Source: Oscillospiraceae bacterium (GTDB taxonomy: Bacteria; Bacillota; Clostridia; Oscillospirales; Acutalibacteraceae). Taken from it: DNA of 64,000 bases. The translations under genes and the position numbers were made by a program. The stretch lies in NCBI GenBank assembly GCA_009784445.1, contig WRBQ01000004.1:47421-111420 (forward strand), given 5' to 3'. The notes below the pieces were generated by a model. The model did not search any database. It was not told where the DNA came from and was given only the letters and a program-made list of their open reading frames with translations. This document shows, one piece after another, positions 1-64,000 of this stretch (positions are counted from its first letter, which is position 1; each line of letters starts with the position of its first letter).

Positions 1-501
1 CTCAACGCCGACCTGCAAAACTGGGTGCTGGTGGGCATGCCCGGCTGCGGAAAATCCACTATTGGGCTTGATCTTGCACAGCGCAGCGGCCGCAGTTTTG
101 TAGACATTGACCATGAAATAGCGCAGCGCACCGGCACAACCCCTGCCGATATCATCCGGCAACAAGGCGAACCCGCCTTTCGTGACATCGAAAGCCAGGT
201 GATCACAGACCTCAGCGCGCAAACCGGTTTGGTCATCGCCACCGGCGGCGGTGCCGTGCTGCGTGAAAGCAACCGTCAAGCCCTGCGGCAAAACGCCCGC
301 GTGTTGTGGATTCAACGCGCCAACGCCAATCTCGCCCGTGACGGCCGCCCACTTTCGGTTGACCTAGATGATTTATATCGCACACGCGAGCCCGCCTACC
401 AAGATGCCGCCGACGTGGCAATCACCCACAACGAAGACTGGGACGCCGTCAAACAAGCCGCTTGGGCTGCATTTTTGTCGCCTTGCTGTGCTTTACGATA
501 G
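1..501 (+). CDS. aroK: Shikimate kinase (5' partial)
   Basis: Catalyses ATP-dependent phosphorylation of shikimate in the chorismate pathway. The P-loop GMPGCGKST lies at the start of the visible part, followed by the shikimate-binding segment (DIDHEIAQ, then FRDIES) and the ATGGGAV loop. The frame is open to the window edge: eight codons precede the GTG that the ORF track uses as a start. The gene therefore may begin upstream, and could be the C-terminal half of a shikimate dehydrogenase-kinase fusion as found in some Clostridia (inference). The C-terminus is short but complete, and is followed by a good terminator. Confidence 0.88.
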   Translation, partial: LNADLQNWVLVGMPGCGKSTIGLDLAQRSGRSFVDIDHEIAQRTGTTPADIIRQQGEPAFRDIESQVITDLSAQTGLVIATGGGAVLRESNRQALRQNARVLWIQRANANLARDGRPLSVDLDDLYRTREPAYQDAADVAITHNEDWDAVKQAAWAAFLSPCCALR

Positions 502-522
502 GCACTGCAAACTAACAAAAAG

Positions 523-551
523 CAACCCCCAATTCACTGAGGGTTGTTTTT
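523..551. terminator. Bidirectional rho-independent terminator
   Basis: CAACCC and GGGTTG arms are followed by TTTTT on the plus strand and preceded by AAAAA. The structure can therefore end both aroK (plus) and the convergent abrB-like gene (minus). Confidence 0.8.
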
Positions 552-564
552 ATTTGCGGTTTCG

Positions 565-834
565 TTACTCGCCTTCCACCTGCTGGCCAACAATGCGATC
601 CAGATTTTCCACACAGTTGCGGCAGATTTTGTAGCCGTTGTACTCAATCATGCCATCTGCGTTGTCGCAAAACGTGCAGGCAGGAATGTGCTTGCGCAGC
701 ACAATGCGGTCGCCTTCCATCGAAATTTCGAGGGAGTCTTCTTTGTCGTTCACTTTCAGCATGCGGCGGTATTCTTTGGGGATAACAATGCGCCCCACCT
801 CGTCGATTCCGCGAATAATACCTGTTACTCTCAT
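565..834 (-). CDS. AbrB/SpoVT-family transition regulator with C-terminal zinc-ribbon-like motif
   Basis: A small DNA-binding regulator of about 89 residues. The N-terminal swapped-hairpin domain shows the AbrB signature (TGIIRGIDEVGRIVIPKEYR). The C-terminus carries two CxxC pairs (CTFC, CRNC), a common extension in clostridial AbrB-like proteins that probably binds zinc (inference). The ORF-track start is too long: ATG at 834 has an AGAGGA ribosome binding site and gives the usual MRVTGI N-terminus. The gene stands alone behind a near-consensus sigma-A promoter. Target genes cannot be read from the sequence. Confidence 0.88.
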   Translation of the reverse strand: MRVTGIIRGIDEVGRIVIPKEYRRMLKVNDKEDSLEISMEGDRIVLRKHIPACTFCDNADGMIEYNGYKICRNCVENLDRIVGQQVEGE

Positions 835-887
835 GTTTTTTCCTCTTTTCTTGCAGTGGCCCAAAAATTCCCTTGGTTGTTGCACCC

Positions 888-916
888 ATTATATCACATT
901 TTCCGACATTTTTCAA
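888..916 (-). promoter_or_regulatory. Sigma-A promoter of the abrB-like gene
   Basis: On the minus strand TTGAAA is separated by 17 bp from TATAAT, about 50 bp upstream of the start codon. Confidence 0.7.
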
Positions 917-1036
917 GCCCCTAACTCGCCAAAATTCGACATGATTTTCCATTTCCATTTTGTGCAATTTTCACAAATTGAAGTGTCACGCATTATCTCG
1001 GGAAAGCGATTTGAGAAAAAATTTACACTTTCTCCC

Positions 1037-1065
1037 TTGACAATTTCTTAGAAAAATGGTATACT
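1037..1065 (+). promoter_or_regulatory. Sigma-A promoter of phoH operon
   Basis: TTGACA (1037-1042), a 17-bp spacer and TATACT (1060-1065). Predicted transcription start is near 1072, only about 25 nt before the ATG at 1097 but about 58 nt before the ATC discussed under phoH. Confidence 0.82.
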
Positions 1066-1096
1066 TATATAAAATCCATTTGATTTTTTGGCAAAT

Positions 1097-2125
1097 ATGA
1101 ACGAAATATTTCCAACGGAGGACAAACCCATCGAAGAGCGCGTCATTCCTATTGATCGCATGGAGCACATTGTGCAGCTGTTTGGCAGCTTGGACGAAAA
1201 TGTCAAGCTGCTGCAATCGCATTATGGCGTCAGCATTGTTTATCGCGGCACCGAGGTGAAGCTCAGCGGCGAGCCCGAGGCTTGCGCCCGCGCCGCCCGC
1301 GCCGTTGATGCCCTCCTCGCAGTGCTAAGCCGCGGCGAGCAGCTAAGCGACCACACCCTGCGCTACGTCATCTCCATGATGGACGAAGACGAGGATCTGA
1401 GCAAGAAACTCGCCGCCATGACCGACGGCAGCATTGGCATCACCGCTCGCGGCAAGCCGCTTAAGCCCAAAACGCTCGGCCAGAAGAAGTATATCGACGC
1501 CATCAAGCAAAACACCATCACTTTGGGTGTGGGGCCCGCCGGCACCGGCAAAACGTATCTTGCGGTGGCCATGGCGGTGAGTGCGTTTCGCGCCAAGGAG
1601 GTCAACCGCATCATCCTCACGCGCCCTGCGGTGGAGGCTGGCGAAAAGCTGGGCTTTTTGCCCGGCGACATGCAACAAAAAGTTGACCCCTACTTGCGTC
1701 CGCTATATGACGCACTGTTCGACATGTTTGGTGCGGAGCAATTCGCTCGCCAGCAAGAACGCGGTGCCATCGAAGTTGCTCCCTTGGCCTACATGCGCGG
1801 CCGCACGCTTGACGACAGCTTCATCATCCTAGACGAAGCACAGAACACCACCATTGAACAAATGAAGATGTTCCTCACGCGGCTGGGACAAAACTCAAAG
1901 ATTATCGTCACCGGCGACATCACGCAAATTGACCTGCCGGACGACAAGCCTTCAGGGCTAGTCAACGCCACCACCGTGCTCAAAGGCGTGGAAGACATCG
2001 CCATCGTCAAATTCACCGAACGTGATGTGGTGCGCCACAAGTTGGTGCAATCCATCATCAAGGCATATGAGAAACAGGAGATGCGCAAAAATTCGTCCAA
2101 AAAGAAACCAGGGAGCACATCATGA
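1097..2125 (+). CDS. phoH: PhoH-family ATPase / RNA helicase-like protein
   Basis: Cytosolic P-loop ATPase of the PhoH/YbeZ family, usually encoded beside ybeY and implicated in RNA and ribosome quality control. An N-terminal KH-like region precedes Walker A (GPAGTGKT, about residue 147) and Walker B (FIILDEAQNTT, about residue 240). Length about 342 aa is normal. The start is uncertain. The ORF track uses TTG at 1088, ATG at 1097 has no Shine-Dalgarno, and GGAGG at 1117-1121 lies 8 nt before an in-frame ATC at 1130. Starting there would give the N-terminus expected for the family (EERVIPIDRMEH). The stop overlaps the next gene by ATGA, so translation is probably coupled. Confidence 0.92.
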   Translation: MNEIFPTEDKPIEERVIPIDRMEHIVQLFGSLDENVKLLQSHYGVSIVYRGTEVKLSGEPEACARAARAVDALLAVLSRGEQLSDHTLRYVISMMDEDEDLSKKLAAMTDGSIGITARGKPLKPKTLGQKKYIDAIKQNTITLGVGPAGTGKTYLAVAMAVSAFRAKEVNRIILTRPAVEAGEKLGFLPGDMQQKVDPYLRPLYDALFDMFGAEQFARQQERGAIEVAPLAYMRGRTLDDSFIILDEAQNTTIEQMKMFLTRLGQNSKIIVTGDITQIDLPDDKPSGLVNATTVLKGVEDIAIVKFTERDVVRHKLVQSIIKAYEKQEMRKNSSKKKPGSTS

Positions 2126-2721
2126 ACGACACCGGCGCTTTGCTGTGCGAAGAATTGATCTGCCACGGCGCAGACTTAGTGGGCTTTGCTGACCTCACCA
2201 CCCTGCCTGCCGAAGTGCGCGAAAACTTGCCGGTGGGCGTTTGTGTGGCGGTGGTTTACCCGAAAGAAGAATTTGCAACGCGTAGCAATCATGACTGCGA
2301 CAAAGCACTGCGCGACCGTTTAGATATGCTGGTGACGCTTGGCGCAGAGCTGCTACAATGCTTGGGCTACCAAGCCGTGGCGAAGACGAAAGCACAAGTT
2401 TCGCGCACCAAGCTTTCGCATCATGTCACACTGCTGCCGCACAAAACCGTGGCCACCCTTGCGGGAATCGGCTGGGTTGGCAAAAGCAAACTGCTGGTGA
2501 ATGAGCAATACGGCTCTATGCTTCGCCTGTCGAACATTCTCACAGACGCACCGCTGAAATGTGCCGCGCCGATTGAATCACGCTGCGAAAACTGCATGGC
2601 ATGCATCACGGCTTGCCCCGCAAACGGAGACATCACAAAATGCTACTCAACGCCTGAAATGATATGCAGCAAATGCATTGAAGCCTGCCCTTACACACAA
2701 CGATATGTCGTAAGGCAATAA
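2122..2721 (+). CDS. Short QueG-like double [4Fe-4S] protein
   Basis: About 199 aa, resembling the C-terminal half of epoxyqueuosine reductase. The segment AGIGWVGKSKLL precedes two ferredoxin-type cysteine clusters (CENCMACITACP and CSKCIEACPY), expected to bind two [4Fe-4S] clusters. True QueG is near 350-400 aa with a cobalamin-binding N-terminus, so this is either a shortened paralogue or a different reductase; queuosine function is not established. The start ATG overlaps the phoH stop (ATGA), placing it in the phoH-ybeY operon, where it is not a standard member. Confidence 0.75.
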   Translation: MNDTGALLCEELICHGADLVGFADLTTLPAEVRENLPVGVCVAVVYPKEEFATRSNHDCDKALRDRLDMLVTLGAELLQCLGYQAVAKTKAQVSRTKLSHHVTLLPHKTVATLAGIGWVGKSKLLVNEQYGSMLRLSNILTDAPLKCAAPIESRCENCMACITACPANGDITKCYSTPEMICSKCIEACPYTQRYVVRQ

Positions 2722-2742
2722 CGACAGAAAGAAGGAAAAATC

Positions 2743-3243
2743 ATGGCAAATAAAGTGAAAGTAATCATCACCGACGACCAACAGCAAGTGAAGGTACCCA
2801 CCGGCATTCGCATGCTGGTGCGCCGCGCCTGCGTGGCCGTGCTGGTTAACGATGAATTCCCTCATGCAGCTGAAATCAGCGTGCGCTTTGTGGACAACGA
2901 AGAAATCCAACGCCTTAACCGCGAACACCGCAGCAAAGATGACATCACCGACGTACTTTCCTTCCCCTTGGGCGAAAACGGCAAGTACGACATCAACCAC
3001 GCCACCGGCTCCGCGTTGCTGGGCGACATCGTCATCTGCCTGCCCCGCGCGCAAGAGCAATCGCGGCTATACGGCCACACCTTCCAGCGCGAAATGGCCT
3101 ATCTCACCGTGCACTCCATGCTGCATTTGTTGGGTTACGATCACACTGCCGGCGGCCTAGACAGCGTGCGCATGCGCGAAAAAGAAGAGCAAGTGCTGGT
3201 ACAGCTCGGCCTGCCGCGCGGCTATCAATATATGCAAGAGTGA
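2743..3243 (+). CDS. ybeY: Endoribonuclease YbeY (rRNA maturation factor)
   Basis: Zinc-dependent single-strand endoribonuclease for 16S rRNA maturation and 70S quality control. The signature H-x3-H-x5-H is intact (HSMLHLLGYDH, residues 124-134). Length 166 aa is typical. A good AAGAAGGAAAA ribosome binding site precedes the ATG. It is the last gene of phoH-queG-like-ybeY, and a strong terminator follows. The usual downstream dgkA-cdd-era genes are absent here. Confidence 0.95.
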   Translation: MANKVKVIITDDQQQVKVPTGIRMLVRRACVAVLVNDEFPHAAEISVRFVDNEEIQRLNREHRSKDDITDVLSFPLGENGKYDINHATGSALLGDIVICLPRAQEQSRLYGHTFQREMAYLTVHSMLHLLGYDHTAGGLDSVRMREKEEQVLVQLGLPRGYQYMQE

Positions 3244-3268
3244 GACAACAACATCATTATACACTAAG

Positions 3269-3301
3269 GCGGCAGGGTTCTCCACCCCGCCGCTTGTTTT
3301 T
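3269..3301. terminator. Terminator after ybeY
   Basis: GCGGC...GCCGC stem with additional G/C pairs (AGGG with CCCC), followed by TTGTTTTT on the plus strand. It also lies at the 3' end of the convergent phage head module. Confidence 0.8.
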
Positions 3302-3518
3302 ACTTCCTCTTTGTTCGCAGCCGCACACCGTGTTCCCGGCAGGCTGTGGCCTTCACCTTGCCCAGCGGTGTTTTCAACGCAAGACTGGCTTCATCTAAAC
3401 TTAGGTTAAGCACCAGCTGCGATGCCCGCAGGCTTTCTTGCGCAGTGGCAAGCTTGCGTTGCAGTTTGGCTACTTTCTTCGCTCTGCAGCCCACCGCGAT
3501 TTCACGCAAATTTCTCAT
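3300..3518 (-). CDS. Small basic protein at the end of the phage head module
   Basis: 72 aa, Lys/Arg-rich at both ends with a predicted helical middle (VAKLQRKLATAQESLRASQL). No family recognised. A strong GGGAGGAGA ribosome binding site precedes the ATG, and the gene starts 22 nt after the stop of the fibre-like gene, so it is the last gene of the module. It could bind nucleic acid or be a small accessory virion protein (guess). Confidence 0.55.
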   Translation of the reverse strand: MRNLREIAVGCRAKKVAKLQRKLATAQESLRASQLVLNLSLDEASLALKTPLGKVKATACREHGVRLRTKRK

Positions 3519-3540
3519 GTAATTCTCCTCCCATCATTGA

Positions 3541-4383
3541 TTAAACAAACGCTAAATACATATACATCCGCCCGCCCTCGTTCATCGACGGAATCATGTT
3601 GCCGCTTACGAAACCCCCGCCGTTGCGCACCAAAAAACCACTGGCCGAGATCTCCACGCCCATGCTGCCGAAATCACCCGCCGCAAAGCCAAACCACGAT
3701 TGCAGCGTGCCAACCTGTATGGCCGCCGACTGAATGCTGCTGGCAAACACAGCCCGCGGGCGAAAGCCAATGTTGATGACCCGGCTGGCTGCGCTGTTGC
3801 CTGCGTAAGTGCCTGCGCGAATGGGACTGTCAATCCATGCGCGGTCGCGTTCGTCCAGGTGCAAGTCGCGGTTATTGATGTGGCTGCCGCACAGCAAGTC
3901 TTTGTACATGAAAGACTTAAAGTCAATGCCCGTGCTTTCGGCGGGGCAAAACTGCGCATGCACATCCGTCCAAGCTTCCAGCACAAAGGCGTCGGTGTCG
4001 CGCTGGCTGCGGATTTCCCGGCAGCCGCTTGCGCGAATTTCCAAGTTGCTTGCGAATGTCATCACGTCCACCACACGGGTGAAGATTTCGTGACAGCGTT
4101 CGCCGCCCTCACTAAACGGCACGTGTATGTCAAGCCGCAGGCGTAGGCTGGCCGTGCGGCAATACTCTTGGCGTTCCAGCACGCCATTGTCGTTTTCCTC
4201 AAACTTGTCGGTAATATTCACCGAACTCATGCCCACCGCCACAATCGGGCGGCGCAGCGGCACGGCCTTGTTTCGCGCCGGAAACTCCGTCAGAAACTCT
4301 AGGCCCATCGCCACCAAGTGATCTTGTTCACTCAGCCACTGGCAAACGGCCCCTGGCAGCGCACTGATTGCACTATTGTTCAT
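3541..4383 (-). CDS. Phage structural protein: tail-terminator-like N-terminus with fibre-like C-terminus
   Basis: About 280 aa from the ATG at 4383, which has a GAGGAG ribosome binding site and an ATGA overlap with the upstream gene (the ORF-track start is too long). Residues 1-140 contain LRLRLDIHVPFSEGGERCHE, in the style of small tail-terminator or completion proteins. The C-terminal half has AGTYAGNSAASRVINIGFRP and glycine-rich beta segments, as in phage fibre/adhesin domains that carry GTYxGNGxxSRxINLGF. Both assignments are by pattern only. Joining a head-tail joining domain and a surface-exposed domain in one protein would be unusual. Confidence 0.5.
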   Translation of the reverse strand: MNNSAISALPGAVCQWLSEQDHLVAMGLEFLTEFPARNKAVPLRRPIVAVGMSSVNITDKFEENDNGVLERQEYCRTASLRLRLDIHVPFSEGGERCHEIFTRVVDVMTFASNLEIRASGCREIRSQRDTDAFVLEAWTDVHAQFCPAESTGIDFKSFMYKDLLCGSHINNRDLHLDERDRAWIDSPIRAGTYAGNSAASRVINIGFRPRAVFASSIQSAAIQVGTLQSWFGFAAGDFGSMGVEISASGFLVRNGGGFVSGNMIPSMNEGGRMYMYLAFV

Positions 4384-4730
4384 TCCACAATACTCCTCAC
4401 TACTGCCCAAATGTGGCTGGGTTTGTTGCCAAAGTGCACCATCTCCGCGCGGTCCACGGTGAATTTCTCTTCCCCGGTTTGAATCCACGCTTCGCGGCCC
4501 AGCTGAGTCAAGTCATGCTCAGGCGGCCCCAGATAAAGATAGTGCCCCTCGCGGTTAAAGCCGATTCGCGTGTTGATTCCGCCCAAATACATGCGGTTGC
4601 GGTGGCGCAGCGGCTGGATAAACGCGCCGAAGTTTTCGCTTTGCCAGCCGTCGGGCAGGCACACGCGCGCCTGCCGCCCATATCGCTGCATAATGTGCTT
4701 AATGTCACGCGTGACATTCATGTTATTCAT
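4380..4730 (-). CDS. Phage head-tail connector-like protein
   Basis: 116 aa, lying between the capsid/connector genes and the tail-end-like gene, the place normally held by head-closure or adaptor proteins. Visible features are a beta-rich C-terminal half (IGFNREGHYLYLGPPEHD) and no membrane segment. Good AGGAGA ribosome binding site. I do not recognise a named family; the role is inferred from position. It overlaps the next gene by ATGA. Confidence 0.5.
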   Translation of the reverse strand: MNNMNVTRDIKHIMQRYGRQARVCLPDGWQSENFGAFIQPLRHRNRMYLGGINTRIGFNREGHYLYLGPPEHDLTQLGREAWIQTGEEKFTVDRAEMVHFGNKPSHIWAVVRSIVE

Positions 4731-4737
4731 AATTTCT

Positions 4738-4828
4738 CCTAGTGATTAGTGATTAGTGCTTAGTGGTTAGTTCCAAGCAGCGGCTAAGTTAACAGCCACT
4801 AACCACTACTCACTAACCACTATTCACT
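4738..4828. repeat. Intra-operon TAGTGGTTAGT inverted/direct repeat cluster
   Basis: The gap between two connector genes holds iterated TAGTGATTAGTG-type units, then TAGTGGTTAGT, and two copies of its reverse complement ACTAACCACTA. A strong hairpin can form in the mRNA. Related short units (CACTTAGCACTAAACACT, TAGTGATTAGT) occur near 40910 and 50012. No U-tract follows, so an attenuator or mRNA-stability element is more likely than a terminator. Confidence 0.55.
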
Positions 4829-5222
4829 GCGCAACGCGCACTGCCTCAAACGCCCAGCGATTATCCCGCAACAGTTCGCTGATATCCGCCATGGCGGCAT
4901 CACGTTCTGTGATGGCAATGCGCAGGCGGTCACGCGCAGCTTGGCCGCGTTTGTTCACGGTAATGTCGCCGGCCTTGAAGCTTTCCACGCCGTCGCCCTC
5001 GCTGTTTTCGCGGCGGTTGAGCAGCATCACCAGTGCTGCACAGGCCGCCGCACGGCTCAGGCGCGGGTCAGTGCGGTTAAACCACTGGCCGTCTTCGTCA
5101 CGTTTGAGTTTTGGCAGCAGTTGTTCAGTCGCTGCCGCGCAAAACGGCAGGGCCTCGTGTGCCTCATCGTCGGTCAATTCCACCAGCAGCCGCAGCTGCC
5201 CCAGCACCGTGTGTTGGTTCAT
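4824..5222 (-). CDS. Phage protein following the major capsid gene (connector-like)
   Basis: 132 aa from the ATG at 5222 (AAAGGAG ribosome binding site). Predicted all-helical and acidic/basic mixed, with an Ala-rich central helix (LSRAAACAALVMLLNRRE). The position directly after the major capsid gene is where helical gp6/gp15-like head-tail connectors are usually encoded. Identity is inferred from synteny and secondary-structure style only. Confidence 0.5.
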   Translation of the reverse strand: MNQHTVLGQLRLLVELTDDEAHEALPFCAAATEQLLPKLKRDEDGQWFNRTDPRLSRAAACAALVMLLNRRENSEGDGVESFKAGDITVNKRGQAARDRLRIAITERDAAMADISELLRDNRWAFEAVRVAQ

Positions 5223-5234
5223 ATTTTCTCCTTT

Positions 5235-5325
5235 CCGTTCTTTTTTGAAAAAAAGAACCAAAAAACTTTAGTCGCTTCGCGATGAATTTTTATGGGGTGT
5301 GAATAGAACACAGCGAAGCGACCAA
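5235..5325. repeat. Two-hairpin dispersed repeat, copy A
   Basis: Hairpin 1 is GTTCTTTTTT-GAAAAAAAGAAC followed by CAAAAAACT. Hairpin 2 is GTCGCTTCGC...GCGAAGCGAC enclosing ATTTTTATGGG. The whole layout recurs at 17815-17912, and partly at 6361-6415, 8493-8514 and 46350-46366. Here it lies between the capsid gene and the next phage gene. Confidence 0.7.
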
Positions 5326-5341
5326 GCCCCACCGCAGGTGG

Positions 5342-6331
5342 CTAAGCCAGCACACGCACTGCGTCTGGGAAAATTTTTGCAAAGCCCACCGTGGTGCTAA
5401 TGCCCGCGCGATGGAATTGGCGGTCAATCAAGCGGTCATAGTCGGTGATTACACCACCGGCTTGCACCATTTCAAGGGCACTCTTGTTGTCCACACCAAT
5501 GATTTGGTTGCCGCTCACTGCGGAATTCACCAACAATACCGCACCCAAGGGTGTCACAAGGTGGCCGCTGCCGTGGAAGTCTAGGCCAGCCGCGCCGTCG
5601 CGCAGTTCGGGCAATGCAAGAATTTCTTGTGCCGTGGTTTGGTTGGTTATCATTGCGCCCATGCTAAAGCCCGAGAACGAACCCCACAAGCTCACCAAGT
5701 CAGCATAAGTGAGTGTTGAGCCGCTGCGGTTAACCACGGGGGCCGCTTCCGCAACCGAGCCATCACCGTGCAGCAACGCATCAATGGCACGCTCCATTAA
5801 GTTGTAAGCAAAGCTCACGCCAATTTTGCGCAGCATCACTGCAAGCAGTTCAATGCGATGCAAGCGCAGTGTTTCGTAGGTCACGTTCAGCACGCTGCCA
5901 AACTTGTTCATTTCCACCAAATTGTCTCTGCTGCGCACCATGGTGGATGCCATTTCTTCGCCTTCTGCAGTGATGGACGCGCCTTCGCCTGCCACGCGCA
6001 CGCTACGGTAGTCGTTGCCGTCAATTTGGGTGGTGGCCGCCACGATGCTTTCTAGCTGGCTGGCTTCGGTCAGGCCTTTTTTCACTGTGCGCGAAACAAA
6101 TTCCGGGAACAATGTAGCGGTGTTTGCGTTTTGAAAGAATTTTTCCACGCGATCGCTGCTTGCGCCGCTTACGCGGATGCCAAAGCGCTTGAGCTGGCGT
6201 TCATAGGAATCCAAGCCCTCCATTGCTGTGCCGTGGTAGTTTTCGCTGGGGTCCAGCTCCTCCAGAGCTTGGGTGAAGCTTTTGCCTACGCAATACAGTC
6301 CTTTGTCCAGTTTGATGTTGTCGAATGCCAT
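5342..6331 (-). CDS. Phage major capsid protein
   Basis: 329 aa, the size of an HK97-fold capsid protein. The ATG at 6331 follows an AAGGAG site; the longer ORF-track start runs through repeat DNA. Family-type features are VRVAGEGASITAEGEE near the middle (the position of the E-loop/P-domain), a helix with YNLMERAIDALLHGDG, and a conserved C-terminal layout (GAMITNQTTAQEILALPELRDG ... GFAKIFPDAVRV). Its place immediately after the prohead protease supports the call. No distinct N-terminal scaffold domain was noticed. Confidence 0.78.
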   Translation of the reverse strand: MAFDNIKLDKGLYCVGKSFTQALEELDPSENYHGTAMEGLDSYERQLKRFGIRVSGASSDRVEKFFQNANTATLFPEFVSRTVKKGLTEASQLESIVAATTQIDGNDYRSVRVAGEGASITAEGEEMASTMVRSRDNLVEMNKFGSVLNVTYETLRLHRIELLAVMLRKIGVSFAYNLMERAIDALLHGDGSVAEAAPVVNRSGSTLTYADLVSLWGSFSGFSMGAMITNQTTAQEILALPELRDGAAGLDFHGSGHLVTPLGAVLLVNSAVSGNQIIGVDNKSALEMVQAGGVITDYDRLIDRQFHRAGISTTVGFAKIFPDAVRVLA

Positions 6332-6360
6332 GTGTTCGTTCTCCTTTTTAATTTTATTTC

Positions 6361-6415
6361 TTGTTCTTTTTTTGCAAAAAAAGAACCAAAAAACTTTTTC
6401 GTCGCTTCGCTGTGC
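6361..6415. repeat. Two-hairpin dispersed repeat, copy B (partial)
   Basis: GTTCTTTTTTTGCAAAAAAAGAAC is a near-perfect palindrome followed by CAAAAAACTTTTTCGTCGCTTCGCTGTG. Hairpin 1 is complete, but the right half of hairpin 2 is missing. It lies between the prohead protease and capsid genes. Confidence 0.7.
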
Positions 6416-6451
6416 CCGCAGATAGGCGCAGCAAACCTCCAAACAACGGAG

Positions 6452-7318
6452 CTACACCCGAAAGCCCTCGTTATCCCCGGTGTCCGCGCGTTCACGGTTC
6501 ACCAGCTGACCGCACAGCGGCAGTGCTGCTTTGGCTTTTGCGCGCAATGTGTCACAAGCCAGCTTTAGCTGTTGTGTTGGCAATGGCTGCACCATCGCCG
6601 CCAGCAGCGCCCGGTCCATTTCCGGCATGGCCGCCGCACCCGCTTGCAGCGTTTTCTCTAGCAGCTGTGCACGATAGGCTCGTCCATCTTCCGCAAGGCG
6701 TTCAAGTTCTGCGATGTATGCCGCTTCGCGCTTAGCGGCTTTTTTGCGCACTCCGGCTGCCGGTTGCGCGGGCACCGCCACAAACGAAAACTCGTAAGCA
6801 TCCGTGGGTTCTTCCAGCACGGCGTGGCACACCGCACCGCCATAGCTTTGCCCGCGCTTGTGTGTGCATTGGTGCATGCCTTTGCCGCAAACGCTGCAGG
6901 TGATGTTCTTCACCGCGCAGGCCACGCTCACTTCTTTTTTAATGCCCGCGTCAATGTCGGCAATCAAGGTGGCGTTGCCGGCGTTACGCGGCAGATACAC
7001 CTTTGCGCACAGGCAAGCGTATTCACCATGTTCTTCCACTTGCGTGTGATAGATGCGCATGGTTTGGTCGCCGCTTTTGCCGCTGTGGTCAAACATGCCC
7101 GTTTTGCCCACGAACATGGGCGCAAGCGCATGCAAGCACTGTGTGGTGAATCGCTCGCCGTCGCGGTCCACGCGGTTGTCACATAAGGTGACGTTGAAGA
7201 CGTAAAGCTCTTCGGCCGGCAAGTTTTTGCGTGTGTGCTTGTGAATGAGCGCTAGGTCTTCCGCACTGGGTGTACCGGTGGCCTGGGTTGCGTGTTTGCC
7301 TGATTTCAAAATATCCAT
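6452..7318 (-). CDS. Phage prohead (capsid maturation) protease
   Basis: 288 aa. The N-terminal half has the pattern of clostridial prohead serine proteases: YVFNVTLCDNRVDRDGERF, then FDHSGKSGD (candidate catalytic His) and KKEVSVACAV (candidate catalytic Ser). A Cys/His insertion (CSVCGKGMHQCTH) probably binds zinc. The C-terminal part is Ala/Leu-rich helix that may act as scaffold. The ATG overlaps the portal stop by one base (TAATG). Catalytic assignment is by pattern. Confidence 0.75.
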   Translation of the reverse strand: MDILKSGKHATQATGTPSAEDLALIHKHTRKNLPAEELYVFNVTLCDNRVDRDGERFTTQCLHALAPMFVGKTGMFDHSGKSGDQTMRIYHTQVEEHGEYACLCAKVYLPRNAGNATLIADIDAGIKKEVSVACAVKNITCSVCGKGMHQCTHKRGQSYGGAVCHAVLEEPTDAYEFSFVAVPAQPAAGVRKKAAKREAAYIAELERLAEDGRAYRAQLLEKTLQAGAAAMPEMDRALLAAMVQPLPTQQLKLACDTLRAKAKAALPLCGQLVNRERADTGDNEGFRV

Positions 7319-8550
7319 TACTCTCCTCCTATCTCAATGTCGTGTTCAATGCGTGCTGCCTGCGCCCGTGCCAGCCGTGCGCGTGACAAATCAATTTCGT
7401 CCGCTAGGGTAATGTCATTCCACTCTAACGTGCAGTGCGGACTTTCACCCCAAAGGCGCAAAATTGTTTTGCACAGCTGTACAATCACCGGCGTGAGCGT
7501 GCGGCGGTAGCTTTCCAGCTCGCTGGTGAGCAGGTCGGCCTGCACGCTGCTCATGCGCTCGGTAGAACTCCACGTCAACCCCAGCAAGAACGGCGGCAAC
7601 CCGGTTTTCGCCACCACTTGCTCCAGCAGCTGGCGCACCGGCGTTTGACTGTCGGGCAGTGGCACGTCGCCACCGATGACGCTGATACGCACATCGCCCG
7701 CGGCAATGAAATCTCGCACGGCGGCACCCTCGCGCATGGCTTTTTCCCATTCCTCAGCGATGATCTTGGTGCGTTCGCCCGCTCGCGCCTGTTCGGTGGG
7801 GTCGTTACCGGGGTGATAGGTCACCGCAAAGCGCACGTTGCCCAAGCGCTCCCAGTTCAGGCCAATGGTGTCCATAATTTGCAATAGCACGCCCGCCACA
7901 AAGGGCAGTCCCTTCAGCAGCGAATTGCCCGTGAGCGCACCCGGCGCGGGGTTAAGCACGCTGCAACACAGCAGCTCGGGATGCGGCGCGGGGCGCAGCT
8001 TGCCTTGTTCTCCCGTGCAGATTTCCACGGTGATGCCGTCATTCGCCCGCCGAAAGGTGATACCCTCTAGGGGTACGTTCCACAGGGCGGCGGGTTCGCC
8101 GTCTTCGCGCAGCACCAGCTCGCCAATTGCCGTGCCGTAGGTCAACAGCTGCTCAAAGTAGCTATTGACAAAGGCCGCAATGCCGCGCTGTGTGCCCCCC
8201 ACGCTAATCATCTCCAGCATGTCGTTGAGCCGTTGCTGCACAGCTTCATCTTCGCAAATCACCGTGAAGCCGCCTACTAGGCGCACCAGACGCATGATGG
8301 CCGCGTCGATAATCGGCACCGATTCACGCAACCCACGATACAATGCAGCATGTGTGGCGGGCATGCGTGTTTCGCCTGCCCAAACGGCTTGTTCGCTGCC
8401 AAAGCCGCCGTCTGCACTGCTGCGCGCCAGTGAACCCATCAGCCCATCATAGGCCTTGCGCAATGGCCGAACCGCCCCTCTAGCCCACCTTCCGTCGTTT
8501 CGCTGTGTTCTATCCACAGCCCTGCGACGCGTTTGTTTTTCTTTCGCCAT
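7318..8550 (-). CDS. Phage portal protein
   Basis: 410 aa from the ATG at 8550, which has a perfect GAGGAGG ribosome binding site; the ORF-track start is 61 codons too long. Portal-type features include IIDAAIMRLVRLVGGF, WNVPLEGITFRRANDGI, LLCCSVLNPAPGALTGNSLLKGLP and the C-terminal TGLPPFLLGLTWSSTERMSSVQ. Located 10 nt after terL, in normal packaging order. The N-terminal AVDRTQRND is encoded by a stretch nearly identical to part of the dispersed two-hairpin repeat. Confidence 0.85.
   Translation of the reverse strand: MAKEKQTRRRAVDRTQRNDGRWARGAVRPLRKAYDGLMGSLARSSADGGFGSEQAVWAGETRMPATHAALYRGLRESVPIIDAAIMRLVRLVGGFTVICEDEAVQQRLNDMLEMISVGGTQRGIAAFVNSYFEQLLTYGTAIGELVLREDGEPAALWNVPLEGITFRRANDGITVEICTGEQGKLRPAPHPELLCCSVLNPAPGALTGNSLLKGLPFVAGVLLQIMDTIGLNWERLGNVRFAVTYHPGNDPTEQARAGERTKIIAEEWEKAMREGAAVRDFIAAGDVRISVIGGDVPLPDSQTPVRQLLEQVVAKTGLPPFLLGLTWSSTERMSSVQADLLTSELESYRRTLTPVIVQLCKTILRLWGESPHCTLEWNDITLADEIDLSRARLARAQAARIEHDIEIGGE
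8493..8514. repeat. Fragment of the dispersed repeat inside the portal gene
   Basis: GTCGTTTCGCTGTGTTCTAT differs by one base from the reverse complement of the right arm of copy A (ATAGAACACAGCGAAGCGAC). It is translated as part of the portal N-terminus. Confidence 0.55.
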
Positions 8551-8560
8551 AATTTCCTCC

Positions 8561-9808
8561 TCATCGTTTGATTGAACCCGCAAAAAATCCATCTTCGCTG
8601 CCGCGCAGCCCAAATTCCGTGGCCACAAAGTAGCGCACATCGTCCATGGCGTGATCGTATTCCTTGCGCGGTGCGTCGCGGCCACCACCGCTTTCCCAAG
8701 TGTAGGCCCCGAACTCGCGGATGCAATCGCCACAGCTTGCGTGGACTTTTAGCCTGTCCTCCCTGAGCTTATCCGCCACGAGTCGAATACCTGTCACTAC
8801 GTCGTTTTTGCCTGCGATCACCGTGAACCGCCCATGCCGCCGAATGCACTCGATGAAACTTGCCGCGCTGGGGTCACACACCACATAGCTGATTTGCCGC
8901 TCACCCGCAAGCTGTTCCAATGCACGATAGTGTTCTTCGTCTGTGCGCTGCATGGCGTTGGCGCGTGAGTCCCAGTAATACTCTGCCAGCCGCACCCAAG
9001 TGCCGTCGTCGGCCTCGCCCCACAGGCCAAAACTGCTTGGATTAACCGTGCCGTAGTCGCAGCTGATGACATGTTTGCCGCAGCGTGGCATATCGTGGAT
9101 CACATGCCTGCCGGATTCAAACATCGGGTAAACCAAGCCCTCGCTGCCCGCCCAAATGCCCTCCACAAAGCGCTTGTAAAACGCCCCGCTGTACAACACT
9201 TTGTAGCGATTGCGGATGGCGGGGTCCAAGCTTGGGTTGTCGTCCATGGTAAAGTGCATGTGCAGCGCGTTTTTCTCCTGCGCCTTGAGCACCCATTCGC
9301 GATAAAACCAGTGCTGCGGATACTCCGGGTTGCAGTTGAACCACAGCTTGCTGCCCTGCACCGAGCAACGCGCAATGGCTTGCTCCACAAAGCTGCGCGG
9401 CATCAGCGCCACTTCGTCAAACAGCACCCCGGCCAAGGTCATGCCTTGAATAAGCGCGGCCGAGCCTTCGTCTTTGCCGCCGAATAAGTACACGCGGTTT
9501 TTTTGCCGCCCAAAGCTAATGTCCAGGTAGTTTTTGCTAATTTTCTCCTCGCATTCAAACCCCAACCCGCGCAGCGTTGGCAACATGGGCGAAACGATAT
9601 TTCTTCTCAATGAGGTCATCGTTTTGCCGCAGATTGCGAAGGCCTGCCCGTTGAACTCGTGCGAAAACCAGCCAAAGAACCCCACGCACATGCTCAGCGT
9701 TTTGCCAGAGCGCACCGCGCCATCACAAACGAGTGCGTCACGCCCGGCATGCGGACTGCGCCTGTGCCACCAGTTCATTGCTGTTGCCTGATTTTTTGAA
9801 AATTGCAC
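8561..9808 (-). CDS. terL: Phage terminase large subunit (PBSX/Terminase_3 type)
   Basis: DNA-packaging motor ATPase plus nuclease, 415 aa. Walker A-like CDGAVRSGKT at residues 28-37, Walker B/catalytic Glu in GVLFDEVALM near residue 130, and the C-terminal RNase H-like nuclease region starting at HVISCDYGTVNPS. It is full length with no visible lesion. Start: the GTG at 9808 lies about 20 nt after a very strong AAGGAGGTG. An in-frame ATC at 9818-9820 sits 9 nt after that site and may be the real initiation codon. Confidence 0.9.
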   Translation of the reverse strand: MQFSKNQATAMNWWHRRSPHAGRDALVCDGAVRSGKTLSMCVGFFGWFSHEFNGQAFAICGKTMTSLRRNIVSPMLPTLRGLGFECEEKISKNYLDISFGRQKNRVYLFGGKDEGSAALIQGMTLAGVLFDEVALMPRSFVEQAIARCSVQGSKLWFNCNPEYPQHWFYREWVLKAQEKNALHMHFTMDDNPSLDPAIRNRYKVLYSGAFYKRFVEGIWAGSEGLVYPMFESGRHVIHDMPRCGKHVISCDYGTVNPSSFGLWGEADDGTWVRLAEYYWDSRANAMQRTDEEHYRALEQLAGERQISYVVCDPSAASFIECIRRHGRFTVIAGKNDVVTGIRLVADKLREDRLKVHASCGDCIREFGAYTWESGGGRDAPRKEYDHAMDDVRYFVATEFGLRGSEDGFFAGSIKR

Positions 9809-9850
9809 AAATTTTATGATACTTTTTCACCTCCTTACTGACCACTGCTA

Positions 9851-10156
9851 TTAATCACTCGCCACTGACCGTTCAATCGCGTCGTAGAACAGTTTCACTC
9901 CCTGCGGCACCTGCGCCAGCCCGCCCACCTCCACCAAATGCCGCATTGCCTCAAAGCGGTTGTAGAATTTGATGGTGATGTTTCCCCCCTGCTTTGCACG
10001 GGTGATTTCGCTGATGTTGAACACATCCAATTCTTCCAGTTCATGCCAGCTCACGTCTTCGTCCATAAAGAGCAATTTCAGGGCGTCATTACCTTGCCCA
10101 AACGCCAGTTTTCGGTAGCCTTTCAGCACGTCTTCCAGCTGAGATTTTTCCTGCAC
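9851..10156 (-). CDS. Probable phage terminase small subunit
   Basis: 101 aa, GTG start with a GGGGGTG ribosome binding site. The pattern (LEDVLKGYRKLAFGQGNDALKLLFMDE ... LDVFNISEITRAKQGGNITIKFYNRFEAMRHL) matches the small ORF that precedes PBSX-type terL in many clostridial prophages, usually taken as the small terminase. First gene of the head module. Function inferred from position and remembered family pattern. Confidence 0.62.
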   Translation of the reverse strand: MQEKSQLEDVLKGYRKLAFGQGNDALKLLFMDEDVSWHELEELDVFNISEITRAKQGGNITIKFYNRFEAMRHLVEVGGLAQVPQGVKLFYDAIERSVASD

Positions 10157-10197
10157 TCGCTATCACCCCCCTCCATATAATCTTACAAAACCCCATT

Positions 10198-10282
10198 TTC
10201 TGCGCACTTTTTTGCGCAGAATTGCCGTTTTTGGAAAAAAAACATTTTTTTTTTTGATTTTTCTTGATTTTCCAAAAAAAAC
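10198..10282. promoter_or_regulatory. Paired inverted repeats in the capsid / ywlE-rimI divergent region
   Basis: TCTGCGCA-cttttt-TGCGCAGA is a perfect 8-bp dyad (10198-10219). It is followed by a larger stem GTTTTTGGAAAA...TTTTCCAAAAAAAAC (about 10229-10282) around a T-rich loop. This is the only intergenic region upstream of the capsid module, so the first dyad is a candidate operator or processing hairpin. No convincing sigma-A promoter for the module was found here. Confidence 0.45.
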
Positions 10283-10334
10283 GCCTTGCATTTTTGTGCG
10301 ATTTGTGTTACCATATACGGTGAGGTATGCGCTG

Positions 10335-11153
10335 ATGAACGTGTTGTTTTTGTGCACAGGAAATACGTGCAGAAGTCCCCTTGCGGCCGCGCTGTTTTGT
10401 GCACCATTTTCGGTGCAATCCGCAGGGATTTGCGCCGCCGTCGGCAGCCCCGCCAGCACGCACAGCATTGCCATCGCAGCCGAACTCGGTTGCGATATTT
10501 CGACGCACGCGGCACAGCAGTTGACCTATGAACTGCTGCATTGGGCGGATGCCATCGTTTGCCTAGCGCGAAACCATGCCTTGGCCGTCGCCGATCATGT
10601 GCCGCACAGCAAGTTGCACCTTCTAGGCGGCGGAATCGCTGACCCCTTTGGCGGCACGCTTGAAGATTACCGCGCTTGTGCAGCGCAAATGCAGGCGGCG
10701 ATGCCCGCGCTGCTGCGAAATCTGCAGTGCATGGCGCAGATTGTGCCAACGCAAGCGACCCATCTGCCTGCGCTTGCGCAGCTTGAGCTCGTGGCCGAAT
10801 CTGTGCTGCGCGAAAAGCTTGCGCTAGAAACCTGCCACATGCTCACCGCGCTAATTGATGGCGAAATCGCAGGCAATATTTATGTGGATGAAATTGCAGG
10901 TGTGGCAGACATCAACAACTTGGCGGTGTTTGCCGGCTATCAACGGCAGGGCATTGCCAACCGGCTGCTTGCCCAAGCGGAACTCGGTGCCGCACTGCGC
11001 GGCTGCACGCATGTACACTTAGACGTGCGCGAAAGCAATGCCGCAGCTCGCGCGCTATATGCTTCTCGCGGATATCAAGAAGTGGGCAGCCGCCCAAGCT
11101 ACTACAGCAAGCCCACAGAGGATGCTATACTCATGACGTTGGAGATACAATGA
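10335..11153 (+). CDS. Fusion of protein-arginine phosphatase-like domain (YwlE) and RimI-type N-acetyltransferase
   Basis: 272 aa from the ATG at 10335 (GTGAGG site); the upstream ORF extension is T-rich intergenic DNA. Residues 1-125 are a low-molecular-weight phosphatase: CTGNTCRS (residues 7-14) is the P-loop with the Thr typical of arginine phosphatase YwlE, and DPFGG near 103 holds the general acid. Residues about 130-272 are a GNAT domain (NNLAVFAGYQRQGIANRLL, then NAAARALYASRGYQEVG) like RimI, which acetylates ribosomal protein S18. It overlaps tsaD by ATGA. In other Firmicutes these are separate genes near tsa genes. Confidence 0.83.
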   Translation: MNVLFLCTGNTCRSPLAAALFCAPFSVQSAGICAAVGSPASTHSIAIAAELGCDISTHAAQQLTYELLHWADAIVCLARNHALAVADHVPHSKLHLLGGGIADPFGGTLEDYRACAAQMQAAMPALLRNLQCMAQIVPTQATHLPALAQLELVAESVLREKLALETCHMLTALIDGEIAGNIYVDEIAGVADINNLAVFAGYQRQGIANRLLAQAELGAALRGCTHVHLDVRESNAAARALYASRGYQEVGSRPSYYSKPTEDAILMTLEIQ

Positions 11154-12136
11154 CTATATTGGGATTTGAGACGTCGTGCGACGAAACCGCTGCCGCCATT
11201 GTGCAAGATGGCCGCAAGGTGCTAAGCAGCGTGGTGGCCAGCCAAATTGACGCCCACGCAGTATTTGGCGGCGTGGTGCCCGAAATTGCCGGGCGCATGC
11301 ACATCCAGGCCATCGCCGGAGTGTATCACGAAACCTTGGTGCAGGCGAACCTCACGCTTGACGACATTGACGCCATTGCCGTGACCCACGCACCGGGGCT
11401 AGTTGGCGCGCTGCTAGTTGGGCTGAACTTTGCCAAAGGCTTGGCTTACGCCACAGGCAAGCCGCTAATTGCCGTGCACCACCTGCGTGCACATGTGGCG
11501 GCGAATTATCTCAGCCACGCCACGTTAGAGCCGCCATTCCTATGCTTGATTGCCAGCGGCGGACACACGCACATTGTGCATGTGCAGGATTACACGTCCT
11601 TCGCCGTCATCGGCAAAACCCGCGACGACGCCGCTGGTGAGGCACTTGATAAAACCGCCCGCATGCTCGGCCTGCCTTACCCCGGCGGCATGCACTTGGA
11701 TAAACTGGGCGAAAACGGAAACCCCAATGCGTTCACCTTCCCCCGCCCAAAAGTAGATGGCGTTGACTTTAGCTTTAGCGGCTTGAAAACCGCAGCACGC
11801 AATGTGATTGTCAATTCGCAATCGTCAATGTGCAATGAAGATTTCGCCGCAAGTTTTCAGCTGGCCGTGGCGAACTATCTTTGCGACAATACCCTGCGAG
11901 CCGCCGCCGAACTCAACTGCAACCGCATAGTTCTAGCAGGTGGAGTTTGTGCCAACAGCGTGCTGCGTGCCGAAATGCAACGCCGCTGCGCTGCAAAACA
12001 AATCGAACTTTTCATGCCCGAACTGCGCTGGTGCGGCGACAACGCCGCCATGGTTGGCGCACAGGCTTTTTATGAACACCGCGCCGGCAATGTGGCCGGC
12101 AAGACGTTGAACGCACTGCCCAATTGTCCAATGTAA
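11150..12136 (+). CDS. tsaD: tRNA N6-adenosine threonylcarbamoyltransferase TsaD
   Basis: Transfers threonylcarbamoyl to A37 of ANN-reading tRNAs, together with TsaB/TsaE. 328 aa, normal length. Landmarks are GFETSCDETAAAIV at the N-terminus, metal-binding HHLRAH near 105, SGGHTH, and AGGVCANSVLR near 265. Translationally coupled to the phosphatase-RimI fusion, giving the familiar rimI-tsaD order. tsaB is not adjacent. Confidence 0.95.
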   Translation: MTILGFETSCDETAAAIVQDGRKVLSSVVASQIDAHAVFGGVVPEIAGRMHIQAIAGVYHETLVQANLTLDDIDAIAVTHAPGLVGALLVGLNFAKGLAYATGKPLIAVHHLRAHVAANYLSHATLEPPFLCLIASGGHTHIVHVQDYTSFAVIGKTRDDAAGEALDKTARMLGLPYPGGMHLDKLGENGNPNAFTFPRPKVDGVDFSFSGLKTAARNVIVNSQSSMCNEDFAASFQLAVANYLCDNTLRAAAELNCNRIVLAGGVCANSVLRAEMQRRCAAKQIELFMPELRWCGDNAAMVGAQAFYEHRAGNVAGKTLNALPNCPM

Positions 12137-12188
12137 CCATTGGAGGGATATAAAAAACAGGGAACGTAAAAACAAAAGGAGAATAACC

Positions 12189-13211
12189 ATGAAAAAATTC
12201 GTCGCGTTAGCTTGCATGCTCATTTTCACCTGCACCGCAGCCATTGTGCTGTTGGCATGGCCCGCCCAAGCATCTCCGCAAAACGATCTTGCCGCCGAAC
12301 TGTTTGCGCTAACCAACGCACACCGCGTGAGTGCCGGTTTGCCCGCACTGCTGCATGGTGGTGCCACCGTGCAAGCCGCCGCACACAGCCGTGCAGCCGA
12401 ACTGCGCCACCTAACTGACCAACAGTTTAGAAACCACGAGCGCCCAAACGGCGATGATTTCATCTGGTTGCTATTTGAATACGGCATTCCCTTCACAGAC
12501 ATTCCCAACGAGAATATTTTGCGTGGGCACGCCACCCCACAAGCTGCCATGAACCAATTTTCTAGCTCAGCGGCGCACAACAACACCATGCTGCGCGCTA
12601 GCTACACCCACTTGGCCATCGGCGTGTATGAACACAACGGTCGGCTATATTGGGCGCAGATTTTTGTGCAGTTTACGCCGACGAACTTCCCCCCAAGCAC
12701 GGCACCGAGCGGCACAACCACTACGACCACAACAACTTCAACTACGTCAACCACGACAACCACTGCTGCTGCGCCGGTAACGACGACCACAACCACCGCG
12801 CCTACTACAACTACTACCACAACCACAACGACAGGCGCAACAACGACGACTACTGCACCAACCACAACAACTACCACCACAACCACAACCGCCGCTGGTG
12901 CAACAACCACAACAACTGCTGCGCCAACGACCACAACGACGACCAGGCCAGTTACAACCACTACAGCTGCTGGTGCCACTACAACAACTACCAGACCAAC
13001 CACAACAACTGCAACAACCGCTGCAACCACGACAACCGCCGGTGGTGGTGCCGGTGGTGCTACGACAACGACCACCGCGACCACAACAACAGTGGCGACA
13101 ACGCCCCCCCCCAGTACACCTAGCTCACCACTAGCTTCAATCACCGAATTCTTCCTGTCGCTGCTTTCTGTTGTGTTTGCTTCAATTTTAAACTTTAGTC
13201 TACTCAGGTAA
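12189..13211 (+). CDS. Secreted CAP-domain protein with Thr-rich stalk and C-terminal hydrophobic segment
   Basis: 340 aa. A signal peptide (KKFVALACMLIFTCTAAIVLLAWPAQA) is followed by a CAP/SCP domain (about 35-160; LTNAHRVSAGLPALL, ENILRG, THLAIGVYEHNGRLYWAQIF), as in YkwD-like proteins. About 130 residues of almost pure Thr with Ala/Gly follow, encoded by ACN repeats. A hydrophobic stretch near the C-terminus (ASITEFFLSLLSVVFASIL) could anchor the protein. The stalk looks like a mucin-type, possibly O-glycosylated spacer (inference). Good AAAGGAG site. The next gene is a second CAP protein. Confidence 0.82.
   Translation: MKKFVALACMLIFTCTAAIVLLAWPAQASPQNDLAAELFALTNAHRVSAGLPALLHGGATVQAAAHSRAAELRHLTDQQFRNHERPNGDDFIWLLFEYGIPFTDIPNENILRGHATPQAAMNQFSSSAAHNNTMLRASYTHLAIGVYEHNGRLYWAQIFVQFTPTNFPPSTAPSGTTTTTTTTSTTSTTTTTAAAPVTTTTTTAPTTTTTTTTTTGATTTTTAPTTTTTTTTTTAAGATTTTTAAPTTTTTTRPVTTTTAAGATTTTTRPTTTTATTAATTTTAGGGAGGATTTTTATTTTVATTPPPSTPSSPLASITEFFLSLLSVVFASILNFSLLR
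12712..13105 (+). repeat. Low-complexity ACN (Thr) repeat tract
   Basis: Nearly 400 bp of ACA/ACG/ACT/ACC triplets with short GCT/GGT interruptions. It encodes the Thr-rich stalk of the CAP protein. The long Val-rich ORF on the other strand is its reverse-complement shadow. Confidence 0.85.
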
Positions 13212-13231
13212 CCCCTTTAAGGAGGCTTTGC

Positions 13232-13858
13232 ATGAAGAAAATTTTCGCTTTATTACTAACCGCTGGCATGTTGGTGGCCTTTGCGCTGCCTGCTGCCGCC
13301 AGCACTACGGTAGCCCGCGATGTGCTGTATGCGGCGGAGCGCGCAATGCCAGGCGTGGCAACTTCCACCAACACCAACGCGCAAATCCGCGATGTGCTTC
13401 GTTTAACAAACAATGAGCGCCGCATGAATTTTCGCCCTGCAGTGCAGGAAAATTCTGCACTAAACGCCGCCGCCGCTGTGCGTGCACGTGAAGCTGCACA
13501 AAGATGGAGCCACACGCGACCAAACGGACAGATTTGGCACACGGTGCTTGCGCCACATGGTGTTACTGGTTTTGCGCACGCCAGCGAAAACCTTGCAAGC
13601 ATCAGTGGCGGCGCCAACCCCGCAGACGCCGCCCGCGCAGTGGCCAGCTGGATGAGCTCCCCCGCACATCGCGAGGCGCTGCTGGGCAACCATACCCATG
13701 TGGGGCATGGGGTGTATCGTCACGTAGCGGCCAACGGCACAGTCACCTATTTTTGGGCGCAAATTTTCATGCACGACAACATCACTAGCAACACCCTTGG
13801 CATTTGGGACTTGATTGTAGGTGTCACGCTCACCCTGATGCGCGCGGTTGGATTGTAA
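13232..13858 (+). CDS. Secreted CAP-domain (YkwD-like) protein
   Basis: 208 aa with a signal peptide (FALLLTAGMLVAFALPAAAS) and a CAP domain (about 55-190): LRLTNNERRMNFRPAV, WSHTRPNGQ, GFAHASENLAS, WMSSPAHREALL, VGHGVYRHV and YFWAQIF. These cover the usual CAP signature blocks, including His and Glu of the cavity. A short hydrophobic tail follows (LGIWDLIVGVTLTLM). Start supported by AAGGAGG. It lies 20 nt after the Thr-rich CAP gene, so it is probably co-transcribed with it. Confidence 0.85.
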   Translation: MKKIFALLLTAGMLVAFALPAAASTTVARDVLYAAERAMPGVATSTNTNAQIRDVLRLTNNERRMNFRPAVQENSALNAAAAVRAREAAQRWSHTRPNGQIWHTVLAPHGVTGFAHASENLASISGGANPADAARAVASWMSSPAHREALLGNHTHVGHGVYRHVAANGTVTYFWAQIFMHDNITSNTLGIWDLIVGVTLTLMRAVGL

Positions 13859-13890
13859 TTACCAACATTAAATCTCGCAAAACTGCAAAC

Positions 13891-13926
13891 ACTACCTCTT
13901 GAAACACATTCAGGAGGTAGTTTTTT
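13891..13926 (+). terminator. Terminator hairpin whose right arm is the next gene's Shine-Dalgarno
   Basis: ACTACCTC (13891-13898) pairs with GAGGTAGT (13914-13921), followed by TTTTTT. The same right arm contains AGGAGG (13912-13917), 12 nt before the ATG of the deacetylase gene. Folding would both stop transcription and hide the ribosome binding site. Confidence 0.7.
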
Positions 13927-13929
13927 ATC

Positions 13930-14850
13930 ATGAAGAATTTAGCAAAAATCGGCGTGGCTGGCTTGGCCGCCTTGGCGCTCACCGTGCCCGCGGGTGCAAA
14001 GGCCCAGCGTCCGCCGCTACCCAAGCGCAGCATTGAATCCCCCGGCAAGCACGGCCTGCCCACCAAGAAAATTGAGCATGCCTACGGCGTGCCAAAAGAT
14101 GGCAACCCGCACCAGATTTCTATCGACAACCAGCGTTTTTTTGACCAGCATCCCGAATACAAGGCCGTGGCATTTGACAGCCGCGCCATGCAGCCCGATG
14201 CTGAAAAATCGCTGTATCTGACGTTTGACTGCGGCTACGAGAACGGCTACACAGCCAAAATCCTCGACGTACTGCAAGAAAAAGAAGTGCCGGCGGCGTT
14301 TTTCTGCACCTTAGATCACTTCAAAACCGCACCGGACATCGTGGAGCGCATGATTGACGAAGGCCACATTGTGGGCAATCACAGCACCACCCATGCCTCG
14401 TTTGCCGCGCTCACGCCCGAACGCATGGCCGAAGAAGTGCTGACCGCCGACAATTATCTGCGCGAAACCTTTGGCTATACCTCGCCGTATTTCCGCTACC
14501 CCAGCGGGGAGTACAACGAAACTGCGCTACGCACCGTGGCCGACCTAGGCTTTGCCAACGTGTTTTGGTCCTCCAGCTATGCCGATTGGGACGTGAAAAG
14601 CCAAAAAGGTGGCGCATATGCCCGCGACACCATGCTCAGCCGCCTGCACCCGGGCGCGATTATTCTGCTGCACAGCGTGAGCGCGGACAACGCAGCCGCT
14701 ATGGCGGAGATTATCGACCAAGCACGCGCACAGGGCTATGTATTCAGAGATTTAAGTAACTTGCCCATTGCCCCGCAGTCTCTCAATAGGCACCTTGCTC
14801 ACCGCAGGTGTCGGGATTTGACAAACTTGCCGCTTGTTTTTTCCTCATAA
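13930..14850 (+). CDS. Secreted polysaccharide deacetylase (PdaA-like)
   Basis: 306 aa. Signal peptide (LAKIGVAGLAALALTVPAGAKA), then a NodB-homology domain (about 90-280): LTFDCGYENGYT (metal/catalytic Asp motif), GNHSTTHASF (HxxxH-like metal motif), FRYPSGEYN and LHPGAIILLHSVSA. This is the pattern of PdaA, which deacetylates muramic residues of peptidoglycan, in sporulators to allow cortex muramic-lactam formation. The C-terminal 25 residues (RHLAHRRCRDLTNLP) look unrelated to the family and may be readthrough into former intergenic DNA. Confidence 0.85.
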   Translation: MKNLAKIGVAGLAALALTVPAGAKAQRPPLPKRSIESPGKHGLPTKKIEHAYGVPKDGNPHQISIDNQRFFDQHPEYKAVAFDSRAMQPDAEKSLYLTFDCGYENGYTAKILDVLQEKEVPAAFFCTLDHFKTAPDIVERMIDEGHIVGNHSTTHASFAALTPERMAEEVLTADNYLRETFGYTSPYFRYPSGEYNETALRTVADLGFANVFWSSSYADWDVKSQKGGAYARDTMLSRLHPGAIILLHSVSADNAAAMAEIIDQARAQGYVFRDLSNLPIAPQSLNRHLAHRRCRDLTNLPLVFSS

Positions 14851-14891
14851 TGGAAGTCGTTTGGTTTAGTCTGTAAAATTGCGCACTTTGT

Positions 14892-14932
14892 CACTTTCTT
14901 GCGTTGACAAGCGAAAGTGTTTGGTGTATCAT
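14892..14932 (+). promoter_or_regulatory. Sigma-A promoter with overlapping dyad
   Basis: TTGACA (14904-14909), 17 bp, TATCAT (14927-14932). A dyad CACTTT-CTTG-cgttga-CAAG-cg-AAAGTG (14892-14919) is centred on the -35 box and could be an operator. Confidence 0.68.
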
Positions 14933-14964
14933 AGTGATAAAGCAAACACCGAAGGGAGTCCGCA

Positions 14965-15546
14965 ATGTCTGACGAGAAAAAAGAAAAAAAAGAGCAACTG
15001 CGCTCAAAAGTGCAGGCCCTTGTGACTTATTATGAAGAAGAAAAACGCCGAAATGAGGAACTGGAAATGGAAATTGAACGCCTAAGAGCCGAGCAACGCG
15101 CCAACGAATATAATCAACCCCCGATGCCGCAAGCTCCCAGTTTCGCACCTGTGCAGCAGCCGTCTTATCAAATGCAGCATTTTGCATCGCCCCCGCCCGC
15201 ACCGGCACCACAACCCGCAGCTTACCGCTACACACCGCCTGCACCTGCATACCCCGCACAAGGCGCAGCAAGCTGCCAACGCGTTGTGCAATGCGTGGAA
15301 CAACTGCGCGCGCGCCTGCAACAAGCGGCCTATGACTACAACTCGCCCTACGGGGATTACGAAACCATGGGACTGATGGATCGCCTGCAAGAGCAATTGG
15401 GCGAACTATGCCGCGAACTGGGCGTGCCCGCACCTGCTGCAGCTGCGCCTCCAGCTCCTGCACCTCAACCAGTACCGGTTTATGCGCCACCTGCACCCGC
15501 AGCACCGGCCATGCACTATCCTCCCCCACCCCCGCGCTATTATTAA
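14965..15546 (+). CDS. Coiled-coil, Pro/Ala/Gln-rich protein of unknown function
   Basis: 193 aa. Residues 1-47 are a highly charged coiled coil (EEEKRRNEELEMEIERLRAEQ). Two Pro/Ala/Tyr-rich disordered regions flank a helical segment (about 95-150; CQRVVQCVEQLRARLQQAAYDY). No signal peptide or membrane segment, no family recognised. Own promoter and GAAGGGAG site, so a single-gene transcript is likely. It could be a scaffold or adaptor (guess). Confidence 0.7.
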   Translation: MSDEKKEKKEQLRSKVQALVTYYEEEKRRNEELEMEIERLRAEQRANEYNQPPMPQAPSFAPVQQPSYQMQHFASPPPAPAPQPAAYRYTPPAPAYPAQGAASCQRVVQCVEQLRARLQQAAYDYNSPYGDYETMGLMDRLQEQLGELCRELGVPAPAAAAPPAPAPQPVPVYAPPAPAAPAMHYPPPPPRYY

Positions 15547-15574
15547 CATCTCCCCCTCTTCAAACTATAATAAT

Positions 15575-15612
15575 CAACCGCTCACAGCTTGGCCGCTGGT
15601 GGGCGGTTGGTT
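15575..15612 (+). terminator. Possible terminator hairpin
   Basis: CAACCGCTCACAGC pairs imperfectly with GCTGGTGGGCGGTTG. It is followed only by GTTACAACTTT, so termination would be weak. Confidence 0.4.
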
Positions 15613-15623
15613 ACAACTTTAGC

Positions 15624-15652
15624 TTGACTTTCGTGCTCTGTTGTGGTAGAAT
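15624..15652 (+). promoter_or_regulatory. Sigma-A promoter of thiN operon
   Basis: TTGACT (15624-15629), 17-bp spacer, TAGAAT (15647-15652), about 27 bp before the thiN start. There is no room for a TPP riboswitch. Confidence 0.72.
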
Positions 15653-15679
15653 AAACTGTATACAAAAGGGAGTGAAGGC

Positions 15680-16294
15680 ATGCACACATGCTACATTGTT
15701 GGTGCGGCACCGCAGGCTGTGCGCATTGCACCGCAGACAGGCGATTTCATCATTGCTGCCGACGGCGGCTTGCATCACCTACAGGCTTGGGGCGTGCAGG
15801 TTGATCGTCTTGTAGGCGACATGGATTCGCTTGGCGAGTTGCCACTGGGTATACCATTCAAAAGATACCCTGCCGAGAAAGACGACACCGATTTAGCGCT
15901 AGCCCTTGAGTTAGGGCTGCAAGCAGGCTACACTCGCTTTATATTCAGCGGCTGCACCGGCGGTCGAGCCGACCACATGTTTGCGAATGTGCAACTGCTG
16001 GTGCAGGCGGCCAAACACGGCGTGCAGGCTACTATGCTAGACGAAGACTACACATTGACAGCACTTGCGGGGCCGGGCGAACTCAAGCTAGAAGGCCATG
16101 GCACGGTGTCTGTGTTTGCCTATGGCGACTGCGCCCAGAGCGTGACCATTACCGGCATGAAGTACAACATCGCAGGCGAAACACTGCAAGGCGATGTGCC
16201 GCGTGGCATCTCGAATGAACTGAACGGCCAAGGCACTGTCGCACTAGAGCATGGGGTGCTATTGGTTTATCAATACAAGGAGCAACAATCATGA
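15680..16294 (+). CDS. thiN: Thiamine diphosphokinase
   Basis: Converts thiamine to thiamine diphosphate using ATP. 204 aa with the family motifs IAADGGLHHL, VGDMDSLG, KDDTDLALAL and SGCTGGRADHMFANV, and a C-terminal beta domain. A GGGAG site precedes the ATG. It overlaps the next gene by 4 nt (ATGA). In Firmicutes it usually sits in the rpe/rsgA region; here it is grouped with a GNAT and an oxidoreductase. Confidence 0.93.
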   Translation: MHTCYIVGAAPQAVRIAPQTGDFIIAADGGLHHLQAWGVQVDRLVGDMDSLGELPLGIPFKRYPAEKDDTDLALALELGLQAGYTRFIFSGCTGGRADHMFANVQLLVQAAKHGVQATMLDEDYTLTALAGPGELKLEGHGTVSVFAYGDCAQSVTITGMKYNIAGETLQGDVPRGISNELNGQGTVALEHGVLLVYQYKEQQS

Positions 16295-16812
16295 ACGATC
16301 TGCGCTTAGCTATCCCCGCGCCTGAACACGCCGCTGCTGTTGCGGACTACCGCGACGAAATGCTGGCGCACGGCAGTGACTTCGATGGCTGCGGCGGGTT
16401 GAAAGATTACGACGATGCTGCAGAATGGATCACGTGGATGCGGCTGTTTGAGCGCGAAGAAACCAAGCCTATGTCTGATCTAGTGCCCGCGCAGCAATAT
16501 CTGCTGATGCAGGACGAGCGCGTGCTGGGTATGATACAAGTGCGCTTGCGTATCAACACCGAATTTTTGGCGGAGTATTTCGGGCACATTGGTTATTCAG
16601 TGCGGCCGACTGAGCGCAGCAAAGGCTATGCCAAGGCCATGCTTGCCCTTGCCCTGCGCGAGTGCCCACAACTTGGCGTGCCGCGCGTGCTGGTGACAGC
16701 CTATGCCGACAACGTTGCCAGCCGCAAAACCATTGAGGCTAACGGCGGGCAGTTTGAGCGCCTGACCCAACTGGACGACAAAACCTACGCACGATATTGG
16801 ATTCAAGTATAG
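16291..16812 (+). CDS. GNAT-family N-acetyltransferase
   Basis: 173 aa, cytosolic. The acetyl-CoA loop is GHIGYSVRPTERSKGYAKAMLALAL, followed by the typical N-V-A-S-R-K-T-I segment near the C-terminus. Resembles acetyltransferases with N-terminal EFGGCG-type sequences; the substrate is unknown. Coupled to thiN by an ATGA overlap and followed 8 nt later by the oxidoreductase gene. Confidence 0.85.
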   Translation: MNDLRLAIPAPEHAAAVADYRDEMLAHGSDFDGCGGLKDYDDAAEWITWMRLFEREETKPMSDLVPAQQYLLMQDERVLGMIQVRLRINTEFLAEYFGHIGYSVRPTERSKGYAKAMLALALRECPQLGVPRVLVTAYADNVASRKTIEANGGQFERLTQLDDKTYARYWIQV

Positions 16813-16820
16813 AGGTATTT

Positions 16821-17804
16821 ATGCGATACGCATTAATCGGCTGCGGCCGCGTGGCACCCAGCCACATCACCGCCGCACGCAATAACAACCTGCACATCGC
16901 CGCGCTGTGCGACACTGACCCACAGCCGCATTTGCAGCTAGACGACGTGCCCATGTTCGCGAATTATCGGGACATGCTAAGGGAAGTGCAGCCGCAACTG
17001 GTGGCCATCGCCACGCCCAGCGGTCTGCATGCACAAATGGCACTGGACTGCTTAGACGCCGCTGCACATGTGATCATTGAAAAACCCATGGCCATGAACT
17101 TGGCTGACGCGGCGAAAATTGCCGAAAAAGCACAAGCAACCGGCCTAGTGGTCGGCGTGAACCTGCAAAATCGCTTTAACCCCGCCGTGCAGCGGCTGAA
17201 ACAAGCCATGGATACAGGCCGCTTTGGTCGCATCTTCAACGCCAGCATGCAGCTGCAATGGCACCGCGGTGATGACTACTACAACTCCGCTGCATGGCGC
17301 GGCACGCACGCCCAAGACGGCGGCGTGATGATGAACCAAAGCATTCATGGCATTGATTTGCTCAACTGGATGATGGGCGCAGACCCCGTGCAGGTGAAGG
17401 CCTTTCGCTCAACCTTGGTGCGCAACATTGAGGCCGAAGACCTAGGCTTGGCTGTATTGAGCTACCCCTGCGGTGCGCTTGCCAGCCTGCAATGCAGCAC
17501 CCTGCGCTACCCCGCAATACAGGAACAAGTTCTTGAATTCAACGGCGAGCGCGGCTTTGTGCGCCTTGGCGGCAGCTGCGCGCAGGTGATTGAAGCCTGG
17601 CGATTCGACGATAACTCCCCCGACGAAGAGGCACGCATGTGCCGTGAATTTGGCCAAAGCCCCGCGCATGTTTATGGCCATGGCCACAGCTTGCATTATG
17701 CCGATGTGCTGCGCGCCATTGCAACCGGCACGCAGCCGCTAATCAACGCAGAAGAAGGCATGCGTGCGCTGAAAATCATCCTGGCGGCATACAAAGACGC
17801 GTGA
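16821..17804 (+). CDS. Gfo/Idh/MocA-family NAD(P)-dependent oxidoreductase
   Basis: 327 aa from the ATG at 16821 (AGAGG site). The N-terminal Rossmann fold starts YALIGCGRVAPSHI (GxGxxxxxH type). The catalytic EKPMA motif follows, and the C-terminal domain has GVNLQNRFNP, GGVMMNQSIHGIDLLNW and VYGHGHSLHYADV. Members oxidise or reduce sugar/inositol substrates; the motif set resembles UDP-sugar 3-dehydrogenases such as WbpB (uncertain). Last gene of the thiN operon. Confidence 0.88.
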   Translation: MRYALIGCGRVAPSHITAARNNNLHIAALCDTDPQPHLQLDDVPMFANYRDMLREVQPQLVAIATPSGLHAQMALDCLDAAAHVIIEKPMAMNLADAAKIAEKAQATGLVVGVNLQNRFNPAVQRLKQAMDTGRFGRIFNASMQLQWHRGDDYYNSAAWRGTHAQDGGVMMNQSIHGIDLLNWMMGADPVQVKAFRSTLVRNIEAEDLGLAVLSYPCGALASLQCSTLRYPAIQEQVLEFNGERGFVRLGGSCAQVIEAWRFDDNSPDEEARMCREFGQSPAHVYGHGHSLHYADVLRAIATGTQPLINAEEGMRALKIILAAYKDA

Positions 17805-17814
17805 CGCGAAGTGT

Positions 17815-17912
17815 ATTACTTTTTTTGCAAAAAAAGTAATCAAAAAACCTATGCCGCTTCGCGGTGGATTTTTATGGGACTTGCGTAGGACAAAGCGAAG
17901 CGACAGTAAAGG
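17815..17912. repeat. Two-hairpin dispersed repeat, copy C
   Basis: ATTACTTTTTTTGCAAAAAAAGTAAT hairpin, then CAAAAAACC, then GCCGCTTCGC...GCGAAGCGAC enclosing ATTTTTATGGGA. The order and inner sequence match copy A, while hairpin 1 has compensating changes (GTTC/GAAC to ATTA/TAAT). It lies between the oxidoreductase and lipoprotein genes and abuts the latter's ribosome binding site. Confidence 0.72.
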
Positions 17913-17920
17913 TACTCAAT

Positions 17921-20116
17921 ATGAAAAAAAACCATATGATAATAATATCATTGCTGCTGGTGCTTGCGCTGGCGTTTTCGGCATGTGGCACAGGCGGTGC
18001 GGCCATCATCAGCCTGCAAGTGCAGGGTAGCGCACCCGACGTTGCAAGCGCCGACCGCGGCCCGCACTTTGCTGCTCCCCTGACTGCCGACAGCGACGTG
18101 CTCGCGCAATCCGGCTTTCTAGAGCTGATTCTTGACCAACGCAGCATGACGGCAAACATCCGTGGTTTTGCCGAGGCCGAATGGTTCACCTTGCCACAGG
18201 TGAGCGCAACGCCGCGTGCAAACCTCGGCGCCGCCGCCGTGACGCTTGACATCATCGTCAACGGCAGGCCAATCACCCTAAACTCGCAAGACCATGCGGT
18301 GTATTGGGAAAACGTGACCACCGAGGAAATCCCCGATGGTGTGCAGGTGAATTATCTTATCACCCCCAACGCCGAAACCGCCGCACGCGCAGATGAACTG
18401 ACCAAAGACGACGTGGCCTTCACCGTGATGGTGCGCTACTTTTTGCAAAACGGTGTGTTCTTTGTGGAAGCCGACTGGGAAAACACCAGCGGCAACCCCA
18501 ACGCCTTCATCCAAACGCTAAGTTTGATGGATCGCTTTGGCACGCTACGCAACCCCGGCGCAGATGATTTTCTGCTGCTGCCGGACGGCGGTGGAGCGTT
18601 ACTATTCCCCGCACGGGCAACGCATGAGAATGACTTTTACGACGGCGCAGACCTGTACTTCAGCGTGTTTGGCGAGGATTTGGCAAGCCCCATCACCCGG
18701 CAACACGACGAACAGCGCATCAACGCTGACCATCGCGGCAACGTGCTTGCGGCCAACGTTGGCGTGTTCGGTGCTCAGCAAGGCGCTCAAAGCTTTGCGG
18801 CAGTTATCGAGCGCGGTGCCGCGGCAGCGACCATCGTCGCGCGGCAAAACATTCCCGGCGAGGCCAATGTGCGGCAAAGCAGCGTGGGCGCACAGTTCAC
18901 CATCACCCCAACGCTCATCAGCGGCAACACGGTGCATCGCGCAGCCAATAGCCTAGGCGGCCAAGGCAGCGAAACCTTTCCCCTGCGCATTAGTTACCGC
19001 TTTTTCTTTGGTGCAACTGCGCAGTTTAGCGACATGGCCACTGCCATGCGCACCCAGCTCATCAACGCCGGCATTCTGCCCTCTATTATCAGAACTGTGC
19101 CCAACCCCAGCTGGCCGCTGCCTTTGAACCTCACCGTGCTGGGCACACAGCCGCAGGGGCGCACTCGCCAAACTCTCACCACATTTGATCAAGCTTTGGA
19201 TATGCTCACCCGATTGCAAGCGCGCGGGGTTGGCAATGTGAATGTGCGCTATGTTGGTGCGCTCACCGCAAACCCGCAGCGCATGCGGCCATTGTATCGC
19301 CTAGGCGGGCAAAGCGACTTGGCTGCCTTGCAAGCCTATTGCCTAGCGACGAATTTTTCGCTGTTTTTGGATGCCGACATGCTGCCCGGCCGCGGTGCCG
19401 TTGACCTTGCAGGCAATAATATACCACTGCGCAACACCGACGGCATGACGCAATCTGTGCGAGGCTTCATCAACCGCTTGGATAACCTCAACGTGAATGT
19501 TTCACTTGGCGACGGTGCGGCAATGCTTTATGCCGACCATGCCCATGGCTACACCCGCTGCGACGTTGCAGCACACCTGAAGGATATCCTGCCCTCCCTT
19601 GCCGCGCAAGGCGCACAGGTGATGGTAGACACCGGTTTTTTCTATGCCATCAGTGCTGCCAACGTGGTGGTGAACCTGCCCATGGCACCGCAGTTACGCA
19701 CTAGTCCCCGCCGCGAAGCCAGCCCGCGCTATCAAAGCGTGCCGCTGCTTGCCATGCTGCTGGGCAACAGCGTGGACTTCAGCTTCCCGTCCATCAATCT
19801 GCAAAGCAACGAAGAAGAACATTTTCTGCGCAGCGTAGCCTTTGGCGCATCGCCGGCTTTCACTTGGGCGGCCGACGGCCACGAGCGCTACCGCTTTGAA
19901 GAGCAAGTGGAGCTTGTGGTGGAGTATTACACCCGCGCCAACGCTGTGCTGGGTGACCTGCGCCAACACCACATTGTGTTTTATGAGTTCGACAGTGAGT
20001 CACAAGTTTCTACCACACGGTTTAGCAACGGTGCAGTCATTCACGTCAACTTTAGCAACAGCGACGTTGCTATGCATGAATTTTCTATTCCCGCACGAGA
20101 TTTTATTCGCAGATAG
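17921..20116 (+). CDS. Large surface lipoprotein, DUF5696-like
   Basis: 731 aa. N-terminal lipoprotein signal (IIISLLLVLALAFSAC, acylated Cys about residue 20). The body resembles DUF5696 proteins of Firmicutes: an N-terminal beta-sandwich, a conserved LLLPDGGGALLFP block near 220, ITRQHDEQRINADHRG, and a C-terminal TIM-barrel-like part (LFLDADMLPGRGAVDL). Such proteins are often near carbohydrate-uptake genes, and a glycan role is plausible (inference). ATG at 17921 with AAAGG; the longer ORF-track start lies in repeat copy C. Confidence 0.7.
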   Translation: MKKNHMIIISLLLVLALAFSACGTGGAAIISLQVQGSAPDVASADRGPHFAAPLTADSDVLAQSGFLELILDQRSMTANIRGFAEAEWFTLPQVSATPRANLGAAAVTLDIIVNGRPITLNSQDHAVYWENVTTEEIPDGVQVNYLITPNAETAARADELTKDDVAFTVMVRYFLQNGVFFVEADWENTSGNPNAFIQTLSLMDRFGTLRNPGADDFLLLPDGGGALLFPARATHENDFYDGADLYFSVFGEDLASPITRQHDEQRINADHRGNVLAANVGVFGAQQGAQSFAAVIERGAAAATIVARQNIPGEANVRQSSVGAQFTITPTLISGNTVHRAANSLGGQGSETFPLRISYRFFFGATAQFSDMATAMRTQLINAGILPSIIRTVPNPSWPLPLNLTVLGTQPQGRTRQTLTTFDQALDMLTRLQARGVGNVNVRYVGALTANPQRMRPLYRLGGQSDLAALQAYCLATNFSLFLDADMLPGRGAVDLAGNNIPLRNTDGMTQSVRGFINRLDNLNVNVSLGDGAAMLYADHAHGYTRCDVAAHLKDILPSLAAQGAQVMVDTGFFYAISAANVVVNLPMAPQLRTSPRREASPRYQSVPLLAMLLGNSVDFSFPSINLQSNEEEHFLRSVAFGASPAFTWAADGHERYRFEEQVELVVEYYTRANAVLGDLRQHHIVFYEFDSESQVSTTRFSNGAVIHVNFSNSDVAMHEFSIPARDFIRR

Positions 20117-20128
20117 AGAGGGTACTCC

Positions 20129-21223
20129 ATGGATTTTCAAGACATTTTACAGCAATTTAATTTGGAAGACAACGACTGGCAGTTCATTGCCCAGCAAGAA
20201 CTGCTGGGCGGCCACATCAACAATACCTATCAACTAGAAACGCAGCAGGGCGAGCAAGTGCGCCGCTATGTGTTGCAGCGCATCAACGTCAACGTGTTCA
20301 AACAACCCGTGCAACTGATGGAAAATATCCGTCACGTGACTAATTTTGTGCGCGTTAAGCTCGACGAAGGCGCAGCGCCCGGGCAAAGCACGCTCACGGT
20401 TTATCCCACGCATGACGGGCAGGATTATCACATTGATGCCGACGGCGGCTTTTGGCGTTGCTATCAGTATGTAGAAAACAGCTACTCGCCGCAAGAGCCC
20501 ACCGAAACTGACGCCTACCGCGCCGGGCATGCCTTTGGCACCTTCATGAGCCTGCTCAACGACTTCCCCGCTGAGCAATTGCACGAGACCATTCCGGGTT
20601 TCCACAACACCGCAGCGCGCTACGAGCATTTGCAGCAGGCCATTGCCAACAATGCAGCAGGCCGTTTGCATGAAGTGACCGAGGAAATCGCATTTGCGCA
20701 AGCACGCAAAGAAGATTGCAGCAAGCTGCTTGACCTGTGCGCGGCAGGGGAAATTCCCACACGTGTGACGCACAACGACACCAAGCTCAACAATGTGCTG
20801 TTTGACAAAACCACCCAGCAGGCCAAATGCGTGATCGACCTCGACACCATCATGCCGGGGCTAGCACTGTATGATTACGGCGATGCACTGCGCTTTTTGG
20901 GCAACACCGCCCGTGAAGACGAACGCGACATCAACAACGTGCAGTTTTCCATGCCGTTGTTCGAGGCCTACACCAAAGGCTATCTCGCCGCCGCCCGCGA
21001 TGCCCTCACCCCCGCCGAGCTCGCCATGCTGCCGTTTTCCATCAAGCTGATGACCTTGGAGTGCGGTATGCGCTTTTTGACCGACTATCTTAACGGCGAC
21101 ACCTACTTCCGCATCCACTATCCCGACCACAACCTAGTGCGCTGCCGTACACAGTTCAAGCTGGTGCGCGAAATTGAGGCACGGCTGGGCGACATGGAGG
21201 CGTTTATCGCAAGTTTGGCGTAA
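20129..21223 (+). CDS. APH-fold sugar kinase, N-acetylhexosamine 1-kinase-like
   Basis: 364 aa. The aminoglycoside-phosphotransferase fold is shown by the Brenner-type loop RVTHNDTKLNNVLFD and the metal-binding VIDLDTIMPG. The N-terminal GGHINNTYQLET and FKQPVQLMENIRHVT match NahK-like kinases, which phosphorylate GlcNAc/GalNAc at C1. Substrate not proven. It starts 12 nt after the lipoprotein gene, so a joint glycan-use operon is plausible. A terminator follows. Confidence 0.8.
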   Translation: MDFQDILQQFNLEDNDWQFIAQQELLGGHINNTYQLETQQGEQVRRYVLQRINVNVFKQPVQLMENIRHVTNFVRVKLDEGAAPGQSTLTVYPTHDGQDYHIDADGGFWRCYQYVENSYSPQEPTETDAYRAGHAFGTFMSLLNDFPAEQLHETIPGFHNTAARYEHLQQAIANNAAGRLHEVTEEIAFAQARKEDCSKLLDLCAAGEIPTRVTHNDTKLNNVLFDKTTQQAKCVIDLDTIMPGLALYDYGDALRFLGNTAREDERDINNVQFSMPLFEAYTKGYLAAARDALTPAELAMLPFSIKLMTLECGMRFLTDYLNGDTYFRIHYPDHNLVRCRTQFKLVREIEARLGDMEAFIASLA

Positions 21224-21235
21224 TACAAAAAATTT

Positions 21236-21264
21236 AACAGCCCTCCAATGTGGGGCTGTTTTTT
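21236..21264 (+). terminator. Rho-independent terminator after the NahK-like gene
   Basis: AACAGCCC...GGGGCTGTT stem followed by TTTTTT. Confidence 0.85.
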
Positions 21265-21285
21265 GTATGTTATTGGAAAAACCTG

Positions 21286-21314
21286 TTGACAAACACGAAA
21301 ATATGTGCTAAAAT
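21286..21314 (+). promoter_or_regulatory. Promoter of type I toxin-like gene, locus 1
   Basis: TTGACA (21286-21291), 17 bp, TAAAAT (21309-21314). Predicted transcription start near 21321. Confidence 0.8.
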
Positions 21315-21393
21315 AGGTTTGGCGTTGTGCGCTGTGGCGTGATTAGTTCCCACGGAAGTTGGTTTCATTTGCCGACGGAAGGGGGTGAGGTCT

Positions 21394-21468
21394 ATGGAAT
21401 ATTTGGTGATGCTTGTGCTGATTTTGTACATGTTCGCTGAACTCAAAAGAACCGATAAAAAGAACTAA
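21394..21468 (+). CDS. 24-aa single-pass membrane peptide, putative type I toxin (locus 1)
   Basis: Not in the ORF track. The peptide is a hydrophobic helix (MEYLVMLVLILYMF) with a charged Lys-rich tail (KRTDKKN), the layout of holin-like type I toxins. Ribosome binding site GGGGGTGAGG ends 3 nt before the ATG. The stop codon is part of a hairpin (AACCGCT...AGCGGTT). The transcript's 5' end can pair with its 3' end (14 consecutive pairs with wobbles between 21316-21329 and 21526-21539). A consensus promoter on the opposite strand would make an antisense RNA over the 3' part. Toxicity is inference. Confidence 0.68.
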   Translation: MEYLVMLVLILYMFAELKRTDKKN

Positions 21469-21548
21469 CCGCTCCCCAGCCAAAGGATAGCGGTTAGTAA
21501 GTCCGTTAAGGAGGAGCTGCCGCGCCGCGGCGCTAAGCCCTCTTGACA
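21456..21548 (-). ncRNA. Predicted antisense RNA antitoxin, locus 1
   Basis: The minus-strand promoter would start near 21548. The hairpin AACCGCT...AGCGGTT followed by AGTTCTTTTT on the minus strand would terminate near 21456. The roughly 90-nt RNA is fully complementary to the stop-codon region and 3' UTR of the peptide mRNA. Confidence 0.6.
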
Positions 21549-21554
21549 TCTCTT

Positions 21555-21583
21555 ATTATACCATGAATGTGGGAGAATGTCAA
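21555..21583 (-). promoter_or_regulatory. Convergent consensus promoter, locus 1 antisense
   Basis: On the minus strand TTGACA, exactly 17 bp, TATAAT. It lies between the recG stop and the peptide gene and points only into the peptide gene, whose left neighbour is on the plus strand. Confidence 0.82.
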
Positions 21584-21600
21584 GGGGGATTTTTTGTTGC

Positions 21601-23595
21601 CTAATGTGCTTGAGCAAAAAACTTTTCACAAGCGCGGCGCATAGGCTGGTGCTCCTCTAGAATGAGCGTGGGATCTTTGGCGAAGATGCTCTCGGCGGCG
21701 GCGCGACTTTGCGCAAGCAGGTCGTGGTCGGTGGCGATGTCGGCAATTTTAAAGGGCGGCAAGCCGTGCTGCCGCTGCCCAAAGAACTCACCGGGGCCGC
21801 GCAGTTCGAGGTCTCGGCGGGCAATTTCAAAGCCGTCACCGGTTTCCTTCATGATGGCAAAGCGGGCCTGCGCCTCTTCATTTTCGGCGTTGGAGATGAG
21901 AATGCAAGTGCTTTGGCCGCCGCCGCGCCCTACCCTGCCCCGCAGCTGGTGCAGCTGCGAAAGCCCAAAACGCTCGGCGTTTTCGATGACCATGATCACC
22001 GCGTTGAGCACGTCGATGCCCACTTCAACCACGGTTGTGGCAACCAGCAGCTGCACGTCACCAGCCGCAAAGTCGCGCATCACTGCATCTTTTTGCTTGG
22101 CAGGCAACTTGCCGTGCAGCAGCCCCAGCCGATAGCCAGCAAATTTCCCCTGCGCCAGCTGTTCGTAGAATTTCTTGGCGCTGGCGAGGTCGCGGCTGTC
22201 GCTTTCCTCCACGCGCGGGCAAACGATGTAGCCCTGCTGCCCAGCGTCGAGGTGCTTCTTCACGTAGCTATACGCCCGCTCGCGCAGGCTTTCGTGCACG
22301 GCGTAGGTTTCGATTGCAGTTCGCCCCGGAGGCAGCTCGTCCAGCACAGTGATGTCCATGTCGCCGAAGATCATCATGGCAAGGCTGCGCGGGATGGGTG
22401 TGGCGGACATCACTAGCGTGTGCGGGTGAAGTTGGGTGAGTTTTTCGCGTTGGTTCACGCCAAAGCGGTGCTGTTCGTCCACCACCAGCAGGGCAAGTTT
22501 GGCGAAGTTGACATCGTGCTGCAGCAGCGCGTGTGTGCCCACGACGAGCAACTGCGAGCCGTCTTCTAGTGCGCTTTTTAGTTTTTTCTTTTGGGCAGCA
22601 GGGGTGCTGCCAATCAGCAACGCACAATCTAGGCCCAGTTTTTGCAGAGTAGCATAGTGCTGGCGAGCGAGCAATTCCGTGGGCGCGAGCATGGCTGCCT
22701 GTGTGCCGGCTTGCGTTGCCTGGTGCATCAGCGCCGCGGCAACCGCCGTTTTGCCGCTGCCAACATCGCCTTGCAACAGGCGGTGCATGGGCTGCGTGGT
22801 GGCCATATCCGCTGCGGCTTGGGCAACAGCACGTGATTGCGCACCCGTTGGCGTAAACGGCAGCGTAGATAGAAAATCTGTGGGCGGCAGGGCAATGGCC
22901 TGCGTTTGCGCCCGTCCAAGTTTGAGCAATCGCAGGCCCAGTTGCAGTGTAAATAGTTCATTGAAGGCCAGGCGGCGGCGCGCCTGCTGCGCCTGGTCAA
23001 GTGTTTCAGGGCGGTGGATGGCTTGCAGTGCTGCCAGCCGCGGCATAAGATCATGCTCCGCCAGCAGGTCATCGGGCAAAAATTCTTTGACCTGTGCGCC
23101 AACTTGCGTCAACGCCATAGCTACAAGGCCCTCCAGCACGCGCGAACTCATGCCCTCCGTCAGCGGATAAACCGGGCGCAGGCGGGCTTCATCCGGCGGC
23201 GCAATTTGCGGGCTGCTCATTTCGCAGGCAAGCAGGTTATCACTCAGCTTGCCATAGAACAGATACTCCTGCCCTTCCTTGAGCTGCCCAGCCAAGTAGC
23301 CCGTGTTGAACATCGTGATAGCCATCACGCCGCTGCCATCAGTCACGCGGGTTTTATATAACGTCAGCCCACCACGAATGCGATGCTCGCTGGGCGCGTG
23401 GTCAACAAAGGCGCGCACGCAACAAAGCTGCCCCGGCTGCGCATCGGCAATCGGGGTGATGGTTTGCCAGTCTTCGTAGGCTCGCGGCACGTGCGCCAGC
23501 AGCTCGCCCAAGGTGGTGATGCCCAAGCGACGCAAGGTGGCGGCGCGTTTTTCGCCCACGCCTTTCAGGTACTGAATGGAGGTGGCTAGGTTCAT
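21601..23595 (-). CDS. recG: ATP-dependent DNA helicase RecG
   Basis: Branch-migrating helicase for stalled forks and recombination. 664 aa from the ATG at 23595, overlapping the upstream gene's stop (ATGA); the ORF-track start is six codons longer. The order is wedge/OB domain (GLTLYKTRVTDGSGVMAITMFNTGYL), Walker A GDVGSGKT near 280, DEQH box (VVDEQHRFGVNQREKL), motif III MSATPIPRSLA, and C-terminal helicase motifs (TTVVEVGIDV, QLRGRVGRGG). The last gene of the natA operon. Confidence 0.96.
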   Translation of the reverse strand: MNLATSIQYLKGVGEKRAATLRRLGITTLGELLAHVPRAYEDWQTITPIADAQPGQLCCVRAFVDHAPSEHRIRGGLTLYKTRVTDGSGVMAITMFNTGYLAGQLKEGQEYLFYGKLSDNLLACEMSSPQIAPPDEARLRPVYPLTEGMSSRVLEGLVAMALTQVGAQVKEFLPDDLLAEHDLMPRLAALQAIHRPETLDQAQQARRRLAFNELFTLQLGLRLLKLGRAQTQAIALPPTDFLSTLPFTPTGAQSRAVAQAAADMATTQPMHRLLQGDVGSGKTAVAAALMHQATQAGTQAAMLAPTELLARQHYATLQKLGLDCALLIGSTPAAQKKKLKSALEDGSQLLVVGTHALLQHDVNFAKLALLVVDEQHRFGVNQREKLTQLHPHTLVMSATPIPRSLAMMIFGDMDITVLDELPPGRTAIETYAVHESLRERAYSYVKKHLDAGQQGYIVCPRVEESDSRDLASAKKFYEQLAQGKFAGYRLGLLHGKLPAKQKDAVMRDFAAGDVQLLVATTVVEVGIDVLNAVIMVIENAERFGLSQLHQLRGRVGRGGGQSTCILISNAENEEAQARFAIMKETGDGFEIARRDLELRGPGEFFGQRQHGLPPFKIADIATDHDLLAQSRAAAESIFAKDPTLILEEHQPMRRACEKFFAQAH

Positions 23596-24434
23596 GTGAA
23601 ACGTTTCGCCCATTCCTCTATATGATAGTATCGCTTGATTTCGTCGTCAATGTGCACAAACGGCAGTTCGAGCCATTCAGGCAGCGCGGCCATGTCATCT
23701 TCGCCCAGCAAAAAAATATTATGCGGGTGATAAAAATCTGCCAGCTTGATGGCCGCATTGTTGGTGATGAGCTTGCAGCCAAAGAATACATGCTCCATCA
23801 CCCGCAGCGAAAAGCCCGTTTGCCCAACTTGATATAAATCCAACAGGCAGCGGCTTTGGCGCACTAGCTTGAGATAGTCAGGGTAGCTTAGCCAGTCCCG
23901 CGTGAGCTGCCAGCCGGGTTTTTCCTCTGGCTGAACGCGATCATGTTGCGTGAGCGCCACGCGAAACTGCGTGCGCAAACCCATGGCTTGCAGCTGCCCG
24001 TGCAAGCTGCGCAACTGCGGCAGCCTGTCTTTAGGTACGCCCAAAAACAGCACATCGAGTGCATTCCCGGCAGACGGCAATCGCGGCGGCGGGGCATACA
24101 TCGTGGAGTTGAAGCGCAGGCCAAAGTCGCGGCAGTCTTCATGCTGAAAGCTGTAGCATTTGTGCAGCGTGTTCAGCCGTTGCAACAGCGCGGGCGACGG
24201 TGCATAGTGCGGGCAGCGTGCGATGTCCCACAGGAAGAAAAAGCTGTTGTGCGCCGCCAGATTGGGATGCAACAACCAATGGTCGCCAATGCCATTGAGC
24301 GCGATGATTTTGTCAAATCGCTTCAGAGTATTGGGTTCGTCAAGCACGGTTGGCGGCAAAATACTCAAGCTTTGGCTTTGCGCCCAAGGGAAGAAATACG
24401 CGCCCCAGTTTGAGGCCAAGATACATGTTTTCAT
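23592..24434 (-). CDS. Glycosyltransferase-like protein (GT-B style)
   Basis: 280 aa, no signal peptide. N-terminal ILASNWGAYFF, a central block naming an Ile/Val-rich strand (NALDVLFLGVPKDRLPQL) and a C-terminal part with LLDLYQVGQTGFSLRVMEHVFFGCKLITNN, the EhxxxG region typical of GT1-like nucleotide-sugar binding. Acceptor unknown. It begins 9 nt after the lipoprotein gene and overlaps recG by 4 nt. Confidence 0.68.
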   Translation of the reverse strand: MKTCILASNWGAYFFPWAQSQSLSILPPTVLDEPNTLKRFDKIIALNGIGDHWLLHPNLAAHNSFFFLWDIARCPHYAPSPALLQRLNTLHKCYSFQHEDCRDFGLRFNSTMYAPPPRLPSAGNALDVLFLGVPKDRLPQLRSLHGQLQAMGLRTQFRVALTQHDRVQPEEKPGWQLTRDWLSYPDYLKLVRQSRCLLDLYQVGQTGFSLRVMEHVFFGCKLITNNAAIKLADFYHPHNIFLLGEDDMAALPEWLELPFVHIDDEIKRYYHIEEWAKRFT

Positions 24435-24443
24435 GCAGCATGT

Positions 24444-26021
24444 CTATGAAAAAGTCCAAGCAGATATACCAGCGAAGAGGTTCCCGCGTTGCAGGGCAGC
24501 AGACATGTTCAACCCGTGTGCCGCAACCACCATGCCCATGCGATAACCCAGCGGCACAAAGGGAGCGTCATCCCAGAAGGCTTCGTGAAATTCTGCGGGG
24601 GTCAGTTCGCCCAAACGCAGTTGTGTGTAGGCCGTTGCAGCGTCACCCCAAACGTTGACACCAGCGGTGGCTGCACCGCCATAGCTCAACAATGGCGCAA
24701 GCGAAAGCCCCGGGGTCAGGCGAATTTGCCCAAGATATAAATCAAAGTTGCCGTTGCGCACCGCGCTCTCATAAGCCGCGCGCTCGAGCACAACCAAGTT
24801 AATTTCCACGCCAAAGGCCTGCAACTGTGCGCGAATGCTGCCTGCGGCGTTGACCATGGCGGGATTGTAACGATACACCACCAAGTCAAAGCTGGGATTG
24901 ACCAAACCAGCTGCATCAATGGCTTGGCGCGCTTGCGCAGCATTGAATCCGCGCGTAAATTCCTCGCCCTGCAAGGCATGCCAGTTGTGTGGAAACGGCG
25001 ACTGTGTTGCTTGCGCAAAGGCGGCAAAGCCATCATGCATCACACGCGGCACATCCAATGCTGCGGCAATGGCCGCGCGGGCATCTGCCTGTTGCAGTGC
25101 GCCACGGCGGGAGTTCATGCCCAAAAACACCAGATTAGTCGTGCTCACCCGGTGCGAAGCTGCAGCCACTGCGGGCAGATTGCCAGCGGTTAAGTCATCA
25201 TAGGCAAGATGGTAACTACCAACCTCCACGCCATGCAGCAGCGCGGCTGTTTGGCTTACGCCTTGCAGACGGATGGTGGTGAGCGCGGAAGTTTGCGCAG
25301 GATGCCCTGTGTGATGCGCCAAATAAAACGCGCCATCGTCGTCTTGCACAAGATAGTATGGCCCCGTGCCAGGCGGAGTGTTGTCTAGGGTGAAGTGATG
25401 GCCCGCCACGGCTTGACGCAGCGGCGCAGCACCTGCGCTATTGGCAGGCACAATGGGAAAATCCAAGTTTGCGGCAGCGAACACATCGCCATGGCGCAAG
25501 TTAACTTCCACCTGTCCGTCGCGCACACGCATGCTGGTAATATTCGCAAGCCGTGCGGAGAAATTCGTGCTTGCCTGTGCCCGCCCAAAGGAGTACACCA
25601 CGTCTGCAGCAGTCACTGCGTTGCCGTTGTGGAATTCCCGCTCGCGCAGGGTAATCACCAGCTGCGTGGGCGTGGGTTGTTCAAAGCTTTCGGCCAACAC
25701 TGGTTGCGGATAGTGCGTGTCGTCCGCGGCAAACAGGCCTTCCCACACCAGCGATGCGAGGCTAAGATTGACCTCGGTGGCAGCAAAAAACGGGTTGAGT
25801 ACATCGCGCTGTGCAAAAGGCAGCACAAGGGTGTCAAGCTGCTCGTGCGCAGGTGGAGTGAAATATGGCTCGGTGGGTTCAGGCTCAATGACAGCGGATG
25901 TGCAGGCAAAGAGGAGCAATGCCAACGCCAACGCGCAGGCAAATATTTTGTAGGGGCGCGCATCGCGCGTCCATTTTTGATGGTGCGGACGGCTGATGGC
26001 CGCCCCTACATGGTTTATCAT
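24444..26021 (-). CDS. Family 5 extracellular solute-binding lipoprotein (oligopeptide type) with repeat-encoded N-terminus
   Basis: 525 aa. SBP_bac_5 pattern: PQPVLAESFEQPTPTQLVITLREREFHNGNAVTAADVVYSFGRA, GTGPYYL, and C-terminal FHEAFWDDAPFVPLGYRMG. A lipoprotein signal (ACALALALLLFAC) begins only at about residue 28. Residues 5-24 (VGAAISRPHHQKWTRDARPY) are encoded by a 62-bp palindromic repeat inserted between the start codon and the signal peptide. The only ATG is that of the extension, overlapping the natB stop. Being cotranscribed with an ABC-2 exporter rather than an importer permease is odd. Confidence 0.8.
   Translation of the reverse strand: MINHVGAAISRPHHQKWTRDARPYKIFACALALALLLFACTSAVIEPEPTEPYFTPPAHEQLDTLVLPFAQRDVLNPFFAATEVNLSLASLVWEGLFAADDTHYPQPVLAESFEQPTPTQLVITLREREFHNGNAVTAADVVYSFGRAQASTNFSARLANITSMRVRDGQVEVNLRHGDVFAAANLDFPIVPANSAGAAPLRQAVAGHHFTLDNTPPGTGPYYLVQDDDGAFYLAHHTGHPAQTSALTTIRLQGVSQTAALLHGVEVGSYHLAYDDLTAGNLPAVAAASHRVSTTNLVFLGMNSRRGALQQADARAAIAAALDVPRVMHDGFAAFAQATQSPFPHNWHALQGEEFTRGFNAAQARQAIDAAGLVNPSFDLVVYRYNPAMVNAAGSIRAQLQAFGVEINLVVLERAAYESAVRNGNFDLYLGQIRLTPGLSLAPLLSYGGAATAGVNVWGDAATAYTQLRLGELTPAEFHEAFWDDAPFVPLGYRMGMVVAAHGLNMSAALQRGNLFAGISAWTFS
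25949..26010. repeat. 62-bp palindromic repeat (TGTAGGGGCG ... CGCCCCTACA)
   Basis: Perfect 10-bp terminal inverted repeats with further internal dyads (GCGCGCATCGCGCGTCC / GGACGGCTGATGGC). This class of short palindromic repeat is common between genes in Clostridia. Here it is read through in frame by the solute-binding protein gene. Confidence 0.8.
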
Positions 26022-27271
26022 TTCTTGTTCCCCTTAACCAGTTTGCCCACATCTTTATATTTCAGCCGGCTGCCATAGTGCAGCACCGATGCCGAGTAAA
26101 CTTTGCCCGCAAGCCAGCTAAGCAGCACCACGCTACCAACCAAAATGAGTATTGATGGTAGAACCACGCTAGGGTCAAAGTCATTGTTCAGCAGCACCGT
26201 GGGCGCAGCAAATGGAGCGGTGAAGGGGAACAGCATGACTGCGCGGCCAACTTGCCCGCCACCGGTAATCATGGGGCCAAGGCCGCCAGCGTAAAACGAA
26301 ATCATGGTAATGATTGCTGCAGGTGCGAGTGCGGAGTTAAGATCCTCCAGCTTGCTGACCATTGCGCCAAGCATGGCGTTGATGAGCGCATACAGCGCAT
26401 AACCAGCCAAGAAATATAGCAGCAACAACGGCGCAACCCACAGATTGATGTCGCCCATGCTCATTTCAACGGGTGCATCGGCGCCAGACGTTAGGGCACT
26501 GAGTAGCCCGGCAATGATAATCAGCCCCAGCATTTGCACTAGGCCAACTGAGCCCATTCCAATGACCTTGCCGACCAAAATGCGCGGCGGCTTGGCGCTC
26601 ACAATCAACGTTTCCATCACGCGGGTAGATTTTTCGGTGGCCACGCTCATGGCAACCGATGTGCCGTAACTGTGCACCGACATGAACATAATCATCATCA
26701 AAACAAGCGATGCACCCATGGCCGCAAAACCTGCCTGCCAAACTGGCTCAATCATTACCTCAGACTGTAGAATACTTATGGATACTTCATGATCCACGCC
26801 GGCTTCAACCAGCTGCGCATGCCGAAACTCCATGTTGATTAACGCACCCACACCGTTTGCGGGGAAGCGGCTCATCATGTCGCGCATGATAATTTCAGCG
26901 TGCAAGGTATCATACTCGTTAGCGGTGATGTGCACCACTGCCGCGCCAGCATCTTCGCTGATGGCAACAAGGCTATCCTCCAGCTGTGCGGGCGTGATTT
27001 CCACCACGGTCATGCCCAGATTCTCCAAGCTGTGCCGCACAGGCGCAAGATAATGGCTGCCGCTTTCGTCCAGCAAATAAGCGGTAGCGTTGCTAAACCC
27101 GCCTTCGCCAAAATTCAAATTCATGTCGCCACCGTCCATGCCGCCCACTAGGGGCATGATAATCATCATGCCCAGCAGCATAATCAGGTAAATAATGTTC
27201 GTAATCCAAAACGCGCGTTTGCGCACGGCCTCACGAAAGGTGAAGCGTGCCACTAACCAAGATTGTCTCAT
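26018..27271 (-). CDS. ABC-2 type export permease, NatB-like
   Basis: 417 aa. One N-terminal membrane helix after FREAVRKRAFWITN, a roughly 150-aa extracytoplasmic loop, then five C-terminal helices, as in NatB. The motif STRVMETLIVSAKPPRILVGKVIGMG is characteristic of the NatB/ABC-2 family. The start codon overlaps the natA stop by one base (TAATG) and its stop overlaps the lipoprotein start (ATGA). Exported substrate (Na+ in NatAB) not determinable. Confidence 0.85.
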   Translation of the reverse strand: MRQSWLVARFTFREAVRKRAFWITNIIYLIMLLGMMIIMPLVGGMDGGDMNLNFGEGGFSNATAYLLDESGSHYLAPVRHSLENLGMTVVEITPAQLEDSLVAISEDAGAAVVHITANEYDTLHAEIIMRDMMSRFPANGVGALINMEFRHAQLVEAGVDHEVSISILQSEVMIEPVWQAGFAAMGASLVLMMIMFMSVHSYGTSVAMSVATEKSTRVMETLIVSAKPPRILVGKVIGMGSVGLVQMLGLIIIAGLLSALTSGADAPVEMSMGDINLWVAPLLLLYFLAGYALYALINAMLGAMVSKLEDLNSALAPAAIITMISFYAGGLGPMITGGGQVGRAVMLFPFTAPFAAPTVLLNNDFDPSVVLPSILILVGSVVLLSWLAGKVYSASVLHYGSRLKYKDVGKLVKGNKK

Positions 27272-28188
27272 TACGCAACGCCTCCTTCCACTTTGCCCAC
27301 TTTGTCAATGAAGATTTCGTGCAGGGTGGGTTCGCTCAGCACAAATTTTTCGGGGATGATATCTGCCGCCAGCAGGTCGCGCAGCAGTTGTGCGCAAATG
27401 GCGTCGCCATCTTTTTCCGGCAAACTGAACACGCACTCGGCGGGCAGTTGTTCCAGCAAGGTGAGACCCGCTTGGTGCGCCATGTTGTAGGCCTGTACGT
27501 CAGCACTAAGCACGAGTTTGGTGTGACCGTAGCCGCGCTTGATGTCTGCCAAATTGCCCTGCACCAAAGCATGTCCGCGGTGCAGCAACGTGATTTCGCG
27601 GCAATATTGCTCCACGGTGGCCATTTGGTGCGACGACATGATAATCGTTTTGCCGTTGGCTGCCATGTCGCTAATGAGCTCGTGGAACAACTGCGAATTC
27701 AGTGGGTCAAGCCCGCTGAAGGGTTCATCCAAAAAGATCAGCTGTGGGTCGTGAATGAGCGTGCTGATCAGCTGAATCTTTTGCTGGTTGCCCTTGCTGA
27801 GTTTCTCCGCAGGCATGCGCTCATATTCCGTCACGCCAAGGCGTTGCATCCACTGCTTGGCAGCTGCGATGCTTTCGCTTTTGCTTAGGCCACGCAAGCG
27901 GCCGAAATACACCAGTTGATCCAACACGCGAGTTTTGGCATAAATACCACGCTCCTCAGGCATATAGCCATAGCGCAGACCACTTTTCTTCACGGTTTTG
28001 CCATTCCACAGGGCACTGCCGTGGTCGATGGGCAGCATGTCCAATATCATGCGAATGGTGGTGGTTTTGCCCGCGCCGTTGGTGCCAATAAGCCCATACA
28101 CCCCCGGCTGGGTGATGTTGAAGTTCAGTTGGTCCACAGCGGTTTTTGGGCCAAAACGCTTGGTGAGATTGTTAACGATGAGTGACAT
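27271..28188 (-). CDS. ABC transporter ATP-binding protein, NatA-like
   Basis: 305 aa from the ATG at 28188 (AGGAGG site, 7-nt spacing); the ORF-track start is too long. Walker A GTNGAGKTT near 39, signature LSKGNQQKIQL near 132, Walker B LIFLDEPFSGLDP, and switch His (SSHQM). The C-terminal ~80 residues are the extension usual in NatA-like exporters. Drives the NatB-like permease encoded next. Confidence 0.9.
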   Translation of the reverse strand: MSLIVNNLTKRFGPKTAVDQLNFNITQPGVYGLIGTNGAGKTTTIRMILDMLPIDHGSALWNGKTVKKSGLRYGYMPEERGIYAKTRVLDQLVYFGRLRGLSKSESIAAAKQWMQRLGVTEYERMPAEKLSKGNQQKIQLISTLIHDPQLIFLDEPFSGLDPLNSQLFHELISDMAANGKTIIMSSHQMATVEQYCREITLLHRGHALVQGNLADIKRGYGHTKLVLSADVQAYNMAHQAGLTLLEQLPAECVFSLPEKDGDAICAQLLRDLLAADIIPEKFVLSEPTLHEIFIDKVGKVEGGVA

Positions 28189-28216
28189 GGTTGTCCTCCT
28201 TATTGTACTGCTATCT

Positions 28217-28245
28217 ATTATAACACAAAAAGCAAGGCTTGACAA
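28217..28245 (-). promoter_or_regulatory. Promoter of the natA-natB-SBP-GT-recG operon
   Basis: Minus strand TTGTCA, 17 bp, TATAAT. All five downstream genes are separated by overlaps or at most 9 nt, and no internal terminator is visible. Confidence 0.75.
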
Positions 28246-28263
28246 GACATTGCGGCAATAAAA

Positions 28264-28290
28264 TGCGGGGCAGCCGCAAAGCCGCCCTGC
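28264..28290 (-). terminator. Possible terminator of the 28307 gene
   Basis: GGGCGGC...GCTGCCC imperfect stem followed by CGCATTTTATT on the minus strand. Confidence 0.4.
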
Positions 28291-28306
28291 AGGTTGCAGA
28301 TATTCG

Positions 28307-28885
28307 TCACTGTCGGGTCTGGCTCAAAAACTCACTGCTCATGTAGCCCACATCATTGCCGCGCCGCACACGAAACCAGTTGGCATTGTAATAGTGAACA
28401 ACATTTACTCGCGTGCCTGCCGCAACCACAACAATGGACTGCGCCTGTGTGCTGGGCGCGGCACGCAAGTGCAGATTAGCCGTGGTGTAGAACATGGCAG
28501 GCGTGGGGGGCAGGCCAAGCTGGTTTTGCAAAGTACTGTCGTTAGATTGAATTTCATCTGCGGGCAACGTGGTTTCGTCGTTGTTGTTTTCTTGTGTCAC
28601 GGCAGGTTGGCGCTCACCAAACATGCCGATGAACGCAAACTCTTGCTCCAGCACCAAAAAGCCAACCACCAACACCAGCGTGGCCAACACGGCAATCGCC
28701 GCAATCAATATCATCGTGCTTTTGCTTTTGGCGGGCGGTGCAGCAGGCGGCGAAACGAACTCGGGTTCTGGCAGCATTTCGGGCTGAGGTTCGGACACAG
28801 GCATGGCGTGGTCAGCACCGGCACCGCAGGCGCGGCAAAAGGTATAGTCTTCGCGCAGCATTGCGCCACAGCTTGAGCATTGCAT
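28307..28885 (-). CDS. Zinc-ribbon, single-pass membrane protein with SH3 domain
   Basis: 192 aa from the ATG at 28885 (GGGAGG site). N-terminal zinc ribbon (CSSCG...CRACG, residues 3-24), Pro/Glu linker, one membrane helix (TMILIAAIAVLATLVLVVGFLVL), an acidic linker, and a C-terminal bacterial SH3 domain (about 130-190: YTTANLHLRAAPSTQAQSIV, NWFRVRRGNDVGYMSSEFL). Expected to sit in the membrane with the SH3 domain at the cell wall. Paralogue of the next gene upstream. Confidence 0.78.
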   Translation of the reverse strand: MQCSSCGAMLREDYTFCRACGAGADHAMPVSEPQPEMLPEPEFVSPPAAPPAKSKSTMILIAAIAVLATLVLVVGFLVLEQEFAFIGMFGERQPAVTQENNNDETTLPADEIQSNDSTLQNQLGLPPTPAMFYTTANLHLRAAPSTQAQSIVVVAAGTRVNVVHYYNANWFRVRRGNDVGYMSSEFLSQTRQ

Positions 28886-28914
28886 AGGCTTACCTCCCAA
28901 TGATTCATTACATC

Positions 28915-29865
28915 TTAATGTCCCCAGTAGTAATTGTAATATTGCGGCTCAGGCTCCCAAAAATGGTGATCCGCAAAGTCAACACGAATAGACATGTGGT
29001 GCACGCGATCGTTGCCAAAGCTCACCGACATATGCGTGTCTCCACCACGAAAATCAAACCTGTGGTGCCATGCGTTCACGGTTTCGCCCAGGGCCTCCAA
29101 AATGCCGTCACGCCTGGTGGTATTATCCACGCCATGCAGGTGAAAAGGCTGGCGTTCGGTATTTCTAAAATTCACACTAATGCTGTGCACACGGAACATA
29201 TCTTGCCCATTCTCGCGCCAAGTGACCACACGAACCGTCACGTTCTCGTAAAGAATGTCGTGCGAGCTTGTGCCGTCACCGTTATCTCGTGCCTCGGCGG
29301 CGGCGCCGCGGCCAAACACGTGGTCAAGCGTGGCACGGTCAGCGTTAAGAATCACAGGCGAGGCAATGTTCACACGCTGCGTTGTGCTTAAAAAACCCGC
29401 AGCCATGTAGCCCACTTCATCGCCATATTGCACGCGGAACCAATCTTCGCTGTAGTAGAAGAGCACACGCACTTGCGTGGCAATGTTCACCAGCACAAGG
29501 GACTGCGCCTGTGCATCCGGTTGTGCGCGCAAGTGCAGGTTGGCCGTGGTGTAAAACCGCGCGGGCGTAAACGGCAAGCCCAACTGCCGCCGCAGGTCAT
29601 CGTCTTCGGATTGCCGCAGCGTGAATGCCACGGTGGTTTCGGTGGTGGTTTGGTACACAATAACAGGCTGACGCGGTGCAAACCAGTCGAACCATAGCCC
29701 CAGCAAAAAGAGAAGAGCCATCAATGCCAGCACGGTGATTGCGGCAATGACGATGAGCGCTATCTTCTTGCTTTTGCGTTTGGCAGGTGGTGCAGTAACA
29801 CCGCAGGTGCCACAAACGGCTTGATTTTCACGCAGCGTTGCGCCACAGCTTGAACATTGCATCAT
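28915..29865 (-). CDS. Zinc-ribbon membrane protein with SH3 domain and extra C-terminal domain
   Basis: 316 aa. Zinc ribbon (CSSCG...CGTCG), membrane helix (IALIVIAAITVLALMALLFLLGLWF), SH3 domain (YTTANLHLRAQPDAQAQS ... WFRVQYGDEVGYMAAGFLS), then about 140 residues of unrecognised beta-rich sequence ending in an aromatic tail (EPEPQYYNYYW). Start supported by GGGAGGATGA. Same architecture as the 28307 gene plus a new domain; tandem duplication is likely. Confidence 0.75.
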   Translation of the reverse strand: MMQCSSCGATLRENQAVCGTCGVTAPPAKRKSKKIALIVIAAITVLALMALLFLLGLWFDWFAPRQPVIVYQTTTETTVAFTLRQSEDDDLRRQLGLPFTPARFYTTANLHLRAQPDAQAQSLVLVNIATQVRVLFYYSEDWFRVQYGDEVGYMAAGFLSTTQRVNIASPVILNADRATLDHVFGRGAAAEARDNGDGTSSHDILYENVTVRVVTWRENGQDMFRVHSISVNFRNTERQPFHLHGVDNTTRRDGILEALGETVNAWHHRFDFRGGDTHMSVSFGNDRVHHMSIRVDFADHHFWEPEPQYYNYYWGH

Positions 29866-29892
29866 TCATCCTCCCGCGACTTAATTAAACAT

Positions 29893-29921
29893 AGTATAAC
29901 ACACTTTGCACAACATGTAAA
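29893..29921 (-). promoter_or_regulatory. Promoter of the SH3-protein genes
   Basis: Minus strand TTTACA, 17 bp, TATACT. The -35 box overlaps the palindrome at 29920-29939. Confidence 0.65.
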
Positions 29922-29943
29922 GTTACAATGTTGTAACTTTTTT
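29920..29943. promoter_or_regulatory. 20-bp palindrome between divergent promoters (candidate operator)
   Basis: AAGTTACAA-TG-TTGTAACTT is a perfect 9-bp dyad. It overlaps the minus-strand -35 box and ends 8 bp before the plus-strand -35 box. A T-tract follows on the plus strand, so it could also be read as a terminator, but no plus-strand gene lies upstream. Confidence 0.55.
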
Positions 29944-29947
29944 GCAC

Positions 29948-29976
29948 TTGACAGCCCGTCAAAACCATGCTATAAT
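29948..29976 (+). promoter_or_regulatory. Consensus sigma-A promoter
   Basis: TTGACA, 17 bp, TATAAT, upstream of the membrane-protein gene and its in-frame leader domain. Confidence 0.85.
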
Positions 29977-30011
29977 AGATAAGTTAATGCATAGCAAGGG
30001 GGAAGACACCC

Positions 30012-30212
30012 ATCACAAAAAACGTAACTGTTGTGGATGAACACGGCACAGAATATGAGGCTACCTACCCAAAACGAGCCCGTGGGCTTGTGAAACAAGG
30101 CCGGGCACGCTTCATAGAAGAAAACCGAATATGTCTTGCGTGTCCGCCCAGCGGCGAGCCAGTGGCTCTTGGGAGTAACCTCAACAAATTTATTTTTTTG
30201 GAGGAAACTCAC
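30012..30212 (+). other. In-frame upstream coding domain (EATYPKRARGLVKQGRARF type) before the membrane protein
   Basis: The frame of the downstream membrane protein is open from an ATC at 30012, which lies 8-9 nt after an AAGGGGGA ribosome binding site. It reads TKNVTVVDEHGTEYEATYPK, then RARGLVKQGRARFIEENRI, then CLACPP. I remember similar short N-terminal domains in clostridial proteins. The RAR-x-LVK-x-GRA pattern recalls the N-terminal RRXRR/PLMP element of IscB-like proteins (resemblance only). Whether it is made as a separate peptide, a fusion, or not at all is open. The ORF track starts it at GTG 30033. Confidence 0.5.
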
Positions 30213-30767
30213 ATGCATCCCAAACCCAGCAAGTTTTTGACATTTTGTTTTTCGCTGTTGCCCGGCGCCGGGCACATGTACTTGGGCTTAATGAAACGCG
30301 GCTTGTCGTTCATGATTTTGTTTTTCGCAACAATCGCCGCAACATTCTTAAGCAGCAGTCTAAGACTGGAACCATTCATGTTTGCCTTTGCCTTGGCAAT
30401 CCCCATTGTTTGGTTTGCCGCTTTCTTCGACCTTTGGCGCTACCCGCGCATGACAGCCGAAGAAAAAGCCGCACAGCAAGATGAGTTCTTGTTTATGCAA
30501 GAACCCACCGTGCAGTGGAAACCCATTGCCCGCAAGCTTTGCGTGCTCGGCGGCGTGTTGCTGATTTTGGCAGCCGTGCAGCAAGTGATTCAGCACTACA
30601 TCATGCGCCTTTTTACCCAATGGCACTGGTGGAATATCCAGCCCGCCATCGGCGCAGCGATTATGCTGGCACTGGGCATTGCAGCCATTGTCATCTTCAC
30701 ACGCAAACCCAAACAACTACCGCAACAGCAAAACGAAGTACACATCGAAAGCGAAACTGAACACTAA
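30213..30767 (+). CDS. Multi-pass membrane protein of unknown function
   Basis: 184 aa from the ATG at 30213, which has a strong TTGGAGGAAA site. N-terminal LTFCFSLLPGAGHMYLGLMKRG is the pattern seen in small clostridial TM2-like/DUF membrane proteins. Four predicted helices follow, then a Gln/Glu-rich tail. The same frame continues upstream without a stop, so a longer product with an extra N-terminal domain is possible. A terminator follows. Confidence 0.72.
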   Translation: MHPKPSKFLTFCFSLLPGAGHMYLGLMKRGLSFMILFFATIAATFLSSSLRLEPFMFAFALAIPIVWFAAFFDLWRYPRMTAEEKAAQQDEFLFMQEPTVQWKPIARKLCVLGGVLLILAAVQQVIQHYIMRLFTQWHWWNIQPAIGAAIMLALGIAAIVIFTRKPKQLPQQQNEVHIESETEH

Positions 30768-30777
30768 CCGGCCAAAA

Positions 30778-30810
30778 CGCCCCTGCCATGTGCGGGGGCG
30801 TGAGTTTTTT
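30778..30810 (+). terminator. Terminator
   Basis: CGCCCCTGCC-atgt-GCGGGGGCG, then TGAGTTTTTT. Confidence 0.8.
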
Positions 30811-30886
30811 GAAAAACTCGCCATATTTCGTGAGGATTTTACCTGCCACGTGCGACAAAATAGTATAGCATTTACGGAGGTTTGCC

Positions 30887-31834
30887 ATGAACAAGATTAT
30901 TGGAGCAATCACAACGGTAGTGATGTTCTTCACCAGCCTGTTTGGCTTGGGCGGCGCAGGTCCCACTTCTGCGGTGCTCAACCAGCGCGATCATTGGACT
31001 CGTCGTGGCTGGCCTGCTGACATCGGCGGGGTCTACATTGACCAAACCATCGATGGCGACGAATGGGGGCTGCTGTTGGTTAACCCCACGCCGCAGCGTA
31101 TGCGGGAACTGCGCAGACAAATCCACCGAGACCTGCGCATTACTCCGGCTGATTTTTCCTACCGCGAGCTACGCGCTATTGCAGACGAAATTGCCGCCGA
31201 AGCCATACCCGGCAGCATGATTTACGCTGTGGACGTGGATTGCATGGTTAACGGACACGTTTGCCCATGCGTCATTCGCGCAGGCTTAAGTGGCAGCCAC
31301 GTGCGCGTGATTGTTAATGTGGATGCACGCATGCTGGAACACTATCGCGTTGAATTTGCAATTCGGTTTGGTGAACGTGTGCATGTGAAAAGTATCGCCC
31401 ACACCCCCACAAGCTATTGGCGTGTGCATTGGTATGACCATGGCTGGCCGGACGATATTCACGAAGTCCACACCAATTATATCCTTGTGGTCAACCCTAC
31501 GCCACAACGCGAGCAAGAACTACGCAACCTGCTGGGCGACCATATGGAAATTATCCCGGCGGCCTATTCGCGTAATGCGCTGTACCATGCACATCGTGAA
31601 ATCGTCGAACGAATTATGGCAGCAAACGGCTCGTCACAGATTTTCAGCGTGGGCATCGGTGTGAGGGTAGATAGCGATAGCAATTTGGTCTGGTTTGGGC
31701 AAAGCGGCCGTGAAGTGCGTGTGATAGTGACCGTTGACGAAGCGGTATACGAGCACTACAGCGCATTGTTTGCAGAACTTTACGGCGGCATAGTCATTGT
31801 AGAGATCGGCCAACCAATTCGCATTGGATTTTAG
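30887..31834 (+). CDS. Exported protein with two tandem copies of an unknown domain
   Basis: 315 aa. Hydrophobic N-terminal export signal (IIGAITTVVMFFTSLFGLGG). Two about 130-residue repeats share the order: GWPxDI, LLVNPTPQRxxELR / LVVNPTPQREQELR, an acid-stress-like helix with ELRAIADEI / ALYHAHREIVERI, a strand with DVDCMVNGHV / GIGVRVDSDS, and VRVIVNVDARMLEHYRVEFA / VRVIVTVDEAVYEHYSALFA. No family recognised. Good ACGGAGG site. Confidence 0.72.
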   Translation: MNKIIGAITTVVMFFTSLFGLGGAGPTSAVLNQRDHWTRRGWPADIGGVYIDQTIDGDEWGLLLVNPTPQRMRELRRQIHRDLRITPADFSYRELRAIADEIAAEAIPGSMIYAVDVDCMVNGHVCPCVIRAGLSGSHVRVIVNVDARMLEHYRVEFAIRFGERVHVKSIAHTPTSYWRVHWYDHGWPDDIHEVHTNYILVVNPTPQREQELRNLLGDHMEIIPAAYSRNALYHAHREIVERIMAANGSSQIFSVGIGVRVDSDSNLVWFGQSGREVRVIVTVDEAVYEHYSALFAELYGGIVIVEIGQPIRIGF

Positions 31835-31873
31835 CAAATAAACAACAAAAGACAGAAATTGGAGGACAAACAC

Positions 31874-31987
31874 ATGATGAAGAAGATCTGGAAAGCTACG
31901 CTGCTGGCAATGGTCGCCGTGGGATTTATTACCACTGTGCGCAGCAAAAAACAGCCCAAAAAAGAAGAACTAGCCGTAGCGGCATAA
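31874..31987 (+). CDS. 37-aa membrane-associated small protein
   Basis: Too short for the ORF track. ATGATG start, 8 nt after GGAGG. The peptide has a basic start (MMKKIWK), a single hydrophobic stretch (ATLLAMVAVGFITTV) and a Lys-rich tail ending AVAA. It lies 39 nt after the tandem-domain gene, probably in the same transcript, just before the tmRNA promoter. Function unknown. Confidence 0.6.
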   Translation: MMKKIWKATLLAMVAVGFITTVRSKKQPKKEELAVAA

Positions 31988-31993
31988 TCCCCC

Positions 31994-32022
31994 TTGACAT
32001 TTTGCAAACTTTCGGCTATACT
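31994..32022 (+). promoter_or_regulatory. tmRNA promoter
   Basis: TTGACA (31994-31999), 17 bp, TATACT (32017-32022), about 20 nt before the processed 5' end. Confidence 0.85.
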
Positions 32023-32049
32023 AGTAATGGAGCAACCCTGCCCCCTTGC

Positions 32050-32409
32050 GGGGATGAAAGGATTTCGACGGGGATTTTGCACCATGGCAAGCGAGCAGTG
32101 GGGTGGCACCACTTTAATCCGCCGCACGTTTATAAATTAAACAACAACAATTATCAACTCCAAGCTGCTTAACCCCTAACGGGTTAGCAGTCGTCGCCCT
32201 GGGAATCCTGCGACCCGGTACGCGGCGTCATTAGCAGGGCACGTGCATCAGTCGGACGCCTTGCCGCTGATCATGAACACACACGGCTACCGTAGCGCGC
32301 GGCCTGATGGCCGGCGGCGCGTGAGGGGAATCTTATAGACCAGATACGCTCGTAGAAACCCATGGGAATTGATTTTCGGACGTGGTTTCGATTACCACCA
32401 TCTCCACCA
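32050..32409 (+). ncRNA. ssrA: Transfer-messenger RNA (tmRNA, SsrA)
   Basis: Rescues stalled ribosomes. 5' GGGGATGAAAGGATTTCGAC is the hallmark tmRNA start. 3' GGTTTCGATTACCACCATCTCC supplies the T-arm and acceptor strand. GGGGATG pairs with CATCTCC, and ACCA is encoded. The tag frame ends AACAACAACAATTATCAACTCC-AAGCTGCTTAA, giving a tag ending NNNNYQLQAA. I could not find the usual Ala/Gly-type resume codon next to it; GTT further upstream is a possibility. Pseudoknots follow (for example AACCCCTAACGGGTT). Confidence 0.95.
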
Positions 32410-32444
32410 ATGCCCCTCCTTATAGGTATAAGGGGGGCATTTTA
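32410..32444. terminator. Terminator after tmRNA
   Basis: ATGCCCCTCCTTATAGGTATAAGGGGGGCAT forms a long stem followed by TTTTAAT. It also ends the convergent 32442 gene. Confidence 0.85.
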
Positions 32445-33332
32445 ATCAAAATCTGCAAATTTCAATTGCTTATGGCGTGCATCGTGCTGAACGCCATTAT
32501 GTACTTTAGTTATAATATACCGTGCCGTTTTATGCTGCGCCATTCCTGTACCATCAAATTCCGTTGTTACTTGGAAGTCGGCGTTAATGTAATCGTTAGG
32601 TTTTAACGGGTATTGTCCGTCGCTGAACGCATCTAAAAAATCATCATCATCGATAGTCGCCCAAAACTTGCGATTTCCACTATCGAATTGCCACTTTGCT
32701 CGCCCTGAAAAATTTGCAGAGCATATAATCAAATCCCCATTGTGTGTTGCTGTTACTGGGGCAGGAACTCCATCAACCGGAAATTGTTTTGCTATCTCAA
32801 CAATATCATTGGGTTCAAAAACAGCGTTTTCGTTACCAGTGCCGAGCGTAAAACCAACACTAGGATTATGCTCACTCAGCCTTTGCGCAATACCGCTTGC
32901 TAACTCATCTACGCGAATGTTAGTGCATGCAACATTCGCGCCACGGTCACCTATATACACGTTACCATCATTATTGAAATAATATCTATTCCCGTCTTGC
33001 CTATCCTCTGTTCGCGCAGGTCTTTGCCCTTGCAAGTGTTTTTTCAGTTCAAAACATTGTACCAATAGTTTCATTATGTAACTAGCGAAGTGGATAGCAT
33101 AATCTGGGTTTGCAATTAAAGTTGCCGCCGCAACAGCGATTGCAGAAAAGCAAACCTCAAAACTTCCTTCGTTGAACGCCTTAACATTCATTTTAGCATA
33201 ATTTTGAGGGTCTTGGTCTCTTGAGATTTCTTGGGTAAGCTCCGCAACATTCGATAAGATATCGGCTAGCAAATTTGCATCCACTTCGCTATCGCCATGA
33301 ATGCGAAACGACAGTTCTGCACGACTCTCCAT
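32442..33332 (-). CDS. AT-rich orphan gene beside tmRNA, unknown function
   Basis: 296 aa from the ATG at 33332 (GGGAGG, 7-nt spacing); two further ATGs lie upstream behind another AGGAGGG. N-terminus ESRAELSFRIHGDSEVDANLLADIL, a hydrophobic helix (AIAVAAATLIANPDYAIHFASYIM), a linker, then a beta-rich C-terminus (PVTATHNGDLIICSANFSGRAKW). No family recognised with confidence; the layout recalls proteins carried on phages and plasmids. Codon use is visibly more AT-rich than its neighbours, and it sits next to a tmRNA 3' end, a common integration site, so recent acquisition is likely. Confidence 0.65.
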   Translation of the reverse strand: MESRAELSFRIHGDSEVDANLLADILSNVAELTQEISRDQDPQNYAKMNVKAFNEGSFEVCFSAIAVAAATLIANPDYAIHFASYIMKLLVQCFELKKHLQGQRPARTEDRQDGNRYYFNNDGNVYIGDRGANVACTNIRVDELASGIAQRLSEHNPSVGFTLGTGNENAVFEPNDIVEIAKQFPVDGVPAPVTATHNGDLIICSANFSGRAKWQFDSGNRKFWATIDDDDFLDAFSDGQYPLKPNDYINADFQVTTEFDGTGMAQHKTARYIITKVHNGVQHDARHKQLKFADFD

Positions 33333-33463
33333 AAGATTTCCTCCCATATACATCCCTCCTGTTTCCAACATTATACAACAGATGAAAAATAAATGCAAGC
33401 ATTATTTCCCACGCACGTTGCCAAGCCGCCCGCGCATATGATACACCAAAGGGGGAGTATCGT

Positions 33464-34534
33464 ATGGCTATCGCCCAGGCAGAACATTGTTGTTTTTTGC
33501 GCACCAACACCGCGCAGGGTGCGGTGACCCAATTGGCTCAGCTGGCCACGCGTGAGAATCTGCGCACACTTTACATCAAAGGCGGACACGGTGGAGCTGC
33601 CGCAGCATTACTGGCCGCACTGGATAATCTGGCGAAAGAAAAAGGCACGCCCGTGCAACCCTATTGGGATGCCCCCGGGCGCGAACGTCGTTGTGCGGTG
33701 GTGCTGCCCGAGCATCATCTTGCGGCGATTGATGCCGAAGTTCCCTGGCCGCTTGAACCTAAGCTGCCCGGCGCAGGCGAGGAACTACTGTCGCTCGACA
33801 GCTGCCGCGACAATGGCAAACTGCGCGAACAACGCGATGAACTGCTGCAACTTTCTGCTCAGTGGGAACAACAGCTTGCCCGCGTGGCACAGTTCATGCG
33901 CTCGGCACGGGCAATCAAGAGCGACATGACCCACGTGGCCAGCGAAACACTTGACCTAACCAAAATTGAACGCTATGCCAGCCGCTTTGCGCAAAAGCAT
34001 TTTGCCTCGCCCAGCGGAAAAGTGGGCCTAGAGCAACGGCGCTTCCTCACTGCAGTCACCGGCAAGGGACTGCTGTTGCGCAGCAGCGTGCTGGCCGAAA
34101 CCTGCAGTCAAACGATTATTCTTGATGATGAAAACGGCGTGGCCGCTCCCCTGCTGTGGAACTTAGTGCGCAGCTACGCGCTGGGCAATGGCGTGGATTG
34201 CATCAGCTGCCCATGCCTGCTTGACCCAAGCGGCCCACCCGAGCATCTCATCTTCCCGCAGCTAGAGCTTGTGTGTATCACCAGCAACCTGCGGCACCCC
34301 ATCAAACTGGAAAACGCGCAGCATATTTCAGCCACGCGTTTCATTGAAAAATCTGCGTTGCAGGCGCACAAAAACCGCCTGCGATTCTGCCGCCGTGCCA
34401 TGCGCGAGCTGCTCGCCGAGGCCTATGAAGCACAGGCCGCCGCCGATGCGTTTCGTGCGGAAATTGATGCGATTTACGCGAGCGCGCTAATCCCCGGGGC
34501 CGTGGAGGATGTGGCGCGTAAATTGATTGCATAA
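33464..34534 (+). CDS. PRK06851-like P-loop protein with degenerate Walker A
   Basis: 356 aa. The overall pattern (RTLYIKGGHGGAAAALLAAL ... PCLLDPSGPPEHLIFPQLELVCITSN ... HISATRFIE) matches a two-lobed ATPase-like family of spore-forming Firmicutes. The expected GGPGTGKS loop is GGHGGAAAA here, lacking the Lys and Ser/Thr, and the second loop reads TGKGLLLRSS. ATP binding in the first half is therefore doubtful. AAGGGGGAG site before the ATG. Single-gene unit. Confidence 0.65.
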   Translation: MAIAQAEHCCFLRTNTAQGAVTQLAQLATRENLRTLYIKGGHGGAAAALLAALDNLAKEKGTPVQPYWDAPGRERRCAVVLPEHHLAAIDAEVPWPLEPKLPGAGEELLSLDSCRDNGKLREQRDELLQLSAQWEQQLARVAQFMRSARAIKSDMTHVASETLDLTKIERYASRFAQKHFASPSGKVGLEQRRFLTAVTGKGLLLRSSVLAETCSQTIILDDENGVAAPLLWNLVRSYALGNGVDCISCPCLLDPSGPPEHLIFPQLELVCITSNLRHPIKLENAQHISATRFIEKSALQAHKNRLRFCRRAMRELLAEAYEAQAAADAFRAEIDAIYASALIPGAVEDVARKLIA

Positions 34535-34551
34535 AAGTTTGTGCGACAGCA

Positions 34552-34580
34552 TTGACAATTGTCGAACAATGGTTTATAAT
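34552..34580 (+). promoter_or_regulatory. Consensus promoter, type I toxin-like locus 2
   Basis: TTGACA, exactly 17 bp, TATAAT (34575-34580). Predicted start near 34587. Confidence 0.85.
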
Positions 34581-34588
34581 GGAAGCAA

Positions 34589-34866
34589 CCTGCCGGGTGG
34601 CGGCGCAGCCCTTTCCTCTTTTCGTATCAGAGCGAAAAAGAAAGGAGTGATGCCTTTGTGAATTGTTTTATACAGTTGTTGTGGATAGTGGCAGATATGT
34701 AACAGCGTTGGCGGCAGATACAACATACGCCATCGCAGTCGCGCAAGCGACTTCACAGCTTGCGCGCAGCATAAGCGAGCGCATAAAGAAGTAACCGCCC
34801 TCGAGCGTCAGAAACTCGGGCGGTCGCTTCTTTTCCCATAAGGAAAGGGCTGCCGCACTCGGCAGG
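34589..34866 (+). promoter_or_regulatory. Long-range 5'/3' pairing element, locus 2
   Basis: GCAGCCCTTTCCT (34605-34617) is perfectly complementary to AGGAAAGGGCTGC (34841-34853), and CCTGCCG (34589-34595) to CGGCAGG (34860-34866). The transcript would be closed end to end, as in stable, translationally silent type I toxin mRNAs. Confidence 0.65.
34663..34794 (+). CDS. Putative small peptide of type I toxin-antitoxin-like locus 2
   Basis: Not in the ORF track. A 43-codon frame from TTG 34663 ends ARSISERIKK-stop, with the same Lys-rich end and stop-codon hairpin context (AAAGAAGTAACCGCC) as locus 1 (AAAAAGAACTAACCGC). The AAAGGAG site at 34641-34647 is 15 nt away, so the start is uncertain. 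Two shorter frames (ATG 34650, 4 codons; GTG 34658, 14 aa ending LLWIVADM) begin nearer to it. The mRNA has a 13-bp perfect pairing between its 5' UTR and 3' end. The peptide is less hydrophobic than locus 1. Confidence 0.45.
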   Translation: MFYTVVVDSGRYVTALAADTTYAIAVAQATSQLARSISERIKK

Positions 34867-34875
34867 CCACTTTTC
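34785..34875 (-). ncRNA. Predicted antisense RNA antitoxin, locus 2
   Basis: Starts about 7 nt after the minus-strand TATAAT. It could end after the hairpin ACCGCCCGAG...CTCGAGGGCGGT, which is followed by TACTTCTTT. It covers the 3' end of the small-peptide transcript. Confidence 0.55.
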
Positions 34876-34881
34876 AATATC

Positions 34882-34910
34882 ATTATAGCACAATCCGGCG
34901 CAAATGTCAA
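34882..34910 (-). promoter_or_regulatory. Convergent consensus promoter, locus 2 antisense
   Basis: Minus strand TTGACA, exactly 17 bp, TATAAT. The -35 box overlaps the last codons of the XRE gene, and the promoter points into locus 2. Confidence 0.82.
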
Positions 34911-35509
34911 TCCCCTGTGTGGATTTTACGTAAATTTTCTTGCGCATCTCCTGCCAGTGCCCGCAACACTTCCTCGCGGCTTTCGCGCGCATGAGGGAGT
35001 GTTTTTGCTAGCGCCTGCGCCCGCTCGGGCTTCCCCGCCATGTGATAAATAAAACACAACGCCGCCCGCGTGCTGCCGCACAACTTTACGCTGCTGCTTT
35101 GCGCCAGCACTTGCTCGCACAACGCAATGGCCCGCGAGAAATCGCTCTGCAGGGCAAGCACCATGGCTAGTTCGCTCAGCAACCCAAGCTCGTTTGGCCA
35201 GAGCACAAGCGCTTGTTCCAGCACTTGCGCAGCTTGAGCATAGTCCCCCTGCCGAGCCAGTTGTTGCTCTCGCACAAACACGTCGTGCAGTTTTTCGCGG
35301 CTGCGTAGTTCATCCACGCCCAACAGTTGATCGATCGTTGTGCCGAACAAGCCGGCCAATCCCGGCAGCAGCGAGATATCCGGGCAGCATTCGCCGCGCT
35401 CCCAGCGGCTGACGGCCTGTGCGGTGACACCCAGCCGCAGGGCAAGTTCTTCCTGCGTGAGATTTTGCTGCAAACGAAATTGGCGGATATTTTTAGCTAA
35501 TGGTTGCAT
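34907..35509 (-). CDS. XRE-family regulator with C-terminal TPR-like region
   Basis: 200 aa. N-terminal HTH (residues 5-60: LTQEELALRLGVTAQAVSRWERGECCPDI). The rest is helical, with repeated A/L-rich units (QAAQVLEQALVLWPNELGLLSELAMVLAL) like tetratricopeptide repeats. Such proteins usually sense partners through the TPR part. The stop overlaps the antisense promoter of locus 2, which links its 3' end physically to that locus; any regulatory link is speculation. Confidence 0.82.
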   Translation of the reverse strand: MQPLAKNIRQFRLQQNLTQEELALRLGVTAQAVSRWERGECCPDISLLPGLAGLFGTTIDQLLGVDELRSREKLHDVFVREQQLARQGDYAQAAQVLEQALVLWPNELGLLSELAMVLALQSDFSRAIALCEQVLAQSSSVKLCGSTRAALCFIYHMAGKPERAQALAKTLPHARESREEVLRALAGDAQENLRKIHTGD

Positions 35510-35574
35510 GGTATACCCCCTGTTTTTTCATCCAGTATAGCATGCCCAACGCATATTCACCAGCGCACAATGCG

Positions 35575-36402
35575 CTATTGCAACTCAATCCACAGTTGTG
35601 CGTATTGCTCTAGGGTGATATTTTCGGCCCGCGCGGTTTCGCCCAGCCCGGCGCGCTGCATCGCTGCCACCACGCGTGATTTCTCCAACCCCAGGCCTGC
35701 GGAAATGGCATTCACCGCTGTTTTTCGCCGCTGACCAAAGGCCGCACGCACCAGCCGCAGCACTGCCACGTCCATGGTGATTTCCTCACGCGGAACAAGC
35801 TGCAGCACTGCGCTATCTACATTTGGCGGTGGCAAAAAGCTGCCCCGACTAACTTTAAACAGCAACTTGGCCTCGCTGCAATAGTACTCCACCGCCGCGG
35901 TGATTGCCCCGCAGGCACGGCTGCCCATGGGCGCACACAGCCGCTGCGCAGCCTCCAGCTGCACCATGATGGTGAGCTTAGTGAATAGCCTGCTTTCCAG
36001 CAAGTGCATGACCACAGGCGACGTGATATAATACGGCAAATTCGCGCACACCACCACAGGCATGTCGCCGAAGCGTTCGCGCAGCAGGGCAGGCAAGTCA
36101 AGCTGCAAGATATCACCCTGCACCACGGTCACGTTGCCCAACCCGGCGAGAGTTTCGTCCAGCACGGGCAGCAAGCGCTCGTCGAGTTCGATGGCCACGA
36201 CTTTCGCCGCCACCTGCGCAAGTTCGCGGGTGAGCGTGCCCGCCCCGGGGCCGATTTCCAGCACGCCGGTGTGCTCATTTGCACCGCAAAGCGCGGCCAT
36301 GCGCGGGCACACAGCCGGGTTGATGAGAAAATTCTGCCCCATGGCTTTGCTGAAGGTGAAGCCGTGTCGGCGCAGCACGGCGCGTTCGTCAATGTTGTTC
36401 AT
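35575..36402 (-). CDS. rsmA: 16S rRNA (A1518/A1519-N6)-dimethyltransferase RsmA
   Basis: Dimethylates two adjacent adenines in helix 45 of 16S rRNA. 275 aa; AdoMet motif LEIGPGAGTLTREL, catalytic NLPYYITSPVVMHLL, and C-terminal helical domain. QNFLINPAV near the N-terminus is typical. No Shine-Dalgarno precedes the ATG. Instead a promoter ends 6 nt upstream, suggesting a leaderless mRNA. Confidence 0.95.
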   Translation of the reverse strand: MNNIDERAVLRRHGFTFSKAMGQNFLINPAVCPRMAALCGANEHTGVLEIGPGAGTLTRELAQVAAKVVAIELDERLLPVLDETLAGLGNVTVVQGDILQLDLPALLRERFGDMPVVVCANLPYYITSPVVMHLLESRLFTKLTIMVQLEAAQRLCAPMGSRACGAITAAVEYYCSEAKLLFKVSRGSFLPPPNVDSAVLQLVPREEITMDVAVLRLVRAAFGQRRKTAVNAISAGLGLEKSRVVAAMQRAGLGETARAENITLEQYAQLWIELQ

Positions 36403-36408
36403 AGCTAT

Positions 36409-36437
36409 AGTATAACATATTTTTTAGAGGAGTGCAA
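36409..36437 (-). promoter_or_regulatory. rsmA promoter giving a probable leaderless transcript
   Basis: Minus strand TTGCAC, 17 bp, TATACT, then only ATAGCT before the ATG. A start 6-8 nt after the -10 box falls on the start codon. Confidence 0.65.
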
Positions 36438-36450
36438 GAGCACTCGTCAG

Positions 36451-37308
36451 TTATTCAACCGTGAAGTAGCTTCGCATTCTTCCCATATCCGCAAACCCTG
36501 TTTTCAGATAGTACCCTTGTGCGCGAGTGTTGCTGTCCGGGGTATCGGTATCCAATCGCGCCACGCCTTTTTGTTTCAATTCGTGGAACAGCTTGTGCAT
36601 GCACTTGGTTCCCAGCCCTTGATGCACATATTTTTCGTCAATATAAATCCACTTCAAAAAGCAAATTGCACCCTGCGGCAAGAAATTCAATGCACAACCG
36701 CCGATCTTTTCGCTGCCTCGCTCGAACGATATGCACTGCCCATTGTCCTCATAAATAAACTTTATTTCTGCCACATCCGAAGTGTTTGCGTGCTGCAAGT
36801 CTTTTGTGTAGTATACGTTTTCGTGTTCCTTAACATAGCCATATTTACTGAGCAATTTTTCGATATAAAATTCGCTCTCGTGAAGCTTGCCTTGCCCGGC
36901 GTAACATCGCATGCCGAAATAGTGAAAATATGCGTATCGTTTGCCGAGACCTAGCGCATCAAAATATGCAGTTGCTTTATCCAACAGCAAGTGCGCATTT
37001 GCAGTGTTTTCAATAAAATGAACATTGCGAATCACCGCATACTGCTTGGTGTAGTCTTTTTCGCCATGCTCACCAAACACAAAGCTTGTCAATCCGTACT
37101 GGATAAAACCATTAATTTCATCGTTATCCATCAGCAAGAAAGTTTCTAAATGTGAAAATAACGGCTTGCCATCTTCGTCGCAGTCATTGAACATGCTTTC
37201 GCGCCATGCTTCAAAACTCACGCGAAAATAATAGGGCACGCTTGCCCTTAACGCTGTGAAATAGTCATATAACTTTAATTCATTTTCTTTGTTTATCTCG
37301 CAAAGCAT
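36451..37308 (-). CDS. GNAT-family acetyltransferase, AT-rich
   Basis: 285 aa. The C-terminal GNAT domain shows IGGCALNFLPQGAICFLKWIYIDEKYVHQGLGTKCMHKLF (V-x-x-x-x-R/Q-G-x-G-T loop) and the NTRAQGYYLKTGF end. The N-terminal 150 residues look like a second, diverged GNAT half (FLLMDNDEINGFIQYGL). Base composition is more AT-rich than the flanking rsmA and XRE genes, suggesting acquisition. GGGAGG site and own promoter. Confidence 0.78.
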   Translation of the reverse strand: MLCEINKENELKLYDYFTALRASVPYYFRVSFEAWRESMFNDCDEDGKPLFSHLETFLLMDNDEINGFIQYGLTSFVFGEHGEKDYTKQYAVIRNVHFIENTANAHLLLDKATAYFDALGLGKRYAYFHYFGMRCYAGQGKLHESEFYIEKLLSKYGYVKEHENVYYTKDLQHANTSDVAEIKFIYEDNGQCISFERGSEKIGGCALNFLPQGAICFLKWIYIDEKYVHQGLGTKCMHKLFHELKQKGVARLDTDTPDSNTRAQGYYLKTGFADMGRMRSYFTVE

Positions 37309-37337
37309 TGCGAATACCTCCCCAGTTTATTGCTCTT

Positions 37338-37366
37338 AGTATAGCACACCCGCCGCGAGATTGCAA
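37338..37366 (-). promoter_or_regulatory. Promoter of the AT-rich GNAT gene
   Basis: Minus strand TTGCAA, 17 bp, TATACT. Confidence 0.65.
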
Positions 37367-37416
37367 GCATCACACCCACTCCCACGCCGCTTGAGTTTTT
37401 CTCGCGCAACGCGATA

Positions 37417-37445
37417 TTGCCTTTGCGCCCGCCATGGGGTATAAT
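37417..37445 (+). promoter_or_regulatory. Promoter of the 37484 XRE gene
   Basis: TTGCCT, 17 bp, TATAAT. Confidence 0.65.
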
Positions 37446-37483
37446 AGGGTTACAGCGCTGAATTCAACAAACGAGGTGACCCC

Positions 37484-38674
37484 ATGAAACTTTACTTTGG
37501 CGAAACCGTGCGCCGCCTGCGCCTTGCCGCGGGCCTCACGCAAGAGCAACTTGCCCAACGCCTGCATGTGTCTTTCCAAACCATCAGCAACTGGGAGCGC
37601 AACGAAAGCTACCCGGACATCACCATGCTGCCGGTGCTCGCGCAGCTGTTCGGCGTGAAGGTTGACGACCTGTTGGGCATCAACCAAGCCGAAAACGAGC
37701 GGCTCGTGCAGGAAATTATTGATACTTATGAATTGGAAACCAACCATCACCGCCGCTGGGCCGAACAAAGAGATATCCTCAAGGCGGCACTCAAGCACTT
37801 TCCCGATGAATATCGCCTGTGGGTGCGCTATTTGCGTTGCATGCTGCGCACCAACAATGTCGGCACAGTGGAAGAACGCCGCGCATTTTTACCCGAACTC
37901 GAACCCATTTACGAAAACATCCTAGCAAACTGCACCAACGACGGCATTCGCGTGGAAGCTAAGCAGCTCATGTGCTGTATCTATCACTCTATTTCTGCCA
38001 TGGACCCCGAAAACAGCGCAGCCGAACAAGCTGCCGCCGAGCGCATCATCGCTGAAATGCCTTCTATGCGCAACAGCCGCGAACACACTAGCACTTACCT
38101 GCTTTATTCTCCGCCGGGAAAAAGTGATGCGGCCTGCCGTGAAGCAATTATGGAAACGCTATTTTTGATGCAATGCGCCGTGCACCATCTCACGCATGCG
38201 CTGAAATTGGAATACCAGAAAATTTGCGGCAATCCTCAAGAGCGCAGTCAACTGGCTCTTGATACAAACACGCGCGAGCACATGAAAATGATGCGCTCAA
38301 TGAATTGCATTTATGACGCGGTATGTCCCGACGGTGACTATGGCAAAAACTATGCCCAAGTCATTTATAACTGGAACAATATCGCCCTTTGGCATGCCTT
38401 GGCAGGCGAAACCGGCGAGGCCTTTGAGGCGATAAACCGCGCGCTAGAAATCGCCCAACGTTTTGATGCTTTGCCGCGCGAGAGCACACACACTTCGCCG
38501 TTGTTATCAGGACAAAATTTCGATAAATTCACACAACACACCAGCGGCTCCGTGGATGGCGAGAGTGGTATGCTAGAGCGTCAACGCGTTTTATTGGTTG
38601 ACCGCTACCCCTGGCCCGAAGCTTTTCGCGATGACCCCCGCTTTGCCGAAATGGTGGCGCAATTGAGCAAATAA
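37484..38674 (+). CDS. XRE-family regulator with large helical sensor region
   Basis: 396 aa. HTH at residues 5-62 (LTQEQLAQRLHVSFQTISNWERNESYPDITMLPVLAQLF). The remaining 330 residues are helical, with a conserved C-terminal VDRYPWPEAFRDDPRF. This pattern of XRE HTH plus a long helical domain ending in an RYPWP-type motif is frequent in Clostridia. Ligand unknown. Starts with ACGAGGTGACCCC before the ATG. Confidence 0.82.
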   Translation: MKLYFGETVRRLRLAAGLTQEQLAQRLHVSFQTISNWERNESYPDITMLPVLAQLFGVKVDDLLGINQAENERLVQEIIDTYELETNHHRRWAEQRDILKAALKHFPDEYRLWVRYLRCMLRTNNVGTVEERRAFLPELEPIYENILANCTNDGIRVEAKQLMCCIYHSISAMDPENSAAEQAAAERIIAEMPSMRNSREHTSTYLLYSPPGKSDAACREAIMETLFLMQCAVHHLTHALKLEYQKICGNPQERSQLALDTNTREHMKMMRSMNCIYDAVCPDGDYGKNYAQVIYNWNNIALWHALAGETGEAFEAINRALEIAQRFDALPRESTHTSPLLSGQNFDKFTQHTSGSVDGESGMLERQRVLLVDRYPWPEAFRDDPRFAEMVAQLSK

Positions 38675-38703
38675 ACTTTTGCAAGAAAATTTTCGCAAAC
38701 CCC

Positions 38704-38732
38704 TTGCAATGCCCGCCAAGATGTGGTATAAT
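38704..38732 (+). promoter_or_regulatory. Promoter of the rimP-nusA-infB operon
   Basis: TTGCAA, 17 bp, TATAAT, about 85 bp upstream of rimP. Confidence 0.75.
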
Positions 38733-38765
38733 AGAAGTAATGAAACTTGATTTGATATGAAGACT

Positions 38766-38798
38766 TGACAGTGAGCCGTGGCTCGCTGTCTTTCTTAC
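38766..38798 (+). promoter_or_regulatory. rimP leader hairpin (possible attenuator)
   Basis: GACAGTGAGCC-gt-GGCTCGCTGTC is an 11-bp near-perfect stem followed by TTTCTT, between promoter and rimP. Could be a weak terminator/antiterminator controlled by NusA (inference). Confidence 0.55.
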
Positions 38799-38816
38799 AG
38801 GAACACGGAGGAACCT

Positions 38817-39281
38817 ATGGACATCGCCGCGCGCGCAAAACAGCTTGCGCAACCCCACGCCGAGCAACTCGGCCTAACACTGTGGGATGTGCGCTTTCTC
38901 AAAGAAGGCGCGCACTGGTATTTGCGCTTTTGGATTGACAAGCCCGGCGGCATTGGCCTAGATGACTGCGAAGCACTCAGCCGCGCCATTGATAAGCCGC
39001 TTGATGACGCAAACTTCATCCAGCAGCAGTATAGCTTAGAGGTTTGCTCGCCCGGCATTGAGCGCGAGCTCACGCGTGACGAACACTTCGCGCAGTTCAT
39101 CGGCAGCAAATTGCGGATTAAAATTACCCACCCTGCGCGTGAACTGGTCGGCGAACTAACTGGCTACGCTGATAAACAGCTGACTATTGCACTTGACGAT
39201 GGCGCGAGCGAAATATTAACGCGCAAACAGTGCGCATGGGTAAAGCTTTACGACGACTTTGATAATATGGAAAAGGAGTGA
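38817..39281 (+). CDS. rimP: Ribosome maturation factor RimP
   Basis: 154 aa from the ATG at 38817 (ACGGAGG). N-terminal GLTLWDVRFLKEGAHWYLRFWIDKPGGIGLDDCEALSRAID and YSLEVCSPGIERELT are diagnostic, with the C-terminal SH3-like domain following. 30S maturation. First gene of the nusA-infB operon; its stop lies just before nusA. Confidence 0.94.
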   Translation: MDIAARAKQLAQPHAEQLGLTLWDVRFLKEGAHWYLRFWIDKPGGIGLDDCEALSRAIDKPLDDANFIQQQYSLEVCSPGIERELTRDEHFAQFIGSKLRIKITHPARELVGELTGYADKQLTIALDDGASEILTRKQCAWVKLYDDFDNMEKE

Positions 39282-39289
39282 TTCCCGAC

Positions 39290-40360
39290 ATGCATAACCC
39301 CGAATTTTTCACCGTGCTGCGCATGCTGGCCAAAGACAAAGGCGTGGAGCTCGAAGCCCTGTGCGACGGCATTCAACGCGCGATTGTCACCGCCATCAAA
39401 AGCGACTATAACAACAAAGACATCGCCTATTGCGAAATTTTGCCCGACACCGAAGAAATGAAAGTGTATGTGCGCAAACAAGTGGTGAGTGAAATTCTTG
39501 ACGAAGACACCGACCTGCTGCCCGAGCAAGCCGCACAATATAAACCCGGCGCACAACCTGGCGACATCATTGAAATTCAGCTAGACACCAAGGCTGTGAG
39601 CCGCATTGCTGCCGAAAAAGGCAAGCACGTGCTGCGCCAAGGCATTCGCGAGGCCGAGCACGGCCGCCTGCGCGAAGAGTTCCAAAGCCGCGAGCAAGAA
39701 ATTGTGACCGTGAAAGTGCAGCGCGTGGAGCCCAATGGCGACTTGGTTGTGGAAATCGGCCGCGTGACGGAAATTCTGCCGGTAGCCGAACAAGTGCCCG
39801 GCGAAAGCTTCGACGTTGGTGATTTGATTAAAGTATATGTGGTAGACATCAGCGGCCTAGATCGCCGCCACCCGCATGCCACGCTGTCCCGCGCGCACGC
39901 AGGCCTAGTAAAGCGCCTGTTTGAGCTGGAAATCCCCGAGGTGAAAGATGGCCTAGTTGAAGTGAAAGCCGTGGCGCGCGAAGCCGGCAGCCGCAGCAAA
40001 GTGGCCGTTTGGAGCCGTGACGAAGACATTGATCCCGTGGGCACCTGCATTGGCGCACGCGGCGCGCGCATTGAGCGCATTGTAGATATGCTGGGCGGCG
40101 AAAAAATCGACGTGGTGCGCTACAGCGAAGACGTGGCCGAATTCGTGGCCGCAGCCCTCGCGCCCGCCGAAGTGCTGCACGTGCAAGTGGTAGACAACGA
40201 TGAGCACATCTGTCACATCACCGTGCCCGAAAGCAAGTTGAGCCTGGCCATCGGCAACAAAGGGCAAAACGCCCGCTTGGCCGCCAAGCTCACCACCTGG
40301 AAGATTGACATCAAAAGCGATGCCGCCGGCGATGATGAAGTCATCTCAATAGAGGAGTAG
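39290..40360 (+). CDS. nusA: Transcription termination/antitermination factor NusA
   Basis: 356 aa from the ATG at 39290 (AAAAGGAG). N-terminal RNA-polymerase-binding domain, S1 domain (about 130-200), then two KH domains with [18 protein letters not shown] and [17 protein letters not shown]. No extended C-terminal acidic repeats, as usual for Firmicutes. The ORF-track GTG start lies inside the ribosome binding site. Confidence 0.95.
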
Positions 40361-40363
40361 CCC

Positions 40364-40624
40364 ATGAGCAACGCTCCCCTCACCCGCCGCTGTTGCGGCT
40401 GTTATGAAATGAAACCCAAGCGCGAGTTAATTCGCGTGGTGCGCAGCCCCGAAGGCAACTTTATGCTCGATAAAACAGGCAAGCAAAACGGTCGCGGCGC
40501 ATATCTATGCCAAGATGCCACATGCCTACAAACGCTGCGCAAAAAACGCGGACTTGACCGCTCCTTCAAGTGCAGCGTGCCCAGCGAAGTTTATGACGCA
40601 CTGGAGGCACAACTGCATGAATGA
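40364..40624 (+). CDS. ylxR: YlxR/RnpM-family RNA-binding protein
   Basis: 86 aa. [19 protein letters not shown] and [10 protein letters not shown]...C match YlxR, recently described as an RNase P modulator in Bacillus. Conserved position between nusA and ylxQ. Overlaps the next gene by 8 nt. Confidence 0.93.
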
Positions 40625-40919
40625 AAAATTGCTATCTTATCTCGGCCTTGCGCGCGCAGCCAACCTGTGCAGCTTTGGTCATGATGCCGCAAAAAGCGCA
40701 TTGCGTAGCGGCAAAGCTCGCCTTTGCCTGCTGTGTGAGGATGCCTCGCCGCGCTTGGCAGAGGAATTCATCTATCAGACCCAGCAAGCGCGTGTGCCCC
40801 TGCACCGCATTGCCCTCACCTCACAAGACATCAAAGGCGCCACGCAATACAAAGCCGCGGTCATTACGGTGAATGACAAAGGCTTTGCCGCAAAAATCGT
40901 ATCATTACTAAGCACTTAG
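40617..40919 (+). CDS. ylxQ: YlxQ, L7Ae-family K-turn-binding protein
   Basis: 100 aa from the ATG at 40617 (CTGGAGG). L7Ae fold: LLSYLGLARAANLCSFGHDAAKSALRSGKARLCLLCEDAS. The ORF-track start lies inside ylxR in another frame. Standard nusA-infB operon member; function poorly known. Confidence 0.88.
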   Translation: MNEKLLSYLGLARAANLCSFGHDAAKSALRSGKARLCLLCEDASPRLAEEFIYQTQQARVPLHRIALTSQDIKGATQYKAAVITVNDKGFAAKIVSLLST

Positions 40920-40940
40920 CACTAAACACTGGAGGATTAC

Positions 40941-43340
40941 ATGCTAGAAAAAATCAGAATTAAGGACATTTCCACGGCACTTGGCGTGGCCAACAAGGAA
41001 GTTGTGCAGCTGCTTGCTGCGCATTTCTCCGAGACAAAAACGCTCAATTCTGTGCTGGGCGAAACCGAGCTGGATGTAATCTTCGAACATTACACCATTG
41101 CACGTGGCGTGGAGAACTTTGAGGAGTTCTACAAGCTGGCGGAGCTCAAACCCAAGGCACCGGCCAAAAAGCCCGCCGAGGTGAAAAAGCCCTCCACTGC
41201 GGCCAAAAAGCCGCCCACCAAAGAAGAACGCGCCGCCAGCGAAACCCTCGCTAAGGCGGCTGCGCAGCATAAATCCAGCACACCCACTGCGCCGCCTAAA
41301 GTCAACAAGCCCAAGAAAGAAGGCGCCGCGCCGCAGTCACGCACTAAAGCCGAGGCCAAAACCATCGACACCCGCAGCGGCAGCGTGAACCTTGATAAAT
41401 ACAACGAACGTTACGAAACCATTGCGCCGGCGACCCATGCAGCGCAGAATAATCGCCGCCCAGACACCCAAACCAACAAGCAAAAGCTCAACCAACGCAG
41501 CAAGCAATATCGCAGGCAGGGCATGCGCAGCTCACGCCGCGAGACTGAAGCCCAGCGCCTGCAACGCATTGCCGCAGACCGCGCAAAAAAGCCCCAGCTA
41601 ATCATCAAAGTTGGCGAGGAAATTCAAATTGGCGAGCTAGCTTTGCGTCTCAAGCGCACCGCCGCCGAGGTCATCAAAGAACTAATGAAGCTGGGTCAAA
41701 TGTCCAGCATCAATGATGTGATTGACTTTGACACTGCCGAACTTGTTGCCAATGAGCTGGGCGCAAAAGTGCAACGCGAAGTGGTCGTGACCATTGAAGA
41801 ACGCATCATCGACGACCGCGAGGACAGCGACGATGAACTCGTTGTGCGCGACCCAGTTGTGGTGGTGATGGGTCACGTTGACCACGGCAAAACCTCACTG
41901 CTGGATGCCATTCGCTCCACCGCCGTGACCGAAACCGAAGCTGGCGGCATTACCCAGCACATTGGTGCCTACCGCGTGCAAGTGGGCGACCGCCACGCCA
42001 CTTTCCTTGATACTCCCGGCCACGCAGCCTTCACCGCCATGCGCGCGCGGGGCGCCAAAGCCACAGACATCGCTATCCTCGTGGTAGCCGCCAACGATGG
42101 CATTATGCCACAAACGGTTGAGGCTATCTCCCATGCCAAAGCGGCAGGGGTGAACATCGTCGTGGCCATTAACAAAATTGACCTGCACGACATCAACGTG
42201 GATAAAATCATGCAGCAGCTCACCGAATATGAGCTTGTGCCCGAAGAATGGGGCGGCGAAACCATTTGCGTGCCGGTATCCGCCAAAACCGGGCAAGGCA
42301 TGGATAATCTCCTCGAAAGCCTGCTGCTGGTGGCCGAGATGCAACAATTGCGTGCCAACCCCAACCGCGCTGGCAAAGGCGTGGTCATTGAAGCTCGCCT
42401 AGACAAAACCCGCGGGCCAATCGCCACTCTGCTGGTGCAAAACGGCACGCTGAAAAGCGGCGATGTCATCGTGGCGGGGCAGGCCGTTGGCCGCGTGCGC
42501 GTGATGACCGACCATAATGGCGTGGTGCTTGAACAAGCTGGCCCAAGTGTGCCAGTGGAAATCATGGGCTTGGCCGAAGCACCTGCAGCAGGCGAAAGCT
42601 TCGATGCCGTAAGCGACGAACGCCTAGCGCGTGAGCTGGTGGAGCAACGCAAGTATGCCGCCCGCGAAGAAATCTTCAACCTTAACCAACAAGTGACGCT
42701 CGAAACCCTGTTCGACACCCTCAAAGAGGGCGAGCTGAAGGATTTGAATATTATCGTAAAAGCTGACGTGCAAGGCACAGCCGAAGCCGTTAAGCAAAAC
42801 CTGCTCAAGCTCAGCAATGAAGAAGTGCGCGTGCGCGTGATTCACGCAGGCGTGGGCGCGGTGAGCGAAAGCGACGTAATGCTGGCCAGCGCAAGCGGAG
42901 CACTCGTGGTGGCGTTTAACGTCACCGCTGACCCCATTGCGTCAAACAATGCCGACCGCGAAGGCGTGCAACTGCGTCGCTACAGCATTATCTACGACAT
43001 GATGAACGACGTGGAACAAGCCGTGAAAGGCATGCTTGCGCCGAAATATCGCGAAGTTTCCATGGGTCGTGTAGAAGTGCGCCAGGTGATGAAATTCAGC
43101 AGCGCTACGGTGTGTGGTAGTTATGTGCAAGAGGGCAAGGTGCAGCGCGGCGCGTTGTGCCGTGTGACCCGCGACGGCGTTGTGGTGGCCGAGGATACCG
43201 TTGCCTCGCTGCGCCGCTTTAAAGACGACGTGAAAGAAGTCGGCCGCAACTACGAGTGCGGCATCACCCTAGAAAGCTTCGCCGACGCGAAAGATGGCGA
43301 CATTCTGGAAGTGTATATCATGGAAGAATACCGCGATTAA
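40941..43340 (+). CDS. infB: Translation initiation factor IF-2
   Basis: 799 aa. N-terminal IF2-N module ([19 protein letters not shown]), Lys/Ala-rich linker (about 70-200), second IF2-N ([20 protein letters not shown]), GTPase G1 [10 protein letters not shown]3 DTPGH, G4 NKID, then the C-terminal C1/C2 domains that bind initiator tRNA. TGGAGGA site. Normal in every respect. Confidence 0.97.
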
Positions 43341-43368
43341 AATAAGAATGCAGAAATGAGAAATAATT

Positions 43369-43737
43369 ATGCCTTCACATCATATTAATCGCAACGCCGA
43401 GGACATCAAACGTGAACTTAGCGTGCTGCTGCGCGACCTCAAAGACCCCCGTGTGGCGGGCAAGCTGCTCACCATCATGCGGGTGCAGCTTTCGGGCGAT
43501 GGCTCCACGGCGAAGATTTATGTTTCGGCCATGGAGGGCTTTGCTGCTGCACAAGAGGCCACCAAGGGCCTCAAAAGTGCCGCGGGATTCCTGCGCGGCG
43601 AGCTGGGGCGACAGCTTGGGCTGCGCAAATCGCCAGAGCTGCGCTTTATTGCCGATAACTCCATTGAAGAAGGCACGCAAATTTTGCAAAAGCTAGACGA
43701 GCTTACCGTGAAGGGTAACGATGATGAAGCAAGTTAG
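43369..43737 (+). CDS. rbfA: Ribosome-binding factor A
   Basis: 122 aa, KH-like cold-shock and 30S maturation factor. NRNAEDIKRELSVLLRDLKDPRVAGKLLTIMRVQLSGDGSTAKIYVS is diagnostic. Weak ribosome binding site (AATGAGAAA), so expression may rely on coupling. Overlaps nrnA by 17 nt. Confidence 0.94.
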   Translation: MPSHHINRNAEDIKRELSVLLRDLKDPRVAGKLLTIMRVQLSGDGSTAKIYVSAMEGFAAAQEATKGLKSAAGFLRGELGRQLGLRKSPELRFIADNSIEEGTQILQKLDELTVKGNDDEAS

Positions 43738-44701
43738 CATTGAACAAGCAGCCAAACGGTTGCGCGATTGCCACGCAGCCGCTATTTTCATGCACGCACA
43801 CCCCGATGGCGACTGCTTGGGCAGCGGTTTTGCTCTAGCACACGCGTTGCGTAGCTTGGGCAAAGAAGTGTTTTTGCTGTGCAAGGACCCCATGCCGGCT
43901 ATGTTCGCTTTCATGCGTGACGGCTTTGTGCTGCACGGCGCAGACGCTGAATTGCCCGACGATTGCCTGCTGGTGACCGTGGATGTTGCCGTATCGCATC
44001 TGCTGGGCGAAACGCTCAACACGCGTTTTGGCAACCGTATTGACCTGTGCATCGATCACCACCCCACCAACGATTTTTTTGCCACCGAAACTTTGCTCGA
44101 CACCACCGCAGCCGCCTGCGCGGAAATTATCAGCGATGTGATTGACGCCATAGATGTGCCCATGACCACCAACATCGCCGCCTGCCTTTATGCCGGCGTG
44201 AGCACCGATACTCTTGGTTTTCGCAACGCCAACACCACCGCACGCAGCCACCGTTATGTCGCGCGCTACATGGACTTGGGCGTAGAGACACAGCCACTCA
44301 TTCGCGCGTTTTTTGAAACGCAAAGCAAAGCCTACCTAGAGTTGGAACGCCTAGCGTTTCGCGGGCTAAAATATTACTGTGATGGCGGCGTGGCACTCAT
44401 TGCGGTGTCGCAAAGAATGTTTCGGCAAAGCGGCAGCAACGAAGACGAGTTCGCGCAGCTAGTAACTCGCACCCGGCAAATCGAAGGCGTGCAGGTGGGG
44501 GTGGCCATCCGCGAGCGCCCGGACGGTACATATAAAATTTCACTGCGCAGCCATGCGCCGGCAGATGTTTCGGCCGTTGCAACCAAGCTGGGCGGCGGCG
44601 GGCACGTGCGCGCGGCGGCCTATGCCAGCGACCTGCCGCTGAAAGAAACCATCGCCACACTAATCAAATGCATTGAGGATGAGCTCGCATGTGCGGACTA
44701 A
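43721..44701 (+). CDS. nrnA: DHH/DHHA1 nanoRNase / pAp phosphatase NrnA
   Basis: 326 aa. DHH motifs FMHAHPDGDCLGSGFALAHAL, VTVDVA and CIDHHPTNDFFA, and C-terminal DHHA1 GGGGHVRAAAYAS. Degrades short oligoribonucleotides and pAp. Usual position between rbfA and truB; overlaps truB by 13 nt. Confidence 0.94.
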   Translation: MMKQVSIEQAAKRLRDCHAAAIFMHAHPDGDCLGSGFALAHALRSLGKEVFLLCKDPMPAMFAFMRDGFVLHGADAELPDDCLLVTVDVAVSHLLGETLNTRFGNRIDLCIDHHPTNDFFATETLLDTTAAACAEIISDVIDAIDVPMTTNIAACLYAGVSTDTLGFRNANTTARSHRYVARYMDLGVETQPLIRAFFETQSKAYLELERLAFRGLKYYCDGGVALIAVSQRMFRQSGSNEDEFAQLVTRTRQIEGVQVGVAIRERPDGTYKISLRSHAPADVSAVATKLGGGGHVRAAAYASDLPLKETIATLIKCIEDELACAD

Positions 44702-45531
44702 TTCTGCTGGATAAACCCGAAGGCATCACGTCGTTCACCACTGTCAACCGCGTGCGGCGTGCGCTAAACTACAAAAAAGCCGGCCACACCGGCACCCTTG
44801 ACCCCCTTGCCACCGGCGTTCTGCCGGTTTTGCTTGGGGGCGCAACGCGTTTTGCACAGTTTCTGCCCAGCAGCCGCAAAGCCTATCTGGCAGGATTCCA
44901 GCTGGGCACCACCACCACCACCCTAGATATCACCGGCGAGGTGCTGCAAAAGCGCACCGTTCAGGCCACCCGTGAGGATATTCTCACCGCACTTGCGCCT
45001 TTCCGCGGCAAGATCCTGCAAGTGCCACCGATGGTCAGCGCACTGAAAAAAGACGGCCAGCGACTGTACGAACTCGCACGCCAAGGCATTGAAATTGAGC
45101 GCGAGCCACGTCCCGTGGAGATTTTCGCCCTCGAATTGCGCAGCGATGAACTGTATATCGAATGCTCAGCGGGCACTTATGTCCGCAGCCTCATTGACGA
45201 CCTCGGCCGTGCGCTGGGCTGCGGCGCCTGCATGACTACCCTGCGGCGCGTGGCGGCCAACGGCTTTGATATCGCGCAGTGCACGCCCCTTGACGACATC
45301 GCCCAAGCGCCAATTTTTGCGATAGAAGATGTGTTTTCGTGCTATCCAGCGGTGCAGGTTAGCGCAGCGCAGGCAACAAGATTTCGCAACGGCGGAGCGT
45401 TAGATTTGAGCCGAACGAATATAACAAACCCGATAGAGGATGAACTCTACCGGGTAATGGGTGAAGATTTTCTTGGCCTAGGACGTGTGCAGGGCGAAGA
45501 ACTCACCATTGCGCGGTTACTGATTACTTAG
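44689..45531 (+). CDS. truB: tRNA pseudouridine-55 synthase TruB
   Basis: 280 aa. LILLDKPEGITSF, KAGHTGTLDPLATGVLPV (catalytic Asp in TLDP) and CSAGTYVRSLIDDLGRALG are all present. Last gene of the operon: ribF, which normally follows, is absent, and the 3' end overlaps the convergent SCP2-like gene by 8 bp. Confidence 0.96.
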   Translation: MCGLILLDKPEGITSFTTVNRVRRALNYKKAGHTGTLDPLATGVLPVLLGGATRFAQFLPSSRKAYLAGFQLGTTTTTLDITGEVLQKRTVQATREDILTALAPFRGKILQVPPMVSALKKDGQRLYELARQGIEIEREPRPVEIFALELRSDELYIECSAGTYVRSLIDDLGRALGCGACMTTLRRVAANGFDIAQCTPLDDIAQAPIFAIEDVFSCYPAVQVSAAQATRFRNGGALDLSRTNITNPIEDELYRVMGEDFLGLGRVQGEELTIARLLIT

Positions 45532-46321
45532 CAAAACCGCCAACCGTCAGCATAAACGCGCCCAGTTGTGCGCCAAATTCGGGTGCGCCATCCATGATCA
45601 AGCGTCCAGCTTTGGTGGCATCCATCATGTCGTCGGTGCTCATGAGAATGCCCAACGCACTGTCCAAGCTGTCAAAGCGCAGGGTGAAAAAGGGCATGGC
45701 ACGCTTGTATTCCCCGCGGCCGGCGCGGCTGTTGCCCGCCTTGATGCGCAAGTAGGCCGACACTTCGGGGTGACCATTCACAGCCCAGCTATACACACGA
45801 TCGGGGCTTTTGCTGGTCCAGTCTTTGATTTCCTCGTGGCCATTTTTGTTCAGCGCGCTAATGCCGCTGCTAAGCAAATAGAAAAATGCCTTAACCAGCA
45901 GCACTTTGGTCTCCTGGTCTTCGGGGGCTTTTTTTGCGCCCAGCAGCCCGCTCATTTTCATCAGCACGCCCATGAATGCCGTGAACATGCCAAAGTTTTT
46001 GCCCACGCCTTTCATCTTCGGCAATGCCATCATGTTGCCCTTGAAAAAGTCCACGAACTTCTCAATGGAGCTAAATTGCAGCTCCACGTCGGGTTTTGCG
46101 TGCACTTTGTCGGCAGCCACTGTCCACTCGCCGTTTTCAAGCAAAAAGTGCGTAGCCACCTTGCCGTCGGGCATGGTGGGGGCCAGTGCGCTCACTTGAA
46201 ACACGCAGCTTTTGCCCTCGAATTTCGCCTTGAGGTTGGGGATATCCGTGGCAATGACTTTCACCAACGGCAACGCTGCATTGAGAAAGATCTTATACGC
46301 AAATAGGGTAGATTGTTCCAT
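45524..46321 (-). CDS. SCP2-like (sterol carrier/lipid-binding) domain protein
   Basis: 265 aa, no signal peptide. C-terminal and central segments follow the SCP2 pattern (KPDVELQFSSIEKFVDFFKGNMMALPKMKGVGKNF; alternating strands with hydrophobic cavity). Cargo unknown. Begins 44 nt after the transketolase C-subunit gene. A second SCP2-like protein opens the same region at 52.1 kb, so the two bracket the aminotransferase and transketolase genes. Confidence 0.65.
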   Translation of the reverse strand: MEQSTLFAYKIFLNAALPLVKVIATDIPNLKAKFEGKSCVFQVSALAPTMPDGKVATHFLLENGEWTVAADKVHAKPDVELQFSSIEKFVDFFKGNMMALPKMKGVGKNFGMFTAFMGVLMKMSGLLGAKKAPEDQETKVLLVKAFFYLLSSGISALNKNGHEEIKDWTSKSPDRVYSWAVNGHPEVSAYLRIKAGNSRAGRGEYKRAMPFFTLRFDSLDSALGILMSTDDMMDATKAGRLIMDGAPEFGAQLGAFMLTVGGFAK

Positions 46322-46349
46322 TCATTCTCTCCTTAATCTAACCGGAATA

Positions 46350-46366
46350 ATGCACAGCGAAGCGAC
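46350..46366. repeat. Fragment of the dispersed two-hairpin repeat
   Basis: CACAGCGAAGCGACTAAA matches the right arm of hairpin 2 of copies A and C. It lies between the transketolase and SCP2-like genes. Confidence 0.45.
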
Positions 46367-47376
46367 TAAACTTCATCGTCCCAGTTGTCGTCGGCTTCAA
46401 AGTCTTTGTTCATCACTTCACGCACAGCGGCAGCAAGGCCGTTTTGGTCAATGCCAGCGATGTTCATCAAGTCTTCGTGCAGACCAATGGTGCTGAAGCT
46501 ATCTTGCCAGCCAAGGCGCTTGACCGCACAGCCTTTGCCGTACTCAGCAACAACTTCGCACACAGCGCTGCCCAAACCGCCGTTGATGGTGTGGTCTTCT
46601 GCCACGATGATACGGCGCGTGTCGTCCACTGCTTTGCGAATGGCTTCCACGTCAAGTGGCTTGATAGTGTGCATGTTAATCACGCGCACGCTCAGGCCAT
46701 CGGCGTTTTTCAGGAAGTCTGCTGCCTGCGTGGCCGTGAACACACAGCTGCCGCAAGCGATGATGGTGATGTCGGTGCCTTCGCGCATGGTTTGCGCTTT
46801 GCCCAGCTCAAAGCCATAGTCGGTGCTGTCATATACCACCCTGTCAAAGCCACGGTTAATGCGGATATAGAACGGGCCGGGAGTTTCATAGGCCGCACGC
46901 ACGGCGTTCACGGTTTCCATGCCGTCGGCCGGGCAAACCAAAGTCATGTTGGGGAATGCACGTTGCAGCGCGAAGTCCACAATGGCGTGGTGCGTGCTGC
47001 CCGCTTGGCCAAACGAAGTGCCGCCGTGGGTGGCGATGATCTTCACGTTGGCGTTTTGGTAGCAAACATTGGCGTGCACTTGGTCTGCTGCACGCAGCGA
47101 GGTGAACACACTAAAGGCGCTCACAAAGGGCACCAAACCGGCTTTTGCCATGCCTGCTGCCATGCTGATGAGGTTTTGCTCAGCAATGCCCACGTTGAAG
47201 AAACGCTCGGGAAATTTATCGCCGAACATGCCGATTTTGGTTGATTTCGCCAAATCTGCGGTCAGTGCCACGATTTCGGGATGATGTTCGCCCAGCTCAC
47301 ACAGGGCTTTGCCGTAATATTCAGCGGTTGCCAATTTGGTTGAATCCGCTGCGGTAAAAGTCAATCCAGCTGCCAT
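46366..47376 (-). CDS. Transketolase C-terminal subunit
   Basis: 336 aa, split-transketolase beta half: pyrimidine-binding domain (TADLAKSTKIGMFGDKFPERFFNVGIAEQNLISMAAGMA, with the catalytic Glu in GIAEQN) plus the C-terminal domain. ATG follows the stop of the N-subunit directly (TAGATG). Pairs with the gene upstream to form a TPP enzyme in the pentose phosphate pathway or in a dedicated pathway with the neighbouring aminotransferase (inference). Confidence 0.92.
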   Translation of the reverse strand: MAAGLTFTAADSTKLATAEYYGKALCELGEHHPEIVALTADLAKSTKIGMFGDKFPERFFNVGIAEQNLISMAAGMAKAGLVPFVSAFSVFTSLRAADQVHANVCYQNANVKIIATHGGTSFGQAGSTHHAIVDFALQRAFPNMTLVCPADGMETVNAVRAAYETPGPFYIRINRGFDRVVYDSTDYGFELGKAQTMREGTDITIIACGSCVFTATQAADFLKNADGLSVRVINMHTIKPLDVEAIRKAVDDTRRIIVAEDHTINGGLGSAVCEVVAEYGKGCAVKRLGWQDSFSTIGLHEDLMNIAGIDQNGLAAAVREVMNKDFEADDNWDDEV

Positions 47377-48246
47377 CTATTTGCCCTCCTTTTCTGCACG
47401 CGCCAAACGTGCTTGATGATATGCTTCCAATTCAGCCTTAGACTGTTCATACATATCTTCATTCATCGCGCCATAGTGCCACAGATAGTTATCTTCAATG
47501 TTGGCGATGCCTGCGCCTTTTTTGGTGTTGCACAAAATCAACACGGGTTTGTTGGTGGTGTTGGCTTTGGCAAATTCAATGGCGTCGTCAAGTTCGTTGA
47601 GGTTTTGGCCGTCAACTTCTTTCACAATGAAGCCAAAGGCGGTCCATTTGTCGGCCATGGGCTCAAGCGCCATGATATCTTCGGTGCGGCCGTCGATCAT
47701 GCAGTTGTTGCGGTCCACAAAGGTGATGAGATTAGTGCAGCCAAAATGCGAAGCAGCCATGGCAGCTTCCCACACTTGGCCTTCGTTGAGCTCGCCGTCG
47801 CCGGTCACACAATAAGTCAGCCAGTTTTTGTTTTGCACGCGGGCGGCCAATGCCGTGCCCACAGCGATGGAAATCCCGTGCCCCAAGCTGCCGGTGCTTG
47901 CGTCCACGCCGTCAACTTTGTTGCTGTCCAAGTGAATACCCATCTTGGAGTTGGTGAGATTGAAGGTTTTCAGCTGTTCAACGTCGTTGTAGCCACGGCT
48001 GATGAGCGCGGGTGCATAGGCGATGCCTGCATGCCCTTTGCTCAGGATGAAACGATCGCGATCTTCCCAGTTGGGGTCATCACTAAGATTGAGGTGCTTG
48101 TGATAGAGAATGGCCAGAATGTCCATGCAGCTCATGCCGCCGCCGATGTGCCCGCTGCCCGCCCAGTGGGTGGTGTCTAGGCACAGTGTGCGCAGCTCGT
48201 GAGCTTTTTTCTCAAGAGCTACCCATTCCTGTTTGGTTAGTGCCAT
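47377..48246 (-). CDS. Transketolase N-terminal subunit
   Basis: 289 aa, the TPP-diphosphate-binding half: DTTHWAGSGHIGGGMSCMDIL, SKGHAGIAYAPALIS, SLGHGISIAVG, and the TPP motif GDGELNEGQVWEAAMAASHFGCTNLITFVDRN. AGGAGG site. A weak promoter (TTTACA-17-TATCTA) may lie in the 45-bp AT-rich gap upstream. Confidence 0.93.
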   Translation of the reverse strand: MALTKQEWVALEKKAHELRTLCLDTTHWAGSGHIGGGMSCMDILAILYHKHLNLSDDPNWEDRDRFILSKGHAGIAYAPALISRGYNDVEQLKTFNLTNSKMGIHLDSNKVDGVDASTGSLGHGISIAVGTALAARVQNKNWLTYCVTGDGELNEGQVWEAAMAASHFGCTNLITFVDRNNCMIDGRTEDIMALEPMADKWTAFGFIVKEVDGQNLNELDDAIEFAKANTTNKPVLILCNTKKGAGIANIEDNYLWHYGAMNEDMYEQSKAELEAYHQARLARAEKEGK

Positions 48247-48291
48247 GTTGGTCCTCCTAGATATGTTAGATTTTTTAGATTGTAAATTTAT

Positions 48292-48870
48292 TTAGATGAT
48301 TCGATTGTACAGCCAGTCAAAAGCATTGGCGAATATACCTAAAGTATTGATGAACATACTCACCGGCACGAAAACCACAGTAAAGAACAAGGCAATCATA
48401 AACCTAATCGGCCACTGCCACCAAGGATAATACACAAAGTTGTATGTCCACACTTCGCGCACAAAATCCCATGTGCGTGCCATTGCTGTAATGCGCACAG
48501 TCAGACTTCTCACGCTTGCGGTTTGGCCATCACCATCGGTATTAGTTACTACTGCATAAATTTCAACGCTATACGTCAGGTCCCAAGCGGGTGTCGTATA
48601 GGTCGCCGTGGCTCCATGGGCAAAAGGGAAACTCCTGTCGGCAAAAACCCGAAACCAAACAATGCTTAGCTCACCTTCCGCATCGGGTGGTAATTCTGCA
48701 GCAATATTTAAATCAACTGAATCACCCGGACGCACATTGAAAAAAGTACGTGGTTGCTGCGTGATAATCGGCGCGTTGGGACTAACTTGTGTTTGTTCGG
48801 CCGCAAACGCAGGCACAAACAGCACGAGCGCAAGCACCATGGCAAGAACAACGCTAAGCATTTTTTTCAT
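48292..48870 (-). CDS. Secreted/membrane-anchored Ig-like protein
   Basis: 192 aa from the ATG at 48870 (AAGGAGA). Signal peptide (MLSVVLAMVLALVLFVPAFA), a single Ig-like beta domain (PIITQQPRTFFNVRPGDSVDLNIAAELP ... IVWFRV ... SVEIYAVVTNTDGDGQTAS), then a C-terminal hydrophobic region (FMIALFFTVVFVPVSMFINTLGIFA) that would anchor it. Unknown role; 25 nt after the serine hydrolase gene. Confidence 0.7.
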   Translation of the reverse strand: MKKMLSVVLAMVLALVLFVPAFAAEQTQVSPNAPIITQQPRTFFNVRPGDSVDLNIAAELPPDAEGELSIVWFRVFADRSFPFAHGATATYTTPAWDLTYSVEIYAVVTNTDGDGQTASVRSLTVRITAMARTWDFVREVWTYNFVYYPWWQWPIRFMIALFFTVVFVPVSMFINTLGIFANAFDWLYNRII

Positions 48871-48895
48871 AACGATTCTCCTTTTCAACTGTTAC

Positions 48896-49960
48896 TCACG
48901 GAATCAAGTATAAAAACCCACCATTGCGGCGCACAAGGGGCCACAAGTCGCTGCCCACACCAAACGGTCCACGCCCGGTGCGTGCAGTCACCACGCCAGT
49001 GTCGGGATAAATGGTGATCAACTGCCCCGCAAAACCCGTTGCCCGCACACTGCGGCCAGCAGAGCGCGTGTTTCCACCGCCCCACCAAAGCATGTTGTAG
49101 CGAATCAACCCGCCCAACACGGGATAGTTTTGCATGTTCACCAGCACGCCTTCTAGCATTTCATCCGGCAGCACTTGCACGCCGTCAATCAAACCGCCCT
49201 GCAGCATAAACACACCAAAGCGCAGCATGTCGTGTATGGTCATGTAGAGCCCCGCGCCGCCTTTGGGTCGGCCATCGGCGGTGAATAGACGTTGCTCAGT
49301 ATTGTACATCCCCAGTGGTTGCAACAGCATTTCTTGCAGTAATATGTAGTAACATTGCCCGGTGGCGCGTTCAATCACCGCCACGAGAATCTGCATGGCC
49401 GCCCCGCCGTCATAGCGAAAACCGGCGCCGGGCGCTGCACGCTGTGGGGTGAGAAACGCCGCCAAGCCGCTGTCTTGCTCGCAATTGATGAAGTCCAGCG
49501 ACCCACGCTGCAACAGCCACGGCAAGCCCGCTTGCATCGTCAGCAAATGATGCAACGTCATGTCGCGCTTGCTGGAGTTCACACACAAGCGTGCCTCGGG
49601 AAAGAAAGGATATATCAGCTGATGCATGCCATCAAATGTGCCATCATGCAGCAGCATGCCCACCATCACACCCAGTATAGATTTATTGATGGAGTTAACC
49701 GGGTGCATGGTGTCGGCATTGGTGCCATGGCGATATTCTTCATACACAATTTCGCCGTCGTACCACACCAGCAGACTAGTTTCCTGCGAACCCACAGTAA
49801 ATACCGTGCTCGCCAAAGCATAGTGTCCACGCAGTTCAGCTAGGTCTAGCCACTGCGGCAGATTGTCCACCAGCGGCTCTTGGGCCGAAAACAGCCCGCC
49901 CATCACCGACGTGACCGCAATGATCATGCTCATGAACACACCACCCAAAAAGCTTAGCAT
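48896..49960 (-). CDS. Class C beta-lactamase-fold serine hydrolase, membrane-anchored
   Basis: 354 aa. N-terminal hydrophobic anchor/signal (FLGGVFMSMIIAVTSVMGGLFS). SxxK in NSINKSILGVMVG; the second motif is FRYDGGAAMQI (YxG rather than YxN); the third region is RATGFAGQLITIYP. Members act as DD-peptidases, esterases or amidases on the outside of the membrane. Not expected to be a true beta-lactamase from sequence alone. Between the aminotransferase and Ig-like genes. Confidence 0.82.
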   Translation of the reverse strand: MLSFLGGVFMSMIIAVTSVMGGLFSAQEPLVDNLPQWLDLAELRGHYALASTVFTVGSQETSLLVWYDGEIVYEEYRHGTNADTMHPVNSINKSILGVMVGMLLHDGTFDGMHQLIYPFFPEARLCVNSSKRDMTLHHLLTMQAGLPWLLQRGSLDFINCEQDSGLAAFLTPQRAAPGAGFRYDGGAAMQILVAVIERATGQCYYILLQEMLLQPLGMYNTEQRLFTADGRPKGGAGLYMTIHDMLRFGVFMLQGGLIDGVQVLPDEMLEGVLVNMQNYPVLGGLIRYNMLWWGGGNTRSAGRSVRATGFAGQLITIYPDTGVVTARTGRGPFGVGSDLWPLVRRNGGFLYLIP

Positions 49961-49980
49961 GACTTTCCTCTTTCGTGGCA

Positions 49981-50006
49981 GGGGCTAGAGCGTAAACTCT
50001 AGCCCC
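49981..50006 (-). terminator. Perfect inverted repeat after the aminotransferase gene
   Basis: GGGGCTAGAG-cgtaaa-CTCTAGCCCC, 10-bp perfect arms. No U-tract follows on the minus strand, so it may stabilise the mRNA end rather than terminate. Confidence 0.5.
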
Positions 50007-50020
50007 GTCTATGTTAGTGA

Positions 50021-51286
50021 TTAGTTGCTGTATTGCAGCTGCGGGTTGTTCTTGCGCACAATTTTGAAGGCTTCATCAGCCACTTCGGCGGTCACTTTGA
50101 TGTCGTCATCACTGAGCGCGGCGCAGGTGAAGTGGTTGTGGTGCCCGGTGAGGAACACGCCGCGAATCATCATTTCGGCAATCCATTGTTGGTGCGCGAA
50201 CATGTTCTCATCGTTGGCAATGCGGAAATAGAACAACTGCGGCTCACCGCTGATGACTAGGTCAAAGCCATTGTTTTTGGCGGCGGCGTCAAAGGCGTTG
50301 CACAACTTGGTGCTGTTGTCTTTAAGCACCTTGACGATGTCGATTTTCTTCATTTTTTCAATGGCCGCAATGCCCGCTGCAAAGGGCACCGAGCTTTGCC
50401 AGTAGCTGCCCGTGAAACTCAAGGAACTGATGGCAGGCTTAAATTCATCTTTGCCGCAAACTGCGCTCACCGGCCAGCCGTTGGCCAATGCTTTGCAGAA
50501 GCAGATGATGTCTGCCTCAAAGCCGTAGTAGTGGTCGCTACCAGCCATGTCAAGGCGGAAGCCGCAGCGCACGTCGTCCAAAATCAGCACGATGCCGTGC
50601 TTGGTACACAGTTCGCGCACTTTTTGCCAATAGCCTGCTTCCGGCAGCACGTTGTCTTTGAAGATACCGTGCATGTAGGGCGTGCCGATGAAGGCAGCGA
50701 TTTCGCCTTCATTTTCTGCCAAGACTTTTTCCAGCGCAGGAATATCGTTGAAGGGAATATACAGGTTACCGGCCACATCGCCGGGTTGAATACCGGGATA
50801 GTCAATTTTTTGCGTCCACATGCCCACGCCGTGATAAAAGCCGTTAACAAAGATAACTTTTGATTTGCGGGTGTGATGGCGTGCGGTGAGAATCGCGCCG
50901 GTGGTGGCGTCGCCGCCGTTTTTGCAAAAGAATGCCCAGTCGGCACTTTTCACGGTGTCGGTCAGCAGTTCGGCGTATTCAATAATCTTATGGGTGGGGG
51001 TCGTCAAGCAGTCGCCCACGCCCATTTGCTTGATGGCGGCGTTGTTCACGTCTTCATCGCAGTAGCCCAGAATGTTCACGCCAAAGCCGCACATGTAGTC
51101 GATAAACTTGTTGCCGTCCACATCCCACATATAGGTGCCTTGGGCTTTTGCGCTTACGAGGGGCCAGTTTTCCACGGGAATAAAGTTGCCGTGCGCAGGG
51201 CCTTTATGGCCATAAATGCCGCTGGGAATCACTTTCAGCGCACGTTGGAACCACTCTTGTGATTTTGGGTAGGTGTATGTTTGCAT
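50021..51286 (-). CDS. Class III PLP-dependent aminotransferase / aminomutase-like
   Basis: 421 aa. Resembles glutamate-1-semialdehyde aminomutase: IPSGIYGHKGPAHGNFIPVENWPLVSAKAQGTYMWDVDGNKFIDY, PLP Asp in LILDDVRCGFR, and Schiff-base Lys in CFCKALANGWPVSAV. It is probably not a haem enzyme, since it sits among SCP2 and transketolase genes. The substrate could be an amino- or keto-sugar (inference). AAAGGAG site; 42 nt after the SCP2-like gene. Confidence 0.85.
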   Translation of the reverse strand: MQTYTYPKSQEWFQRALKVIPSGIYGHKGPAHGNFIPVENWPLVSAKAQGTYMWDVDGNKFIDYMCGFGVNILGYCDEDVNNAAIKQMGVGDCLTTPTHKIIEYAELLTDTVKSADWAFFCKNGGDATTGAILTARHHTRKSKVIFVNGFYHGVGMWTQKIDYPGIQPGDVAGNLYIPFNDIPALEKVLAENEGEIAAFIGTPYMHGIFKDNVLPEAGYWQKVRELCTKHGIVLILDDVRCGFRLDMAGSDHYYGFEADIICFCKALANGWPVSAVCGKDEFKPAISSLSFTGSYWQSSVPFAAGIAAIEKMKKIDIVKVLKDNSTKLCNAFDAAAKNNGFDLVISGEPQLFYFRIANDENMFAHQQWIAEMMIRGVFLTGHHNHFTCAALSDDDIKVTAEVADEAFKIVRKNNPQLQYSN

Positions 51287-51328
51287 AGGAATTCTCCTTT
51301 AATATGTTTTTGAATGGAGTGTTGAACC

Positions 51329-52099
51329 TTACGCTGCCAAGTATAGCGGCACGCGATCCAGAATACGGTTGACGTTATCGAGCATGTTGATTTTGCCGCC
51401 CATGATAATTTGGCCTTGACCAATGCAGCTCATTGCGTTCACTTTGCCGTCAAACAAAGCACGGGCAAGCTCAAGGGATTCAAATTCCATGATTGCGCTG
51501 GGGGTTTCGGGGCGTTGTTTGATGGTGGTGAGGAAATGATCCTTCACGCGAATGGTCACACCAAGGTCGCCTTTAATCGAAATTTGCACGTCGCCGTCGG
51601 TAATATACTTGGCGCTAAATTTCCCAACGGGATCATAGTCGCCAATTTGGCTAATTGCCACGCCGATGACATTGAGCATCAGTTTGGTGCTAATGGTTGA
51701 AATAACGGGATCAGCTAGGTCTTCTTCTGTTGCACGCAGGAATTTCTCCAGCCGTCCGGTGAGTTTTGTGAAGTCATTGAGCATGAATTTCAGTGCCGCA
51801 ACGCCGCCGCCTTTTGGCACGGGCGTGGGGTTGGCTTTGCCGCCCACCACTTGGTTAAATTGCGCGCAGCTGGACACTTTCATCTTCAGGTTGTGCTTGG
51901 GCAGAATGCCCGTGTCTAGACGCATGCGGCCTTTGGCAAAGGTCATGGTGGCCTTGGGGCCGCCCGCCACATCCCAGGCGATAACTAGGGGCTTTTCGTT
52001 GGCCACCATTGCGCTGGCCTCGGGGTCAAGCTCGCAGAGATTTTCCAGCGCGCCAATGATGGCATGCATGTTGATATACGCCAAAGTTTTCTGATCCAT
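51329..52099 (-). CDS. SCP2-like domain protein
   Basis: 256 aa from the ATG at 52099 (AGGAGG). SCP2 pattern: NEKPLVIAWDVAGGPKATMTFAKGRMRLDTGILPKHNLKMKVSSCAQFNQVVGG, and a second such stretch in the C-terminal half (SIKGDLGVTIRVKDHFL, NAMSCIGQGQIIMGGKINMLDN), so the protein may be two SCP2-like folds. First gene of the cluster, with its own promoter. Confidence 0.68.
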   Translation of the reverse strand: MDQKTLAYINMHAIIGALENLCELDPEASAMVANEKPLVIAWDVAGGPKATMTFAKGRMRLDTGILPKHNLKMKVSSCAQFNQVVGGKANPTPVPKGGGVAALKFMLNDFTKLTGRLEKFLRATEEDLADPVISTISTKLMLNVIGVAISQIGDYDPVGKFSAKYITDGDVQISIKGDLGVTIRVKDHFLTTIKQRPETPSAIMEFESLELARALFDGKVNAMSCIGQGQIIMGGKINMLDNVNRILDRVPLYLAA

Positions 52100-52130
52100 G
52101 GGATATCCTCCTAATTTTCTTATTATATAT

Positions 52131-52159
52131 AGTGTAACAGAAAGGGCGAGGCTTGTCAA
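52131..52159 (-). promoter_or_regulatory. Promoter of the SCP2-aminotransferase unit
   Basis: Minus strand TTGACA, 17 bp, TACACT, overlapping an AT-rich TATATAATAAG stretch. Confidence 0.65.
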
Positions 52160-52215
52160 TTGATTTTGGCGAAATCATGCGAAAATTTTGCACATATTTT
52201 GCACATATAAAAATA

Positions 52216-52237
52216 GCGGGCGGATTTACATCCGCCC
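52216..52237 (-). terminator. GGGCGGAT hairpin after the gerA-like gene
   Basis: GCGGGCGGAT-ttac-ATCCGCCC, followed on the minus strand by GCTATTTTTA. The sequence resembles one arm of the short palindromic repeat class seen at 25949. Confidence 0.6.
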
Positions 52238-52260
52238 CCACAAAAATCACGTGTCATCCC

Positions 52261-53673
52261 TCACGAGTTGTCATGCTTAATCGGCACACGAAAGAACAGG
52301 CGCCCCAGCGCGCGGCCATTGAACGGAATCAGCGGATACCAATAACTTGTGCCGCTGACGGTTTTGGTGACGCTGATGAGTAGTAGCATAATGGCCATGC
52401 CCGCCACAAAGCCCCAAAAGCTGAACAACCACACCAGCACCAAGGTAATCATGCGCACAAAGGTAAGTGCGTAGCCAAGCTCGTGGCTGGGCTGCGCAAA
52501 GTTGCCCAGTGCCACAAAACCCATCATCAGCACGGTTTCGGGAATCAACAGCTCACTGATGACAGCGACCTCGCCCAGCAGCAGCGCGCCCACAATGCCA
52601 AACGAACCAATCAGTGCCGCCGGTGTGTTCAGCGAGGCCATGCGTAGCGCAGCAAGCACAATCTCAATCACCACAAGCTGTGCAAACACGGGGATTGTCG
52701 GCGTTTCCTCCAACGCAAGAAAACTCAGGAACTCCGGCAGACGGTCGTTGTACTTCACGGCCATCATCCACAGCGGTGTGAGCACCGTCATCAGCACGGT
52801 AATCAACAATCGAAGCCAGCGCAAATACACACCAGTAACAGGCAAAAAGCTATAGTCATTGGTGTCCTGCAAAAAGTCAAAAATGCCAGTGGGCAAAATC
52901 ATCGCAGCGGGCGAATTGTCCATCATCAGGATGATTTGCCCTTCAGCCACACAGGCAGCCGCGGTGTCGGGCCGTTCGGTGTAACGCGCCCGCGGAAAGG
53001 GATTCCACCATTGCTTGCGGGTAAGGCATTCAGTCAGGCTTTCCACGCCCATGGTCAGCGTGTTGATGCCAATGCCGTTGAGCCTAGCACGCAGTTTCTC
53101 CACGAGCTTTTGGTCTGCCTTGCCCTGCATATAACACAGCACTACGTCACTGCGTGAACTACGACCCACACGAACCGCTTCCATGGTCAACGCAGGGTCA
53201 CGCAGGTGGCGGCGAAGCAGCGCGGTGTTCACCACTAGGGTTTCCACAAAGCCCTCACGCGGGCCGCGCAGCACGCGGTCGTTTTCGGGCTCCATCACGG
53301 GGCGAGCTGGATGGCTGCGCACGTCAATCACAACGCCCTCGTCAAAGCCCTCCACAATCAAGCCCACGCAGCCCGACAGCACCCACACAGCGAAATCCCG
53401 TTCATTGTCCACTAGGTCAACTTCGCCATAGGGCACGGTTTTGTCGGCTAGCTCACGGGTGGTTTTCAGCTCGTTTAACTGCGCTTCTTCCAGCTTGAAC
53501 AACGTTTCCACGATTTTATTTACCACGTTGTCTTCGTTCATGCCGTCGATGGTATACATGCGCGCCTGGCGGCCTCCAAACTCCAGCGTGCGCGGCAAAA
53601 TATCAAAACTGTTGTCAATGCGCAGCGTTTGGTCAAGCAGTGCCACGTTGCGCGAGTGATCTTGTGTAAGCAT
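52261..53673 (-). CDS. GerA/SpoVAF-family spore germination membrane protein
   Basis: 470 aa. N-terminal cytosolic domain (LEFGGRQARMYTIDGMNEDNVVNKI; WVLSGCVGLIVEG; EGFVETLVVNTALLRRHLRDPALTMEAVRVGRSSRSDV), then about five membrane helices (LRLLITVLMTVLTPLW, PVFAQLVVIEIVLAAL, GSFGIVGALLLGEVAVISELL, ALTFVRMITLVLVWLFSFWG). The ARMYTIDG N-terminus fits SpoVAF better than GerAA. Evidence that the host forms endospores. No gerB/gerC nearby. GGAGGAGGGG site. Confidence 0.85.
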   Translation of the reverse strand: MLTQDHSRNVALLDQTLRIDNSFDILPRTLEFGGRQARMYTIDGMNEDNVVNKIVETLFKLEEAQLNELKTTRELADKTVPYGEVDLVDNERDFAVWVLSGCVGLIVEGFDEGVVIDVRSHPARPVMEPENDRVLRGPREGFVETLVVNTALLRRHLRDPALTMEAVRVGRSSRSDVVLCYMQGKADQKLVEKLRARLNGIGINTLTMGVESLTECLTRKQWWNPFPRARYTERPDTAAACVAEGQIILMMDNSPAAMILPTGIFDFLQDTNDYSFLPVTGVYLRWLRLLITVLMTVLTPLWMMAVKYNDRLPEFLSFLALEETPTIPVFAQLVVIEIVLAALRMASLNTPAALIGSFGIVGALLLGEVAVISELLIPETVLMMGFVALGNFAQPSHELGYALTFVRMITLVLVWLFSFWGFVAGMAIMLLLISVTKTVSGTSYWYPLIPFNGRALGRLFFRVPIKHDNS

Positions 53674-53730
53674 AAAATCCCCTCCTCCCGCTTAGTATGG
53701 GATAGGAAAGAGAAAACATGCAAAAAATGC

Positions 53731-53759
53731 TTGTAATCGCACACATCGTGTGTTATTAT
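53731..53759 (+). promoter_or_regulatory. Promoter of the DUF975 gene
   Basis: TTGTAA, 17 bp, TATTAT; the spacer holds a CACACATCGTGTG dyad. Confidence 0.55.
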
Positions 53760-53791
53760 AGTAACAACAATTATGAGATGGGGGATTTCAC

Positions 53792-54484
53792 ATGTACGAG
53801 CAAAACCAAACTTACACTAGGCTTTCGCGCGCGCAAATCAAAGCCAATTCCAAACAGGCCATGGGTCAACAACGCGGCATCACCATCGGCATCACCGCAC
53901 TGTATATGCTCATTGCAGGGGCAGGATCCATTTTCGCGGGCATTCCCATGCTTGGCGCAATCATCGTCATGGCCTTGCCATGGTTTATCACCATGCCCCT
54001 CGCAGTGGGAATGTCGGGTTCGTTCCTGAATGTTTACGGCGGCCAACAAATCGGCGTTGGTGATATGTTCACCACCACTTTCACCGTCAACTACATTCGC
54101 AAAGTGGGCGGCATGGCGTGGATGGCCCTTTGGGTTACGCTGTGGTCGCTGCTGTTTGTCATTCCGGGCATCATCAAAGCCATCGCTTATTCGATGACCG
54201 GCTACATCTTGGCAGCACATCCCAATGTCACCGCCACCGACGCACTCAAGCTTTCCATGCGCATGACCCAAGGCCACAAAGGCGAGCTGTTCATGTTCTA
54301 TCTCAGCTTTATTGGCTGGCTACTGCTGAGCGGACTGACCTTCGGCATTCTGTATATCGTGCATGTGGGTCCCTACATGCAAACGGCCATGGCAGGCTAC
54401 TTCGTTGAACTGCGCAACCGCGCCGTTGCCTCCGGTGCAATCCAACCGCACGAGCTTGACCCACAATCGGTTGCAGCACAATAA
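53792..54484 (+). CDS. DUF975-family integral membrane protein
   Basis: 230 aa. Starts LSRAQIKANSKQAMGQQRG, typical of the family, followed by five or six membrane helices and the conserved VGDMFTTTF, IPGIIKAIAYSMTGYILAAHPNVTATDALKLSMRMTQGHKGELF block. Function of the family unknown. Single gene with promoter and terminator. Confidence 0.85.
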   Translation: MYEQNQTYTRLSRAQIKANSKQAMGQQRGITIGITALYMLIAGAGSIFAGIPMLGAIIVMALPWFITMPLAVGMSGSFLNVYGGQQIGVGDMFTTTFTVNYIRKVGGMAWMALWVTLWSLLFVIPGIIKAIAYSMTGYILAAHPNVTATDALKLSMRMTQGHKGELFMFYLSFIGWLLLSGLTFGILYIVHVGPYMQTAMAGYFVELRNRAVASGAIQPHELDPQSVAAQ

Positions 54485-54490
54485 CAACAC

Positions 54491-54521
54491 AAAAAGCCCC
54501 CTGTGAAGGGGGTTCTTTTTT
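54491..54521. terminator. Bidirectional terminator between DUF975 and MFS genes
   Basis: AAAAAGCCCCC-tgtgaa-GGGGGTTCTTTTTT. Confidence 0.85.
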
Positions 54522-55695
54522 ATGCGATGTTGCGGCGCGCAAGAAAATTGGAACATACCAGCCAGATGATGCAAATCACCGCCAGAGGCAAAAAGCCTGC
54601 AAAAATCGACCATTGCGTGCTCACCCAGCCAAACAACAAACCCACCAGCATGGAAAGAATCTGCAAGCCCAGCGACGCAAAAGATTCCACCGTGGCTCGA
54701 ATGCTGCTGTCGGTTTCATGGTGCAGATAACCCAGCACAAGAGGTTCGGTAATCCCCGCAGCAAAGGAAATCACCGCAATCGGAATAACCGCCCACACGC
54801 TACGCACTACAAACAGCGCTAGATAACCTGCAATGTTCAGCACAAAAATAGCATTGAGCACGCTGCGGTAGCGCAAGCGCTGCTTAAGCTTGTGTGCCAG
54901 CAAATTACCGGGTATTCGGCTGGCCACCAGCACGGCACCCACAATGCCGAAAAACACCACCGGCAGCTCTGCGCCATATAAAATCAATTGATAGAACTCG
55001 TCCATTTGCGTCAAGGCCGCGCCAAGCACCATGCCAGACACGCAAAGCATCAGCACAACCGGTTTTTGGCGCAACAGCACCAAGGCCTGCTTTGCTTGCT
55101 TCACTGCGCCAAGCACTTCGCTTTCGCTTTTGGTCACCAGCGGCGGTTCTTTCAGCCCAAGCGAAAGCACTGCCGCAATCATCATGCTAACAAACGAGAT
55201 ATAGTAGTTGAGCGAAAAGCCCAACTGCGCCGCCAATACGCCGCCAAACAACATCGCAATCATAGAACCTGCGAGATCCAGTGCGTTCACGTTGCCCAGC
55301 AGTTTTTCAAAGCCATCTTGCTTTTGCTCGGCCAGCAGGGAATCATACAACAGCGCATTTTGGCTGCCATTATACAGCGCGTCACCAATGCCCGCCGAAA
55401 CCATTGCCAAAGCGAACATGCCAAAGCTGCGAGCAAACACAGTGAATATGAACTCACCTGCCGCAAATGCGTAGCCCAGAAAAATCATTGGCTTGCGCCC
55501 AATGCGGTCAGCCAGAATGCCACCGGGCACGTCCAGCAAAATCACGGTGAGCGAATAAATCACGCCACAAAGCACCATCATCTGCACAGTCATGCCTTGT
55601 GCCTGCCAAAACAGTCGCTCAATTACATAGGCTGGCAACAGCGCCCGCATGAAGCTAATGACATACTGCAATTTAATATTACTCGAATAACCCAT
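54520..55695 (-). CDS. Major facilitator superfamily transporter
   Basis: 391 aa, 12 predicted helices. MFS motif GGILADRIGRKPMIFLGY in the loop between helices 2 and 3, and a second half with RIPGNLLAHKLKQRLRYRSV. Similar in style to drug or sugar efflux permeases (QacA-like or YbfB-like); substrate unknown. GAAAGGAAAA site. Confidence 0.87.
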   Translation of the reverse strand: MGYSSNIKLQYVISFMRALLPAYVIERLFWQAQGMTVQMMVLCGVIYSLTVILLDVPGGILADRIGRKPMIFLGYAFAAGEFIFTVFARSFGMFALAMVSAGIGDALYNGSQNALLYDSLLAEQKQDGFEKLLGNVNALDLAGSMIAMLFGGVLAAQLGFSLNYYISFVSMMIAAVLSLGLKEPPLVTKSESEVLGAVKQAKQALVLLRQKPVVLMLCVSGMVLGAALTQMDEFYQLILYGAELPVVFFGIVGAVLVASRIPGNLLAHKLKQRLRYRSVLNAIFVLNIAGYLALFVVRSVWAVIPIAVISFAAGITEPLVLGYLHHETDSSIRATVESFASLGLQILSMLVGLLFGWVSTQWSIFAGFLPLAVICIIWLVCSNFLARRNIA

Positions 55696-55820
55696 TCTAT
55701 TTTCCTTTCAAATTTCGATCAATTTCAAGAAAAATAGAATAGGTGGCGCACGTATTCGGTTGTGCCTTCGGGCTTAACAGGGGGGACGAATATTGTTCAT
55801 CAGAGTATTCCTCATTTTAT

Positions 55821-56513
55821 TTACTGCTCAGTCGCAAATTTGTAGCCCACGCTCCACACAGTTTGCAGGCTCCACTGGTCGCTCACACCCTCAAGTTTTT
55901 CGCGCAGGCGCTTCACGTGCACGTCAATGGTGCGGCTGTCGCCATAGTAGTCAAAGCCCCACACCTCATCAAGGAGTTGTGTGCGGGTGAACACGCGATT
56001 GGGGTTGGCAGCTAGGTAATACAGCAGCTCCATTTCCTTGGGCGGAGCGTCCACTTTTTTGCCGTCGATGCGCAGTTCATAATTCGTCAGATTCACGCTG
56101 AGTTTTTCAAAGCGCACTTCTTTTATCGCAGGCTCAGCAGCAGAGCTTTCGCCCGTGCGGCGCAGCACAGCTTTCACACGCGCAACAATTTCCTTGGCAT
56201 CAAAAGGCTTGGTCACGTAGTCATCCGCGCCAAGTTCAAGGCCCAGCACTTTGTCAAACACCTCACCTTTGGCGGTGAGCATGATGATCGGCACAGCGGA
56301 GCTTTTGCGGATTTCGCGGCACACATCGTGGCCGCTCATTTCGGGCAGCATGATGTCTAGCAGCACCAGCGCGGGGCTGTGCTTGGCAAAAGCCTCCACG
56401 GCCGCGCGGCCATCGTGCGCCAGCACAGGCGTGTAGCCCTCTTTCTCCAAGTAAATACGCAGCAGTTCACAGATGTTCATGTCGTCATCAACGACCAATA
56501 TTTTTGTGGACAT
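55821..56513 (-). CDS. OmpR/PhoB-type response regulator, orphan
   Basis: 230 aa. Receiver domain (VVDDD, phospho-acceptor in LVLLDIMLPEMSG, MLTAKG, TKPF) and C-terminal winged helix (PPKEMELLYYLAANPNRVFTRTQLLDEVWGFDYYGDSRTIDVHVKRLREKL). No histidine kinase gene lies on either side, which is unusual for this class. AGGAGGGCG site. Confidence 0.93.
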   Translation of the reverse strand: MSTKILVVDDDMNICELLRIYLEKEGYTPVLAHDGRAAVEAFAKHSPALVLLDIMLPEMSGHDVCREIRKSSAVPIIMLTAKGEVFDKVLGLELGADDYVTKPFDAKEIVARVKAVLRRTGESSAAEPAIKEVRFEKLSVNLTNYELRIDGKKVDAPPKEMELLYYLAANPNRVFTRTQLLDEVWGFDYYGDSRTIDVHVKRLREKLEGVSDQWSLQTVWSVGYKFATEQ

Positions 56514-56545
56514 AGCACGCCCTCCTTATAGATATTTCCTCTTAG

Positions 56546-56590
56546 GCGCCCCTGGGGGAGCTGGCGCGTCGCAGCGTGCCTGAGGGGGTT
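56546..56590. repeat. GC-rich repeat in the 5' UTR of the response regulator
   Basis: GCGCCCCTGGGGGAGCTGGCGCGTC...GCCTGAGGGGGTT resembles a short interspersed repeat common in clostridial genomes (CCCCTCAGGC...CAGCTCCCCC). It lies between promoter and start codon and can form hairpins. Confidence 0.5.
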
Positions 56591-56595
56591 ACCTT

Positions 56596-56625
56596 ATTAT
56601 AACAGCTTTTCCGGCGCATTGTCAA
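56596..56625 (-). promoter_or_regulatory. Promoter of the response regulator gene
   Basis: Minus strand TTGACA, 18 bp, TATAAT. Confidence 0.7.
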
Positions 56626-56699
56626 GGGAAATTATGAACAGCGCAAAAGAGTTTGCGGTTTCGTCATGGTTGGTTAATAATCGCGCGGCGAAGTTTTGC

Positions 56700-56728
56700 T
56701 TGCAATTGCGAAAAAAATTTGTTATAAT
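56700..56728 (+). promoter_or_regulatory. Promoter of the 56760-ilvE-traX unit
   Basis: TTGCAA, 17 bp, TATAAT, 32 bp before the ATG at 56760. Confidence 0.72.
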
Positions 56729-56759
56729 GGTATCTGTAGTATTATATCAAGGGGGTGGC

Positions 56760-57413
56760 ATGCTGAAATTCACACGCAAGCAGTGGATGCTGGCGGGCCT
56801 TGTTGGGTTGTTGGTTATCAATCAACTCTCCTTGTTGTTCACGCGCAGTTACGCGCTAACGTTTTGGAACATTTTCGGCTTGGCCTCCGTATTAATTCAT
56901 GCAGCGTTTTATCTCAAGCTGTTGCTGCCCTTCCCTGCGCTGTCGCACCGCAAGTGGCTGAGTATTTTGTTGAGCATTTCACTTGTCAGCGCGTTAACGC
57001 TTTCCGTCAGTTGGCGTGTTGAAGCATTCCCTTCGCTGGCCATAGATTACGCTGCGAATGACTTGCTTTTCGTGCAGGCTGGTTTTCTCACCGCTTCCCT
57101 GTGGGCACTGCTGACCCTCACCGTGTTGAGTGCCTATTTTTGGCTGTTCATTGGAGCCATTCGCAGAAAAACCACCCACAAAATTGCGACAGTCATGGCG
57201 TTTATTGGTTTCGCTTTATTTGTCCTTGATATTCCGGCTATTGCCCTCACACCCTTGATTTATCCCGATTTTCAGATGCCGCGACTCATTTGGGTGATTA
57301 TCCCGACAGTGCAAGCACTCATCTTCGCCATTGTGCTGCTCAAACACCCCGTGTTGCGCTTCCCCATTCTTGCGCCCGAACCCACGCCTGAAGAAGACGA
57401 GGTGCCCGCATGA
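56760..57413 (+). CDS. Multi-pass membrane protein (LKFTRKQW family), unknown function
   Basis: 217 aa from the ATG at 56760 (AAGGGGGTGG); the ORF track starts too early. Six predicted helices, beginning FTRKQWMLAGLVGLL and ending VLLKHPVLRFPIL before an acidic tail (EPTPEEDEVPA). Paralogous to the N-terminal part of the next gene, with which it overlaps by ATGA. No family recognised. Confidence 0.72.
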   Translation: MLKFTRKQWMLAGLVGLLVINQLSLLFTRSYALTFWNIFGLASVLIHAAFYLKLLLPFPALSHRKWLSILLSISLVSALTLSVSWRVEAFPSLAIDYAANDLLFVQAGFLTASLWALLTLTVLSAYFWLFIGAIRRKTTHKIATVMAFIGFALFVLDIPAIALTPLIYPDFQMPRLIWVIIPTVQALIFAIVLLKHPVLRFPILAPEPTPEEDEVPA

Positions 57414-59116
57414 AATTCACACGCAAGCAGTGGGTGCTGGCGGGTCTGGCTTTGCTTGCACTTTCCTACACCCTAGCAGGCATGATAACTTCCCTTGATG
57501 CATTCGCGTTCACTATGCTTAACGCACTTCGCTGGATAAACGGACTGGTATACATTGCAGTTTGCTTGAAGTTTTTGCTGCCAGCATGGAAACCACACCG
57601 CCTTTGGCTAGGTATTTTACTCGGCCTACACATGTTGTTTATTTTGCTTGTCCTCGTTGTGGCATTTGTCCGATACGGCTACGGCCATGAACTTTGGCTC
57701 TTTTTGTTTGACTTTATCGTATTTAACCCATTCTTTTGGCTGCTCATTGGCGTGCTGCGCAACCAACGCACACATCGGCTCACCACTTACCTCATTTTTA
57801 TCAGCATTGTTTTTCGCATCATAAACATCCCACTGCAAATCGTGTTGCATGCACAAGACTACGAATGGTATCAAAGGCTATATTCATTTTACACGTCTAA
57901 CCCCGAATCATTCCCCGCACCCGTTGCGCCCGTTCATCCCATTTCTGTATTCACTATATTAGAAATCATCGCGCTGATTGCATTATTTATTGTCCTGCTC
58001 AAACACCCCGTGCTCAAGTTTCCCATTCTATCCAAGGAGAATACCTATCGCATGCAAATTTCAATCAAAGAGTACAACGGCCCATACAAAAAAAGACCCG
58101 ACCCCAATAACTTGGGCTTCGGCAATTATTTCACCGACCACATGTTCATCATGAACTACGCCGACGGCAAGGGCTGGCACAATCCGCGCATCGAGCCCTA
58201 TGCTCCCTTCCAACTCGACCCCGCCGCCATGTGCCTGCACTACGGCCAAGAGGTCTTCGAGGGCATGAAGGCCTACCACGGCAGCGACAAAAAAGTGCGG
58301 CTATTCCGCCCGCTCGAGAACATCCGGCGGCTCAACGCATCCAGCGATCGTCTGTGCATTCCCCTGTTAGACGAAGACTTCACGCTGCACGCCATTGAAG
58401 AATTGGTGCAGCTGGATCGTGACTGGATCCCCACCACAGACGGCACCTCGCTGTACATCCGCCCATTCATCATCGCCGCCGACCCCTTCTTGGGCGTGCG
58501 CCCAGCCAGTGAGTACATCTTCGCCGTGATTCTCAGCCCCGTGGGTGCATATTACCCCGAGGGCCTCGCGCCAGTGAAAATCTTCGTGGAAAAAGACCAC
58601 GTGCGTGCAGTGCGCGGCGGCACAGGCGCTGCCAAAGCCGGCGGGAACTACGCCGCCACGCTTAAGGCGCAGCAAATGGCCAAAGCTAGCGGCTGCGCAC
58701 AGGTGATGTGGCTGGACGGCATTGAGCGCAAGTACATCGAAGAAGTGGGTACGTCTAACGCGTTTTTTGTCATCGGCGATGAAGTGATTACCCCCGCGCT
58801 GTCGGGCAGCATTTTGCCGGGCATCACGCGCAAAAGCTGCATTGAGCTGCTGCGCGCCAATGGCCACGCTGTGGTTGAGCGCGCCATCACACTCGAAGAA
58901 GTGCTTGCCGCCACCCGCTCGGGCAACTTGAAAGAAGCCTTCGCCACCGGCACCGCCGCCGTGATTTCCCCCATGGGCACGCTGCTATGCGACGACGAGG
59001 AAATCATCATCAACCGCAACGAAACCGGCGAAATCGCCCAGTGGCTGTATAACGAGCTAACCGGCATTCAATGGGGCCGTGTGAAAGACAACTTTGACTG
59101 GACGAAGGTGATTTAA
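57410..59116 (+). CDS. ilvE: Membrane domain fused in frame to branched-chain amino acid aminotransferase IlvE
   Basis: 568-codon open frame. Residues 1-210 are a six-helix membrane domain paralogous to the preceding protein (KFTRKQWVLAGLALL ... VLLKHPVLKFPIL). Residues 215-568 are a full-length class IV aminotransferase: GQEVFEGMKAYHG, Schiff-base Lys in TGAAKAGGNYAATLKA, and EEVGTSNAFFVIGDEVITPALSGSILPGITR. The paralogue ends shortly after FPIL, so this membrane gene seems to have lost its stop codon. An internal AAGGAG and ATG at 58052 could yield soluble IlvE alone. Confidence 0.85.
   Translation: MKFTRKQWVLAGLALLALSYTLAGMITSLDAFAFTMLNALRWINGLVYIAVCLKFLLPAWKPHRLWLGILLGLHMLFILLVLVVAFVRYGYGHELWLFLFDFIVFNPFFWLLIGVLRNQRTHRLTTYLIFISIVFRIINIPLQIVLHAQDYEWYQRLYSFYTSNPESFPAPVAPVHPISVFTILEIIALIALFIVLLKHPVLKFPILSKENTYRMQISIKEYNGPYKKRPDPNNLGFGNYFTDHMFIMNYADGKGWHNPRIEPYAPFQLDPAAMCLHYGQEVFEGMKAYHGSDKKVRLFRPLENIRRLNASSDRLCIPLLDEDFTLHAIEELVQLDRDWIPTTDGTSLYIRPFIIAADPFLGVRPASEYIFAVILSPVGAYYPEGLAPVKIFVEKDHVRAVRGGTGAAKAGGNYAATLKAQQMAKASGCAQVMWLDGIERKYIEEVGTSNAFFVIGDEVITPALSGSILPGITRKSCIELLRANGHAVVERAITLEEVLAATRSGNLKEAFATGTAAVISPMGTLLCDDEEIIINRNETGEIAQWLYNELTGIQWGRVKDNFDWTKVI
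58034..58054 (+). promoter_or_regulatory. Internal ribosome binding site and start for stand-alone IlvE
   Basis: AAGGAG (58034-58039), then ATG at 58052 in the same frame as the fusion. From here the product would be 354 aa, the normal IlvE length (MQISIKEYNGPYKKRP start). Confidence 0.6.
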
Positions 59117-59928
59117 TGCTCACCAACAATGCAGAGCTTCAGCGCTACGGCAGCTCTTCTATACCAACTCTCAACGCCTTTACGCTTAAATGGGTCGCCA
59201 TCATCGGCATGGTATGCAACCACATTTCCATCGCATTTGATGGCCTCATCCCCCTGTGGATTGATATCCCCCTGTTTGCCGTTGGCGGGCTGACCTTTCC
59301 CATCATGGCCTACTTCGCCGTGCAGGGCTATCGCCACACCCGCAGCTTGGAAAACTACACCGGCCGTTTGGCCCTGTTCGGCGCAATTGCCATTCCCTTT
59401 CACGCGCTGGTGTTTGGCAGCTGGGGACTCAACATCATGTTCACCATCATCGTTGGCCTGCTTTGCCTGTGGCTACACGACAAAATGATCAACAAGCGTT
59501 TGCAGTGGCAGTTTTGGCTGATATTCGCGGGCATTTGTGGGGTCATAACTTGGTTGCCCTTGCACGTTGACTGGTCTGCCATTGGCGTGATTGTGCTTGT
59601 GCTGGCGCATGTCATCCCGCACGAAACCGCACGCCGTGTGGTGCCGCCATTGGTGGCAGCTGGCGCTTGGCTACTGCCCAGCGCAACGGCTGCGCTAAGT
59701 GGCGACTTCTCTTCAATTTCCATCTTCAGCGTTGTGTTTTCGCTAGGCAGCGTGCTTGCTGCGGGGCTGTTGTATGGCTACAACGGCCAGCGCGGCCCCC
59801 GCATGAAGTGGACGTTTTACATCGCTTATCCCGCGCATTTGGCCGCCATTGGTTTGGCTGCCTTGGCACTTGGACTCACCCATTTCCCACCGCCACCGAA
59901 TATCCACGCCTTCTTCCCTTGGTTGTGA
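59116..59928 (+). CDS. TraX-family membrane protein, copy 1
   Basis: 270 aa, about eight helices. LNAFTLKWVAIIGMVCNHIS, LTFPIMAYFAVQGYRHTRSLENY and YNGQRGPRMKWTFYIAYPAHLAAI are TraX signatures (family of the F-pilin acetylase, acyltransferase-3-like). Starts at the last base of the ilvE stop. No conjugation genes are present, so an acyl-transfer role on another cell-surface substrate is more likely (inference). Confidence 0.85.
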   Translation: MLTNNAELQRYGSSSIPTLNAFTLKWVAIIGMVCNHISIAFDGLIPLWIDIPLFAVGGLTFPIMAYFAVQGYRHTRSLENYTGRLALFGAIAIPFHALVFGSWGLNIMFTIIVGLLCLWLHDKMINKRLQWQFWLIFAGICGVITWLPLHVDWSAIGVIVLVLAHVIPHETARRVVPPLVAAGAWLLPSATAALSGDFSSISIFSVVFSLGSVLAAGLLYGYNGQRGPRMKWTFYIAYPAHLAAIGLAALALGLTHFPPPPNIHAFFPWL

Positions 59929-59947
59929 CGCATAAAAGGAGACGCCC

Positions 59948-60712
59948 ATGCCAAAGCTCAACGCCTTCCAGCTCAAATGGATTGCCATTGTTGGCATGGT
60001 GCTTAACCACATGGTACTCGGTTGGTGGGATATCATCCCCACATGGCTGGCTGTTCCGATGTATGCCGCAGGCGGGCTAACCTTCCCCATCATGGCCTAC
60101 TTCGTGGTGGAGGGATACCGCCACACCCGCTCATTGGGCAAATACATGCTTCGCCTTGCGCTGTTTGGATTAATTGCCCTGCCGTTTCACTTTTTGGTGT
60201 TCGGCGCGTTGATGCTCAACATCCTGTTCACCATTGTGGTCAGCCTGTTCTGCCTGTGGTTGTATGACAAACTCGCGCACAAGCGCTGGTTATTCTGGCT
60301 GCTGTTTGCGGGCATTTGCGTCCTCACGGCGTTTCCCCTGTCTTTTGACTGGGCAATCATCGGCCCCATTGTGGTGATGATGACCCAAATCATCAAGGAC
60401 GAACAACGCCGCCGCACCTGGCCTGCCATTACCGCTGGCGCAGTGTTCTTGTTCTCGTCACTGGGCATGCTGAAGATGAGCCTCGTGGCCGAACTCGACG
60501 CAATCACCCAAGCCGACAGCACCATGATGTGGGTATCTTCCACGTTCATGCTCGGCTGCTTGGCTGCCGCCCTGCTGCTGCGCCACTATAACGGCCAGCG
60601 CGGTCCCTGCATGAAGTGGGCGTTCTACATCGCCTACCCCGTGCACTTGGCCGCCATCGCTTTGCTGGCGCTTGCATTCGGCCTCACCCAACTGCCGGAT
60701 ATTTTTGCTTAA
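59948..60712 (+). CDS. TraX-family membrane protein, copy 2
   Basis: 254 aa. Same landmarks as copy 1 (LNAFQLKWIAIVGMVLNHMV, LTFPIMAYFVVEGYRHTRSLGKYMLRLALFG, YNGQRGPCMKWAFYIAYPVHLAAI). AAAGGAG site. Closer in sequence to copy 3 than to copy 1. Confidence 0.86.
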   Translation: MPKLNAFQLKWIAIVGMVLNHMVLGWWDIIPTWLAVPMYAAGGLTFPIMAYFVVEGYRHTRSLGKYMLRLALFGLIALPFHFLVFGALMLNILFTIVVSLFCLWLYDKLAHKRWLFWLLFAGICVLTAFPLSFDWAIIGPIVVMMTQIIKDEQRRRTWPAITAGAVFLFSSLGMLKMSLVAELDAITQADSTMMWVSSTFMLGCLAAALLLRHYNGQRGPCMKWAFYIAYPVHLAAIALLALAFGLTQLPDIFA

Positions 60713-60739
60713 TTTAAACCAATATAAAGGAGAACCCCA

Positions 60740-61519
60740 ATGCCAAAACTCAACGCCTTTCAACTCAAGTGGATTGCCATCATCGGCATGATCCTCAACC
60801 ACATCGTCATCGGCCTGTGGAGCGACAGCTTCCCCACATGGCTGGCCATTCCCCTGTATGCCGCCGGTGGGCTGACTTTCCCCATCATGGCCTACTTCGT
60901 CGTCGAAGGCTACAAACACACCCGCTCACTCGGCAAATACATCGGTCGGCTTGCTATTTTCGGTCTCATCGCCATTCCCTTCCACATGTTGACCATGGGT
61001 GCGCTCATGCTCAACATCATGTTCACCATCATCGTTGGCCTGTTCTGCCTGCGGCTGTATGACAAGCTGGCCAAAATGCGTTGGTTGTTTTGGATTTTGT
61101 TCGTCATCATCACGATTCTCACCATGCTGCCCATTCCCTTTGACTGGCCAATTATCGGTGTTATCGTGGTCATCCTCACCTATGCAATCAAGAACGAGAA
61201 AGCACGCCGCGTGGTGCCTAGCGTTGTGGCCGGTGCATTCATTTTGCTCAGCTCGCTGTCCAGCGTATGGACGCTGAACAACCCCGAATTTGCAGGTGTC
61301 GTGCTGTATGGTATGGACCTGCGACTGGCTTGGGTATCCATGACATTCTTCGTTGGCTGCGTTGCCGCTGCAATTTTGCTGCATGGCTACAACGGCGACC
61401 GCGGCAAACGTATGAGATGGACTTTCTATGTCATCTATCCCGTGCATCTAGCCGTCATTGGTCTCACTGCACTGGCACTTGGCCTAGTCACTCTGGCGCA
61501 ATTTGGAATCAACATATAA
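60740..61519 (+). CDS. TraX-family membrane protein, copy 3
   Basis: 259 aa. LNAFQLKWIAIIGMILNHIVIGLW, LTFPIMAYFVVEGYKHTRSLGKYIGRLAIFG, YNGDRGKRMRWTFYVIYPVHLAVI. AAAGGAG site. Ends 16 nt before ileS. Three adjacent homologues indicate recent tandem duplication. Confidence 0.86.
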   Translation: MPKLNAFQLKWIAIIGMILNHIVIGLWSDSFPTWLAIPLYAAGGLTFPIMAYFVVEGYKHTRSLGKYIGRLAIFGLIAIPFHMLTMGALMLNIMFTIIVGLFCLRLYDKLAKMRWLFWILFVIITILTMLPIPFDWPIIGVIVVILTYAIKNEKARRVVPSVVAGAFILLSSLSSVWTLNNPEFAGVVLYGMDLRLAWVSMTFFVGCVAAAILLHGYNGDRGKRMRWTFYVIYPVHLAVIGLTALALGLVTLAQFGINI

Positions 61520-61535
61520 AGGAACTTTATCTATC

Positions 61536-64000
61536 ATGGAAAAACACGAATTAATCCGCGAAGAACACGACATGCTCAAGTTTTGGGCCGAAAACGATTG
61601 CTTTGGCAAGCTGCGCACGCAAGCCGCCGGCAGGCCGATGTTCCGCTTTCTCGATGGCCCCATCACCGCCAACAACCCCATGGGTGTGCACCACGCCCGT
61701 GGCCGCAGCCTCAAAGACATTTACGTGCGCTACAAATTCCTGCAAGGGCACGATTGCCGCGCCCAAAACGGTTTTGACGCACAGGGTCTGTGGGTAGAAG
61801 TCGGCGTGGAAAAAGAGCTGGGCTTCGCAAGCAAGCGCGACATCGAGGCCTATGGGCTAGACAAATTCACCAATGCCTGCAAAGATCGCGTGGCGAAATT
61901 CGCCGATGTCATCACCGAGCAAAGCAAGCGCTTGGGCATGTGGATGGACTGGGGCAACGACTACTTCACCCACACGGATGAAAACATCGAAGGCATTTGG
62001 CATTTCCTCAAAAAATGCCACACCAGCGGCTGGCTGCGGCAAGAGTACAAACCCATGCCCTGGTGCCCCCGCTGCGGCACCAGCCTCAGCGAGCACGAAA
62101 TGACCGGCTCGTATAAACTCATGACGCACGACAGCGTGTTCTTTCAACTGCCGGTGCATGGCCGCGACTTCAACATCCTCGTGTGGACAACCACGCCCTG
62201 GACACTTTCATCAAACGTAGCTTTAGCGGTTAACCCCGACATTGACTATGCGCTGGTGAAGCTGCATTCGCAAGAAAAGCCCATCGTCCTCGCCAAGCAA
62301 GCCATCAAGCTGCTGGGCGACGACAAAGCCGAAGTCCTAGATATGTTCAAGGGCAGCAGCCTCGTTGGGCTGACTTTTGAAACCTGCTTTGAGGAACTGC
62401 CCAAGCTGCAGTTCGAGCATCGCATTGTTGCTTGGGATGACGTGAGTGCAGAAGACGGCACCGGCGTGGTACACATCGCGCCCGGCTGCGGCGCCGAGGA
62501 CTTCGAGCTCGGCCTGCGTGAAAACCTGCCGCAAGTCATGCCCGTGGACGACGAAGGCATTTTCCTAGAGGGCTTTGGCTTCTACACCGGCAAAAACAGC
62601 GAAACCGTTGCCCCCGAAGTCTTCGCCGAGCTGGAGCGTCGCGGCAAGCTCTATAAAGTCTTGCCCTTTGAGCACAACTACCCCATTTGCTGGCGCTGCA
62701 AAACTCCGGTCATCTTTCGATTAGTTCCTGCGTGGTATATCGCAACAACGGAGCTCAAGCCGCGCCTGCTGGCCGCTACCAAGAAAGTCAAGTGGGAACC
62801 CGAATCCGCAGGCCGCCGCATGGAAGACTGGATCACCAACATGGGCGACTGGAACATCAGCCGCAAGCGTTACTATGGCCTGCCGCTGCCGTTTTACCCC
62901 TGCGATTGCGGGCACCTCACGGTCATCGGCAGCAAAGCCGAGCTTGGCGCAGACGTTGAATTACACCGCCCGTGGATTGACGACATCACCGTCACCTGCG
63001 CCCAATGCGGCAAGCAGGTGCAGCGCATTAGCGACACCGGCGACGTTTGGCTAGACGCCGGCATCGTGCCATTCAGCACCATGGGCTACTTCACAGATAA
63101 AGAAGCTTGGCGCAAAAACTTCCCCGCCGAATGGGTCAGCGAAATGAACGAGCAAGTGCGCCTGTGGTTCTACTCCATGCTGTTCATGTCCGTTGTGCTG
63201 GAAGATTGCCCGCCCTATGAGCGCGTCATGTGCTACGCCATGGTGGCCAAAGAGGACGGCAGCAAGTTCAGCAAAACCGGCACCATGATCCAGTTCGACG
63301 ACGCCGCCGAGGAAATCGGCAGCGACAGTTTGCGCTATCTCTTTGCAGGCACACCCAACGCCAACGACGTGCGCTTTGGCTTTGCCATGGGCGACGAAGC
63401 CCGCCGCAAGCTGCTGGGTTTCCGCAACATCTACACCTTCTTTGACACCTACTATCAAATCGACAAACCCAACTTGGCTGGCTGGCAGCCCAACGAACTC
63501 AATGCGCTTGACAGCTGGCTGCTGCTGCGCACGAATGCCTTCATCTCGTCCGCAACCAAGCTCATGGACGACTACAAAGCCTACGTGCTGGTGAAAGAAT
63601 TCGAGGACTTTGTCGATGACGTCAGCAACTGGTATGTTCGCCTGAACCGCCGCCGCTTTTGGAAAGCCGGTGACGAAGCAGACAAGCGCAATGCTTACGG
63701 CTGCCTGTATTTCGCGCTGAAAAGCGCCTGCCAAGTCATGGCGCCCATCATCCCCTTTGGCACCGAGGCCATCTGGCAAAAGCTTGTGCGCGCTGTTGAG
63801 CCCGATGCCGCGCTGTCCATTCACCTGTCAACTTGGCCAACACCCATTGCAGGCATCGACAACAATGGCCTGTTAGAGCAAACCGCGATTGCACGTGAGG
63901 TGATTGCGACAGCACTTCGCTTAAGAAACGAACAAAACCTCAAGGTGCGCCAGCCGCTGCAAACGCTGTTCATCGCCTGCGACGAAACAGCCAAAACTGC
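61536..64000 (+). CDS. ileS: Isoleucyl-tRNA synthetase, divergent class I type (3' partial)
   Basis: Missing from the ORF track because it runs off the window. ATG at 61536 after AAAGGA; 821 codons visible. Class I landmarks: the HIGH region reads GPITANNPMGVHHARGRSLKD (HHAR in place of HIGH), then GFDAQGLWVEVGVEKELG, an editing-domain TTTPWTLSSN, DTGDVWLDAGIVPF, and KFSKT for KMSKS. Cys pairs (CPRCG, CWRCK, CDCGH, CAQCG) suggest bound zinc. The pattern fits a divergent IleRS-like family rather than the usual bacterial enzyme; amino acid specificity is inferred. Confidence 0.82.
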   Translation, partial: MEKHELIREEHDMLKFWAENDCFGKLRTQAAGRPMFRFLDGPITANNPMGVHHARGRSLKDIYVRYKFLQGHDCRAQNGFDAQGLWVEVGVEKELGFASKRDIEAYGLDKFTNACKDRVAKFADVITEQSKRLGMWMDWGNDYFTHTDENIEGIWHFLKKCHTSGWLRQEYKPMPWCPRCGTSLSEHEMTGSYKLMTHDSVFFQLPVHGRDFNILVWTTTPWTLSSNVALAVNPDIDYALVKLHSQEKPIVLAKQAIKLLGDDKAEVLDMFKGSSLVGLTFETCFEELPKLQFEHRIVAWDDVSAEDGTGVVHIAPGCGAEDFELGLRENLPQVMPVDDEGIFLEGFGFYTGKNSETVAPEVFAELERRGKLYKVLPFEHNYPICWRCKTPVIFRLVPAWYIATTELKPRLLAATKKVKWEPESAGRRMEDWITNMGDWNISRKRYYGLPLPFYPCDCGHLTVIGSKAELGADVELHRPWIDDITVTCAQCGKQVQRISDTGDVWLDAGIVPFSTMGYFTDKEAWRKNFPAEWVSEMNEQVRLWFYSMLFMSVVLEDCPPYERVMCYAMVAKEDGSKFSKTGTMIQFDDAAEEIGSDSLRYLFAGTPNANDVRFGFAMGDEARRKLLGFRNIYTFFDTYYQIDKPNLAGWQPNELNALDSWLLLRTNAFISSATKLMDDYKAYVLVKEFEDFVDDVSNWYVRLNRRRFWKAGDEADKRNAYGCLYFALKSACQVMAPIIPFGTEAIWQKLVRAVEPDAALSIHLSTWPTPIAGIDNNGLLEQTAIAREVIATALRLRNEQNLKVRQPLQTLFIACDETAKT

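Follow-up and report, generated by a model that had tools for sequence, protein, structure and literature searches.

The lipoprotein gene and the repeat behind its start codon

The window, the whole stretch of 64,000 nucleotides that was analysed, carries on its minus strand a gene (24444..26021) for a family-5 extracellular solute-binding lipoprotein of 525 residues (Pfam PF00496 SBP_bac_5, E 6e-36). The upstream gene of the operon (26018..27271, minus strand) encodes a natB-like ABC-2 permease of 417 residues (Pfam PF12698 ABC2_membrane_3, E 3.5e-25). The two reading frames overlap in an ATGA (26018..26021, minus strand), composed of the lipoprotein start codon at 26019-26021 and the permease stop codon at 26018-26020. 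An AAGGGG ribosome-binding site is located 8 nt before the ATG (26030..26035, minus strand). This ATG is the sole canonical start ahead of the hydrophobic core of the signal.

The N-terminus of the lipoprotein reads MINH-VGAAISRPHHQKWTRDARPY-KIFACALALALLLFAC, where the hydrophobic core and lipobox, as judged from the sequence, correspond to IFACALALALLLFAC (25902..25946, minus strand). The probable lipidated cysteine is C40, which occupies the same place in the orthologues of two sister species, G001 (LVLAAC), an Oscillospiraceae bacterium, and G003 (LVLVAC). A pseudogene reading of the lipoprotein is ruled out by the intact frame of 525 codons and a dN/dS of about 0.09.

Between the ATG and the lipoprotein signal lies a 62-bp element (25949..26010), bounded by TGTAGGGGCG and CGCCCCTACA. 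Its ends form perfect 10-bp terminal inverted repeats, and the whole arms, of 24 nt, are 79% complementary. The element is in frame and supplies residues 5-24 of the translated protein (25950..26009, minus strand). The original prediction had described such an element between the only ATG and the signal, adding VGAAISRPHHQKWTRDARPY before the core; every detail that we checked holds, and the translation of the open reading frame bears out the added peptide.

The element is composed of two GTAG-tagged hairpins, inverted with their GTAG ends outward, whose arms match a genome-wide 23-nt consensus. Arm A (25950..25972, plus strand), GTAG-GGGCGCGC-ATC-GCGCGTCC, has an 8-bp stem and a 3-nt loop, and differs from its consensus, GTAG-GGGCGCGC-ATT-GCGCGTCC, by one loop change. 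As RNA it has a predicted fold of -13.5 kcal/mol, with a weaker one for its complement. A spacer of 14 nt (25973..25986) separates it from arm B (25987..26009, minus strand), GTAG-GGGCGGCC-ATC-AGCCGTCC, which shows two changes from the consensus GTAG-GGGCGGCC-ATT-GGCCGTCC, of which one disrupts the top pair of the stem. Owing to a G.T stem pair, the GTAG strand folds better than its complement.

Both arms have the unpaired GTAG at the 5' foot of the palindrome that is a trait of the GTAG superfamily, and the 8-bp stem with its 3-nt loop falls within the 6-13 bp stem and short loop of that group, with one broken pair in arm B. The GTAG foot, the short G+C-rich stem and a loop of 2-3 nt are shared with the GTAG-tagged REPs described by Di Nocera in 2013 (PMC3733652). 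Palindromic repeats in frame within many protein genes are also a feature of the Rickettsia palindromic elements, as cited in PMC3733652; those of the RPE-4 and RPE-6 type are CGTC-tagged, with no dedicated transposase known for CGTC repeats, whereas the elements studied here are GTAG-tagged and associated with RAYTs in relatives. The tag of the window copy is GTAG and not CGTC. A classical transposon with a single terminal-repeat pair is ruled out, as each arm is a GTAG hairpin in its own right and the spacer between them varies. We consider it very likely that these 62 bp form a GTAG-superfamily REP doublet (REPIN/BIME), present as a copy after the lipoprotein start codon, where its insertion is tolerated.

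The repeat family and its putative transposases

In the window, the element at 25949-26010 is the only copy. In the host genome (G000; assembly of 2.0 Mb, 86% complete), a search allowing up to two mismatches finds the extended half-site GTAGGGGCGNNCATCNNNCGTCC 96 times and a reversed control pattern once, so the element is not a product of chance. The stretches around each repeat contain 127 REP-like arms, which group into 69 clusters; 51 clusters have two arms. Forty-seven of these 51 are inverted with GTAG outward, the arrangement of REPIN doublets, and the spacers of inverted pairs range from 0 to 58 nt. The two-arm clusters (loci L081-L120 and the window) are A/B heterodimers in 39 of 51 cases, and the remainder include other REP types; among the 51, no A/A or B/B pair was found.

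Prevalence of inverted pairs, dispersal, frequent location at gene ends and occasional in-frame location inside genes are all known from GTAG REPs and REPINs (PMC3733652; Bertels and Rainey 2011, PMC3116915). Pairing of unlike arms is also known from the BIMEs of E. coli, where y goes with z1 or z2 (PMC8266576). Compared with these known GTAG REPs, REPINs and BIMEs, the host clusters differ in their near-strict A/B pairing, without A/A or B/B. The phyla listed in the 2013 survey of GTAG REPs do not include the host group, Oscillospiraceae of the Bacillota (PMC3733652).

RAYT-type Y1 transposase genes are present in several relatives. Inverted REPs flank two of them on contig C11 of G001 as well as those of G003; these REPs, of the GTAGGGGCGAGCTTTGCTCGTCC type (GTAGGGACG type in G003), share their outer stem with arms A and B. 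In G041, a member of a different family within the order, we find 76 + 71 = 147 exact A/B-type half-sites, and the coding sequence of its RAYT (L127:1483-1971) itself includes two in-frame A arms (VGARIARP, GRAMRAPT). Two RAYTs of G001 also hold in-frame REPs. Inverted GTAG REPs on both sides of a Y1-type transposase are known from RAYT/TnpA-REP REPtrons, in particular those of subclass 2.4 (Quentin 2018, PMC6006769), which the enzymes of the relatives resemble in this. REPs in frame within tnpAREP genes, as in G041 and G001, are a published feature of that subclass (PMC6006769, 2018).

The host differs from such REPtrons in that the cognate RAYT of the A/B pairs is not found in the 86%-complete assembly. 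The sole RAYT detected there (C21:25384-25773; L128:1432-1899) is flanked by hairpins of a kind other than GTAGGGG, and the cognate enzyme is therefore missing or unassembled. Mobilisation of the A/B pairs by a RAYT is thus deduced from the arrangement in relatives, and the element would be a non-autonomous GTAG unit spread by these single-strand HuH transposases. A full-text literature search found no paper on RAYTs and repetitive extragenic palindromes in Firmicutes, although such papers may exist.

The A/B pair is abundant in the host and in G041, which belong to different families, and absent from the closest sister species tested. This distribution suggests horizontal spread or differential loss.

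The lipoprotein site in sister species

The lipoprotein gene of G003 has no REP at this site: it starts at the same ATGA and its N-terminus reads MRMHNAEINRRWVRALVIALVLSLVLVAC. In G001 the same overlap is found with a GTG start (GTGA), and the n-region is encoded by two other REPs in the opposite arrangement, also in frame: MRKFCRSGGVIATPTDADYPQCCKKTQPVGAAITPPGLRIFACLIIIALVLAAC. The overlap with natB is therefore maintained with the host REP, with a different REP pair and with no REP at all. The insertion in the host is deduced from these sister species, a same-species empty-site allele not having been seen.

The lipoprotein gene is under purifying selection, with dN/dS of 0.088 between the host and G001 and 0.106 between the host and G003, and the REP-bearing genes of the host and G001 are both intact. 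Of the 46 arm positions of the window copy, 3 depart from consensus, against a dS of about 0.96 between the host and G001, so this copy is probably younger than the split of the two species. Exact A/B arms were not found in G001, G003, G006, G010 or G012. Given the low arm divergence and the lack of exact A/B arms in G001 and G003, the host and G001 were probably struck independently, or REPs were replaced at one older site. Inheritance of one identical insertion by both is judged unlikely, as the two species have REPs of different types at the site and G001, like the four other genomes just named, lacks exact A/B arms.

The original prediction held the start codon to be fixed by the overlap with natB and proposed a comparison with orthologues lacking the insert; the ATGA of G003 and the GTG of G001 at the same overlap agree with it. 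The start is thus fixed by the neighbouring gene together with the sister species, and translation very probably runs through the REP. A peptide covering VGAAISRPHHQK ahead of the core would mark such translation.

Most NH2-terminal REPs have been argued to be extragenic, their apparent coding location resulting from misannotation (PMC3733652), and a miaB-like copy in the host (L101) looks like such a misannotated N-terminal case with an extragenic REP. Were the same true of the lipoprotein, the REP would be an untranslated leader, with initiation downstream of it. We looked for such starts, for example at a TTG in the signal, and found none that is usable. In the host, the downstream TTG codons sit within the core, and initiation there leaves MALALLLFAC, without a positive n-region; in G001, downstream TTG or GTG starts leave only a few residues ahead of the cysteine. 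In addition, a good ribosome-binding site (AAGGGG in the host and in G001, AAGGGA in G003) and the natB overlap are kept in three species, the REP-free one included. An untranslated leader is accordingly a highly improbable reading.

In-frame repeats in other genes and the possible effect of the insertion

Most of the 69 clusters of the host lie between predicted genes or at their ends, and about 10 are in frame inside genes. The 'intergenic repeat' of the original prediction thus describes the majority of copies and fails for several. In-frame REPs with coding signal around them are found in dnaE, polC, mutS, mutL, priA, rnmV, glmM, feoB, which has two single arms, and a beta-lactamase-family gene.

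In the host, the in-frame REPs of dnaE, polC, mutS, mutL and priA are located in loci L081, L085, L102 and L114 (contigs C1, C17 and C32).

The REP is absent at the same site in priA of G001 and G009 and in mutS of G001, G002 and G009. In G003, this variable linker of priA holds a different insert sequence, and one REP-like arm is present at some other point of the locus. The loop of glmM, the phosphoglucosamine mutase gene, encodes VGAAIGRPSLAESTDAQCAPLH in the host and a different REP peptide, PQPVGADANPP, in G001 (L142, L143). The glmM and mutS sequences were aligned by MAFFT, leaving out the wrong-frame ORF rows L145 (glmM) and L151 (mutS).

These copies bear on the claim that the palindrome was recruited as the N-terminus of the lipoprotein. 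The host and G001 have differing REP pairs at this position, and in either species these encode a VGAAI-type peptide whose basic residues precede the core, as would fit a functional, positively charged n-region that alters targeting. However, G003 and more distant orthologues have ordinary short n-regions, and the same peptide occurs in cytosolic PriA, MutS and GlmM. Recurrence at one site is not specific to signal peptides either, since the glmM loop also has a different REP in G001. Recruitment therefore has very little chance of being correct, and the gain of function that the word implies is unsupported. Since unrelated proteins contain in-frame copies of these elements as well, a tolerated insertion appears to be the best reading.

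Long n-regions are often tolerated by signal peptides. The extension, whose net charge is about +3 to +4, is followed by an intact core and cysteine, and both repeat-carrying species show purifying selection (dN/dS 0.088), so export of the lipoprotein is probably preserved. The original prediction, right on the in-frame coding, thus went too far on recruitment and in expecting an effect on export.

The hairpins might instead act as RNA, tuning lipoprotein expression or mRNA stability in the translationally coupled pair, with the peptide incidental. A hairpin is predicted in the mRNA about 11 nt past the start codon, leaving the ribosome-binding site mostly open, with a predicted mean unpaired value of 0.65 against 0.49 when the element is removed (one calculation on single sequences). 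A large hairpin is predicted in G001 too, and REPs are held to influence mRNA stability in other bacteria (PMC3733652). Against such a role, G003 does without the REP, and the predicted difference in folding comes from that one calculation. Moreover, across many unrelated sites in the host we found no common REP position relative to start codons. An RNA role is unlikely, with a modest chance of being right.

Under the tolerated-insertion reading, a copy would have landed directly after the start codon of the lipoprotein gene. It could have survived because the frame is kept, that phase contains no stop, and the n-region is a site only loosely constrained in length and sequence. The REP-encoded peptide would have no function of its own, and the extended lipoprotein would be exported normally.

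The lipoprotein case is real, and it is part of a known phenomenon, the same palindromes being in frame in many other host genes. Earlier work warned that such cases are mostly misannotated; this gene provides a clear instance of an N-terminal REP that is very probably translated. It also documents a GTAG REP population in Oscillospiraceae.

Replication or mismatch repair accounts for five of the nine REP-bearing genes. If such genes made up about 4% of the coding length, which is an assumed share, the chance of finding at least five among nine would be near 1e-5. The sample is a small one, and the nine genes were identified by the codon-usage calls of this analysis. A lean of in-frame REPs towards genes of replication and repair was reported for other phyla in 2013 (PMC3733652). 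We treat the lean seen here as a lead, and it offers a second, phylogenetically distant sample of a pattern unexplained since then. There is a small chance that a few tolerant coding sites (the lipoprotein n-region, the GlmM loop) are colonised time and again by REPINs of this clade, with REP types that differ between species, and that the REPINs are concentrated within genes of replication and repair (dnaE, polC, mutS, mutL, priA). If this were true, the recurrence at sites and the concentration in certain genes would point to a targeting rule, or else to a host effect linked to the genes concerned, and not to neutral scatter.
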